In this document: positions 1 through 64,000 of the stretch, in pieces
Layout of the letters: each line of letters starts with the position of its first letter
How positions within the stretch are numbered: position 1 is the first letter of the stretch
From: Sinohyriopsis cumingii
Taxonomy: Eukaryota > Mollusca > Bivalvia > Unionida > Unionidae
Assembly (NCBI GenBank): GCA_028554795.2
Contig: CM068842.1
Location: 25,950,590-26,014,589, forward strand
Reading direction: 5' to 3'
DNA: 64,000 nt
The notes under the pieces: model-generated
Told to the model about the DNA's origin: nothing
What the model saw: only the letters and a program-made list of their open reading frames with translations
Database searches by the model: none
Made by a program: the position numbers and the translations under genes

Positions 1-506
1 ATAATATTTAGTTTTTTTTTCAGAGTACACAATGGTTTTGGATACAACTGGTCTTGTACCCTTGTTATAATTTAGCAATTTATTTTGCAACTCTCATAAA
101 TCATTTTCATCTGGAATTAACTTCTCTGGAACAAGGCGTGGGTTAGTCTTGAAGTGGTCATCTAAATGTGTACGTATAACCACAACCACTTTTAAAATCC
201 ACCCTGTGGCATTAACAATGGGGATGCTTAAAAACAATTTCCCAACATTTTAACTGGTATCTACTAACTGCACAAACAAAAATTCTTGATATCTAGATAC
301 ACAATGCATAACCAAGAATGGACTTTCACTTTTTGACCTTGACATTTCCTAGTCCCAATCATATTTTATCTTTCAATCATTTTTCATCATAATATTCATT
401 GCCCACTTTGGCTTTCTCATGTGAGATACTCAAGATGGCTCACATGGTGGCCATATTGCAAACACCAACCCAGATTTCACTCTCAGTCATAAACATATCA
501 TGTCAA
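1..506. other. No recognisable gene
   Basis: I see no supported coding sequence here. A short fragment near 429-463 (caagatggct, then tggtggccatattg) resembles the dispersed CAAGATGGC repeat described below. Confidence 0.4.
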
Positions 507-1012
507 AAGTCAAAGTTCTACACCCAATATCATGAACTATGCACTGCAACAAAGTTCTACACCCAATATCATGAACTATGCACTGCAATAGTCAAAGTTC
601 TACACCCAATATCATGAACTATGCACTGCAACAAAGTTCTACACCCAATATCATGAACTATGCACTGCAACAAAGTTCTACACCCAATATCATGAACTAT
701 GCACTGCAATAGTCAAAGTTCTACACCCAATATCATGAACTATGCACTGCAACAAAGTTCTACACCCAATATCATGAACTATTAACTGCAATAGTCAAAG
801 CTGTACACCAAAAATCAAAAACTATGCACTGCAAAAGTCAAAGTTGTACACCCAATATCATAAACTATGCACTGCAATAGAAAAGGTTCTACACCCAGTA
901 TCATAAACTATGCACTGCAATAGTCAAAGTTCTACACCCAATATCATAAACTATGCACTGCAATAGTCAAAGTTCTACACCCAATATCATAAACTATGCA
1001 CTGCAATAGTGC
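507..1012. repeat. Minisatellite, ~43/46-bp unit
   Basis: About twelve tandem copies contain agttctacacccaatatcat followed by gaactatgcactgcaa. Alternate units carry an extra tagt before the next copy, which gives two unit lengths. Later copies have ataaac instead of atgaac. Confidence 0.95.
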
Positions 1013-1997
1013 ATCATGTAAAGCTTACAATTTAATGAACATGCATTTCTCAACTTGAAAATGTATCATTCTTTACGTAGTAGTCGTGAAGGCACCACTT
1101 TCAACTTCAAGTGTGACATCATATGACAATACTGGTATTTGTTATCAGACATGTTTGAATCACTAAGACTTGAATAAAAATTTTCTTTGGGTGGTATAGA
1201 TGCTTCCTTCATATCTAATAATGTATTTATCTGGTTAAATATGTAAGTACATGTAATATATCTAGAATATTTGATTGTCTTAATAAAAATGTCATAATTT
1301 AAATTGTTTTGACGGTCACATGAATATGAAGTGATCTAAAAATCTAGTTGTTCTTTTACAGTGATTTCCTTACCATCCTTTGTGAACCCTATCTACTGCT
1401 TCTTTCTTGCATGCATTTGAAATGTATTTGTCATGTTTGTTGGATACATATCAGTTATTTCTTTTTTTACAAACATCTTGCTGAACAGATGACTGTCAAC
1501 ACCGGACAAATTTGAATCAATAGCTGGGTGTAGATTGGGCATCTGAAATTCAAATTACAGTCTCAATGGGCATAACCTCTGCACTTACCCTTTAACTGAT
1601 CATGGTAGCACACTTTGTCTTTAAGGCAATGCCTCATGCACCTCTGGTATTATATATTACTCTTACACAGGTATGACATATTTGTTTAGTAAAAACGTTT
1701 CTCATCTTGATCTAGTAATACGATATTCGCATTTCTCACTCTGATGAAGACTACGATTACATCCTAACCAAACAATTTTAAAACACCAGAATGCAATCTG
1801 TATCTCTGTAAACTATTGGTCTGTTGCAGTTGTGAACTGACTCGGCATGGATATGGAAACATGACATGATGTACTTGGCCACTGTAGCAGCAATATTGGC
1901 TGTCCAAGCCATGATGATAGACAAAGAATATTTTTAAACACACATCTATTTATCATCTTGTGATCCTAAAAAAAAAAATTTTCAAATGGCCACTGCA
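1013..1997. other. AT-rich non-coding sequence
   Basis: I saw no gene, repeat array or transposon end in this stretch. Confidence 0.4.
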
Positions 1998-2310
1998 GTG
2001 GACCACTCTGGTGGCCTAAGTGGTTAAAGCATCCATATTGGATGCAGGAGGTCGTGGGTTTGAACCCAGCCGAGTCATACAATAGACTTGTAAAAAATGG
2101 TACAAGCAGCTTCCTAGCTTGGTACTCAGTATTAAGAGGTTAGTGGTAGGCCTGGTGTCAGGATAATGTGACTGGGTAGGACATGATGCTACATGTCTGC
2201 AGCATGATGCCCTAGTGCTAGACATCACTATAAACCTCCACACTACAGACATTGTAGTGACATGAATGTTAAAGCTACACTAAAAATCAAAATCACACCC
2301 ACCCACCCAT
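1998..2310 (+). mobile_element. SINE family 1, copy a (tRNA-derived head)
   Basis: The head has an A-box-like tggcctaagtggttaaagc and a B-box-like gggtttgaaccc with tRNA spacing. It is followed by the body shared with the copies at 13.3, 15.4, 18.3, 26.6 and 62.6 kb (gactgggtaggacatgatgc, cactacagacattgtagtga). It is on the plus strand; the other copies are minus. This is a pol-III retroposon, not a functional tRNA gene. Confidence 0.85.
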
Positions 2311-2475
2311 CCACTCTGTAGTGGTCATATTTGATGTCCAAGCATGATGAAAGTTTCATGGCAATCGTCCAAGTAGTTTAGAAAGAGAAGCAATAACTAA
2401 CATATGCTAATGGAAAGACAACAAACAACAGGCCATATCATAAGCACTTCTGCTCTGTGACCAGTACATCTGTAA
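2311..2475. repeat. Fragment of dispersed CAAGATGGC-type repeat (3' part)
   Basis: This holds the shared 3' end of the dispersed family: gtggtcatatttgatgtcca, aagtttcatggcaatcgtcc, then caacaggccatatcataagc and a final tgaccagtacat. The same ending occurs near 8.8, 9.95 and 26.3 kb. Confidence 0.6.
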
Positions 2476-5190
2476 AAATGTTAATAAAATATTCTGTTTG
2501 GCAAAAGAAGGCTTAAATTCTTATGACTATTTATCATTCAAACTTACTGACATCAACCTGAGTTTTTTAAAATTTTGTTTACCATCAATTATTCTTAATA
2601 GATGGCAAACAAAAGAAAATTCATGACATGTTGCAGATGCAGGACTAAACCATGAACTTGTATAGTGTTAGGTGAGGTGGATGGAGCATAAAAGCTGATG
2701 GAGGGAAGCATATTTTATTTACACGAACAGTCAAGCAGTAACATTACAAAACAGACATCTCACAGCGATATATTGCTATTACTCAAACCAGGTTATTAAA
2801 AAAGTATAGATACACAGCTATACATCTAACAAATTATTTTACTTCTATTTTTAGCATGATGTAAATAATGCCTTTACTTACTTGAACACATATGCATATA
2901 TTTAAGAGACAAAATAATTCATAAACAGTAAATTATTATTGTAAATAATCTGGAGAGTAAACAAGCTGATTTTCTATTTTTCAAATCATCCAGTTCCCTG
3001 AGCATGTATATATATGGAGCTTTGTGTGTGTGTGTGTGTATGTGTGTGTGTGTGTGTGTGAAAACTGAAAATTGACAATGTATAATGATACCCCTAAATC
3101 CATCATAAACTCTTTTATTAAAATAAAATATTTTGTTGAAACCAACAAAGAACTGGAAAGGGAATGTAAAATATATGTAACTAATAAGTAACATACAAAT
3201 ATAACTAAAACACTATCAAGGTAGAATTAAAAACACAACTAAAATGGCACAGATGACTAAAAAGTAATATTTACTGTTATAACTGATTTTTGAGTAATAA
3301 GTAAATATCTGAGAGTTATTTCAACTCCGCAAGCAAAGCACAAATAAATAGAAAAACGATGACTTAATGGGACAAGCCCACCCAGAATGAATTAAGATAT
3401 ATGGATGGGGTAGGCATACCAATCAGCCTAGAGACAAGCATGATATTTAGTTTTGAAGCAGAACAGAATTAAAAAATTTGAGCTATGGCTTTAAGATTCT
3501 GAAGTCTGCCACTAACAAAGCCAAGACAAACATCGTCTGCATACTGGATGAAAGAAGCCCACCAAATTTTAGTCATATTTATTAAGTAAATTTCTGCACA
3601 ATTGTGCTAACCAGCCTCCCTGACAGGACAAAGATATTCTGTACATACAGACAGTACCAAATAAAACACTACCAGCAGTTAGGGGATTGATTAAAAATGT
3701 ACTTAGTAAATTGAAATCTGTATCTGATGCAAACCCCTTACTTTCAACCATTCTTTAATCATTACAAGAAAATGGAGAAAAAGTACAACGGCAGAGTTTG
3801 ATAAGAACATCACAACCAAATGCCATTAAGAAAATATGACAATAGAGTCAGATGGGGCAGAAATTCTCAGAAATCTGGAACATCATCCATTCATGGACAA
3901 CTGGCATAGCAGACGTTGTCTCCTGAACATAGCATTGTTTATTTTGCACAAACCCAGTCATGTACTATCAAAATGTTTCCATTTCAATATAAACATATTC
4001 AATAGGAACAAAACATGTTGACAAGAAGTGAGTGTAAAGAAATCTTGTCCGTTACAGGAACTATGCTGCTGCAAATATAAAACAAAACTAATTTTCCACC
4101 ATATTTCATATCAGAGCTGTCCCAGAATTAAAACAATAGAGGAGGGCTCAAGGAAGGCAGTTAAACTGAATATGGTTGGTGAGGGTAATCAAGACTGTTC
4201 CTAATGTTATACGAGGGCCAATACATTTTAAATCTGATGGACTGAGGTAAAATCTTAAAAGTACTTTCTGAACCCATCCTAATACCTCCCTAAATTAATT
4301 TCTTGAATAGTCCTTTTAAAAAATGCACTGCAACATTCACGCATAAGTAGTTTTCTCTTGGATAAAAAGTCTATGAAAATACAGTCATGGATAAAGAGGC
4401 GGTTTTTTAAGGAGTTCAGGTGACCTATCCTTCCCAATAAAAAAAAAATGCACTTTTAATTAAAAATGGAGAAAATGGCTCATTCTAAGCAAACAAAACT
4501 ACTCCCATGGCATCCCCCTTATCCCCCCTGCAGAAGAATCTTGGATATGCCCCTGAAATGACAACATTATAAAAGTAAAAACTCCACCGGTGTGATTTTT
4601 GTGGATTAACCAGCAAATGCCCTGATATGCTTTTCGATATGCTTTGTAAATGCCCTGCTATGCTTTGCAAATGCCCTGCTATGCTTTTCGATATGCTTTG
4701 CCCTGATATGCTTTTCGACCAATTATTAACACATATAGCAAAGCACTAGAGGAAATAACTACATATCTACATACATATATACTTCCCGTACCATGCAAGT
4801 TACTTAATCAATTAAAGGTGGACTGAACAAATGTAAACTACATCAATTTGCTAACAGAAGAAACAAATTCACCCCCACAGTTAAAATATTACATTTTTAA
4901 AAAATGATTTTTAAAGATTTTTCAACATAATACACTCCTGTCCCCAAATGTGATACCAAGTTTAAAGGTGAAATCTAAGAGTACTCTAAAGCTTGGAGCA
5001 TTTTTTAAATAAAATACATACAAAATTCAGCTGCAGAGAGAGTTTACAGTAAAGTATAAATGACAATGTTTGGATGTATTTAAAAAAACTGTTAAATGAT
5101 TGCTAAAAAGAAACATTTATTTAAATTCTCACATGAAAATTAAACATGAGACCCCTGAAGGAACTGGCACTCTAATGGCTGGAAAGAATT
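2476..5190. other. Non-coding stretch with small repeats
   Basis: I recognise no gene. It holds a (TG)n microsatellite at about 3023-3060, and at 4619-4720 a short imperfect repeat of tgctttgcaaatgccctgct and atgcttttcgatatgctttg. Confidence 0.5.
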
Positions 5191-5194
5191 TTCA

Positions 5195-5670
5195 GGAATC
5201 AAAAAAAAAATAATGTTTCTTCTATTTAACTGCTGAGTGCTGATACCATCTGGTGACCTTACTGGATGTAAGATTGGCACCATTTTCATTTAGGACTAGT
5301 TAGACATCAAAAGAAGTCATTTGGTGAAAACTCCATGTGGATATACAAGACCTTCCATTCAAAAGTAGGGGTGATATTAAGATTGTCAAGCAGGCCATGA
5401 TTAGGACCAATCAGGTAACACAGTGGGTCCTTCGGTGAAAAACCTGATGTCAATGTGACGTTCCATTCAGAAGAAGAACCAAGAACCAAGAACATGTTCA
5501 AGATGACCACCATGGTGGCCATAATTGATGTCAGACTGGCATAATTTTCATTTAGGTCCAATTAGACAACATATTCAGATTTTTGGTGAAAACTTTATAT
5601 CAATGTGAATTTCCATTTAGGGCAAACAAAATTTCATAAGATTTTAAAGATGGCTGAACTAAGGAATTCT
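5195..5670. repeat. Dispersed CAAGATGGC-type repeat, copy
   Basis: About three diverged ~150-bp internal units alternate agattggcaccattttcatt, aggactagttagacatcaaa, tttggtgaaaactccatgtg and ttcaagatgaccaccatggt. It belongs to the same family as 7.4-8.6, 9.5-10.0, 24.7-26.4 and 46.7-47.0 kb, in the same orientation. Confidence 0.7.
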
Positions 5671-7167
5671 GAGAATGGTTTAGTAAAATATTTAAACATT
5701 TCTTTATACTTATTTTTCTAACAATGAGTAAATATGTACATTTTAAACACTTGTATGTCTCAGGCAGAACATAACCTTTTGTAAGCTTCCCAGATGAACC
5801 TCCATTTGGTGACACTTCATTTTTAAAAAAGTCTTCTTTCAATTATGCACAAGCTTTTCTTCTTATGGAAATGTTTTCAGACAAATGACATCAGTAGATC
5901 TAACTTGAACCTTCATCCTGCCTGAACATCAATAGATCTAACTTGAACCTTCATCCTGCCTGATGACTGATCTGAACCACAAACAGATACATGTTCCTTG
6001 AACATAACTAAGCAGGTACCCTATTAAATCAGAACAGACCCTATTAACTTATTTAAACAAAATATCTTTGTAAGTCACCCTTTAAGGTTTTTGATAAAAT
6101 TACTGAATGGAATTTATTTCAACCTGTTTAGGTATTTATGACAATCAATCTAAGTTTTCCTACATTTATAAACTACCAAATTTTCCTACACTTATACACT
6201 ACCAAGCTTTTCCTACATTTATACACCACCAAAATTTCCTACATTTATACAATATCAAGTTTGTCTATACTTATACACAAAAAATAGTTTTCTTTAATTT
6301 ATACACTTCAAGTTTTCAGAGACTGAAACATGAACAAGTTTTTCTACATTTATACACGACTGTATTTTTGAAAGGACAATAAGATCAATCCAACATGAAG
6401 TATTAGTGGAAATGAACTATTATGCTATAATGAGAACTGAATAATAATAATTGGAAATTGCCAATTATACAAAAATTATTTTTGATGTTCATGTACCAGA
6501 GGAGTACGAGTCTGATTCCTATCATTAAATCAGCCCGATTAGTTACCATGGTGTGTTCTTGGGCCTTTAATTGATATAACCTTCAAAGCCTTGTTGTGCT
6601 GTAAAATACTGAGCCAAACCTGATGCTGATGAACCTCATATTTTCAAAGACATCAAAAAAAGGTCTTAAATTATCACAGATTTATAATATAATCTTAAAA
6701 TTAATTTAAAAATTACTCCCCAAAATATTTACAAATATTGGATTTTAATATTTCATCAAGCTTGGGCTATTAACTACTGATATCATTCTCTAATTAAATA
6801 AATAACTACTGGAATTTAGAAAGTGTACTCTGTAACTGCATTTTAATGAAAGTTTTCCTTATCTTTTCACAAGGAATTTGTAGTGTATTGTAGGTACATT
6901 TCCTCAAATAATATCCATTGTATACAATGTACGTCTTTTGAACAAATTACCACAGAACACAGCATTACTTATTTGAACAAATTACCACAGAACACAGCAT
7001 TACTTATTTGAACAAATTACCACAGAACACAGCATTACTTAAGGGATAAAAACATAAATTACACCATGCTGCTGTATTTGAGAAAGATAAAAGCTTAGAT
7101 TTACTCTACATTCCAAATCATTCACACACAATTAAATATATATCTGTAGTCTACAATTTCCCCACCA
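5671..7167. other. Region downstream of the TTD14 stop with small tandem repeats
   Basis: It holds a duplication of agatctaacttgaaccttca (5897-5961), a loose ~27-bp repeat of ttttcctacatttatacacc (about 6145-6360), and three 36-bp copies containing gaacaaattaccacagaaca (6938-7042). It probably includes the 3'UTR of the TTD14-like gene, but I could not fix a poly(A) site. Confidence 0.5.
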
Positions 7168-7354
7168 TCAATCAACTAATTCACCGGATGAGATGATGTT
7201 GCTGAGACTGGACTTGTAGTCATCTTTCAGAGACAAGTTGAACATGGAGTATTGTGGATCATCTGTCACCTCCTTCTCAATCTTGAGGAAGTCTGGAAGG
7301 TTGAGATCATTGGTCTTGGTTGTGTAAGTTTCCAATAAAATCAGACCTTTGCAT
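7168..7354 (-). CDS. Ttd14: TTD14-like terminal coding exon
   Basis: The acceptor is tcttttacag. One base completes the Lys codon, then 61 codons and a TGA stop. It encodes [40 protein letters not shown] and [20 protein letters not shown], then D and stop. The motifs [12 protein letters not shown] and [14 protein letters not shown] are the conserved C-terminus of the family. The tail after LKDD looks lineage-specific. Confidence 0.9.
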
Positions 7355-10300
7355 CTGTAAAAGAAATGCTTCATCTAAAAACAATGATCTTTATTATCAC
7401 TAAATAAAATTTCGATCATGAAACTTCAAGAATTTCCAGATATATTAGGTTAGACCATTTCTTCTTTGAACTGTTGAGTGTTGAAACCATCTCTGATATA
7501 TATATATTCTGTCGCAACAAGATTTTCAAATTAGCCACTATGGCAGCCATACTGAACGTAAGATTGGCATCATTTTCATTCATAACAAATTTAAATGAGA
7601 AGACCTTCACTGAGAACCCCATGCTGATGTGACTATTCTGGAGAATTAGTGGTGACAAGATTTTCATTTTGCTGGCAGCAACATTTGAAGTCAGGCCAGC
7701 CATTTTCATTCGGGACCAACTAGACGTCATAAGAAATCTCTTGTTAAAAAATGATGATCTCACTTTCCATTTAGAAGGAGTAGTGACATGATTTTCAAGA
7801 TGGAATCTGTAGTGGCCATATTAGATAGCAGACTGACACAATGTTTATTTAAGACCAACCAAACAACATAAGAAGTCTTCCAGTGAAAGCCCATACTGAT
7901 ATGAAAATTCCAGTGAAAGCCAATAATGATATGAAAATTCCAGTGAAATCCCATGCTGGTATGAAAATTCCAGTGAAATCCCATACTGATATGAAATTTC
8001 CAGTGAAAGCCAATGCTGATATGAAAATTCCAGTGAAATCCCATACTGATATGAAATTTCCAGTGAAAGCCCATGCTGGTATGAATTTTCAGTGAAAGCC
8101 CATGCTGGTTTGAATATCCAGTGAAAGCCCATACTGATATGAAATTTCCAGTGAAAGCCCATACTGATATGAAATTTCCAGTGAAAGCCAATGCTGGTAT
8201 GAATTTCCATTGAAAACCCATGCTGGTATGAATTTTCTGTGAAAGGCCATGCTGGTATGAATTTCCAGTGAAAGCCAATGCTGATATGAATTTCCAGCGA
8301 AAGCCCATGCTGGTATGAATTTCCATGAAAGATCAATAGCAATGACCAGATGGCTGATGTGATGGTCATATTAAATGTCCAATTGCCATCATTTTCATTT
8401 ACAACCAACTAAACATCATAAGAAGCCTTTAAGTCTCAATACTGATATGACTATCCATTTAGTGGTGATAACAAGATTTTCAAAATTGCTGCTGTGGTTG
8501 CCATATTAGATTTCTGTGCAGCACCATTTTCTTTAAAAGAAAATTTACCTTGGGGTGAATGTGTGTAAAGTTGTATGTCAAAGTAGTTTAGTAGGAAAGC
8601 AATATCAAACTTGTGCTTAACAACAGATGTTGTTGTTGTTATAAGGTTTAACACCAATTTTCAGCACGAGATAGGCTATACATGGTGGCCAGTATTAATG
8701 GTGGAGGAAGAACCCGGGCAAACCCCCGAAAGAACCACCGACCCACGAGAAGCTAAACAACAGATGTCAGATGAGGAAGAACAAACAGTCCATCCCATAA
8801 GCTCTTCTGGTGTATGACCAATAGAATAACCACACAAAAATCAAGGGCCATCAAACTAATCTTGTGACAGACTGCATATCTGGACATAGGCTTCAACATG
8901 CTTCTGACTCATTTCAGAAAGTTAACACAGTTTTCAATGGACTTTTACCCTCAAACAGACATTTTTACAGAGGCTTCAATGGACTTTTACCCTCAAACAG
9001 ACATTTTTACAGAGGCTTCATTGGACTTTACCCTCAAACAGATATTTTTACAGAGGCTTCAATGGACTTTTACCCTCAAACAGTTAAATTTACATCCTCT
9101 TAACTAGTAGTTTACATGTAAACAGGAATACCCTTGCCAACAGGATCAATTATATAGTAGCAGACAAAACAGAATTAGCATGGAGGATTGATGTTGGGCA
9201 ATAAAATTTAAGAGCCTTGCATAAATATCTGCCATAACATCAATGCTAGGCTGGTTGAACAGGATATAAACCTGTTACCCTGGGTTGTGAATATAAGCTA
9301 AGCCAACATGAGGAGTAAGGAAACATTTTTGCAACATATTTGTCACTGAGATCCATAAAAATAAAAGAGCAACCATAGGGTACAAACAAAGTTTGATTAT
9401 ATGCAATAGGGTTCAATACATTGTGAGAGCTGAAAATATAAGAGTTACTCGAGTATGAAAATTAAGTCAGAAAATACTAATAAGATGTTCAGTAGAAGTG
9501 ATAACAAGATATTCAAGATGGCTGACGTGGTGGCCATATTGGAAGCCAGCTGGGCACCATTTAAATCTAGAAGAAATGGAACTCGGTGCCTTTCCCAAGG
9601 GGACACAAATAAGGCAGCCAGCCCATACTGGCCTGGATGGGTATTGAATCCATGACCCATGGATAATAGGTCCAACTGTGCTATTGTGCCTCCCTTTCAC
9701 TTACAACCAACTATACATGAAGTCTTTAAGTGAAAACCCCATGATGGAGTAGTGACAAGATTTTCAAAATGGATACTGAGGTGAAAATATCAGCTGTTTT
9801 GAGCAGCACAATTTTCATTTGGGACCAACTAAACCTTGGAATGAATATGACAAGTTTTAAGGCAATCTTCCAAGTAGTTTAAAAGTGATAACAAACTTAT
9901 ACTAATGGATAGACAACAAACAATTGGCCAACCCATAAGCTCTTATCTATTACCAGTATAGCTAAAAATAAGGTATAGCAAGCTAAATAAAATAATATTA
10001 CTTCTCTTGGCAGGGTTCCAGGTAGGTGTCCATCTGGAAGTATTGGTTATTCCACAGGAAACAGCGTCGCTGTTTGTTTATTGCCAAATGTCGATCATCC
10101 CTCTGGGCCAACAATATCTGAGAAGGATATAACAAAACAATATCTGAGAAGGACATAACAAAACAATATCTGAGAAGGACATAGCAAAACAATATCTGAG
10201 AAGGACATAACAAAACAATATCTGAGAAGGACATAACAAAACAATATCTGAGAAGGACATAGCAAATATATACAGGATCCTTTTTGAAGTTAATTGTAAC

Positions 10301-11905
10301 ACTATTACAAGCTTCAAAAAAAAAAAGCATTTTCTGATTGCAAGAATTGGTGTCTGAATGATATTTAGTGGCAATAAAATACATTTTTTCTTAATTAATA
10401 AAACAATTCAGGTTTAATTACCTTTTCTTTATTGCTTCTTAATAATCTGTGATATTAATCTGATACATGAATATATCATATACATATTATGTTTACAGAC
10501 CAATCATTTTGAAAGAAACTGATTAACTGTACAACAAGAAACCTAGACAAAGAATTGCAATATTCAAACTTTTTTAACATACTGGTAAAACAAGTTCAGT
10601 TCAAATTCTGACAAGAGGCTCAAGTGGGTATGCTATCACTCACCTCACATAACTTGACAGTTGACTATTTCATTAAGTAGGCCTATGAAGTATTTAAAGA
10701 AAGTAATCTATGCTTACAATCTCCCAAACCTTACACAATGTGGATTAAATTATTTTATTATAGTTTGATAAAAACTCTTTCAGAAGATAAAGGCATAAAC
10801 AATATTCACAATATCTTGCCCAAAAAGTGAAGTTATCAAATATTTTTAAAAGTTAACTTTATTGACAAAGCTGTAATATGTGGTTTAGAGTCACATGACT
10901 TTGGACATGGAAGGGGCATGTTTTTTTTATTCTTGTAATTAATTGTGTAAGTGTTTCAAATGAAAATAATTATTAATATAAATTCCAAACAATGTCTGAG
11001 CAATGAATATATCAAATGCCATGAATATTGCACAATATATGTAATAACATAAATGACTAAAATTTATAGCACTTTCACATCAAAATACCAGCAGATGTCA
11101 GACTCTATTTAAACAAAACATCAAGCTTGCTTTTAAATATTCAAATGTAGAAGGTTTTAAAAACAATTCTCTGCAAAAAAAAAATTTAAAATCAGGATTT
11201 TTACACAAAATATGTTCTTAGAGCAAAATCAATATTAGGCCCCTATTACAATTATTTGCAAACACACATCCATAACATTAAAAACAACAACCTAGTCCTT
11301 AATTACAGCATTACACCTGGTTTATGCTAGCCTTCAACTGTTCATTATCTCAATAATCAATTATAAAAAATTTCTTAAATTAAAAATGACAAATTATTTT
11401 GTTTTCAATATTTTTCATGGGATACCAATTTCAAGGACTAAGTTGTTGGCTGAACCACAAATTAAAAGACCTAACAAAAAATTTGCCAAAATTAGCCACG
11501 TTTGATGAGGCTCTCCCCGTTCCCAAATTAGTTACTTAACTCATTCAGCCCCAACACCACCTGTAGGCGTGATGAGGCTGTACCCAACTTCCGAGCTCTG
11601 CAGCATCAAGGTCATTTAAGATACAAAAAAGCAGACAGATATATCTCTTCAATGATACCAAATAATCTGATGTTCTAGTTGCAACACAAAATACAGCGGG
11701 AAAAACCTATTTTTTTTAACCTTTTTTTTCCACCCAAAATTTGCTCATGGTCAGAATCTGATTTTGTATCTGGATTTAGACCTTTTGGCCTCAGATCTAA
11801 GGCAGACTGGTCTGAACTGCACATAGACAGGTGAACCTTTGCAAAAACTAGAATAATGTGGGCATTTGGAATAAAGAGTGGTCTCCATACAAAAATGATC
11901 CATTA

Positions 11906-11943
<38 letters not shown>

Positions 11944-14900
11944 AGAAAAGAACTCCAACTTTTACCCTTCTGCTTTTGCGCAAGCAAAACAACAAATGGA
12001 AAATGATGTTTCTAGTACAACTAGGCATTAGGCTAGTGAAAAATCTGTTGAAAGTCGATGTATTAGGATGTATTCAGAAATAGCCCCCAAAACGTCTTTC
12101 CTACTCGCATTTCAGGTGAAAATGACATAAACCTCCAACAAAAAACTTTTGGGCTACCAACAAGATTCCTCTTTCTGGGACAGCCAGCTGATTGGGTGGC
12201 TGTAAGATGGGTGACTGTACAGTCAGCCTGGCAGATGGCTGGAGATGGAATGGGGTGGGAGGAAAGCAAAATGGAACAATTAGCTGGTACGTGGTACAAG
12301 TCCATGACCAACATGAGATCACTAGTGCAGTGGCTTATAGCACAGATGGCTGATAAAATATGCCAGATTAGTGTTATACCCCATACATCTGGACTAAGTG
12401 GTACTAAGACCTTGCACACATGATGGGGTACTAGTACACACTGGGCTGTGGCTGCCAAAAATTGTCCTCACTGATTTGAAATTTCTTGAACTGATTGTTA
12501 TTGTGCAACTGAGACAAGAGAGAAAAAATATAATGGGAAATAAGGAATTGTAAATGTTCACTATAATGAAATGCACTTGTTAATAAACCAGCAAAGAAAC
12601 CGAGGTGGTGTTTACAAATAAGACAACCAACAGCAAGAACCAACAATACCATGCTGGCCTACAAGATAAGACTATCAGAACACAAACTGCAACACTTTTA
12701 CATGATAAATGACTAAAATACAACCATAAAGTTGCTAATTTCTAGAAAGTAAAAATCAACAATAAAGCAACTTGCTCCATGGATGGGGTGAATTCAAGCT
12801 GACTTCTGATGGATGATGATCATATTACAGTGAAAGCTTTAATTGGTACACATCCAGTATTTGGGTAGCTACCATTTGGTGGGAAGGGGAGGTTTATTTG
12901 ACATAGAAATATGACCTCCTGAGTGGTAACAAGCTTAGCCAATCATATTGCAAGATCATCCTACTGACATGCATAGATCTTGCTGACATTCAAACTTGTC
13001 TAATGATATTCCAAGTTTGATCAAAATCAGATTAAAACATGGCATCTGGAGTGGCAACATGCAAATTTTGACTGATAGACGATGGCTACATCGCTATACT
13101 GTAAACTCACAAGACATTATGGAATAGTTGCATAAATAAATCCTCACATCCTTTAATTTCTATGGACTAAGTGAAAGTCCATTGTGATTTTTGGCCACCA
13201 AGAGAGGATTACCCAATTCATGAACAATGCTGATAGGATTTAGTCACAAATTTGTTATTGATAATCATGTCCATCATGAGTGTGTGTATTTTTAATGTAA
13301 GTTTTAACAAATTTAGTCATATTACTATGTCTGTGGTGTGGCAGTTTATAGTGATGTCTAGTACTGGGGCAACATGCAGCAGAAATGAAGCATCATACCC
13401 CACCCAGTCACATTATCCTTACACCAGGCTGACCAGTCATAACACTAACCTCTAATGCTGAGCACCAAGCAAGGCAGCTGCTTGTACAATGTTTTTAATG
13501 TCACAGCTGCCAACCCCAGAGTAAAAAAAATACTGACTGATTATGACAAAAATACTGCTTTTCGGGAATAAATACTGATTTTAAAAACTTAATGTATATG
13601 TAACTATTTACAACATCTACAACCATCTGAAAAACCTGACAATAACTTATTTAATGCCAAAGATGGATGTGCACCTTCTGAATGGGCATCCATTCAGAAG
13701 GTGCAAGAGCGCAACGCACATTTAGACACATGCTGCTTATATGAACCTTTTCCACACTTTGTTTTTTTCAAAAATCGAATCCAATGTACAATCTTTAATT
13801 GATTATCTGATTCTGTGTGATTTTGTTTTACTGAAATGTTCTCATTCTATCACACAAATTAATCCTTTCCAATTATACTGTTTAGAAAAATGTGAGAGAA
13901 ATAAAATGCCAGCAACACTAGTAACTAAAAGAGGAAAGGTAATTTCAATCAAACTATATCAAGGTTCCCGCTGGTATTTATAAATGTCGTAAGTTCAGGC
14001 CGAGTTGTTGCTCACGAAGCAGCAAGCTGATGTTTATTAGCTTTTCACACTATTTCCTGTCATGAGCACCTCCAAGCCCAATAAAGAAATCACAATTACA
14101 CAATTTGCAAAACGCAAAGTTTTCTCCTTTACTAGATGGTTTCACAAATCTAAACATGATGGCATAACTGTCCTGCCAGTTGTTTTCTTTTCTTTGCTGG
14201 AGAAAATTCTGAATCTTCTGATTTCCTTTTCGACATGACATGAAGTTGAATATTATAAAGATGAGATATGGTGTTAGCAGCAACTGCTTTGTGCAGTCAA
14301 ATATGGTGGTTAAAGAATGGCATCGTAACCTCAATTTTGAATGAACCAATCATATTTTAGAACTACATGTATTGTGATATATTTACTCTCAGAATGGAAT
14401 AAGGTGCCCACTGTAAACAGAAAAATGCAAGATATTTTTTTAAATATTAATTTAAAAAATAATAAATAAAAACAGATATTTAAGAAGAATTCAGGTCCAA
14501 AAATGGGGGGCGGGGGCGGAATGGGACACTTGGCAGCTGTGTCTTTGGTATGACTGAACTGGTAATATAACCCGCAACCTCCTGTATCCAAGGCAGATGA
14601 TCTAACCACTTAGGCCACCAAAGTGGTCTGTCCATCACGATGATGAATACAATAATGATGATGATAATGATGATGACTGATGATAATTTTACTTCTTTGA
14701 GCACAGGTGTCCTTGATACAGATGTTTAACATGAAAGTGAGAGTAATAAAAGCAATCCCTATTTCTGTCCTATATGAGCAGCCAATGTGGACATCTATCA
14801 AGCTTTTACTGTAACAACATTAATCATCAACACATAAGAAAAAAATGTATCATCATCGTTTCTAAAAAATTAAGGACAGTTGCTACAGCTGAGGCAGGGG

Positions 14901-17900
14901 TGACAGGCAAAACAACAAAACTGCTACAGCCTACCTGGTAATCTTTAAAATTGATAGCCATCCGAAGTTCCACACTCTGGTTGTTGATTTCAGGCCGACG
15001 AATAGTGTGAGTGTATGTCCACACACCTGGAAAAGGGCAACGGGAAACACAATATTTGCAAAAGTAATCAATCAAACTTAAGTCTATGAAATTAAGATAA
15101 GACAAAATAGGGCAAGTCAAATAATCACATAAAATGAATTAAATTTAAATGCATTTATGACTACTGCATCATTTAAAGAAATAATTTTAAAAAAAAAGAA
15201 AATAAACAAAACAATTCTAAATGTGTTCATGGAACAAGGATCCACACCAACGTGCTGGAATACCAACCTAAATGCAGAACTCAGGAGGTGAGTTGGACAA
15301 CAAAACTTGAGAAAGATGAGCTGCATAGCAAACTTAAGAGAAGTGTGATGTGATGTGATTTTGAATTTTTTCATGTAGCTTTAACAATTTTTCAGTCATA
15401 TCGCTACAATGTCTCAGTGTGGCAGGTGACAGTGATGTCTAGCCCTGGGGCATCATGCCACAGACAAGTAGCATGATGTTCCACCCAGTCACATTATCCT
15501 GACACCAGGCCAACCAGTCCTAACACTAACCTCTTAATGCTGAGCGCCAAGCAAGGCAGCTGTGAGTACCATTTTTGTAAGTCTTTGGTATGACTCAGCT
15601 GGGGATTGAACCCTTGACCTGCTTCTGAGGCGGACACTCTAACCACTAGGCCACTGGAGCAGTCTTAAGAGATGTGAGCTGGACAGAAGAAAGGATAAGG
15701 CTAACATTATATGCCCCTACTGTTGTATAAATAGAACTCTAAATTGGTCACATTTACCTTTCTAAATCTGGTTATATTGTCCTGGTGCCAGTAATATATT
15801 AAGCTGTTGTTCTCGATGCATTACACTATCAGTTGTTGTTCTCTATGCATTACACTATTGGTTGTTGTTCTCAATGCATTACACTATTGGTTGTTGTTCT
15901 CTATGCATTACACTATTGGTTGTTGTTCTCTATGCATTATACTATTGGTTGTTGTTCTCGATGCATTACACTACTGGTTGTTGTTCTCTATGCATTACAC
16001 TATTGGTTGTTGTTCTCAATGCATTACACTATTGGTTGTTGTTCTCGATGCATTACACTATTGGTTGTTGTTCTCTATGCATTACACTACTGGTTGTTGT
16101 TCTCGATGCATTACACTATTAGTTGTTGTTCTCTATGCATTAAACTATTGGTTGTTGTTCTCTATGCATTACACTATTGGTTGCTGTTCTCAATGAATTA
16201 CACTATTGGTTGTTCTCGATGCATTACACTATTGGTAGTTGTTCTCTATGCATTACACTATTGGTTGTTGTTCTCTATGCATTACACTATTGGTCATCAT
16301 TCTCCAGGCATTACTTTGTGATCTTGTTTTCTAGCAAGTTAAATTGAAATATATGAATTCTGGGTATATATACTTTGTTATCCAGTTTTTTAAATCCATA
16401 GCTTGTGAAAACTTAGTGTTAAATGGGACAAGTCATGGTACCATACTTTAAGTAGTGGAAATGGGGGTGGTGGTGAAGAATATGACGATAAACTTCCATT
16501 ATGATTTCATCACTAGAAGCCACAAGCATTCTGTACAAAATAAGAACTGATCCACAGGATTTTGAATCCAACTTGTTAGTAGTATTGTAAACTTGACATC
16601 AGCATTGTAAACTTGATAGTATCATTGTAAACTTGACATTAGCATTGTAAACTTGATAGTAGTATTGTAAACTTGACATTAGCATTGTAAACTTGATAGT
16701 AGTATTGTAAAATTGACATTAGTATTGCAAACTTGATAGTAGTATTGTAAATTTGACATTCATATTGTAAAATTGATAGTATTGTAAACATTATCATTGA
16801 AAACTTGATAATAGCATTGTAAACTTGACAAAAGCATTGTAAACTTGATAGTAGTATTGTAAACTTGAAATAAGTATTGTAAACCTGACATTAGCATTGT
16901 AAACCTGACATTAGCATTGTAAACCTGACATTAGCATTGTAAACTTGAAAGAAGTATTGTAAACCTGACATTAGCATTGTAAGCGCGTTAGCATAAGTTT
17001 GTTAAGTTTTAAAGCAGGGATTTTAGTTTCATCTTCAGAGGCCATCATAAAAAGGAAATCTTTTTCATACAGCCACCTTGATAAACTGCAAAATAGCATG
17101 TTTAAAAAGAATTCCACCTTTGAGAGGTCAACCTTTTTAGAAGGCAACATTTTTATTGCATAAGGAGTGGTCTTATAACTGTGTTCTTCTCCCAACAAAT
17201 TTGAAGACATTTGTTGCGAAGGTATATATTTTTGTTGCTAATAGTGTACTATTAAACTTAACTTTTTTTTCAAAAAGAAGGTAAAGGTCAGTTCAAACTT
17301 ATTCCCATTATTATTACGACTGGATTGGGTTTCAGGTTCTCAAAACGAGGGAGAAAGAATTTGGCATTGACAAGTGCAAGTAATATACAAGATAAGGAAA
17401 AGTGTAGCATTTGCAGTTACAGTATCATCAATGGAGTTTGCATATTTAGGTCAATTAAATAGCTTATGAGCTTATTTTCTGTACAGTATCAACTTGTCAT
17501 ATCACTCCAACTGATTAACACATTAACCCTTAGTGATGAGTTTACGTGGCAGGAGGTAGTAGCCTACTGTCGAGTTCTGTAGCGTCAAGGTCATGTATGA
17601 TACACTAAAGTGGGTGGTATTATAGAAAGGTAGACAGATGTAGCTCTATAATGATACCAAATAATCTGGAATTTCTAGTTGCACTACAAAATACAGAGGG
17701 AAAAACCTCATTTTTTGAACCCGATTTTTTCCACCCAAAATTTGCCCGTGGTCAGAATCCAATTTTGTGTCTGGATTTTAGACTTTTAGGTCTTAGATCT
17801 AAGGCAGACTGGTATGAACTGCAAATGGACAGATGAACCTTTGCAAAAAGTAGGATAAGATGGGCATTTGGAATAAAGAGTGGTCTCAATATACGAAAAT

Positions 17901-20900
17901 AATGGGTCAGTTAAACACACACACACACAAAAAATCAACTTTTACCTATCTGCTCATGCACAAGCCAATGGAAAATGATGTTTCTAACACAACTAGGCAT
18001 TATGTTATTGGTAGATCACCTGCAAGTTGATGAATTAGGATCTATTCAGAAATAGCTTTCAAAATGTGTTTCCTACTTGAATATCAAGTGAAAATAACAA
18101 AAACCTCCAGGGGTTAATGTGTTAAGATGTTCATTGTTTTAAAATCTGGTGAAAACATACACATCTTTCTAAAAGATCACAAAATTTGCATCTATCATTA
18201 TTAGTGATCAACTACAGGTATCTAACAACTGTCTGCATTTTGAAGACAGAATACAAAAGCCTTCATTTCCTCCTAAAACAAGATCTGAACAAACGCAAAG
18301 TTAATATGGTCAACAAAATACGAACAAGGGAAATGTGTGTGTGTGATTTGGATTTTTAACGTATCTTTAACAATTTTTCAGTCATATCGCTACTATGTCT
18401 GCAGTGTGACAGTTTATAGTGATGTCTATCACTGGGGCACCATGCCGCAGACATGTAGCATCATGTCCCACCCAGTCACATTATCCTGACACCAGGCCGA
18501 CCAGTCCTAATACTAACCTCTTAATGCTGAGCGCCAAGCAAGGCAGCTGTGAGTACCATTTTTATAAGTCTTTGGTATGACTCAGCCTGTGATCGAACCC
18601 ATGACCTCCTGCATCTGAGGCAAACAAGGGAAATAGAAAATAAACACAAGAAAAACAAAGCTTTTCTGTATGCTAAATTCCTCAGTGTGCCAAAAATATT
18701 ATTTTCATTAATGCCAACATTGTATTTTAAATGCAAAAACCTTACTAAGGTGAGCACAAAAAAGTAGGTCACTGTGAATTAATTTCTAAGTAATATTTAT
18801 GTACTACTTAACGTAGCAGTACAGATCAGATTTAGAGTCGTGCTATAGGAATGTTTAAGTAAAGAAATGGGTACAGGAGTCGGTATTAAAGCAATGAATT
18901 CTAGTATAAGAATGATCTTGGTAATGTAAAATTGATAATATGGGACATTTTTTAAAAAGTATACTTAAGACTCTTTCTCATTAGTACACTAGTTATTAAA
19001 ATGAAGACAATATTTTAACATATCAGCTTCTTAATGAAGGCAAATACAAAATGAAAAATATAAGAAATTTCAAAAATATATGTCATATCATCATCAAAGT
19101 ATAATTACTTATTGATGTCCTACAAGGGTATTACAAAAAAATATGGATTTTTGTTGTTGTCGTAAAAATCACAATTATCCAGAATCTAAATGATCCTTTC
19201 TGCAAGAATGGACTGCTGTTTGTTGCATCAGACTATGTTTGTGTTTATTGCATAGCACCTGGGCAGATGAAAAATGTAAATACAACTGTTGTGTTTATTG
19301 CTCAGAACCTGGGTGGATGAAAAACATTATATAATATACAGCTATTCTTGTTTATTACTCAGAACCTGGGTGGATGAAAATGCTGTTTGTGTTTATTGCT
19401 TAGCACTTGACTGGATGAAATAATCTGTTAAGTCTTCTACGGCATTTCATTTCTGAAAACTTTCAGAACATGAAACATCTGCTAAATCTTCATAAAGGAA
19501 ATAACAACTTTATGAAATAATATTTTTAACCATCTTAGTTTAAACATTTATAATTGATTGAAGAATTAATTGCTAAAGAAATGAATTTACAGATACAGAG
19601 ATTTGACAACTGACTTGGAAATTTCTTAGAAATGTTGTGGTTCCTTTCAGTGGTAATGAGATATCCATGAGGTTCCTTTCAGTGGTAATGAGAGATCCAC
19701 GAGGTTCCTTTCAGTGGTAATGAGATATCCATGAGGTTCCTTTCAGTGGTAATGAGATATCCATGAGGTAAAGAAAACAAAACAATTTTAGGTGAGGTAA
19801 ATTTGACATTTTTGGAAACATAAAAGAAAGGTTTTTCAGCTAAATGAAATTCAGTGCTCTCTAAATGATGAGTGGTTGAATCACAATGCAAGCAGTTCGC
19901 AGGTAGTTTAAAACAGTACCAAGCAAAGATGCATATTCTTGATATATTATAAAGATCAATTTTGATCTACAATGGAAGGAACAAAGTAGAACAGCAAAGG
20001 TCTTGCTTCTCCAAGATTTCTCTTTGATGGTTAAACACAGATGGACAACAGACATATCCGTCATTTTCTGGTCTGAGATCTAACTTCTGTGAAGTGTCAA
20101 TGGAATTATCTGGCTTTCCCAGACCTTGTTCCCACTCATTTCTTGCAGCACATCAAATATAAGCATGTGCCTTGGGTTCAACCGGCTACATGTCCCCCAC
20201 CCTGAACAAAAATGGGAAAAGGCTGTAACCCTTGTCTAAATAATGGCACAAATTATAAAATTTATCAAGCCAATCAGAGTAGACTTCTACCAAAAAGCTT
20301 GGGGATATGCTCACAGACAAAAGAAGAAAAAAAAAGCAAGAATACTTGGGCCCAGTTGTTTCAAAAACATGTATTGAGGCATACACAAAAGGATGCCAAA
20401 CACTTTTCCAAAGTCCTGTGGGAGCCCATCTTGAGAGATGCAGAGATTGTTACAAAGCTCTTTAGTGAGATGGACAAGTTAGGTTTGTTGGAGATCCAAG
20501 ACTCTCAAGCCTGAGAGTTAGTGTTGTCATCTTGCATTCTGCAGAAAAGCAGGAACCACTGCTTCAGTGGCCAAAGATGAAGCTGTGAAAGGTGACGAGG
20601 ACCAATCCTCTGGCTTCTTTTGGTAGGTGGACAGCTGCTCTAGGATATGCAGGACTTTTACCCAATATCTTCTTTCTCAGTGCATTTATTGCCTTTTCCC
20701 TGCCAGTGATGATAAGCCCTGGGAGACGTGCTGGACTGAGGCTAATTTTATGCTACCAGTGCAGTGGCAAGCAGAAGAAACAGCTATCCCAGTGACTCCG
20801 CCAGGGACTTCTCGTGGAATCTTTATATAACATTTTGTAAATTCATAAAAACAGGAGAATTGGAATGTTCTGACCTGACTTGAGTTGCAGTGCTACTGGT

Positions 20901-23900
20901 GATCAGTGATCACAATTTCAAGTACCTGCAGCCATACTGAGGCCATACTGAGTCTGCCACTATAAGTATTTTATATCCAATGCAGCCCTATCTCGTTCCC
21001 TGTTACTCCTGTGCAAAGCTTTCTAAAACAGAGGCCCATCATAAATTCTTGTAGTATACTCATGCCATTTAACAAAAATACATGAATCATGAGAGAGTTC
21101 CATTAAATAAAAATACATACCATCTTTTCCCCTTTTCCTCAGACGTGCCTGCATTTTTCTGCTTGGTGTCACCAGGTAGTCATGGCAAACAGTGAAATCC
21201 TCACACTTTGGAAAGTCCTGACAATAATGAACAGATAATACACCAATTATTTGATGCAGCTGATACTACGGTGAATTCAACATTTTTGGGGTAGTATAGA
21301 TTTTTATGAAGTTTGTGGATGCCAAATATCATGAATTGAGAAAACAACTACTGTTGAATTTCTGTTATCTTTGCAGGCATAAAAGTTTAGTTTTACCATG
21401 TCTCATGCTACTGTAAGGCAGAACGTCTTCTTTATTCAAATATTCTCAAATTTATACGAGTGGGATTGAAGGGATGATAATAAAAATGACAACACTTTTG
21501 AGTTCCTTTATTTCTTGGATGTAACAAAAAGTGTAAACCTAATATAGGAATGCTTTAAATTAATGAGGTGAACAAAAAGCACAATGATTATGTCAATCAT
21601 AATGGTTGGCATATATGCTAATGGGTAGCTGAAATTGGGACCAAGATATACCGACCACAATGAATAGATAGTGGACAACAACAAAAAAGTTACAAAAGCA
21701 AGAAAAATGTGTTACCTTGGCCTAGTTTTAGTATGTAAGAGTTAGTTTTGCTGAGATGGATTCATATACTGATTTATTTGTGTGAAGGTTAAATATCCAA
21801 GATATTGGGGGTGTAAATAATGGTCCGTTGAAATAAAAAAAATTAGTAAAGGGTAAAATTTAAGTCAACCTGCTCTAGTATTGTTAAGATTGAATTACTT
21901 TTCCTGAGAGGCAATCTTGTACTATTTTCATGAGTGTATGTGATACTGGTTCAAGATATGGAGAGTGTAACAAATGAATAGCAGAAAAACAAGTCAATTC
22001 AAGCATGAAAATTCAGTCACATCGACCTAGTTTTGCATGGCTGAGATATTTTTTACTGAGGTGCATCAACATACCAGTTTACATCAGTGCTGGTGAAATA
22101 AGGTCAAGATACTGAGCCTGCAATGAACAGCTGAAAATACAAAGTCTCTCAAGCATGAAAATTGGGTCACCCTGACCAAGTTTTGGCAAGGTTGATTTTA
22201 TAAAAACAATAGATGTATCCACATACCAATTTATTATCAGTGTAAGTGAAATAGGGTCCAGGATAATAAAAATACAACATACAAATGGCTAGAAATATAT
22301 ATAAATATTATCCCAAGGATAAAAATTCGATCACAATAACCTAATTCAGGCACTGTTGATTTATTTTGTTGAGATGCATCCATAAATCAATTTTTGTAAG
22401 TGTTGGTTAAATAAGGTGAAAGATATTGCATATATCACAAACAGCTGAAAATATGAAAGTGACTTGAGCATGAAAATTAGGTCACACTGACCTTGTTTAT
22501 GCATGGTTAATTTTAACCACGAACAATGCATCCTTATATCAATGTTCATAAGCGTAGGCAAAATGCAGTCCAAGATACGAAGAGTGTAATAAACAGCTGA
22601 AAATACAAGTCACTCAGTAATGCAGATTAGTACACATTGATGTTGTTTTGGTTATGGCTGAATGACTTCCATGGAAATGCATCCACAAACCAAATTTAAA
22701 GGTGTAGCTTGAGATATCAGGGCATAACAAGCAAAAGAACAAACAAATCAACCAACATACAGACTGAATCATGGGCAAAATGCTTAATTCCTTCCAATGG
22801 TGAGGTGATAAAAATCTTAGGTAAGACTAGGTTTACTTTAATTTTGGGAATTCTAAACATAAGTGGCTTAAATTCTTTTACAGTGGGGCAAGGTCTTATG
22901 TTCTACAAAAATTACATTTACCAGATTTTTGAAAAAACTGCAAAGAGGCTGGCTGCATGGGGATACAATTTCATCCTGTTTGTTTCTATTCTAAGTTGAA
23001 AGCTTAGGAAAAATGCTTAGAAAAAAATAAAGTATAAAAGGAATATTAATTACTACCAAAAGATTATTTTAGTAAGCTGTCAACATATATATTTTAAGAA
23101 GTGTCAGAAGAACCACTAAAACACATTTTCAAAACACAGGATCAATTTTAAAAAATTTCTGGATTAAAAATAACTGTTGGAAAAACTAAGGCATGGTGAT
23201 CATAAACAGTGCAGAATATGAAACTACCTGACAATTTAAATTTAGGACCATTAATACTGGGTGGGGTGGGGTGTTTTTCTTAATAAATAATATATGGGCA
23301 CTTAATTCTCATGAAACTTGTAAGAAATAATAGAAAATGTATTTTATAACTGGATTACAAGGAAACTAACTTTGTTTGGTCAAATAACAGTAATAAAATC
23401 TTTAGACTTAATTAAAAGAATGAAAAGAATTATAAGCAAATATTTTATGTGATGGTGGACCAGACAAAATAAAACCTAGAATAACTGCAAAAGAATATAA
23501 ACTGGAGAATTATAAATGACTGATCTCAGCAATTGTAAAAGACACTGCTGAAAATTATTTGGCTAAAATGAATCTTACAAATTTAGATGTTTAACAACTA
23601 TTGTATAACATATATTTGCAACAATAGTCATACAATAAAAAAAATCCATTCTGGGAAAATGCTTTAAAAGCTTGTTCAACTTTTATAGATAAGGATACAT
23701 GTGATCTTTTTAAGTGAAAATTTAATTTGTCAACAAGATAGCTGAAAATATATATTCTTCTCAATTCCTCAGGTTTAAGTAAGTCTCTGTTAGTCTGTCG
23801 GCATCTCAGCCACGACTATCTATTTATATCTCAAATCTTGTACAAAATGAAGAACTGATAATAGCATTCAGTGATTTGTATTTTCAAACAAACTTGTACA

Positions 23901-26900
23901 TCTTGCACACACATGTAAAGTGATGATCACAAGGATCCCCAATCATGGCATTGCTGGGGTAATAAATATTTAAACGAAGTTTATCAAAGGGACGGACACT
24001 TTACTGACAAGAATTTCGAGAAATCCAAGATAAACCATTACTTGCATTCAACTGTCTGTGATATTTTTGAGCCAGATCTGCCAACCCCAATGATAGTCAC
24101 TGAAGGAGATTTTGAAAACTTTTCAGGGAGATTTCAATTATTTTGCACTTCTTGCAAAAATGCTGTATATAAATCACTAACATCAGATAGGCATGGAAAC
24201 TCGAGGCTACAAGTTTGGAAAGAATTTATATATTTTTTGACTTTCTATTTTCATCCGAATGCCTCTTTTGTTTATTTGTTGTTGTTGTTGGATTTAACGC
24301 CATTTTTCAGCACATGATAGGCATGGCGGCCAGTATTAATGATTGTGGAGGAAGAACCCTGGAAAACCCCGGAAAGAACCACTGACACATGAGAAGCTAC
24401 TGGCAAGCTTTCTCACATACCCACATTGGTCGAATCCGAGACTCAAACCCACACAGATAGAGGTGAGATGGCAGTGATCCGTAACGGAGAAAGCTTTAGA
24501 CCACTCGGCCAATCAGGCCCCCCCCCCCCTTTTGTTTAGATATTGTAGAATAGGTCAACAAACATAAGGATTCAACTTTGCAACAACTTTAATGTGCTTT
24601 AAAAGAAATTCTGCACAATTCTGCTCTACCAAACTGGTGATTTTTGAATTGTTTTTCTTTAAAGAAAACTCCAAATTTCTTTTATGAAACAAATATTTTC
24701 AGGGGGGAAAAAAATAATAAAAAAATGTGGGAGTACAGGAGGAACAGTCGGATTTCAGGAGTCTCTCACAAAACAATGGGAGTGTTAGCAGATCTGTTGA
24801 GAATAAGAAGATTAAAAACCCTATCTCAATATGATGATCCATTTGGAAGGAGTAGCAATAACAAGATTTTCACAATAGACATCATAGTGGCTATATCGGA
24901 TGTAATATCAGTACCATTTTCATCTAGGAACAACTATTTATCACAAAAATGTCTTTCCATGAATTCCCCATGTTAATGACTGTCAATTTAGGCAGTGTAA
25001 CAATAACAAGATTTTCAAGATGGCACTGTTATCATTTAGGACAAACAAGATCTCAAAAGATTTTATTTTGTAGTAAATCCAACGATGATATAATTTAATA
25101 TCCATTCAGAAGTAGTGATACAATTTTCAAGATGGCCACTGCAGCAGCCATACTGGATGTCCTTGTGGCCCCATTTTGATAGTAATCCCTCAAAGTAGTT
25201 TAGGGTGGAGTAGTAATAACAAATCTGCACTAATACACAATGGCCACCCAAAAATATAATTTGGTCTATGACAAGAAGAGCTAAAGCAAGTGACACTCAA
25301 CTGTCTTAAAGAATTTCCAGGAAATGAAGATAAGACTGTTTTCAGTTTTTTAACTGCTGATTGTTGAAACCATGTATTATATTCTTGTACTAAAGGTTTT
25401 TCAAAGCCATATTGAATACAAGATTTGAACCATTATATGACTTTTTGTAACGCTTCTATTTCAATATGACTTTCCATTAAGAAGCAAAAACAAGATGACT
25501 CAAGGTCAGATCAGTGGATTTTCACATTTTGACAAGATTTTCAAGATGGCTGGCCATGGTGGCCATATTGGAATTCAAATCAGCTCCATATTAATTGAGG
25601 ATCAATTATACATCACAAAACTTCTAGCAATATCCCCAAGTTGTTATGACCATCCATTCTCAAGACAAGTAGCAACAAGATGATTTTCACGATCGGTGCA
25701 GTGATGGTCATTCAGAATGTGCAAACAGAACCATTTTCATTCTGGTTTTTGGCTTTGGATTTTGTAGATTTAATGACATTTTTCAGCCAGTATATTTGGT
25801 GAAGGAAGAAGCATGGAAGACCTCTGAAAGAACCACTGACCCACATGAAACTACTGGCAAGCTTTCCCACATATCCATGCTGAGATGAGACTGGAAATAC
25901 TTTCATTATGGACCAACTAGATTTTATATGAACTGATCTGGTGAAAACCTGAAGTCCATATGACTTTCCTTCCAGGAAGAGTTATGATAACAAGATCTGA
26001 AAGGCAGTTGCCATGGCATGTCATACTGGACTTCAGATTGGCACCATTTACCTTTAGGACCAACTAGATATCATAGATGTCTTTTAGTGAAAAGCCCATG
26101 TTGATATGACATTTCATTCAGCAGGAGTAGCATTAACATGAATTTAAAGTTAATTACTGTGTTGGCCATTCTGGATGTTGGAGCAGCACTATTTTCATTT
26201 AGTACCAACTTAACCTTGTGATGAAAGTGTGTGCTCAAAGTTTAATGGCAAATCCATAAAGAAGTTCAGGAGCAGTAGTGACAATAAACTTATGCTAATG
26301 GATGGACAGATGTTGGACACTGCATGATGGACAACAGGCCATCTCATACGCTGTTCTAGTCTATGACCAGTACAGATAAAAATGATCTTAAGACACTGAA
26401 CTCACCAACAGGTCTGGGATACAGGCAACGAGGAATTTACGCTTTCTGCTGTTAGATTTCAGACGATCTCCTGGATCTATACCAAGACGACTGCAAACAG
26501 CCTGGAATGAAGTACCAATAGTACAATCAAGTCACACGCATCATCCTGACAGTCATTGAATATGTATTAAATCATGTAACCTTAACAGCAAACCATTAAA
26601 ATAAAAAGATTAATCTGATGATGGTTTGGGTGGGTGTGAGTGTGTGTGTGATTTAGATTTTTAACGCAGCTTTAATAATTTTTCAGTCATATTGCTATAA
26701 TGTCTGTAGTGTGGCAGTTTACTGTGATGTCTAACACTGGGGCATCTTGCTGCAGACATGTAGCATTAAGTCCCACCCAGTCACATTATTCCGACACCAG
26801 GCCGACCACTCCTAACACAAACCTCTTAATGCTAAGTGCTCAGCGAGGCAGCTGTTAGTACCATTTTTATAAGTCTTTGGTACAACACGGCTGGGTTTGG

Positions 26901-29900
26901 ACCTGCAACCTCCTGCATCTGAGATGGACACCCTAACCACTAGGCCACTGGAACAGTCTGATGGTTTTGATGTTGAAACTAAGGTCAGACCAACTCTGAC
27001 GAGTCAGTATCTGTAAGACAGTTGATTTTTTTCCGTAAGATTAACCAGTTTTCAGTAAGGTGTAACAAAATATCAATAACTGCTATTGTGAAGCTGGAAA
27101 ACATAATTAAAGGTTTGACACATCGATGATAAAGATTACGTTCAACTGAAAAATTTGTAAAGTAGGCACAGACTTTATTTACCACCAGTACAGTTGCACA
27201 AACTCTAGTTCCAAACCCTATGCAGCTCAATGGCTTGTTGTTATCTCTCAGCTTGACATAATTCTTGGAAATTCTTTTCCCTTTCACATGACAATGACAA
27301 TCATATCTCCGGCCACAAGACATACTCAAATTGGCATGTGATATCCAATAAATGTAATTGTGTCCTTTCCAGCTTTTATTCACAAGAATCTGAATACTCC
27401 ATTTTATTCTTCTGTGTTGATTATCAACACTTTTCTAGAAACTTATTTTCTCTTTTGTCTAAAAACATGTATCGCTTTCAGGGCGCCACTTTTAAATATT
27501 CTATAAACAACAGTTTGATCATGCAGATGCTTCACAGGAACAAAAAGGTGCAGTTTAAAGCGTATGGGATGATGTTTTGTAAAGTTAGTCTGGTTCCCTA
27601 ATTTCACTATTCTAAGATGAAACCTGGATCCAAATAAAACACGGATGAACCAAATTATCTCAATTTTTTGGCAATGATCATTTTTCTGTACTTTTTGCTA
27701 GTATGCCGTAAGTCTGCATTTTAAGGGTAATTTTCGTAAGACAGCAAAACCGTAAGAGTTGGCAGGTCTGTAAGGTGTCCAATGTCACCAAAAGGCTGAA
27801 TTGTCAACTGGGTACGTACAAAATGCAAAGTCAATTAATAGTAATAAATCTGTAACAGCCCATTTCATGCAGACTTTGGTGAACTTTGTAATTTGCTCGG
27901 AAATTTGATCACGTGGTGGGTGGTCAGCTGACCGTAATAGTCACTCAATAGGTGGTGGGCAAAATATGGCGGACGCTTTAGCATCAGCATCAACTTCTGT
28001 AACTACTTCAACATCGTTTATCGAGTTGAAAAATGCATATTCAACAGCGATGCTGCCGCAGATATTGACGAAATTTAATATTGGAACCATCCTGTCTTAT
28101 TTTCTGGAAACCAGGGCGGATTTCAAACCCATACGAGAGAGTAGCTTTGAGCTGTTTACATCTGGACATGCACATTTAAGTAAGGAAACGGTATCGAAGT
28201 AAACAAATTTAATCCTGACAATCAAAGAGCAAATTGTTCAAACTATTTCTGTGCATCCGAAATGTCACTATAATAAAATGCGTTTCATATGAGTTATCAG
28301 ATTTGTTTTTGAAAGTCTGTGGATAATTTACATATAAATTTCAATCATTTAATTAATTTTATTTCTGAAATATTTCTAAACAACAATGGATGCCATTGTG
28401 TTATGTACATGTGCCCACCAGCGTTTGATTGGCTGGAGTATAAAGTAACTCTGGAGGTTATTCAGATAATTACAGAGCAACTTGGTTAAATTCAGTATGA
28501 AATGGGCTATGTTCTGGAGAGGAAGCTTACAACAGACTTGACTGAAGTCAAACAAAAATTGAGGATGCTAACTAATTCACAAGACATCATGTTATTCTAA
28601 GTCAACCAATGAGTGCAGTACTAGAGGCAAAACATTAAGAAAATCTTAAGATCAAATTGTGCATCTGAGGTTTACAATTTGCCCTGATTTGGAGCCCTCA
28701 AGGAACAAGATCTTATATGTAACCTCGAATAACTAATCAGCTGCCTTTACTCAACCTTCAGCCTTTCAAAACATCTGAAAAACTCAAGGTTTCATTCACA
28801 AATAAAGCACTGAGTTGCAACAGAAGTTGATACTACTTGCATTAAAATGGAAAAATCTAAACTCTTTAAAAGCACTATTACAAACCTCAGATATATTTAA
28901 AATTAAGAGGTCATGGTGTTAAATATAATGCTCTTTATATACTCACCTACTAAACATGCGGCAACTAATATGTTGGCGAGACCAAAAAAAGAAATTCAAA
29001 TGAAAATGAAGAAACACCTCAGGAATATCTGCAGAAAGGAGGATGCCACATTTTCAAAACAAACATTCAATATCAGATAACAGAAAATATTTTGTCTGGC
29101 TCTGTGATATTTTACTAGCAACATCAAACTTATAAACAGAAGAAACTTTTGGATACACCAAAGAGACGAAATGTAACTCGGATAGGGATTGACATGGGAT
29201 TCGAGCATTATATTTTATTTGTTGATCATTTTTCTCCCATGAAATCCTATGTCCACTGTCTTTTTCTGGAATTTAAAACTTTCTTGGAGAAGCCATGCTC
29301 CTCCCATAACCAACCTCACTTTGCAAGACTGGTGTTAATTACTATGAAACCAACCTCACTTTGCAAGACTGGTGTTAATTCTATGATGTCACTATTACCA
29401 TGATGTCAATCCATTGTCAAAATGACAGCATCACACAAGCCACAAACTGAATATAAATTCTTCTTTAATATTAAAGACATATTATAGTTGTTTAGCCACC
29501 TGTTTACACCCACCCCATGAAAAACAAATACTTTGGTAAAATATCATTAATGACAGTTGAATACCAGCTGTATCAAAAGATAATGTCATTTGACTAGTTT
29601 GCATCAGGTGCAAACCTTTGCTTCATAATATCTTTGTCCACTACCAACCAGCTGTTCCTATGTCACATGGCCAAAAAAGGCATCTTTGCTAGCTGCGAGG
29701 AAGTATACAAACCTTACTCCAACAAGACACAGTCATCAGTTGAACCAATATATCAACCATAACTTCTCCCTCTTATGAGTTTCAAGGATAACAAAACTGG
29801 TTAGGGACTGGTGGAGACTACAACACCACAGTAGATGGGAGAGAATGTCTCAAATGTCCTAAAGGCAGTACCGTCTTCTATGTTGGCTACATAAGCAAGT

Positions 29901-32900
29901 ATACAAGGTTATGCTGCAGAAGCAGAAATGGACAAAAAGACAAACAGGCTCATCAATAGGTATATTCCCTCATGTTCAACACCCGAGAATTCATGAAATT
30001 CTACAATAATTTTTATATGATTAATTTTGCAATTATGTAAAGAAAATTTATTTGGCAAATGTATATGTTCACAATAATCATTATATGAGACTCACACTGA
30101 TCATTCTCATCAGCTTCTCTTCAAAGTCAGTACTGTTATCAACTATGTCCATGTACGGGTGTCCAACCCAGGCCTGGAAAGGATTACAAAATTATACATT
30201 TATTAACAACTACATTTCTCCTATGATTAGCCCAGAGGCCCCAACTTAAAATATTCTTTCCTAAATTGAGTACGGGCTTCTTGGAATTCTCAAATAAAAA
30301 GATTTGCTTATATCTGGTAAATGTTAGGGACAGACTTGTTGATTACGCTTGTGATTATCATGCGAGAATTCAGGGTATATAACATTTTTGATATTTTGAT
30401 GTCATTTGCTTATACTTATAATCTGACCCCCTATGCCTATAATCGACTACTTAATGACCACATGCTGATACTCATAATTTGACCACCTATGCCTATAATC
30501 AACTACTTAATGCCCACATGCTGATACTCATAATTTTACCCTTATGCCTATAATCAACTACTTAATGCCCACATGCTGATACTCATAATTTGACCCTTAT
30601 GCCTATAATCAACTACTTAATGCCCACATGCTGATACTCATAATTTTACCCTTATGCCTATAATCAACTACTTAATGCCCACATGCTGATACTCATAATT
30701 TTACCCTTATGCCTATAATCAACTACTTAATGCCCACATGCTGATACTCATAATTTTACCCTTATGCCTATAATCAACTACTTAATGCCCACATGCTGAT
30801 ACTCATAATTTTACCCTTATGCCTATAATCAACTACTTAATGACCACATGCTGATACTCATAATTTTACCCCTATGCCTATAATCAACTACTTAATGCCC
30901 ACATGCTGATACTCATAATTTGACCACCTATGCCTATAATCAACTACTTAATGCCCACATGCTGATACTCATAATTTTACCCTTATGCCTATAATCAACT
31001 ACTTAATGACCACATGCTGATACTCATAATTTGACCCTTATGCCTATAATCAACTACTTAATGCCCACATGCTGATACTCATAATTTTACCCTTATGCCT
31101 ATAATCAACTACTTAATGCCCACATGCTGATACTCATAATTTTACCCTTATGCCTATAATCAACTACTTAATGCCCACATGCTGATACTCATAATTTTAC
31201 CCTTATGCCTATAATCAACTACTTAATGACCACATGCTGATACTCATAATTTTACCCCTATGCCTATAATCAACTACTTAATGCCCACATGCTGATACTC
31301 ATAATTTGACCACCTATGCCTATAATCAACTACTTAATGCCCACATGCTGATACTCATAATTTTACCCTTATGCCTATAATCAACTACTTAATGACCACA
31401 TGCTTATACTCATAACACTGGACAACAAATTTTTACAAAAGTCATGTTACTGAAATAAAATTAGTCAATTCTTATCAATTTTTATGTGCTGAACACGAAT
31501 ATGACAGTCAAATTGCAAAATTGGCTCTAGTTTTTTTGTAATCTGCAAGAAATTAATGTTTACATAACGAAATGCATTCCAATAGTAAAAGGTCAACTGT
31601 AATAGCCTACCTATAAAAAATCAAGTCATTGACTACATCTTAGATTTCTTCGCCTGTCTCTTGTACAGCTGTTCGGGAGCATCTCTGAGGAGTGTCCAGC
31701 AGTAGTCAGCCAGCATTGTAGTGGACCATTTTCCCTGGTATCTTTGTTCCATTGTTGCGATATCTTGATGAAAACGTTCGCCGTGTTCATCACTAACAAT
31801 ACCACAGTTGCTAGGAAAGAAATCCAAATGGGAATGAAGGAAGTGAATCTTTAGAGACATATTGCAGCCAAGTTTCTTATACTTCATCAACATGTCTTCT
31901 ACTAGTTCCTTATAGTTTTCTGCCCTAACATTTCCGAGGAAGTTTGTAGAAACTAGGCGAAAAGCATTCCATGCTTGTTTCGCGTCACCTTCCAGCAAGT
32001 TGTTGAACCGGTCATCTTTGAAAAGCTCTCGAATCTGAGGACCCACAAAAACTCCCTCTTTAATCTTTGCTTCGCTGAGTCGAGGGAATTTTTCATGCAG
32101 GTATCGGAATGCTGGCAAAGTCCGGTCAATGGCTTTCACGAAGTTCTTCATCAAACCTAGTTTGATGTGAAGGGGTGGTAGCAAGATTTTCTGAGCCTCA
32201 ACCAGAGCTGGGTGTTGGATATTCTTCTCTCCAATGGCTACATTCTGCCTGTGAGTCCATTCCTTCCTCATGTAGTGCATTTCCCTTGCTCGGCTATCCC
32301 ACTCGCATAAGAAACACATGTATTTTGTATATCCTTGCTGCAGTCCCATTAAAAGGGCAACTACCTTCAAATCACCACAGAGGTGCCAGCTGTACTTGTT
32401 ATACTCAATGGAATTCAGTAGCTGCCTTAAGTTATCGTATGTCTCTTTCATGTGGACAGCATACGCTACTGGAATAGATGGAAGAATGTTTCCATTGTGC
32501 AAAAGCACAGCCTTGAGACTCAGTTTCGAAGAGTCCACAAATAGTCTCCATTCTTGTGGGTCATGAGTGATTTTTAAAGCATTCATGAGGCCCTCAATAT
32601 CGGAACAGAATATCAGATTACTTTCCTTTCTGAAGAAAGGCTCCAATTGCTGGTGGCGCTTTCGATATGCAGTAATTGTGACATCTTCTTCTAGAAGATT
32701 CCATTGTTGGAGTCTTGATCCTAGCAATTCTGCCTTGTTCTTTGATAAGTCCAAATCACGAATCAGGTCATTTAGTTCTTCCTGTGTTATTCTGTGTGGG
32801 GTTGATGATGCACCACAGTGAAAATCTGGATCACTGCATGCTGATGGACCAGGAGAAGAACACGTCGACTCACCTTTGTCTTCGTCAGATGAATCAAGAG

Positions 32901-35900
32901 AATATTCTGCTGGAGGTTCTGGAATAGGAAGTCCCTCACCATGTGGAACTGGTCTCAATGCAGACGGCATGTTTGGGTAGACTATTCTCGACTTCTTTCG
33001 CTTCGTTATTCCGCCGGAAAGAGGAGGAACCAAGCAGAAGTAACAGTCATTTAGGTGGTTGCTTGGCTCTCTCCACACCATTGGGACTGCAAACGGCATT
33101 GATGACCTTTTGCAATTCAACCACTGTGAAAGCTGTGTTGTACATGTAGCACAGCATATATGCGGAGCCCAAGGCTTGTCTTGGTCACCAACCTTGCATC
33201 CGAAGTAAAGATGATATGCCTTCTTCACTTGAGAATTGATACTTTTCTTCTGGTTGGCAAATGTCACTTCCCCACAAATATAGCAAAAATTGTCCGCGGT
33301 ATTAACACACTTTCGAGGCATTACTGTTCTTTATTGTACGTAAATGGATAAAATAATAAGTTTTATGTAACAGTAGCTTGAACTGTCTCGCACAACGTCT
33401 AAAATATTTTAAATGCTGAACCTATCTGATTGGGCTTTATATAGTACACTGCTTACGTCAGCTTCAGCAGCCGCCTGGCATTAGTATAATAGGCCTACAC
33501 ATGTATAGTACACTGCTGACGTCAACTTACTTCAGCAGCCGCATGGCATTATTATTGCATTGCATCAGAAAATGATGCAATCAACTGTGGATGATGTGAG
33601 CATGATGGTATTATGCAATGTTACATCATTATTCCGGATGTTGCTGCAGTCCTACTGGAGAAATTTACACAGTGAAACATAGAAAATGAGGTATATGAAT
33701 ATCTTCAAAACGAGAGCCAATACAAATTTTTCACGGTTATATTCGTGTTCGGCACACCAAAATACTACAGATTAGGGCCTTTTCAAGTCAGTAATGATTT
33801 CACTGTTGACCAGTGTAATTTGACCCACTGTGCCTATAATCAACTACTTAATGACCACATGCTGATACTCATAATTTTACCCCTATGCCTATAATCAACT
33901 ACTTAATGACCATATGCTTATACTCATAATTTGACCCCTATGCCTATAATCAACTAATTAATGACCATATGCTTATACTCATAATTTGACCCCCATGCCT
34001 ATAATCAACTAATTAATGACCATATGCTTATACTCATAATCTGACCCCCTATGCCTATAATCAACTACTAAATGACCACATGCTTATACTCATAATTTGA
34101 CCCCCTATGCCTATAATCAACTACTTAATGACCATATGCTGATACTCCATAATTTGACCCCCTATGCCTATAATCAACTACTTAATGACCATTTGCTTAT
34201 ACTCATAATTTGACCTCCTATGCCTATAATCAACTACTTAATGACCACATGCTGATATTCATAATTTGACCCCCTATGCCTATAATCAACTACTTAATGA
34301 CCAGATGCTGATACTCCATAATTTGACCCCCTATGCCTATAATCAACTACTTAATGACCACATGCTGATACTCATAATTTGACCCCCTATGCCTATAATC
34401 AACTACTTAATGACCACATGCTGATACTCATAATTTGACCCCCTATGCCTATAATCAACTACTTAATGACCACATGCTTATACTCATAATTTGACTCCCT
34501 ATGCCTATAATCAACTACTTAATGACCATATGCTGATACTCCATAATTTGACCCCCTATGCCTATAATCAACTACTTAATGACCGTTTACTTATACTCAT
34601 AATTTGACCCCCTATGCCTATAATCAACTACTTAATGACCACATGCTGATACTCATAATTTGACCACCTATGCCTATCATCAACTACTTAATGACCATTT
34701 GCTTATACTCATAATTTGACCCCCTATGCCTATAATCAACTACTTAATGACCACATGCTGATACTCATAATTTGACCCCCTATGCCTATAATCAACTACT
34801 TAATGACCACATGCTTATACTCATAATTTGACTCCCTATGCCTATAATCAACTACTTAATGACCATATGCTGATACTCCATAATTTGACCCCCTATGCCT
34901 ATAATCAACTACTTAATGACCGTTTACTTATACTCATAATTTGACCCCCTATGCCTATAACCAACTACTTAATGACCACATGCTGATACTCATAATTTGA
35001 CCACCTATGCCTATCATCAACTACTTAATGACCATTTGCTTATACTCATAATTTGACCCCCTATGCCTATAATCAACTACTTAATGACCACATGCTTATA
35101 CTCCATAATTTGACCCCCTATGCCTATAATCAACTACTTAATGACCATTTGCTTATACTCATAATTTTACCCCTATGCCTATAATCAACTACTTAATGAC
35201 CACATGCTGATACTCATAATTTGACCCCCTATGCCTATAATCAACTAATTAATGACCATATGCTTATACTCATAATTTGACTCCCTATGCCTATAATCAA
35301 CTACTTAATGACCACATGCTTATACTCCATAATTTGAACCCCTATGCCTATAATCAACTACTTAATGACCACATGCTGATACTCATAATTTTACCCCTAT
35401 GCCTATAATCAACTACTTAATGACCACATGCTGATACTCATAATTTGACCCCCTATGCCTATAATCAACTACTTAATGACTGCATGCTGATACTCATAAT
35501 TTGACCCCCTATGCCTATAATCAACTACTTAATGACCACATGCTGATACTCATAATTTGACCCCCTATGCCTATAATCAACTACATAATGACCACATGCT
35601 TATACTCCATAATTTGACCCCTATGCCTATACAAATGGCGAAACCCCAAAATGCTATGCTTTTATGACAAGTTTAAAAATGTATGCCCACTTGCCTTTAT
35701 CCCATTATTTTAACCCCTGATGTCACATTCACCATAATTTACTGCCATTAAGTCAATGATTCATTACTTGATGCCCCAATACTCCATTAATTTCATGCCC
35801 CTATGCCTATACCCCACTATGTCCTGTCTAATGAAGTTATAAAATGCCTAAAGCACAGAAAATATGATCCATCCCACTATGGAGATTTTATATGTTCAAC

Positions 35901-38900
35901 AACTATGATAATATGTACCAGTTTTTGGATGTGAAATAACTTTGGTTGTGATGATTTATAGTACCCCCCCCCCCGCATTAAAAGATTAGTGAAATATCTT
36001 TGATCGTAATAACATTAAAATTTTTTATCATTTTAAACACGGAAACTTTTCAACACAAAAAGCTCTCTTCCTTTTCATTGCAGTTAATCCTTGCTCTCGG
36101 TTCTTGAATTCTGTTCTATTTAAACTTAAGCAGTTAAACCACATTGGGCCACACACACAGTAGTCTAGCTTCATTTGCCTGCAAGAAAAATAAATGATGG
36201 CAAAGTATATTTACTTGCCTTCAAGTCCAGAATACATGCAAACAACACAGACTCTGATCTGTTACAGCATAGGGTGCTAGCAGAGTTGGGTTTCTATTGT
36301 TTGTTTTACTGATGATACCCCACAAACTGCATAGACCCAGATCTGCCAGCACATTATGTGATGGCAGAGCTGGGTCTGTACAGTTTGCAGTTGGACTGGA
36401 CTTGAAAACAAGTAGAGATGGTAATAACATGTATCATATGTAAATACAGTAGTATGTGTACTGTCCTGTATTGGAACAATGTATACATAAAGCTATATAA
36501 TATACAAGGGAAAGCCACCCTAACGCAGTAGTTGGGGTACATGACTACCAATGTACCAAGCCAGAATATGGAGAATGAATGAAAATTTGATGAATAAGTG
36601 TACAAACATTGGGGGTGGGAAGGAGGCAAACTGACAGTCAAATGTATAGTACAAGTAATAATTTTACTATCAGCCAATTTATTTAACAGATGGGATTAAA
36701 ATAAATCTATGTTCAATCAAAATTAATTACTTCTGTGTAAGAACATTAATTATGATTTGAAGGCTATAGGTTTCTGAAAGCAAACTGAATTACTCTCACC
36801 TGTCTGTCAGTTTGGCTGATGTTTTGGGTAGTGTCAGGGAATAAAGCAAATATAAGGAAATAATCTGTCCCACTATGTAACCAAGCCTTATCTGAATTTA
36901 TGTTACAATAAAGCATGTTATTTAAACTTCATCATCAAAATGCAACAGTTTTATGATGAGAAATTTTGATTTTTTAAAAATACCAAATTCTGCAATCCCC
37001 TCAATTATCGTTATTTATGAAATGGGCATATGCACATTGTTGCATTGTCTTTTATTTTTTGTGGTATTTCTTACACTAGCTTACAGGGCTCCTGAAAAAT
37101 GGTACAGTGGCAAGATAGATAAATGAGCCAATGCATGAACACATTTTGGTCTCTACTAATAAAAATAGTTAACCAGTCCATTGCAGCACTTTCATGTCAT
37201 GACTTTTCACCTGTGCTGTGATGTTATCCAGTTTCCTGGCAGAGTCAATATCCTCGTGTCGAGTTAGGTGGCCCTCGATGGTGTAAAAATCTTCAGCTCC
37301 ATAGGCTGCTGACACCATATGCAGGATCTGGTTGTAGCGGTTGTCACGGAGATCAACCTCATTCCAGCCATTCTCCTCCTTCATCCTCTTCCAGTCCTCT
37401 ACTGGCAGGTCTGAAAATTTGGTTGCATAATTTTATATCTCCTTATGTATTTACTTATTTTTATTTATTTATAAATTCATCTATTTGTTCTGTGTAAACC
37501 TATTTTTTTTAAATGAATGAAAATCAATCAACATTATACCTTGGGCAAAGAGCAACACCTCGAGCAAAGGGCAGTGTTTACTCCCATATTTAGCCTCCTT
37601 TCACTCCAATCTTGACCCTTATGTTTCATGCTGGCCCATATTTCATCATCAGCTGTAGTTTTGTACTTTAAGAAAATATATTAAAAAAATTATGTGTCTT
37701 TTCTTTTAGTCCTATTTCCCCTAGATTCAGACTCCTGCTGCGCCATCTGTGTAATACATTTTCATATTCATGTGTGGTTATGTACTTTATGGACAAAATA
37801 AACATATTTTGTTTAAAAACTAAGCAGTTGTGAAATCAGTGGTTGGCAAATTAGGAAATGGAACATGATATGAAAATTTAATTATCATATAAGATGAAGC
37901 ATACATAATGAGGTCTTAAATACAATGCTTTGCAAGTCACATTTAAAATAATATATAAAACACATTCCATCTTGTAACACCAATTCTAAATAGGCAGATA
38001 CCCAATTATGTGCAATTATGTCGACGATCGGTGGTAAACTAATATTTAGAGAAATACGGTAGACACTGCCTGATGTATATGGCTAGTGATCAATCAAATT
38101 TCCCTTCAATCCATGGAAATAAACATGCTGCTCTGTATTAAGGCCAATCAGTGTAGCGTGCTCTGTATTAAGGCCAATTAGTGTAGCGGTGGATTGCATT
38201 TGTATTTCAGAGTCCTAAAGTACAGTTGCATCTTAACATTATTTATGCATGCAGTCTCAGCAAATATTTGTCATATGAAACAATCTGAATCTATTCAGTG
38301 CAGAACTTGCCTGATGATATAATGTTGCATAATAGAACCCCCATTTGCTTTGTTCAACCAGATTCTCATGTGACTGAGAGCATATGCTGTGTAAGAGTAA
38401 AACAAATATCAAGGTGCTCAAAAATATGTTTCAATTGAGAATCAGTGAACTAGAACCATGATCTTTTCATGTGCAAAAACAGGTACAGTAGGAATACAGG
38501 TGAAGACCTCTCTGCCATATTATTTCAGTACATAAACTATGGATGAACATAAAGGCACTCAACTATGGATGAACATAAAGGCACTCAACTATGGATGAAC
38601 ATAAAGGCACTCAACTATGGATGAACATAAAGGCACTCAACTATGGATGAACATAAAGGCACTCAACTATGGATGAACATAAAGGCACTCTGTATCAATC
38701 ACTTTCCTTCTACTGGCAATTAACCTCAATTACTCTTCAAATGAACCAATGATACAAGAAACCACAAATGTCACCAAAATGACTGACCAATGATATCAGA
38801 CAGCCACAAACAAATGTCACCAAAAGGACTGACCAATTATATCAATCACAAACATCACCAAAATGACCGATGGTATTAGACAGCCAGAAACAATGTCAAC

Positions 38901-41900
38901 AAAATGGCTGACCAATGATCAAGGTAAAAAAATGTTACAGAATACTGCCAAAAAAACACACCAACATGAACTGATTAGTTACCATAGGTGCTGCTTGTCT
39001 TTTTGTACACTGTATAGAGTCCAACTACAAAATGAAAAGTCACAGATCTGCATAGCATAATGTACCAGCAGATTTGGGTCCATGCAGTTTGTTAGGAATA
39101 ATCAGAAAAAACAACACAGACCAATGTAAAAGTCTCTTCTAGCCTTGCAAATTGTATTTACAGGATTCGATGATGCAAGCAAAAATGAAATCACTGTGTA
39201 TGCTTTTATGTCAACAGCTGTGTAATATTCTTTATGGGTCTTGTCTACTCAACACTATCTGATTCATGTCAGCAAGTATGCTGCATGCACATAGCTCTAC
39301 CTTTCTCAAGTGAATTTGGCCCCAGTGATTATTAACATGAAATAGGCCTATCAACAAATAAGCAACTTTACCCAATTTTTGGTAAACCTCATTTTGTGCA
39401 TTACAATTACAGTTGTATTTGCATAGGCCTTTACCAGATACTGGCAACCACAAAAATCCAACTACAATTTTTCTTTGGTGTATGCCAATTATGTGAATAC
39501 ATGTACTCAAGAACTTGTGCATATAGATTTCCATATAAGTGCTGGTGCTAGTGATCTGCAATTTGTTTAAATTAAAACAGTTGTAATTCAAGAACTCAAG
39601 ATCTGTTCAGTTGTCTGTTGAGTTTTAGCACGAAGTCACTGACAGCCAATAGTGTATCTTGAATTTTAGCACTAAGTCACTGATGGCCAATAGTGTATCT
39701 TGAATTTTAGCACTAAGCCACTGACAGCCAAGTGTAATGTATCCTGAATTTTAGCACTAAAACTGATGGCCAATAGTGTAATGTATCTAAAATTTTAGCA
39801 CTAAGTCAATGATGGCCAATAGTGTAATGTATCTCACATTTTAGCACTAAGTCAATGATGGCCAATAGTGTAATGTATCTCACATTTTAGCACTAAGTCA
39901 ATGATGGCCAATAGTGTAATGTATCTCACATTTTAGCACTAAGTCAATGATGGCCAATAGTGTAATGTACGAGGTTGAAAATATAAGAGATACATTTCTG
40001 AAGGAGGATTTAATTAATGAATTATTAGTTTCAAATTAAGAATTCAGACAAAATGGAAATCATTATTCAAAACATCTGTAGATAATGGGTGAAGATAAAA
40101 TGTAAATGAGAGAAATATTTGGGACTGAAAATTTCATAGTGCAATGTAGATAATGAAGTTAATATGGCAAAACGTCCAAGGCAAAAGGGATAATCTCATT
40201 TTTAAGAATGAATGCATTAAGAATTTTCAGATTTTTTCCTTTTCCTTAGAAATTCCATTTGTCCTCCAGATCCAGGGGACATAGTGCCCTCAACATCCTG
40301 GGTTCCGCATGTATGAAGTGATTAAATAAAAAAAATCATTCCTCTTTATTTTGTTATCTTTAAATTTCTGGTACTATTTGTTTAGTAAATGTTTGATGCA
40401 TCAAGGTTTTTTGTAAATGATAAAATTATTTTTTCCTGTTCCAACACTTAAGGCAATAATAGTATTCTTCCAGTGGCAAAAGGAATACATGTACCATACT
40501 CTATTCTTCCATTAGCAATGGGGATACATATGCCAAGCTGTTTTCTGCTGGCAAAGGGAATACATATACCAAGCTGTTTTCTGCTGGCAAAGGGAATACA
40601 TGTATCAAGCTGTATAATTCAAGTGGTAAAGGGAATACATGTACCAAGCTGTTTAATTCAAGTGGTAAAGGGAATACATGTACCAAGCTGTTTAATTCAA
40701 GTGGTAAAGGGAATACATGTACCAAGCTGTATAATTCAAGTGGTAAAGGGAATACATGTACCAAGCTGTTTAATTCAAGTGGTAAAGGGAATACATGTAC
40801 CAAGCTGTATAATTCAAGTGGTAAAGGGAATACATGTACCAAGCTGTATAATTCAAGTGGCAAAGGGAATACATGTACCAAGCTGTTTAATTCAAGTGGT
40901 AAAGGGGATACATGTATCAAGCTGTATAATTCAAGTGGTAAAGGGAATACATGTACCAAGCTGTTTAATTCAAGTGGCAAAGGGAATACATGTATCAAGC
41001 TGTATAATTCAAGTGGTATAGGGAATACATGTACCAAGCTGTTTAATTCAAGTGGTAAAGGGAATACATGTACCAAGCTGTTTAATTCAAGTGGTAAAGG
41101 GAATACATGTACCAAGCTGTATAATTCAAGTGGTAAAGGGAATACATGTACCAAGCTGTTTAATTCAAGTGGTAAAGGGAATACATGTACCAAGCTGTTT
41201 AATTCAAGTGGTAAAGGGAATACATGTACCAAGCTGTATAATTCAAGTGGTAAAGGGAATACATGTACCAAGCTGTATAATTCAAGTGGCAAAGGGAATA
41301 CATGTACCAAGCTGTTTAATTCAAGTGGTAAAGGGGATACATGTATCAAGCTGTATAATTCAAGTGGTAAAGGGAATACATGTACCAAGCTGTTTAATTC
41401 AAGTGGCAAAGGGAATACATGTATCAAGCTGTTTAATTCAAGTGGTATAGGGAATACATGTACCAAGCTGTTTAATTCAAGTGGTAAAGGGAATACATGT
41501 ACCAAGCTGTTTAATTCAAGTGGTAAAGGGAATACATGTACCAAGCTGTATAATTCAAGTGGTAAAGGGAATACATGTACCAAGCTGTTTAATTCAAGTG
41601 GCAAAGGGAATACATGTACCAAGCTGCATAATTCAAGTGGCAAATGGAATACATGTACCAAGCTGTATTCTTCTATTGGCAAATGGAATACATGTACCAA
41701 GATGTATTCTTCTATTGGCAAATGGAATACATGTACCAAGCTGTATTCTTCTATTGGCAAAGGGAATACATACACCAGGCTGTATTATTCAATTGGAAAA
41801 TGGAATAAACATACCAAGCTGTATTCTTCTATTGGAAAATAGAATACATATACCAGGCTCTATTATTCAATTGGAAAATGGAATACACATACCAGGCTGT

Positions 41901-42581
41901 ATACCTCTACTGGAAAATAGAATTCATATACCAAGTTCTGTTATTCAATTGGAAAATGGAATACATGTACCAAGATGTATTCTTCTATTGGAAAATAGAA
42001 TACACGTACCAGGCTCTATTATTCTATTGGAAAATGGAATACACATACCAGGCTCTATTATTCAATTGGAAAATGGAATACATGTACCAGACTATAAATT
42101 AAGGTATTATACGTACCAGGCTCTATTATTCAGTTGGAAAATGGAATACATGTACCAGGCTGCACTCAACAAGAACATAAGTCATCATATGTAAAGAAAA
42201 ACAGAAGCCTGCCTGCCCACCCACTGGGCTGCCTGTAAAATACAATGCCCCACCATTTTTACTGGCAGGGTATAACTGTATTGGTCTTGTATTCTAAGGG
42301 GTGACCAACCCAACTTAAATGTATTTGTTACTGAGATTATCTGTTTGACTTTTCATTAGTTATCTGTATGGACTTTTCTATAATTTCCTATGCAAAATCA
42401 TTTGTTTTCTTTTCAATTCCTAATTGTTTGGCAAAGGAATTTGTCTGCATACATGCTGTGGCATCCATGACACCGCGGTCACAAATAACAAGGCAGTCCC
42501 GTTTGCAGGTTCGGGCCAGATCAAAGAACGTATTCTCTATCTGCATCATTGTCTGGATCAGGTTCTTCTGGAATGTGAAGC
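7168..42581 (-). CDS. Ttd14: TTD14-like gene (TRPL translocation defect protein 14 family), 5' end missing
   Basis: Eight exons on the minus strand join into about 331 codons with no stop. Every intron is GT..AG and every junction phase agrees. In order they encode [14 protein letters not shown] and [13 protein letters not shown] (the end of the nucleotide-binding domain, Walker-B-like), [121 protein letters not shown] and [12 protein letters not shown], then a stop. This colinear series matches the TTD14 family as I know it: an N-terminal AAA-like P-loop domain followed by a CYTH-like domain. In Drosophila, TTD14 binds GTP and phosphoinositide and is needed for light-dependent trafficking of the TRPL channel in photoreceptors. 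The function in this animal is inferred. The P-loop exon(s) were not found between 42.6 and 64 kb. Introns are 2.6-7.0 kb and full of repeats. Confidence 0.9.
7430..8560. repeat. Dispersed CAAGATGGC-type repeat with internal expansion
   Basis: It starts with ccatttcttctttgaactgt and continues with agattttcaaattagccact, agattggcatcattttcatt and gattttcaagatggaatctg. The centre has expanded into the 30-bp array at 7880-8330. It ends with fragments near 8460-8560. Confidence 0.75.
7880..8330. repeat. 30-bp minisatellite inside the dispersed repeat
   Basis: About fifteen copies of gtgaaagcccatgctgatat with gaaaattcca. The unit equals one segment of the surrounding family (tgaaaaccccatgctgatat plus gactttcca), so it is a local expansion. 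The 10-codon unit explains the overlapping open frames of 187-188 residues on the minus strand; I do not regard these as genes. Confidence 0.92.
8625..8762 (-). mobile_element. SINE family 2 fragment (Meta-domain-like)
   Basis: It has gttgttgttataaggtttaa, atggtggccagtattaatgg, ggaggaagaacccgggcaaa and gaaccaccgacccacgagaa. These match the body of the full copy at 24278-24527. The tRNA-like head is missing. Confidence 0.7.
8930..9100. repeat. Minisatellite, ~42-bp unit
   Basis: Four copies of ttcaatggacttttaccctc followed by aaacagacatttttacagaggc. The third has attgg for aatgg. Confidence 0.92.
9470..9995. repeat. Dispersed CAAGATGGC-type repeat, copy
   Basis: It has ttcaagatggctgacgtggt, ggccatattggaagccagct, gggaccaactaaaccttgga and the shared 3' end with cttatactaatggatagaca and cataagctcttatctattacc. 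A stretch at 9580-9690 (actggcctggatgggtattg, tgtgctattgtgcctcc) looks like an inserted tRNA-like fragment. Confidence 0.65.
10002..10117 (-). CDS. Ttd14: TTD14-like exon: LLAQRDDRH / [14 protein letters not shown]
   Basis: This is a 116-nt exon with acceptor ccttctcag and donor gtaata. It encodes [20 protein letters not shown] and [18 protein letters not shown], plus two bases completed by the next exon to Lys. The acceptor sits in the first unit of a 26-bp tandem array, so near-identical acceptor copies follow upstream in the intron (see findings). Confidence 0.9.
10112..10265. repeat. 26-bp tandem array spanning a TTD14 splice acceptor
   Basis: Six copies of acaatatctgagaaggacat with aacaaa. 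On the minus strand each contains ccttctcag/atattgtt, the acceptor and first bases of the exon at 10002-10117. The terminal copy carries the acceptor used in the reconstruction. Confidence 0.95.
10266..11535. other. Intronic AT-rich sequence
   Basis: I see no exon, repeat array or transposon end beyond short A/T runs. Confidence 0.4.
11536..12145. mobile_element. TTAA-type MITE, degenerate copy
   Basis: It aligns along its length with the elements at 17515-18125 and 63042-63665: the start ttaactcattcagcccc, then atgataccaaataatctgat, gcacataga and ggcatttggaataaagagtg. The left end keeps TTAA. The right end has lost the gggttaatgtgttaa terminus. A long A run (about 11908-11940) lies inside. 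Confidence 0.75.
12146..13267. other. Intronic non-coding sequence
   Basis: I see no gene or recognisable element. Open frames at 12063-12652 on both strands overlap each other and show no family motif. Confidence 0.4.
13670..13705. repeat. Perfect 16-bp hairpin, 4-nt loop
   Basis: The arms tgcaccttctgaatgg and ccattcagaaggtgca flank gcat. It lies inside the hAT-like element. Confidence 0.9.
14050..14250 (-). pseudogene. hAT transposase N-terminal fragment (BED-like finger)
   Basis: The reading includes [15 protein letters not shown], then [20 protein letters not shown] and AHDRK, followed by a stop. The pattern FxxV...CxxC...GG..D resembles the N-terminus of DUF4371-type hAT transposases. 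Only about 60-70 residues of an expected 500-700 remain. Confidence 0.55.
14935..15026 (-). CDS. Ttd14: TTD14-like exon: [20 protein letters not shown]
   Basis: This is a 92-nt exon with acceptor cttttccag and donor gtaggc. Two bases complete the Gly codon, followed by 30 codons: [20 protein letters not shown], then [10 protein letters not shown]. The YTHTIRRPE motif is typical of the CYTH-like part of TTD14. Confidence 0.9.
15353..15665 (-). mobile_element. SINE family 1, copy c (nearly full)
   Basis: It reads tail to head on the plus strand: gtagctttaacaatttttca, gatgtctagccctggggcat, cccagtcacattatcctgac, ctcttaatgctgagcgccaa, ggggattgaacccttgacct (B box, reversed) and tctaaccactaggccact (A box, reversed). 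This copy and the one at 26634 are the best for building a consensus. Confidence 0.88.
15800..16310. repeat. 29-bp minisatellite
   Basis: About seventeen copies of ttgttctctatgcattacac with tattggttg. Variants are ctcgatg, ctcaatg and actactgg. Three overlapping open frames arise from it because the unit has no stop in those frames over three repeats (87 nt); I do not consider them genes. Confidence 0.95.
16575..16985. repeat. 20-bp minisatellite
   Basis: About twenty copies of attgtaaacttgacattagc or attgtaaacttgatagtagt. The two versions alternate over the first half, which gives a 40-bp dimer. Confidence 0.93.
17515..18125. mobile_element. TTAA-flanked MITE (piggyBac-like), copy 2
   Basis: It is 611 bp including TTAA at both ends. 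The termini are inverted: TTAACACATTAACCC on the left and gggttaatgtgttaa on the right. TTAA targets are the hallmark of the piggyBac superfamily (Kolobok also uses TTAA). The interior has no transposase. Two sister copies lie in the window. Confidence 0.85.
18335..18625 (-). mobile_element. SINE family 1, copy d, head truncated
   Basis: It has ttaacgtatctttaacaatt, gtcatatcgctactatgtct, cccagtcacattatcctgac, ttaatgctgagcgccaagca and tgatcgaacccatgacctcc. It breaks off after gcatctgaggca, so the A-box region is absent. Confidence 0.85.
18626..19204. other. Intronic AT-rich sequence
   Basis: I see nothing recognisable in this stretch. Confidence 0.4.
19205..19425. repeat. Imperfect ~60-bp tandem repeat
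   Basis: Four copies of tgtttattgctcagaacctg plus ggtggatgaaaa, with diverged spacers between them. Confidence 0.8.
19640..19772. repeat. 32-bp minisatellite
   Basis: Four copies of ggttcctttcagtggtaatg plus agatatccatga. Confidence 0.93.
19773..21120. other. Intronic sequence without recognised gene
   Basis: Open frames at 20186-20514 and 20592-20830 overlap on several frames and show no family motif. Base composition is slightly richer in GC at 20.4-20.8 kb, so this may be an old retroelement fragment, but I cannot name it. Confidence 0.35.
21121..21217 (-). CDS. Ttd14: TTD14-like exon: [20 protein letters not shown]
   Basis: This is a 97-nt exon running from phase 0 to phase 1. The acceptor is ttattgtcag and the donor gtatgt. 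It encodes [20 protein letters not shown], then [12 protein letters not shown] plus one base of a Gly codon. The basic [10 protein letters not shown] stretch is conserved in the family. Confidence 0.9.
21600..22740. repeat. Divergent ~155-bp tandem repeat, about seven units
   Basis: A recurring block containing aacagctgaaaatacaa, agcatgaaaattnggtcac, tgacctngttttgncatggt, gatgcatccacataccaa and caagatactgag returns at about 21660, 21967, 22120, 22275, 22435 and 22588. The spacing is near 155 bp with strong divergence between units. It looks like an old satellite or an internally repeated element. Confidence 0.75.
22741..24072. other. Intronic AT-rich sequence
   Basis: I see no exon, array or transposon terminus. 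Confidence 0.4.
24073..24277. mobile_element. Possible hAT element fragment
   Basis: It begins CAGATCTGCCAACCCCAA, the CAG..TGCCAAC terminus seen at 13504 and, reversed, at 27770. No matching right end was found; SINE family 2 follows directly. Confidence 0.35.
24278..24530 (-). mobile_element. SINE family 2, full copy (Meta-domain-like)
   Basis: The tail has a gttgttgttg run. The body has ggatttaacgccatttttca, ggcatggcggccagtattaa, ggaggaagaaccctggaaaa and aagctttctcacatacccac. The head, reversed, has cgaatccgagactcaaaccc and tagaccactcggccaatcag. Read on the minus strand, the head gives tggccgagtggtctaaagc, a Ser/Leu-tRNA-like A box. From memory the body resembles the Meta-domain SINEs of bivalves. 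Confidence 0.82.
24735..26390. repeat. Dispersed CAAGATGGC-type repeat, two adjoining copies
   Basis: The first copy runs to about 25300 (ttttcaagatggccactgca, gcagccatactggatgtcct). The second starts near 25310 with aatttccaggaaatgaagat and runs through ttttcaagatggctggccat, ggtggccatattggaattca and taggaccaactagatatcat. It ends with acttatgctaatggatggac, caacaggccatctcatacgc and tgaccagtacagataaaaat. The end-to-start sequence here defines the family's termini. Confidence 0.72.
25755..25895 (-). mobile_element. SINE family 2 fragment inside the dispersed repeat
   Basis: It has ttaatgacatttttcagcca, ggtgaaggaagaagcatgga, gaaccactgacccacatgaa and ggcaagctttcccacatatc. The head is truncated. 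Confidence 0.6.
26406..26501 (-). CDS. Ttd14: TTD14-like exon: [20 protein letters not shown]
   Basis: This is a 96-nt, phase 0/0 exon of 32 codons. The acceptor is cattccag and the donor gtgagttc. It encodes [20 protein letters not shown], then [12 protein letters not shown]. It marks the entry into the C-terminal CYTH-like half. Confidence 0.88.
26634..26962 (-). mobile_element. SINE family 1, copy e (near full length)
   Basis: It has ttaacgcagctttaataatt, gtcatattgctataatgtct, tcccacccagtcacattatt, ctcttaatgctaagtgctca, cctgcaacctcctgcatctg and accctaaccactaggccact. Tail is left and head right. It ends 23 bp from the hAT element at 26986. Confidence 0.87.
26985..27383 (-). pseudogene. hAT transposase remnant (BED-finger tail and FTNFxVE region)
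   Basis: The reading includes [31 protein letters not shown] and [13 protein letters not shown]. This order (finger with D..H.KGK, a low-complexity linker, then FTNFxVExNL) is that of the N-terminus of DUF4371-type hAT transposases. The rest of the transposase, including the catalytic domain, is absent. Confidence 0.55.
26986..27770 (-). mobile_element. hAT-like element with transposase remnant
   Basis: The right end, reversed, reads CAGACCTGCCAACTCTTACG. The left end reads CAGACCAACTCTGACGAG, lacking tgc. The sequence taaggt occurs just outside both ends, a probable remnant of the 8-bp target duplication. The minus strand carries BED-finger/hAT-like sequence (see 26985-27383). Length is 785 bp, non-autonomous. 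Confidence 0.7.
27966..28202 (+). CDS. Candidate first coding exon or small ORF, unidentified
   Basis: It is a 78-codon open frame starting at aatATGGCGGAC, a context common at animal gene starts and a YY1-like element. The predicted peptide begins [20 protein letters not shown] and is not repetitive. A donor (taa/gtaagg) at 28180 could end the exon before the in-frame stop. The sequence around 27880-28200 is the least AT-rich in this intron. I could not identify the family or a second exon. It would run against the TTD14-like gene, inside its intron. Confidence 0.4.
   Translation: MADALASASTSVTTSTSFIELKNAYSTAMLPQILTKFNIGTILSYFLETRADFKPIRESSFELFTSGHAHLSKETVSK
28300..30095. other. Intronic sequence without recognised gene
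   Basis: It holds a two-copy duplication of accaacctcactttgcaaga (about 29308-29380). Otherwise I see nothing. Confidence 0.4.
30096..30173 (-). CDS. Ttd14: TTD14-like exon: [18 protein letters not shown]
   Basis: This is a 78-nt, phase 0/0 exon of 26 codons. The acceptor is cctttccag and the donor gtgagt. It encodes [20 protein letters not shown] and then LMRMIS. The AWVGHPY...DNSTDF motif is a signature of the TTD14 family. The 55-bp satellite and the CACTGG transposon lie in the intron upstream of it. Confidence 0.9.
30407..31415. repeat. 55-bp satellite, left block (about 18 units)
   Basis: Units contain tgcctataatcaactactta, tgcccacatgctgatactca and taattttaccctta. Most carry the gccc/ttttaccctta variant. 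Units at both edges carry the gacc/ttgacc variant of the right block. Marker variants recur at about 30480, 30923 and 31310, giving a higher-order period of 7-8 units. Confidence 0.97.
31633..33321 (-). CDS. Transposase-like protein, 562 aa, single exon, intact
   Basis: This uninterrupted frame from [20 protein letters not shown] to a TAG stop is the only long non-repetitive frame in the window. Residues 5-60 have paired cysteines (C13-x2-C16, C42, C57-x2-C60), like a ZAD-type zinc finger. A further C93-x2-C96 follows, then an acidic Ser/Pro-rich linker (140-175). The C-terminal part looks like an RNase-H-fold transposase: D263 in FVDSSK, D317 in GDLKVV, C336-x2-C339 in [17 protein letters not shown] at 383-389 and E515 in [10 protein letters not shown]. 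These are my candidates for the catalytic triad and accessory zinc site. I know near relatives only as uncharacterised proteins in many arthropod and mollusc genomes. Its place between matched inverted ends shows that it belongs to the transposon. Confidence 0.88.
   Translation of the reverse strand: MPRKCVNTADNFCYICGEVTFANQKKSINSQVKKAYHLYFGCKVGDQDKPWAPHICCATCTTQLSQWLNCKRSSMPFAVPMVWREPSNHLNDCYFCLVPPLSGGITKRKKSRIVYPNMPSALRPVPHGEGLPIPEPPAEYSLDSSDEDKGESTCSSPGPSACSDPDFHCGASSTPHRITQEELNDLIRDLDLSKNKAELLGSRLQQWNLLEEDVTITAYRKRHQQLEPFFRKESNLIFCSDIEGLMNALKITHDPQEWRLFVDSSKLSLKAVLLHNGNILPSIPVAYAVHMKETYDNLRQLLNSIEYNKYSWHLCGDLKVVALLMGLQQGYTKYMCFLCEWDSRAREMHYMRKEWTHRQNVAIGEKNIQHPALVEAQKILLPPLHIKLGLMKNFVKAIDRTLPAFRYLHEKFPRLSEAKIKEGVFVGPQIRELFKDDRFNNLLEGDAKQAWNAFRLVSTNFLGNVRAENYKELVEDMLMKYKKLGCNMSLKIHFLHSHLDFFPSNCGIVSDEHGERFHQDIATMEQRYQGKWSTTMLADYCWTLLRDAPEQLYKRQAKKSKM
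33434..33550 (-). promoter_or_regulatory. Promoter of the transposase gene: TATA box and tandem CRE-like sites
   Basis: On the minus strand a TATATAAAG box lies at 33435-33443, about 115 bp before the ATG. Just upstream is a ~70-bp tandem duplication. Each copy has agtacactgct, an ACGTCA site and cttcagcagccgc. One copy has the perfect CRE TGACGTCA (33517-33524); the other has TTACGTCA (33453-33460). Confidence 0.65.
33816..35640. repeat. 55-bp satellite, right block (about 33 units)
   Basis: Same unit as the left block but dominated by the atgaccacatgct and atttgaccccctatg variants. A marker block (gactccctatg, then ccgtttacttatac) recurs at about 34494 and 34830, about 336 bp apart, so a six-unit higher-order repeat is present. 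Degenerate pieces continue to about 35820. Confidence 0.97.
35641..37210. other. Intronic sequence without recognised gene
   Basis: Degenerate satellite to about 35820 and a C run at 35966. I see no exon until 37211. Confidence 0.4.
37211..37410 (-). CDS. Ttd14: TTD14-like exon: [14 protein letters not shown] segment
   Basis: This is the largest exon, 200 nt. The acceptor is aattttcag and the donor gtgaaaag. Its first two bases complete the Tyr codon and it ends on a full codon. It encodes [20 protein letters not shown], then [20 protein letters not shown] and [20 protein letters not shown], which is highly characteristic of the family. Confidence 0.9.
37411..38530. other. Intronic AT-rich sequence
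   Basis: A short direct duplication of gctctgtattaaggccaat lies near 38131-38178. Nothing else was recognised. Confidence 0.4.
38535..38690. repeat. 26-bp minisatellite
   Basis: Six near-perfect copies of aactatggatgaacataaag plus gcactc. Confidence 0.95.
38748..38915. repeat. Imperfect ~45-bp repeat
   Basis: Four copies of gaccaatgatatcagacagc, then cacaaacaaatgtcaccaaa, with varied length. Confidence 0.8.
39620..39968. repeat. ~47-bp minisatellite
   Basis: Eight copies of ttttagcactaagtcaatga plus tggccaatagtgtaatgtatc. The last three are nearly identical and the first ones diverged, so the array grew at its right end. Confidence 0.93.
40465..42170. repeat. 39-bp minisatellite with 11-unit higher-order repeat
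   Basis: About 43 copies of aagggaatacatgtaccaag plus ctgtttaattcaagtggta. A marker unit (aaggggatacatgtatcaag) recurs exactly 429 bp apart (40902 and 41331), which is 11 units. Units after 41640 diverge to ctattggaaaatggaat. The unit is 13 codons, so open frames run through it on both strands (424 residues on minus). I do not regard these as genes. Confidence 0.97.
42453..42581 (-). CDS. Ttd14: TTD14-like exon: end of nucleotide-binding domain
   Basis: The acceptor reads tgttttgcag and the donor gtatgc. The exon starts with two bases of a split codon and ends with one base (T), which pairs with AC of the next exon to give Tyr. It encodes [19 protein letters not shown], then [13 protein letters not shown], where ICDRG is the Walker-B-like strand. 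It is the most 5' exon I can recognise. Confidence 0.88.
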
Positions 42582-43011
42582 CTGCAAAACAGAAACACAT
42601 ACAAAAATATACAAATGAAATCCAAAATTTATTTTCCTTCTCTCTAATTGTAATTTTTGCTTTACTTATTTCTTTTAAGTCTCCTATTCCGTGGGTTAAA
42701 CTAAAAGGTTTGTCTTGACGACATCATTGCCAGAAGTGATACCTATGTTGTACAATGCTAACAGTAGTGAGAAAAACATGTACTATGATGCAGTTTATAC
42801 ATATTTCAAAGACCAATTTCAGTTGGAAATATAATTAAAAAGTGATACACCTCTAGCTCATAATAATGAGCTAAATGGGTTATGTGCCAAACCAAGGTAT
42901 TGCAGGAATGTTTTAAGAGTTGGGAGATGGAGAATAAATAAAATGCCAGTCAAATTTATAGAAACACTATCACAATTAGGGCCAGTCAAATGTATTGTAA
43001 ATACCATGGTA
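42582..43011. other. Sequence upstream of the first recognised TTD14 exon
   Basis: No exon was recognised. The missing 5' exons of the TTD14-like gene should lie at higher coordinates or beyond the window. Confidence 0.35.
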
Positions 43012-44664
43012 CAGTGTGACCCCGCCATAACACGTAAGTTGGGAGCCAAAGAACCTGACTGTGTTATGAACCAATCTGTGTTATAAGCAACCAGGTCAGT
43101 TATCTGAAGAAAATGATGCATGTACCCAAAAAAACATTGCGGGGTGGGTGAGTGGGGGTGGTTTAGGTAATAAATGCGGGCACAAATATATGTGCTTCAT
43201 TGGCACAGTTACCATCTTAAATTGATGCATATTAAATGAGAAATACACCTGTAGTGAAAACAGAGAAGGCATATATTTTACTTTATTTAGACAACCATGC
43301 ATTGGTACATCTAAGTGTATGCTGTTAATATAAACATGTCTAATGTATAGTATGAATACAGTATCAACACACTGCACTCACCTGCAAATCTCATCACACA
43401 CATTGAATCCACAATACAAGTAATTCCACTGAAAATATGCACACATTTAAATATTCAATAATTTTGTCACAGGTCACAGGTCATTGTAAAGTGTCAAATT
43501 TTGAAAAAGTATTGAACTTTACACTTGAATGCATTGAGTATTAAAATTGTATCACATTTAAGTCAGAAAGTCTTTGTGAAGGGTCACTTTGACCTTTCTT
43601 CCCCCCCATCCCATCTCAGTGTTAAACATGAAAGGCCAGCATCAATGACTCACTGAGATTTGACCGGGTCATCGCAATGCTGTCCTGAGAAAGCAAACGA
43701 TAAAGGACAGCTTTGGAGAACCAAATAATGCCCGTTTCTTATTGTGGCATCAACATCAAATAATTGTATTACATGGCTGAGACTAATTATTTTTTCCATT
43801 TGCTTAGTACGTTTTCATAACAATTGGTGCTTCAAAGGCAATCTGTTTTCTTTGAAATTTCAGCAAACTATTTTATCTGGGTACATTTTTAAAACTTGGT
43901 CATCGTTTTGATGATTGTAGTTACTATTTCTCACTGCCTACTGAATAGATCGGATCAAAAAGGGTCAACGGACGATAGAGACGTGTTCTGGTCTGACAGG
44001 GATTACTACAGCAAATGTGTTCTGAATGATTTAATTTTGCGTGAACAAAAGAGGAAATTTACTTACCATCCACATACAAATATCAGTCTATGTAAATATA
44101 TTAATTACTAGCGAGCGGCCGAAAATCCAACAAAAGACAGATTATAAGGTAATGCCTCGTCCGGTTGATATCCATTACCAGAAATGTCAACAACAACAAA
44201 AATGTGGATATCTCACAACATACAGTACAGTACATGCTAGATGTCAACATAAGCTGATTATGATATAACAATGCACAAAGAATTTGTTAATGTAACAATG
44301 TCGCCAGTAAAAATAATCGCCAGATGGTACATTTTGTCGCAAATAAGGAAAAAAATTGCAAATTGCTCAATCCCTGAATAACCTTTTTATATACAATTTT
44401 TTTCATACTTTTAAGAAGAATTTTTTTTTGTGTAAGAGAAAAATACATCTAAAATTTCAGGAGTCATGTGGTGATTGTCTTGTATTATTTATATGAGATC
44501 TCTTTCCCAAAATCATAATAACTTTTACATTTTTTCTTATGTTTAAGAAAGAATTTTTTGTGTATGAGAAAAATACATGTATATGAAATTTCTGGAGCCA
44601 CACCACAGCAGTGTTATATCAGACTTTGTGTTATAACAGAGCATACTATAGCAGGGTCACAATG
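43012..44664. mobile_element. pogo/Tigger-like element, copy A (1653 bp)
   Basis: The ends are CAGTGTGACCCCGCCATAAC on the left and, reversed, CATTGTGACCCTGCTATAGT on the right, each flanked by TA. Gtgttataa motifs lie just inside. TA targets and CAGT..CC ends fit Tc1/mariner-pogo elements. No transposase was recognised. A second copy lies inverted at 53050-55035. Confidence 0.8.
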
Positions 44665-44739
44665 TAGTTAGAGCCATTGCTTTTCTGTAATTTTGCATCA
44701 TTTTCATAGTTGAATTTTTCAATGCAGGATGATATTTTA

Positions 44740-44944
44740 TGTTTTCACTGATGCCTGTGCATGTGTTCCAGGCTTGATATTTTGAATTTTAAAATTACCT
44801 AATTATTTAGTGTCAAGCCAAACTCTTCACATCATGTTGTATATACTCTATATATTGTACATAACAGATAGAAGGCCTCAAGGTAGATTAGTTCTGTAAC
44901 TAATTGAGTTACCTTCTCTAAATAAAGCCTTTATTATTATGGTA
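44740..44944 (+). mobile_element. Probable LINE 3' end
   Basis: It ends gttaccttctctaaataaag, then cctttattattat. A short 3'UTR ending in aataaag plus an (att)n run is typical of CR1/RTE-type LINE 3' ends. No coding part is present. Confidence 0.45.
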
Positions 44945-45183
44945 GTTAGGGTTGGTTCAATAGTTGGAACCATGATACAGTGAGAATCACTGAAGATTCA
45001 ATGATTGCATGACTGCATGCATATTATTTTTTTTTGTTGGGGAGGAGGGATAAACAAAATGGCTGACCAATATATAGTAAAAGGTTTATGTTAATTTAAG
45101 ATATTTTCACTTTATGGCATTTGTGTCTTTTAATTGTGTCAAATAATATTTAAAGAGGGAAATAAAGATATAATACTAAGCTT

Positions 45184-45493
45184 AATGATGACTTCACGTG
45201 GCATGTACTGTCATACAATTTAGACCAATTCAAGTACCATGATTTAAGATGACTTCACATAGCATGTACTGTCATACCATTTAGACCAATTCAAGTACCA
45301 TGATTTAAGATGACTTCACGTGGCATGTACTGTCATACAATTTAGACCAATTCATGTACCATGATTTAAGATGACTTCACATGGCATGTACTGTCATAAA
45401 ATTTAGACCAATTCAAGTACCATGATTTAAGATGACTTCACATGGCATGTACTGTCATACCATTTAGACCAATTCAAGTACCATGATTTAAGA
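45184..45493. repeat. 60-bp tandem repeat, five copies
   Basis: Units contain gatgacttcacatggcatgt, actgtcataccatttagacc and aattcaagtaccatgattta. Confidence 0.95.
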
Positions 45494-46344
45494 TTGGTCA
45501 CTGGGTCCATTGCAGAATCAGGCTTTATCTGGAATTACACTATTATGAAGATTATTATGAAGTGTGTCATAATGAGGGATAGCTGAACTTGTGTCTTGCT
45601 AATGCAGACATGACAAAAAGCATCTTATCTGACCATGAGTTTTTATTTTTGCATTAAGTGTGGCAGTATAGTTCAATTAATCACTTGAAAAATTCTTGCC
45701 ATCAATGGCTTAGATGGGTAACATGTCAGACAAATAACACAGATTCAGGTGTTAAACCTTTTCAGATCAAGGCACTTTACTCTAACAGTGCCTCAAAATG
45801 ATATTATTTCTACCGTATGTACTTGCTTACAAAATGAGTCAAACTGCACAGGAGTCACATAATGCTGGCAGACCTGGGTCTGTGCAGTTCATTTGGAGTC
45901 ATCGGTAGAAAACCAACACAGACCCCAATTTATAAGGTGCCTTATGATACAAGAGATTAGGATCTTAGTTTTTGCAGTTTGACTTGAACTATAAATGAGT
46001 ATAGAAAGCATCCATGCATTGCTGTGCCATTGAAGAACTAAACAAATCACATGGAAATCCCATTACTACAGACTCTCTGACAAGTGGATTCCCATACTGC
46101 ATCCTATAAATGCTGGACAAATGAAGTTTGTTTGATTTGGTGTTTACAGCAAAACAACACAAGAATGTTAATTAGTGCCAAGGCAATTAGAATAAAGTGT
46201 CGTGTCTAACTACATAACATGAGCTGACCTGATGGTGGAATACCACCCTATACTGTATCAGTCATGAGTCCACAAGACTAACCCTATACTGTATCAGTCA
46301 TGAGTCCACAATACTAACCACTGACCCACTGTGGCTCCAATAAA

Positions 46345-46570
46345 TAGTTTTGTTGGGTTTAACATCAGTTTTTCAGCATGACAGCCAGCATATTTTGGCA
46401 GAGGAAGAACCTGTAAAATACTCCTGACCAATGCTAAGCTAATGGCAAACTTTCTCACATGCCTACATTGGTCAAGCCCAGATTTACATCCCCACCACTC
46501 CAGCGACAGAGGTGACGTGTGAGTGATCTGTAAGGCCAGTGCCTTAGACCACTTGGCCACCTAAGACCGC
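46345..46570 (-). mobile_element. SINE family 2 copy
   Basis: It has gggtttaacatcagtttttc, ttggcagaggaagaacctgt and aaactttctcacatgcctac. The reversed head is ccttagaccacttggccacc. It is older than the copy at 24278. Confidence 0.75.
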
Positions 46571-46699
46571 TCCAATATAACAATAACATTTAAGTGAGCA
46601 GAGGATAAAGCAACACTGAACACTTTCTGATTCACTGAGAAAAAGGACTTCTATATTATATCAAATAGCAAGTGTCCCTTGATGGAACTAATGGTCTAC

Positions 46700-47020
46700 T
46701 GGATTCCAAAAAGCAGTTCCTGGATTCCAGGATAAGACCATTTCTTCTTTTTAACTGCTCATTCTCTGATATTCTTGTGCACTAACCAGATTTTCAAGAT
46801 GAAGACCATTTCCACCACATGCTGATATGAATATCCATTCAAGAGTAGCAGCAATAACAAGATTTTCAAGACCTCAATCATACTGGATGTCACATCAGCC
46901 TTATTTTCATCTAGGACCAACTAGACACCATAACTCTTTTGGCGAACAGCCCATATTGATATGACTTTCCATTTGGGAGTAGTGACATTAAGATCTTGAA
47001 AGAGGTGCCATGTTGGCACC
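46700..47020. repeat. Dispersed CAAGATGGC-type repeat, 5' part
   Basis: It has ctggattccaggataagacc, atttcttctttttaactgct, ttttcaagatgaagaccatt, taggaccaactagacaccat and gatatgactttccatttggg. It has the same left end as the copies at 7430 and 25310, and the same orientation. Confidence 0.65.
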
Positions 47021-47034
47021 ATTTTTTATTTAAG

Positions 47035-47245
47035 TTTATTATGGTTTTGTGGCTTTAATGCCATTTTGCAGCCTATACATGGCTGCCAGAATATGGAGGA
47101 AGAGCCTGGGAAAACTACTGACCTACAGGAAATTACTGGCAAGCTTTCTCACAAACCCAGTTCTGATGAACTGAGACTTCAATCCATGCAGACTGTGCTG
47201 AGATATCAGTGATCTGTATGGTTGACCCCCTTAGACCACCCAGGG
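47035..47245 (-). mobile_element. SINE family 2 copy, degenerate
   Basis: It has ttaatgccattttgcagcct, atatggaggaagagcctggg, ggcaagctttctcacaaacc and cccccttagaccacccaggg. Confidence 0.65.
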
Positions 47246-47249
47246 CCAA

Positions 47250-48149
47250 ACTAACTTGAAATCATAAGTCAAAAGAAGAAACAGGATCTATACATTATTT
47301 TGAGCTAAGCAGCAAAATGAAGACAGGAATGTCAGGCCAAAGTAAATGTCTGCTACTCAACAGAAAAACAAAACATTAAATATGATTGTCTCCCTTATAC
47401 ACAGCCATTTCTAAGAATGGCCTCTCGTCAGAGGGAGAACATTGCAACAAACAAAGATCCAGTTTTGGACCAATAGTGAGCACAGTATTTGCATACTGTA
47501 ACAGATTGTGGGTGGGGGTATGGGGTAACTTGTGTAAACGTAATAATAAATTGCAAGAATGCTCAAAGTCAGGACCTTTTTATTTTTGACTATGAAATTG
47601 TGATAAGATGCTTAAAACAAGAAATACCACTAAACATGAATGTATGTGTCTGATTACGTGTAACGTATGCAATACACAAATGCTATAATATGCTGGCCTT
47701 CATAACCGTAACATTATCATTCAGTTAGAAATGGACAATCCACGGATTATTTTGGAAGTTAATCCTAAATTCTTAGTGTGGTGGGAGATAGCTGCTTATT
47801 TATGTGGCACCATATTACTTTTATATTAAGCTTGAATCAATAGCAGTGAATTGAATTTGTTTGAATTGAATTGATTCCTATTGTTGTACTATATATAATT
47901 CCAGTCTATTTTTGAGAATAAAGAAATTAAAATTTGTGGACTTGTCTTATTTTTATGAGTATCTATGAGCTTTTTAATGCCATCCAATAAAGTTGTAATT
48001 ATAACTACCTCAATAAAGTGTTCTTTTATATGGTGGAGAGATGTTGATAGAAGCACTAATGTTGACAGCTATCTGCCAAATTTCGAATTTCACTCCTATT
48101 TATACTCTTTGGATAGTAGTCATGTGATGTAAACATAACCAATCATTGC
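47250..48149. other. Non-coding sequence
   Basis: I see no gene or repeat structure that I can name. Confidence 0.35.
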
Positions 48150-48830
48150 TTGTCCGGGACGCCTAACAGGTCTGGTGGTGCCGAACAGATACTCTACAAC
48201 CAGCGACACAAACTGAGGGTTAATATACAATTTAACTATTATCACTTGTCCGTTCACACTCTGTCATTAGCAAATATATAAACATTACGTATTTTGTCGT
48301 GTCCGTCAAACGTCAACTTACTTGAAATTGTAACCAAGACAGTTAAGCTTGGGTGAAGAGTACACAACTACCGATGAACGCTGATAACATTGAAAATATA
48401 TTGACCAGCATAAAGGTGAAGAATACACCATTAAATATTCAAAACATACTTATTCTAGTATAAAAGAAGGCCAGCATTTACAATCAACAAGTGAAATTTA
48501 ATAAAAAAATGTGAACTTTACAAATTTACTGTGTGTTACAGGTCATGTGATCTAGTGTCGGCCATCTTGCCTGCAGACGTATTTTCGTGATGTCAGCTGT
48601 TGGAGTCATCGAGCTTAGTGCTATTCAAATGATGAGTTGAGATGGGAATTTAAGGGTGATAAACATATTTCTTGGTGTGACAAATTCATATGAAATAAGA
48701 TTCCAGAAGATTTTGTGAGTATTTAACGATGTGCGAGGTTGAATTTGATGACGCATGTTACCACATGACCAGCAATCACACTTGACATAAACATGAACAA
48801 CGGTTTAATACAGATATCAAGGTAAGTTGC
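48150..48830 (+). promoter_or_regulatory. Possible promoter / first exon of an unidentified gene
   Basis: This stretch is locally richer in CG dinucleotides and has gtcggccatcttgcc at about 48556-48570, a reverse YY1-type site common at animal transcription starts. An ATG at about 48793 in aaacATGAACAACGG runs nine codons to a strong donor, atcaag/gtaagt, near 48820. No downstream exon was identified. Speculative. Confidence 0.3.
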
Positions 48831-49639
48831 AATCTATACACTTCTGATACATTACAATGTTTGAATTCATTCTTTCAGCAGTTTATATGTTCATTGACAT
48901 GAACAACATGTTAAATTTATGACATAGAAAAACCACCCTTCCCATCCATCCTATTACAGCTTTAGAGCCCCAGGTCTATTACAATACCAACACAATTTTT
49001 AGTGTGAGAAAATGCAGGCTGTAAACACACTCTTCTGTGATCATGAACTTAATGAACAGATAAATAATGCTAAATTGACCAGTGAGGCTGTTTATATAAA
49101 AAAAAAGTCAGCGTCATATGCAATTCCTTTAGGAAAATAATGATACAACATATGATTAAAAGAATGAATCAGACTATTCCAAAGAACAATATAAGTTTAA
49201 TTTGTCATATCCTCTGTTGTGCATCTGGCATATATTTATCTTTCACTGGTATTGTATGAACAATGTTTTCTCTACCTTCTTGTATTATCATCATCATCAT
49301 TTGATACACCTGCCCAAAGAAGACATGTTGTTATTACTTTTAGGCAGCCCAGTCTTTAAGTGTCAAGTCAGCCCGGAAATGAAAATCAAGTTGGCCCAGC
49401 CTTTAAAATCAAGTCATTACAGATCAAGCAATAGATCAGAAACATCCACATGTCAAAACAGCTATGCAAGATGGATCTGATAAGGTCATCAACAATCAAA
49501 GGAGTTAGTGTAGGAGGATTATATAAAACTGATGTAAAAAAAACAAAACACACAGTGTAACAATAATACTATTACAGACAAAATATTAAAAATGACATGT
49601 CTCCATTAGGGGTGAAATGAATAATTGATACATTAGTGT

Positions 49640-50950
49640 ACTGTCACGGAATTGTATAAATCCCTTTATGTATTAAATATATGTATTCGTGTTTCGTTTT
49701 TTTGTACAACGATACCCGAGGGTGATTTTGTATATTGTACAAATATTTCGAAACAGTGAGTTCAGTTTATTATATGTTGCATGCGTGAAGTGCTTTCAAT
49801 GGGAAAAAACCAAGTCATCTAGCATACAGATGATACAGATGATGTAGAGCTACATTGTCTGTGTATAAATACCTCACCGTAAGACTAAATCTTCACATTA
49901 CGGACTATCTTATCAGTGAGCAGTCTACTTGATGGACTTGCACATCTTCAGCTGTAGAGGTATGTGAGTTATTTATTCATTTCTTGTGTACAAGTTATAA
50001 CTATTGTACTATCACATTTATTTTTGTATATTTTCTATGTAGCTTAACCTTACAGTATAATGCAAATATTTTCTATTCTTGTTTGTGACTTAGCAAGAGA
50101 TTTATATTAGCAATATAAAATTGCATCTTATTAAAAAACGTTTAGTACAATAGAATTCTTATCGGACACAGGTAGGTTCACTTTTGAACCTGTTTACTGC
50201 TTTGCAATGTCCTTCTGATAATGTAATTTGTATAGCTTACCGTATATAATGTCATTACATGTTATCATATATGCCAGTGTCATTCACAGTACACGGTGTT
50301 AGATTTAATTTCAACTGATCTAGGTCGACGTGGTACCTGCTTTAGAGATAACCATTGAAGTTGGCCATACCAGCTGTAAAGCTGAATAGCAGCCACAGAG
50401 CTGAGTAAACAGTGTTGCTGGTTGAGTAGCAGGTGATCAGGCATTACTGACCGATTGGTGGGCGCTGATTGCTTGATTGACCAAGGAATTGAATGTTGGT
50501 CAGTGTCTACCTGGAATACTCACTGCTTGATTGACCAGTGTGACTAGTAGCCAAGTGTGTTGGTGATGGAATGTTAACTCCATAGTGTAATTTTGGGGTT
50601 TGTAATACCCAGTGTTTTGTGATTGTAATGATATTTTGTATGATATCTGTCTCTTTGTTTTCATCATTTTACTATTAGAGTAAAATACCCCATTTTTCAC
50701 TATTTGAGTGAATTCATTTTTACTATTTGAGTAAAACACGTCATTCTTTTTGTCGTGTGAAATTGCTGTGAATCATTCATCTTTGTCCTTGTAATGTATA
50801 AGGTCACTTATTTGTATTTTCATTTGTTGATTAGGTTTGTGCGGATTGTGTTAATGTGTCCAATATTTGGATCTTGTACACGCATGTATTAATCATAATT
50901 TTTTCCCCATTCAAATCATTCATCAATAAACATTGTATTTGTATCACCAT
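49640..50950 (+). other. Promoter-like stretch, possibly LTR-derived
   Basis: It starts tgtcacggaattgtataaat, as many Ty3/Gypsy-type LTRs do. It has a TATA box (gtgtataaatacctc) at about 49860 and a donor-like gag/gtatgtgag near 49960. It ends near an AATAAA-type signal (catcaataaacattgt, about 50920). No target duplication or internal retroelement genes were found. Confidence 0.25.
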
Positions 50951-51433
50951 CAAAAGTGTTCTGTTATAAATCTGAAATCCAACCCAGTTATCTTGTTGCA
51001 TGTATATGTATGAATATTTTGTCCCATATTGATACAAAAGGTGAAGAATCAATACAAAACAATACTTACCATATACGGGTTACTATTACCTTCAGCCATT
51101 TGCCTTTTTATTCTTTAAATTGAGAATTCATCAGATAGAGAAGCAGACACATGTCAATAACAATGAAAAACTAGCAAAAACACCTGCTCGCCTTCTACAA
51201 ATTAGTAAACACAAGGTGACTAACATGGTTTTAAATCTGTCCCCCTCCGCGAATTCTATGCTGTTTATTTTATCTTCTCAGCAAGCTCAATACATCCAAG
51301 TAAAACAGACATTCCATACTTGCTCTTCAAATAGGATTCAAGTAGTAAACTTTTCTCATCTTTAAATAATCACTTTTACATGAAGATTTGCACTTGCTTT
51401 GCATTTTGTCAACTTGTATAAAGTCTGAGGGCT

Positions 51434-51576
51434 ATACTTCTGGCATGTAATGCAGTGAAATATGTTGTATTCAATTCTGATTGGTGGTTATTGTTTGAAC
51501 AAGTCCAGAGTAAAACAATAACCACCAATCAGAACTAACAGTAACTTATTCACTGCACAACACACCAGAAATATTG
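51434..51576. mobile_element. Foldback MITE with perfect 22-bp hairpin core
   Basis: The core arms ttctgattggtggttattgt+tt and their exact complement (51475-51496 and 51513-51534) flank a 16-nt loop. The arms extend imperfectly outward (atgcagtgaa against gtgcagtgaa, then cttctggc against tttctggt), giving a palindrome of about 140 bp with TA at both outer edges. Confidence 0.75.
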
Positions 51577-51638
51577 GCATCCACACTCAATCTAAATATA
51601 TACAAAGCAACAGAGAAAGTTTGCACAAAAGTGACCAT

Positions 51639-51935
51639 TCAGTGACCTGTAAAGCATTTCAATTGTATATAGGGAACAAGTTTGGAATGTCTCCTTTTAC
51701 ACTGATAATTTAAACTGCACGAGTTAAAGTGGGTGTTGTCAATAATTTCCTTTTTCACAAGTGTCTGTGTCTTCAGCAGTTGTTTTGCATCCATAGGAAG
51801 TACAATGTGAAGGATTTGGTTGTTAGTCATATCTGCTTCCATACTCAGACTTGTTCTAGACACAATTTTCCATGCACGAGGAAATTGCACTATTTGTAGT
51901 TTTGAAGATAACACCACAATTCCTTCCAAATTTAA
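51639..51935 (-). CDS. Candidate terminal exon of an unidentified gene
   Basis: A good acceptor (atgttttcag) opens a 98-codon frame starting LNLEGIVVLSSKLQIVQFPR, with ADMTNNQILHIVLPMDAKQL further on, and ending KCFTGH then stop. The peptide is non-repetitive and of normal composition. The exon at 55413-55500 ends in phase 0, as this one begins. A donor (acag/gtcac) at 51646 is an alternative to the stop. I do not recognise the family. Confidence 0.45.
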   Translation of the reverse strand, partial: LNLEGIVVLSSKLQIVQFPRAWKIVSRTSLSMEADMTNNQILHIVLPMDAKQLLKTQTLVKKEIIDNTHFNSCSLNYQCKRRHSKLVPYIQLKCFTGH

Positions 51936-52935
51936 CTGAAAACATGAAATTGTCAATAAAATGTTTTCAAGCATTCATGCAGTGTTAAAAAAAAAGATGG
52001 CATTGTGACCAAGACAAGCACTGCAGTTTATCAAATGGAGACGCCAGAAATGGTTCATAATGTTGAATTAAAATCACTTATACCTTACAGGTAGTCTGAA
52101 AGTGCTTATTTCATATTTTCTTTCTGGAATCTGCATGCTAGAATTACAACCAATATGTCAACAAGTATAAATAGCACCAATCTACCAATCAGAGATGTTA
52201 TTAAGATGAAAAGTTTATCAAGTTGACATGTATATTGATTATGTATCGTATTGATATACAGCAGAGGTGTATCGTTTTACCCCAAGTCTCCACATCATAC
52301 GTATAATGATTCTTCTAACTGGAGGCAATGACTACAGCAATGGACAATCACTATAGGGTATTGAGGAAGACTATGAAAGGACACTGTATGCCATTAGGTC
52401 CAAAAATGCAGAGTGCAAAATAATTCTACCACTAAGAAGAGATGTACTGGGGTCACCAGAAAATGTTATCCTAAAGAATGTTTGTGAAAACTTACAATTG
52501 TTCATTGTTCTGCAATACACGATTTAAGTCAATCAAAGTGTAATGAACTTGAACTTAAAACCATGAGACAAAATCCAACTGTTCAACTGGGTTACTGCTG
52601 GGATGCCAAGGAATATGGACCAATATAGAGAAGTTGTAATAGGGGTTAGGCATGAGTGAGAATGCTGCATGCATCATGGAGCTGTGACATGTTACACAGA
52701 GGTGTCTGTATTGTGCAAAGCAGGGGCATGTAACACTGAGGTGTCTGCACTGAAAACAGATTTATTATAATTTTTAAAATTAACAAGGACATAAACAAAA
52801 GTCATGTACATACCATTGTTATGTGCTTCAGACATGGTCACATCATTTCACCCAGCACAAGTCTGTACATTTTTTGTCAGAGTAGCCTACTAATAGTACA
52901 TTAACTGCCATGTATACAATCTGATTTTTACATAA

Positions 52936-55035
<2,100 letters not shown>

Positions 55036-55041
55036 TGACAT

Positions 55042-55074
<33 letters not shown>

Positions 55075-55232
55075 GTGTATCCCCTAGGGGTTCAAGATTG
55101 AGAGTAAAACAAAATTCCCTTGGTGTCAGACTAAATAAACAAAAAAAGCAATCTTTAGTGTCAAAATGTGTGTGTGTCAAATTATAAAATGTATCGGCCT
55201 CTGATGCACTGTACAAATGAAGATAAAGGGAA

Positions 55233-55306
<74 letters not shown>
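55036..55306. repeat. Microsatellites (ACAT)n(AC)n and (CT)n(AT)n
   Basis: (ACAT)n(AC)n lies at 55038-55074, and (CT)n followed by (AT)n at about 55236-55306. Confidence 0.93.
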
Positions 55307-55308
<2 letters not shown>

Positions 55309-55412
55309 ATCCCTTGGTAATACCCCCCTTCCCATGTAAATTACAATCACATCATGGCAGATATTAGTCTTTTCAAACCGCACTGGATGATGAAAACTGT
55401 GTACTCACATAC

Positions 55413-55500
55413 ATGAAACCAAAACTGACAAACAACAACAGTGCAGGCTGGTATGAAACCATGTTCAGAATCTAGTACTTCATTTCCTAAGGGCACAAAC
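55413..55500 (-). CDS. Candidate internal exon of the same unidentified gene
   Basis: An 88-nt block lies between an acceptor (gtacatgcag) and a donor (gtatgtgag). It encodes FVPLGNEVLDSEHGFIPACT, then VVVCQFWFH, and joins in phase to the exon at 51935. The intron between them would contain the inverted pogo-like copy B. Confidence 0.4.
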
Positions 55501-55959
55501 CTGCATGTACACAGGATATCTGCACATGGTAGGAAATAACAAATACAGTGAAGCAATTACTTTAAGGAATCTTTAGCATGTTTGATTGTGGATACTTTTA
55601 AAAACAGTACAGAAAAAAATGAACAAAAGGAAATTGTATGTTGCTACTTTTTTTTAGCATGCATCTGTAATTATGTTTCTGTGAAATCACTAAAGGTTTT
55701 GGCATACATTGTTACAACTGACCAAAAACAACCTGAGACAAGTATGAATTGTAAATCAGTAAGGACATACATGAAATGCAAATCAATTAGATTTCTATCG
55801 GACAGGTGAGGATAATCTGAGAATGTCCTTTAGACAGGTATGCTCAAGGGAGCTATATAACTGCTTACTTATGCAAAGCAAAAGCCCACTGCTACAAAAC
55901 AACAACCAATAAATCACTGAGGCTTTAACTTAATATATTAAAATAAAAAAATGCAAGAG

Positions 55960-58900
55960 AGTGCATTACTGTCATGAGGCTGCTGTTCATTATTGGCATG
56001 GGAATCTTGTACATCATTGTCTTTTGACTGTTGTTCATTACTGTCATGTGAATGTTGTACATCATTGTCATGAAAGTGCAGTGCATCGTAATCATGATAA
56101 TGTTGTCCATTATTATCATATGAATGCTGATCATTACTGTCATATGAATGCTGTCCATTCCTGTCATATGAATGCTGTCCATTATCATGATATGAATGCT
56201 GTCTATTCCTGTCATATAAATGCTGTCCATCATCATCTTATGAATGCTGTCTATTCCTGTCATATAAAAGCTGTCCGTTATCATGATATGAATGCTGATC
56301 ATTACTGTCATATGAATGCTGTCCATTATCATTATATGAATGCTGTCTATTCCTGTCATATAAATGCTGTCCATCATCATCTTATGAATGCTGTCTATTC
56401 CTGTCATATAAAAGCTGTCCGTTATCATGATATGAATGCTGATCATTACTGTCATATGAATGCTGTCCATTCCTGTCATATGAATGCTGTCCATTATCAT
56501 CTTATGAATGCTGTCCATTAATGTCATATGAATGTCGTCCATTCCTGTCATATGATTGCTGTCCATTATCATCTTATGAATGCTGTCCATTCCTGTCATA
56601 TGAATACTGTCCATTATCATCTTATGAATGCTGTCCATTCCTGTCATATGAATGCTGTCCATTATCATCTTATGAATGCTGTCCATTACCGTCATATGAA
56701 TGTTGTCCATTACTATCATATGAATGCTGTCCGTTATCATCATATGAATGCTGTCCATTATCATCATATGAATGTTGTCCATTATCATCATATGAATGCT
56801 GTCCATTACTGTCATATCAATGCTATCGGTTATTATCATATGAATGCTGTCCATTATTATCATATGAATGCTGTCCATTATTGTCATATGAATGCTGTCC
56901 ATTACTATCATATGAATGCTGTCCATTATCATCATATGAATGCTGTCCATTATTATCATATGAATGCTGTCCATTATTGTCATATGAATGCTGTCCATTA
57001 CTATCATATGAATGCTGTCCATTATCATATGAATGCTGTCCATTATCATCTTATGAATGTTGTCCATTATCATCATATGAATGCTGTCCATTAGTGTCAT
57101 ATCAATGCTATCGGTTATTATCATATGAATACTATCCTTTATTATCATATGAATGTTGTTCATTATTGTCATATGAATGCTGTCCATTATTGTCATATGA
57201 ATGCTGTCCATTACCATCATATGAATGCAGTCGATTATTGTCATATGAATGCAGCCCTTTATTACCATATGAATGCTGTCCATTACTGTTGTATGAATGC
57301 TGTCCATTAGTCATATAAATGCTGTCCATTATCATCATATGAATGCTGTCCATTACTGTCATATGAATGCTGTCCATTATCATCATATGAATGCTGTCCA
57401 TTACTGTCATATGAATGCTGTCCATTACCGTCGTATGAATGCTGTCCATTATCATCATATGAATGCTGTCCATTATTGTCATATGAATGCTGTCCATTAC
57501 TGTCAAATGAATACTGTCCATTATCATCATATGAATGCTGTCCATTATCATCACATGAATGTTGTCCGTTATCATCACATGAATGCTGTCCATTATTGTC
57601 ATATGAATGCTGTCCATTACTGTCATATGAATGCTGTCCATTATCATCACATGAATGTTGTCCATTATCATCACATGAATGCTGTCCATTATTGTCATTA
57701 GAATGCTGTCCATTACTGTCATATGAATGCTGTCGATTACTGTCATATGAATGCTGTCCATTACTGTCATATGAATGCTGTCCATTATCATCATATGAAT
57801 GCAGTCCGTTATTGTCTTGTGAATGCAGTCCGTTCAGGGGCAGATTAAAGCTCACTGGTGCCCTAAGCACTGACAAATCTTGGTGCCCCCCTCCTTTCCA
57901 CGTACACCTGGGAAGATAACCCTAGGGTGCACCATGATCAAGAAACAGAACATTATGATCAATTTGCACTAGTTTTATCAATTTTTTTTACAAATCTTCA
58001 TTCGGTTTTTTTCTTTTCACCCTTTTCTCAACTTTGTGGTGCCCCCTTTGGCCCTGGTGCCCTAAGCACGTGCTTAATCTGCTTAATGGTTAATAAGCCC
58101 CTGAGTTCGTTATCATCATATGAATGCTGTCCATTACTGTCATGTGAATGCTGTCCATTATCATCATATGAATGCTGTCCATTATCATCATATGAATCCT
58201 GTCCATTATCATCACATGAATGCTGTCCATTACTGTCATATTAATGCTGTCCATTACTGTCATATGAATGCTGTCCATTATCATCATATGAATGCAGTCC
58301 GTTATCATCATATGAATGTTGTCCATTATCATCACATGAATGCTGTCCATTATTGTCATGTGAATGCAGTCCATTATTATCATATGAATGCTGTCCATTA
58401 TTGTCATGTGAATGCAGTCGGTTATTATCATATGAATGCTGTCCATTATTGTCATGTGAATGCAGTCAGTTATTATCATATGAATGCTGTCCATTACTGT
58501 CATACCATTATTGTCATGTGAATGCAGTCCGTTATTATCATACGAATGCTGTCCATTATTGTCATGTGAATGCAGCCAGTTATTATCATATGAATCCTAT
58601 CCATTATTGTCATGTGAATGCAGTCAGTTATCATCATGTGAATGCTGTCCATTATTGTCATGTGAATGCAGTCCGTTATCATATGAATGCTGTCCATTAT
58701 TGTCATGTGAATGCAGTCTATTATTATCATATGAATACTGTCCATTATTGTCATGTGAATGCAGTCAGTTATTATCATACGAATGCTGTCCATTACTGTC
58801 ATATGAATGCTGTCCATTATCATCATATGAATGCTGTCCATTATCACATGAATGTTGTCCATTATCATCATATGAATGCTGTCCATTACTGTCATATGAA

Positions 58901-59620
58901 TGCTGTCCATTATTGTCATGTGAATGCAGTCAGTTATTATCATATGAATGCTGTCCATTACTGTCATCTGAATGCAGTCAGTTATTATCATATGAATGCT
59001 GTCCATTATTGTCATGTGAATGCAGTCCGTTATTATCATATGAATGCTGTCCATTATTGTCATGTGAATGCAGTCCGTTATTATCATATGAATGCTGTCC
59101 ATTATTGTCATGTGAATGCAGTCAGTTATTATCATATGAATGCTGTCCATTATTGTCATGTGAATACAGTCTGTTATCATATGAATGCTGTCCATTATTG
59201 TCATATGAATGCAGTCCATTATTATCATATGAATACTGTCCATTATTGTCATGTGAATGCAGTCAGTTATTATCATATGAATGCTGTCCATTACTGTCAT
59301 ATGAATGCTGTCCATTATCATATGAATGCTGTCCATTATCACATGAATGTTGTCCATTATCATCATATGAATGCTGTCCATTACTGTCATATCAATGCTG
59401 TCCATTATCATCATATGAATGCTGTCCATTACTGTCATATGAATGCTGTCCATTATCATCATATGAATGCTGTCCATTACTGTCATATGAATGCTGTCCA
59501 TTATTATCATATGAATGCTGTCCATTATTATCATATGAATGCTGTCCATTATTGTCATATGAATGCAGTCCATTATCATCATATGAATGCTGTCCATTAA
59601 TGTCATGTGAATTTTGTGAA
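55960..59620. repeat. 24-bp minisatellite, about 140 units
   Basis: Units are catatgaatgctgtccatta followed by tcat, ttgt, ctgt or ttat. A second class (catgtgaatgcagtccgtta) alternates with the first between about 58300 and 59250, giving a ~48-bp dimer. The array is interrupted by the MITE at 57835-58103. Because the unit is eight codons without a stop, frames of 100-460 residues open on both strands; these are not genes. Confidence 0.97.
57835..58103. mobile_element. hAT MITE, 269 bp, with 8-bp target duplication
   Basis: The ends are CAGGGGCAGATTAA and, reversed, CAGGGGCTTATTAA. Flanking 8-mers agtccgtt (57827-57834) and agttcgtt (58104-58111) differ at one base. The interior holds two direct copies of ctggtgccctaagcac and no coding sequence. 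Confidence 0.9.
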
Positions 59621-59809
59621 TTATTGTCATGCAAGTGGTGTACATTATTGCTATGTGACCTGTGTATTAGACTGTGATGTCCATGTTGTTTAAGTGTCAT
59701 GTGACTTTTGTGCATCATTGTCATGTGAGTTGTACATTACTGTCAAGTCAAATGTTGTGTCCTGAAAAATCATTAATTTCAAAAATCAATCTCTTACTGA
59801 AAAATCAAT

Positions 59810-59920
59810 CAAACTTGTACGGATATGTTCCCATATTGATTTGTATGGATGTGTTCCCATTTTGATTTGTACAGATGTTTTCCCATCTTGATTTGCACAG
59901 TACAGTTCCCATAATGATTT
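59810..59920. repeat. Short ~27-bp repeat
   Basis: Four diverged copies of cccatattgatttgtacgga followed by tatgtt. Confidence 0.8.
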
Positions 59921-59934
59921 GTTTCTAAAACATA

Positions 59935-60290
59935 TGAATCACCGAGTCTGGAAAGATATGCTTTCAAAAATAGGAATTGTATTCCGAGCACCAATAACTG
60001 AATCTTGAGAGATATGCTTTAAAAAATAGAAACTGTATTGCCTAAGCACCAATAACTGAATCTGGAGGGATATGCTTACAAAAATAGGAATTGTATTCCC
60101 TAAGCACCAATAACTGAATCTGGAGGGATATGCTTTCAAAAATAGGAATTGTATTCCCTAAGCAACAATAACTGAATCTGGAGGGATATGCTTTCAAAAA
60201 TAGGAATTGTATTCCCTGAGCACCAATCACCATATCTGTAGGGATATGCTTTCAACAACATAAATTGTATCCCCTACTCACCAATCACTG
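59935..60290. repeat. ~58-bp tandem repeat, about six copies
   Basis: Units contain tctggagggatatgctttca, aaaataggaattgtattccc and taagcaccaataactgaa. Confidence 0.93.
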
Positions 60291-60299
60291 CCTCTGAGT

Positions 60300-61379
60300 A
60301 GGCAGTGATGCTGGCCATTACATGGTCACCTGTCTGTGAAATTACTTTTAAAAATGATTGAGTAGGCAGTAATGCTGGCGAAGATATAGTCTGTCTGTAA
60401 AAACACTGAAAATGATTGTCTTCAATGACATGTATTACTCTGACAAATGATCACCTTGAATGACACAAATTACTTCTATGTACTTTTCAAGTAAAATTCA
60501 AGAAATGAGATGTACGAATTTGGGGTATGAAGATAATCAATCATCAATAAACAAGATTTTTGAGGCTAACGATATGTGAAACACCTACCTGTTCTAACAA
60601 CCAGCATCTTAGGAAACAAAGGTCTATGCTAGCTGAATATATAGCATCAATTTGTCAATTACCACATGAAAAAAATATTTCTGAGAATACATTTCTTATT
60701 TCCCCCCATGATATCTTTATTAGTACCATCAACTTCCCAAATGTTTTATCTGATGTAACAGCAATCTTGGGGTCTGGACTCGGGGGTGGGGATGGTTGGT
60801 GGTGGGTGGGTAAGGTTACTGTAAACTTTTTGATTGCAGCTATTGTTTCTAATATCTAAAATCAACATGTCGATTGTATTAAAGAGATTACACTCAGGGA
60901 GATTGATTATCTAAAAGCTTTCTTTACACTATATACTCTGGCCCAAATAAAACTATGTATTTGCTATGTACTGCAGCCAATGCCGTCTGTGCTGTTCAAA
61001 TACTGGCTCTGGTAGAACAATACAAGGTGACGAAATGCTAATTGTTTAGATGAGTGTTATGCCTTTTATTACAGCTGTCCATGAGTAAGTAATATATCCA
61101 AGTTTACAGATACCAAATACTGGCAATACAGTATTTCAGGAATCCTTCAAAAGTTTATGTATCTTACTGTACTGGTATCCTGAATGTAACATGTTACTTT
61201 TTTTATACTACCTTCTATAATATTAGCCCAACTGCTAATTGCATTGACACTGATATGCCATCAGCTTCACTAAATTTCTCAAAGTGTTTGATGTTGTATG
61301 GCACATTAACAAAAGCAGATTGTTTAATGTGGAGGCAATTGGACTAACATGCCTAGCCTGAGAACATACCACAATAGCC
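60300..61379. other. Non-coding sequence
   Basis: An isolated donor-like gaacag/gtaggt on the minus strand (about 60588) follows a 46-nt segment that could be an exon, but nothing supports it further. Confidence 0.3.
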
Positions 61380-61475
61380 AATGTGGGGTTGGTTGATCCA
61401 ATGGTTGGGATTCAAACCTGCACCCTTTTAGTTGCAAGTCCAGCATGCAAACCACTGGGACACCACAGCAAAGTT
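61380..61475 (-). mobile_element. tRNA-like SINE head, third family
   Basis: On the minus strand it reads tggtgtcccagtggtttgca (A-box-like), then gcaggtttgaatcccaacca (B-box-like), the arrangement of a tRNA-derived SINE head. It differs from both other families. Confidence 0.6.
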
Positions 61476-61519
61476 GCCTTTAATCGTATGAAGGAGGATG
61501 CATCAGGCCTATTCAACAT

Positions 61520-61855
61520 CCCACAGAAAATGGACTAGGTCATAATGGTACTCAATGCAGAAAATGGACCAGGACATAATGGTACCTAAAGCAGAAAATG
61601 GACTAGGTCATAATGGAACCTAATGCAGAAAATGGACCAGGACATAATGGTACCTAACGCAGAAAATGGACTAGGTCATAATGGTAGCTAATGCAGAAAA
61701 TGGACCAGGACATAGTGGTACCTAATGCAGAAAATGGACCAGGACATAGTGGTACCTAACGCAGAAAATGGACCAGGACATAATGGTACCTAACGCAGAA
61801 AATGGACCAGGACATAATGGTACCTAATGCAGAAAAAGTACCAGGACATAATGGT
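61520..61855. repeat. ~33-bp minisatellite
   Basis: About ten copies of gcagaaaatggaccaggaca plus taatggtacctaa. The ggaccagg and ggactagg versions partly alternate. Confidence 0.95.
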
Positions 61856-62601
61856 TCCAAAACCTTTCGTTCAAACAATCGTGGTGCTCTCTGTCAGATT
61901 TTGAAAATGAATGTTCATGGCCACATGCCTTTGCAAATAGTAGTTCAAGATTTAAAAAAATGAATGTCCCTGAAGTAGAAACTCTTGTTACATAAAACTT
62001 TGAATCAGTACCTTATGCTCAGACAACCAATGTATTCAACGACAAATTTATATTGCTGTCATATGCTAAAATGGTCATATGCGACACAAAAAACAATACC
62101 CTACAATTTTAAAATTAAACCATCTGAAAAGTAAGCCCACTGTGAAAATACCACTATTTAAATCAAGTTAAATTAAGATCATAGTCAAATCCTGATGTAA
62201 TAAATTTCATGATCCTTACAACATTTCAAAATCAAATTTCCTCTGATGCACACCAGAATCCATTTTCTTGTCAAATATTTTACTTGAAACTGCACCTATC
62301 TTAACAAGAAGCCCAAGTGGATCTAACATCACTCACCAGGCTGATGCTGACCTAGAAGCTGCAAGCCAAAGAACAGTTGGCCAAGAAATCTCATTATCAG
62401 GATGCTTACTGACATTGACAGGTAGCTATACTGTATGGTTAATTTGGCATCGTTTGTACAAACTCGATCTTTTTTTATTGCTGTTGATTTCAATGACACT
62501 TTTACCACATTATTGGCTATGTCAACATGAGGGCTTTTTGCTTGGATGGTACAGTTCAGTTAAATTCTGCTGTGTAGTATTCTGGCAGGAGATGTTGATG
62601 T

Positions 62602-62917
62602 GTGTTTTTGGAATTTTAACGTAGCTTTAACAATTTGAGTCATACTGCAATGATGTCTGCAGTGTAGCAGTTTATAGTGATGTCTAGCATTGGGGCATCA
62701 TCCAAAAGACATGTGGCATCATGTCCCACCCAGAAACATTATCTTGACGCCAGGCTGAACAGTCCTAACACCAACCTCTTAAAGCTGAGCCTGAAGCAAA
62801 GCAGCTGCCAGTACCATTTTTATAAGTCTTTAGTATGAATCAGCTGGGGTTCGAACCCATGACCTCCTGCATCTGATGCAGATGCTATAACTACTTGGGC
62901 CGCTGGAGTGGTTGGCA
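62602..62917 (-). mobile_element. SINE family 1, copy f
   Basis: It has ttttaacgtagctttaacaa, gcatcatgtcccacccagaa, aacctcttaaagctgagcct, ggggttcgaacccatgacct (B box, reversed) and ataactacttgggccgctgg (A box, reversed). Confidence 0.85.
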
Positions 62918-63041
62918 GTGGCTGTTTAAAGGTTTTTCTATTTTTTCTAAAACAGCTCAATTTGATAGTGGAGAAGCCACATTTCTGTAAAATATTAAAG
63001 CTTTTATGCCAGGATGCTTTCACTCAAATCTGGTCCAATTC

Positions 63042-63665
63042 TTAACACATTAACCCCTAGCGATGACTTTACAGGGCAGGAGGTAGTAGCCTACTGCCGA
63101 GCTCTGTAGCGTCATGGTCATGCATGATACACTAAAGTGGGTGGTATTATAGAAAGGTAGATAGATGTAGCTCTACAATGATACCAAATAATCTGGAATA
63201 TCTAGTTGCACTACAAAATACAGAGAGAAAAACCTCATTTTATGGACCCGACTTTTTTTTACCCAAAATTTGCCCGTCGTCGGAATCCGATTTTGTGTCT
63301 GGATTTTAGACTTTTTGGTCTCAGATCTAAGGCAAACCGGTATGAGCTGCAAACAGATAGATGAGCCTTTGCAAAAAGTAGGATAAGATGGGCATTTGGA
63401 ATAAAGAGTGGTCTCAATACAAAAATAATGGCTCTGTTTAGCAAAAGAAAAAAAAAAAAGGAGGGGGGTCCAAATTTTACCCTTCTGCTCACGCGAGAGT
63501 CAAATAGCCAATGAAAATCGATGTTTCTAACACCACTAGGCAGTATGTTATTGAAAGATGACCAGGGATTTGGTGTTTTCGAGTCTATTCAGAAATAACT
63601 TTCAAGTGTTTCCTACTCGATTTTCAGGCAAAAATGACAAAAAGCTCCATGGGTTAATGTATTAA
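63042..63665. mobile_element. TTAA-flanked MITE (piggyBac-like), copy 3
   Basis: The left end is TTAACACATTAACCCC and the right end gggttaatgtattaa. The interior aligns with 17515-18125 along its full length. It is the best preserved of the three copies. Confidence 0.85.
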
Positions 63666-64000
63666 GAGCAGTAATGTTTAGAAGTTGCATTTAAAAGACT
63701 TCATTATTTTTAGCAATTTTGGCAGACTGGCTTCATTTTGTATGAACTTGAAAGACCTTCATTCTAAAAGATTTTATGTATTAAAATCTGGTCACATTCT
63801 CTTCGTCAGTTTTTGAGATGTTGTTTAAATGTAGTTTTTAATAAATCTGATGACAAATTGAATTGGCATCATTTATACAAGCTTGAAAAGCCTGTCAAGT
63901 TTGGTTTAATTGGCCTACTGGTTTTTAGTAGCTGACAGTAGATATTACTGACAGACAATGCATAGCCAATGACTAACAAAAAAATGCTAGAAGCAAGCCC
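63666..64000. other. Non-coding sequence at window edge
   Basis: I see nothing recognisable here. Confidence 0.4.

Follow-up and report, generated by a model that had tools for sequence, protein, structure and literature searches.

A transposon inserted in a satellite array

The window, a 64,000-nucleotide stretch of Sinohyriopsis cumingii contig CM068842.1 (positions 25,950,590 to 26,014,589 of the forward strand), carries an intact DNA transposon of 2400 bp at 31416..33815; position numbers throughout are those of the window. The element is bounded by 12-bp terminal inverted repeats, CACTGGACAACA at the left end (31416..31427, + strand) and TGTTGACCAGTG at the right end (33804..33815, + strand). 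Read inward, the right end is CACTGGTCAACA, which is identical to the left at 11 of 12 positions, with one mismatch. The element ends begin with CACTGG and form inverted ends of the 5'-CAC...GTG-3' type. They open longer, imperfect inverted repeats, 119 bp on the left (31416..31534) aligning with 109 bp on the right (33707..33815), and we infer that the left 119-bp repeat is a candidate binding region for the transposase. On either side lies one copy of the target-site duplication, TAA (31413..31415 and 33816..33818).

The invaded sequence is a satellite, whose left arm consists of units of about 55 bp (30407..31415) and whose right arm consists of units of about 56 bp (33816..35631). When the two flanks are joined, with TAA present once at the joint, the resulting sequence is matched at 31 places with at most 4 edits in window positions 30001-36000. 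Thus, the surrounding satellite supplies paralogous empty sites. The initial annotation had proposed an intact, recent DNA transposon inserted into a satellite, and the ends, the reading frame and the empty sites all agree with this; the length of 2400 bp, the 12-bp ends, the TAA duplication and the coordinates that it gave were rechecked in the sequence and stand.

A single-exon transposase gene

The transposase gene is a single exon on the minus strand (31633..33321), one open frame of 562 residues plus a stop codon. The element contains no second ATG frame of at least 100 aa, the largest other frame being 82 aa. The protein has the layout D...D-x18-CxxC...HxxxxH...E, and the undamaged frame and the residues singled out initially (D263, D317, C336/C339 and E515) were all recovered. 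We assessed conservation in alignments with older relics, counting the query as a row; alignment A5 held 30 of the 50 rows given to alignment A4, with fragments left out. The first predicted catalytic aspartate, D263 (32533..32535, minus strand, as are all features of the gene), is D in 7/7 A5 rows and in 6/8 rows of alignment A2, which held misplaced fragments. The second, D317 (32371..32373), is D in 10/11 rows. It is followed by the C(2)C motif, C336-x2-C339 (32305..32316; C in 8/9 and 8/10 rows), by the LH motif, L384-H385 within LPPLHIKLG (32167..32172; L and H in 14/14 rows), and by the H(4)H motif, H493-x4-H498 (31828..31845; H in 4/7 and 5/7 rows, those without H being decayed relics). 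The predicted catalytic glutamate, E515 (31777..31779), is E in 4/6 rows. The motif residues are therefore kept in most rows of the older relics, least so at H493 and E515. A pattern search for LPPLHIKLG found 7 places (control, 0), and another pattern, meant to reveal a sister family whose E515 motif is written in different codons, returned 0.

Residues 13-96 (33034..33285, minus strand) form an N-terminal cysteine module, C13-x2-C16, C42, C57-x2-C60 and C93-x2-C96, whose seven cysteines are kept, in that order, in 3/3, 2/3, 4/4, 4/4, 4/4, 5/5 and 5/5 A5 rows. This module is a candidate for the zinc/DNA-binding domain called 'Chapa' in excerpts of PMC4411706. The earlier description of it as 'ZAD-like' reflects cysteine spacing only and receives no Pfam support. 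Indeed, Pfam returned 0 families for the 562-aa protein at E values up to 10 (HMMER filters drop most very weak matches), no NCBIfam model matched it, and a PDB sequence search gave nothing significant; the annotation gap felt initially is thus real in one respect, in that neither Pfam nor NCBIfam recognises the protein. Weak Pfam rows, such as DUF1258 in 1 of 37 fragments (E 0.13), were treated as noise because they were absent when eight larger pieces were searched. AlphaFold was run twice and both times modelled the core poorly. An RNase H core is absent from the AlphaFold model, whose confidence is low (mean pLDDT 51.6, with residues 260-302 and 327-383 below 50), and fold searches returned nothing significant. 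Two short degenerate patterns caught 3 viral and 9 prokaryotic loci; tblastn of the protein against them gave a best E of 0.093, and they are therefore chance matches. No Chapaev3 protein was found in the viral, phage and prokaryotic collections searched.

Copies and target preference

The 2.90-Gb genome contains 4882 exact occurrences of the left-end word, 4961 of the right-end word and 4732 of a word from within the coding sequence, while the reversed end words, used as a control, have 0 matches. Contig C1 was examined over its first ~49.5 Mb, and there 89 of 95 left ends have a right-end partner 2392-2402 bp away. Since the end words are this numerous against a control of 0, and since they pair at the element's length, their recurrence lies far above chance. 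The genome thus apparently holds about 4,900 very similar copies, most of them full length. The initial annotation had called for a search for copies with the same 12-bp ends, and thousands were found; it had also regarded copies of the gene without these ends as evidence against the element, and this objection does not arise, because the other copies bear the same ends.

All 26 of the DNA matches listed are at 99-100%, and 22 of them span the whole 2400 bp. We compared 52 full copies, 25 from the DNA search alone and 27 ranked by protein score. They differ from their majority sequence by 0-11 substitutions, 5 being identical to it, and the mean divergence in this biased sample of copies is about 0.15%. 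The reading frame is uninterrupted in 77/77 scored genome matches from a list ranked by protein score, and the 562-aa frame is present in 18/25 full copies from the DNA search and 27/27 ranked by protein score. Singleton changes in all 52 copies (N 42, S 38, stop 5, versus 58.8, 20.8 and 5.1) look constrained, but 27 of these copies come from the list ordered by protein score. The 25 DNA-search copies taken alone give N 42, S 19 and stop 5, versus 42.4, 14.8 and 3.6, with 19 non-coding versus 25.2, and in this set selection on recent changes is not clearly apparent. Deletion derivatives are few, and one copy (L046) is a self-insertion.

A perfect 3-bp duplication flanks 47 of the 52 full copies and is missing from the other 5; flanks match over 4 bp in 0/52 copies and over 5 bp in 1/52. 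The consensus target is A-TWA-T, with TWA in 32/47 duplications, A before it in 37/47 and T after it in 37/47. The remaining 15 of 47 duplications depart from TWA.

Assignment to Chapaev3 and proposed transposition

Taken together, these features very probably identify an autonomous cut-and-paste DNA transposon of Chapaev3 type. The most fitting reading is a new family within this already described group, placed there by published feature descriptions, because its size, protein length, ends, C(2)C, LH and H(4)H motifs and TWA preference match those of the group. The hallmarks given in excerpts of PMC4079192 are CAC...GTG ends, C(2)C, LH and H(4)H motifs and a TWA target between A and T, the last reported for all Chapaev3 examined there; here TWA is a preference, and the rule is looser than published. 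Counting against the assignment are the 15 of 47 duplications that depart from TWA, the 5 of 52 copies that lack a perfect duplication, and the AlphaFold model with its missing RNase H core. The same excerpts assign 3- to 4-bp duplications to Chapaev in general and one exon to most Chapaev3. Full-length Merrow and Garfield elements measure 2289-2455 bp and encode 554-562 aa, and Conan_ET, also a Chapaev3, measures 1865 bp and encodes 461 aa (PMC4079192, table 1), so that similarity in size says little about membership and does not define the group. A CMC-type affinity had been suggested initially and is supported. The accompanying idea of a group without a name is not supported, because excerpts of PMC4079192 and PMC4411706 already describe Chapaev3 with these ends, duplication, target preference, size and motifs.

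By description, the nearest likenesses in PMC4079192, as excerpted, are two. First, Merrow (Chapaev3-1_PM) of lampreys is alike in size (2451-2455 bp; 78+484 = 562 aa) and as a Chapaev3 shares the ends, motifs and 3-bp TWA target. It has two exons and >254 copies, whereas our element has one exon, some 4,900 copies, a looser target and few deletion derivatives. Second, Garfield of silkworm and other insects is alike in length (2289 bp, 556 aa), motifs and duplication, but it has two exons and >7 silkworm copies plus a MITE family of 97, whereas derivatives are rare here.

Alternatively, the element could belong to a separate, undescribed CMC-like group that resembles Chapaev3 merely in its ends and target. 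The lack of any Pfam or NCBIfam match, the looser target rule and the single exon, as opposed to two in Merrow and Garfield, would fit such a group, yet most Chapaev3 in PMC4079192, as excerpted, have one exon, the protein length equals that of Merrow, and the checkable published features fit, although TWA is favoured here rather than obligatory. We therefore regard a separate group as improbable. The 3-bp length and TWA consensus of the duplications also recall another superfamily. PIF/Harbinger elements likewise make 3-bp TWA duplications, but membership there is highly improbable given ends that start with CACTGG, C(2)C and H(4)H motifs, a protein without a Pfam match and no other frame above 82 aa, and so no candidate Myb-like partner. 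The D-D-CxxC-HxxxxH-E layout is that of RAG1/Transib, and target duplications are 5 bp in Transib and 4 bp in Chapaev proper. A Transib element proper, consistent with the CAC start and the layout, is excluded to the extent that the 5-bp rule is valid, because the duplications are 3 bp in 47/52 copies and a 5-bp match occurs in 1/52; we give it hardly any weight. The 4-bp duplication of Chapaev proper does not occur here, a 4-bp flank match being present in 0/52 copies.

CACTA (EnSpm), another CMC branch, has CACT(A/G) ends and a 3-bp duplication, both like ours; the protein here is short and contains no TNP2-type model, since it has no Pfam match of any kind. Chapaev proper and Transib/RAG1 have the CAC ends and the layout in common with the Chapaev3 element, and they differ from it in duplication length; our element has no second gene-sized frame, and its protein has no Pfam RING match. 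Kapitonov and Koonin (2015; PMC4411706, as excerpted) place them in the same assemblage as Chapaev3. The Chapaev3 group is only distantly related to the RAG1 immune recombinase.

How might such an element move? Its one gene would yield a 562-residue DDE transposase, whose N-terminal cysteine module and neighbouring parts most likely bind the imperfect end repeats of ~110-120 bp. The D263-D317-E515 core would cut just outside CAC...GTG, steadied by a putative zinc site of C336, C339, H493 and H498; a comparable zinc site steadies the RAG1/Transib core. The core would then join the ends to A-TWA-T targets, with the joints staggered by 3 bases, and gap filling by the host would produce the 3-bp duplication. 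Copies may be gained through gap repair from a sister copy or through excision ahead of a replication fork.

The scale of the family stands out: in table 1 of PMC4079192, as excerpted, the highest copy numbers are >254 among full elements and 281 among non-autonomous ones. An assembly artefact, from uncollapsed haplotypes or duplicated contigs, is a very improbable source of this number: copy L017 and the incomplete L024 do have a common right flank (contig C107), but no two of the 52 full copies have a common 20-mer in their 60-bp flanks, and 95 copies are spread along ~49.5 Mb of one contig. It is possible, though doubtful, that the family multiplies while keeping its copies whole, the ~4,900 mostly autonomous copies having arisen fast by unusually faithful or replication-coupled gain, with derivatives at a few per cent and a transposase that is still active; if so, the transposase would be a convenient model of a RAG-related recombinase. 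Thousands of near-identical, mostly full-length copies make the family a strong candidate for carrying an active transposase. Experiments could thus address directly how a relative of RAG and Transib binds, cuts and selects its targets, and the family may serve as a gene-delivery tool. With the assignment to Chapaev3, proteins that Pfam and NCBIfam did not recognise here also acquire a name and boundaries. Finally, two older lineages of this type, now decayed, coexist with the young family in this genome, and three Chapaev3-like lineages of different ages suggest repeated colonisation.

Structure and target site of the element

The element occupies window positions 31416-33815 and is 2400 bp long; on re-reading the sequence, it starts with CACTGGACAACA, ends with TGTTGACCAGTG, and carries TAA on either flank. 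Its transposase is encoded by a single frame of 562 codons (33321..31633, minus strand), and the second-largest ATG frame within the element has 82 codons. The initial annotation, which had described an intact, recent transposon inserted in a satellite, was thus right about the ends, the TAA flanks and the 562-codon frame, and copies with the same ends do occur elsewhere. Past the 12-bp terminal repeat, the two ends form an imperfect inverted repeat (119 versus 109 bp, with indels), whose blocks include one of 35 bp at 83% and one of 15 bp at 93%. Judged from sequence, this extended repeat is a natural candidate for the region bound by the transposase.

A satellite with a unit of ~55-56 bp surrounds the element. 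Because 36 bases of the joint between its flanks match 31 places in window 30001-36000 (≤4 edits), with TAA once in each, the window holds the empty site many times over. Satellite monomers to the left of the insertion (30407-31415) are mostly 55 bp (TTTTACCCTTATG, GCCCACA), and those to the right (33816-35631) mostly 55-57 bp (TTTGACCCCCTATG, GACCACA); the end of the final left monomer resembles the right type. Tandem repeats with many unrelated units make up ~21% of window 1-64000 (13,587 bases, TRF), the largest array lying at 55981-59630 (24/48-bp unit), followed by 33816-35631 and 40468-42089 (39-bp unit). The remaining listed ORFs of at least 150 aa in the window lie inside such arrays. 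Neither a tRNA (ARAGORN, bacterial setting) nor an Rfam match at gathering score was found in window 1-64000.

Across the genome, a perfect 3-bp duplication flanks 47 of 52 full copies, while 4 bp fits none and 5 bp fits one. These duplications are TAA (18), TTA (14), ATA (4), TAT (4), TTG (2) and, once each, TGA, CAA, AAA, CTT and TGG; A precedes the duplication in 37 of the 47, and T follows it in 37. The copies at loci L007, L008, L021, L039 and L052 have no 3-bp match. At L008 (1501-3900), the flanks repeat as 5-bp TTACA instead of 3 bp, which may reflect chance, mutation or an atypical stagger. At L046, one copy is nested in opposite orientation within another, 187 bp from the latter's left end; TAA flanks the nested copy on either side.

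Transposase motifs and relation to Chapaev3

Searches with the predicted 562-aa transposase (P0001) gave no Pfam match at E ≤ 10, nothing in NCBIfam and, by sequence, no relative in the PDB. Because an AlphaFold model of P0001 (30 alignment rows) had low confidence over the core and fold searches were uninformative, the probable RNase H core is argued from motifs, namely D263, D317, C336-x2-C339, L384-H385, H493-x4-H498 and E515. In A5, an alignment with stop-free pieces of older relics (counts include P0001), these residues are retained as follows: D263 in 7/7, D317 in 10/11, C336 in 8/9, C339 in 8/10, L384 and H385 each in 14/14, H493 in 4/7, H498 in 5/7 and E515 in 4/6. In a second such alignment, A2, D263 is kept in 6/8. 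P0001 shares its spacing of these residues, D-x18-C-x2-C ... H-x4-H ... E, with RAG1/Transib.

The published Chapaev3 description (Zhang, Feschotte, Han and Zhang 2014; PMC4079192) reports ends of 5'-CAC...GTG-3', the motifs C(2)C, LH and H(4)H, one exon in most members, and a 3-bp TWA duplication between A and T that is backed by empty sites. Members there include Garfield_BM (2289 bp, 556 aa) and Merrow_PM (2451 bp, 78+484 aa). Kapitonov and Koonin (2015; PMC4411706) treat Chapaev3 as a clade, with a 'Chapa' zinc domain at the N terminus, within the Transib superfamily, and other papers name Chapaev3 in a blowfly (PMC3630058) and Hydra (PMC12220107). Because our element fits every checkable published point, with TWA as a preference only (32/47), we assign it provisionally, by comparison with published descriptions, to Chapaev3 as a new family. 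The initial annotation had suspected a CMC-type element in a group still needing a name; the suspicion was sound in substance, but the group had already been named (PMC4079192).

Copy number, intactness and divergence

The genome searched comprises 1138 contigs that total 2,904,868,851 bases. A DNA search for the element listed 26 places; all are 99-100% identical to it, and 22 span positions 1-2400. In a protein search, the best 77 of 9588 first-look candidates were scored, and every one showed 100% identity (rounded) and no stop, in a list whose ordering by protein score favors intact copies. Exact-word counts, which are free of ranking bias and miss copies with an altered word, gave 2421+2461 = 4882 genome-wide for a left-end 28-mer, 2455+2506 = 4961 for a right-end 29-mer and 2334+2398 = 4732 for an internal coding 30-mer, with 0 for each reversed control. 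By arithmetic, ~4,900 copies of 2.4 kb amount to ~12 Mb, or ~0.4% of the genome. As no 20-mer is common to the 60-bp flanks of any two of the 52 full copies, these are separate insertions. Loci L017 and L024, ~337 kb apart on contig C107, have a common right flank, owing either to a duplication or to a region assembled twice; L024 runs into N.

Since the end-word and coding-word counts are near-equal, few small non-autonomous derivatives carry exactly these ends, and end pairing on contig C1 agrees. There, the first 100 left and first 100 right ends were listed, leaving 95 left ends in the shared span; 92 of these paired with a same-strand right end, 74 at exactly 2400 bp. In all, 89 pairs measured 2392-2402 bp and the remaining three 1540, 2295 and 2364 bp; no partner was found for three of the left ends or for eight right ends (one of the latter at the span edge). 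Of the full copies, 18 of the 25 that came from the DNA search carry the 562-aa frame, as do all 27 that came from the protein search. In a search with a query from a different lineage, 48 of 150 scored rows look, by eye, like the element's family (60-63% identity, tied scores), and their stop-to-stop frame is 564-566 codons in 38 and shorter in 10. Five more rows (62-63%, frames ≤252 codons) were excluded as likely relics; the one fetched, L079, is a relic.

Divergence was measured on 55 distinct loci (L027 was dropped as a repeat of L001), all but L024, L035 and L046 of full length. Against the majority sequence of the 52 full copies, each copy shows 0-11 substitutions (mean 0.147%); six show none, and five of these are identical to it. 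The mean number of substitutions was 5.7 in the 25 DNA-search copies and 1.5 in the 27 protein-search copies. Because the DNA search passes over very common words and may favor odd copies, whereas the protein search favors intact ones, the true mean divergence is uncertain, though small. The window copy departs from the majority at 3 sites, each common to other copies, and new changes among the DNA-search copies look near neutral.

Amplification and older lineages

In contrast to Chapaev3 families in table 1 of PMC4079192, where the top counts reach >254 for Merrow_PM and 281 for a non-autonomous family, this element has few derivatives and ~4,900 copies, of which those examined are mostly full length. 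This amplification is the feature that needs explanation. Transposition most likely proceeds by ordinary cut-and-paste, with a 3-base stagger within A-TWA-T. Many whole copies could then arise if the excision gap is faithfully repaired from the sister chromatid, or if excision occurs shortly before the replication fork arrives. The same pattern would follow from a very young invasion that has yet to produce derivatives, and the data fit all three alike. A limited literature search found no obvious match for such a burst, for which a precedent may still exist in print; its scale and purity are what make it notable.

The same genome also holds older relatives. A pattern for LPPLHIKLG that leaves out the element's own codons matched 7 genome places (control 0), and four of the seven, together with loci of two further searches, define lineages B and C. 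No full frame occurs in any lineage B or C copy seen; the longest frame is 468 codons (L081). Because these lineages are decayed, as against the intact family of the element, the genome seems to have been colonized more than once by such elements, and the copies seen are intact only in the newest lineage. Lineage B (L059-L066, L079 and L080) consists of fragments ~38-78% identical to P0001, mostly 50-65%; of the 150 rows scored in the search with the different-lineage query, 102 remain once the 48 resembling the element's family are removed. The lineage B end upstream of the gene reads CACTGGTCTAYAGCC at L059, L060 and L065. At L063, CACTGGTCTATA sits downstream of the gene, adjoining TA-rich flanks; a four-mismatch match in L082 was disregarded. 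No single copy was seen with both ends. Lineage C (L057, L058, L081 and L082) consists of fragments mostly 42-54% identical, and in its own search all 150 scored rows match the lineage C query, at 53-100%.
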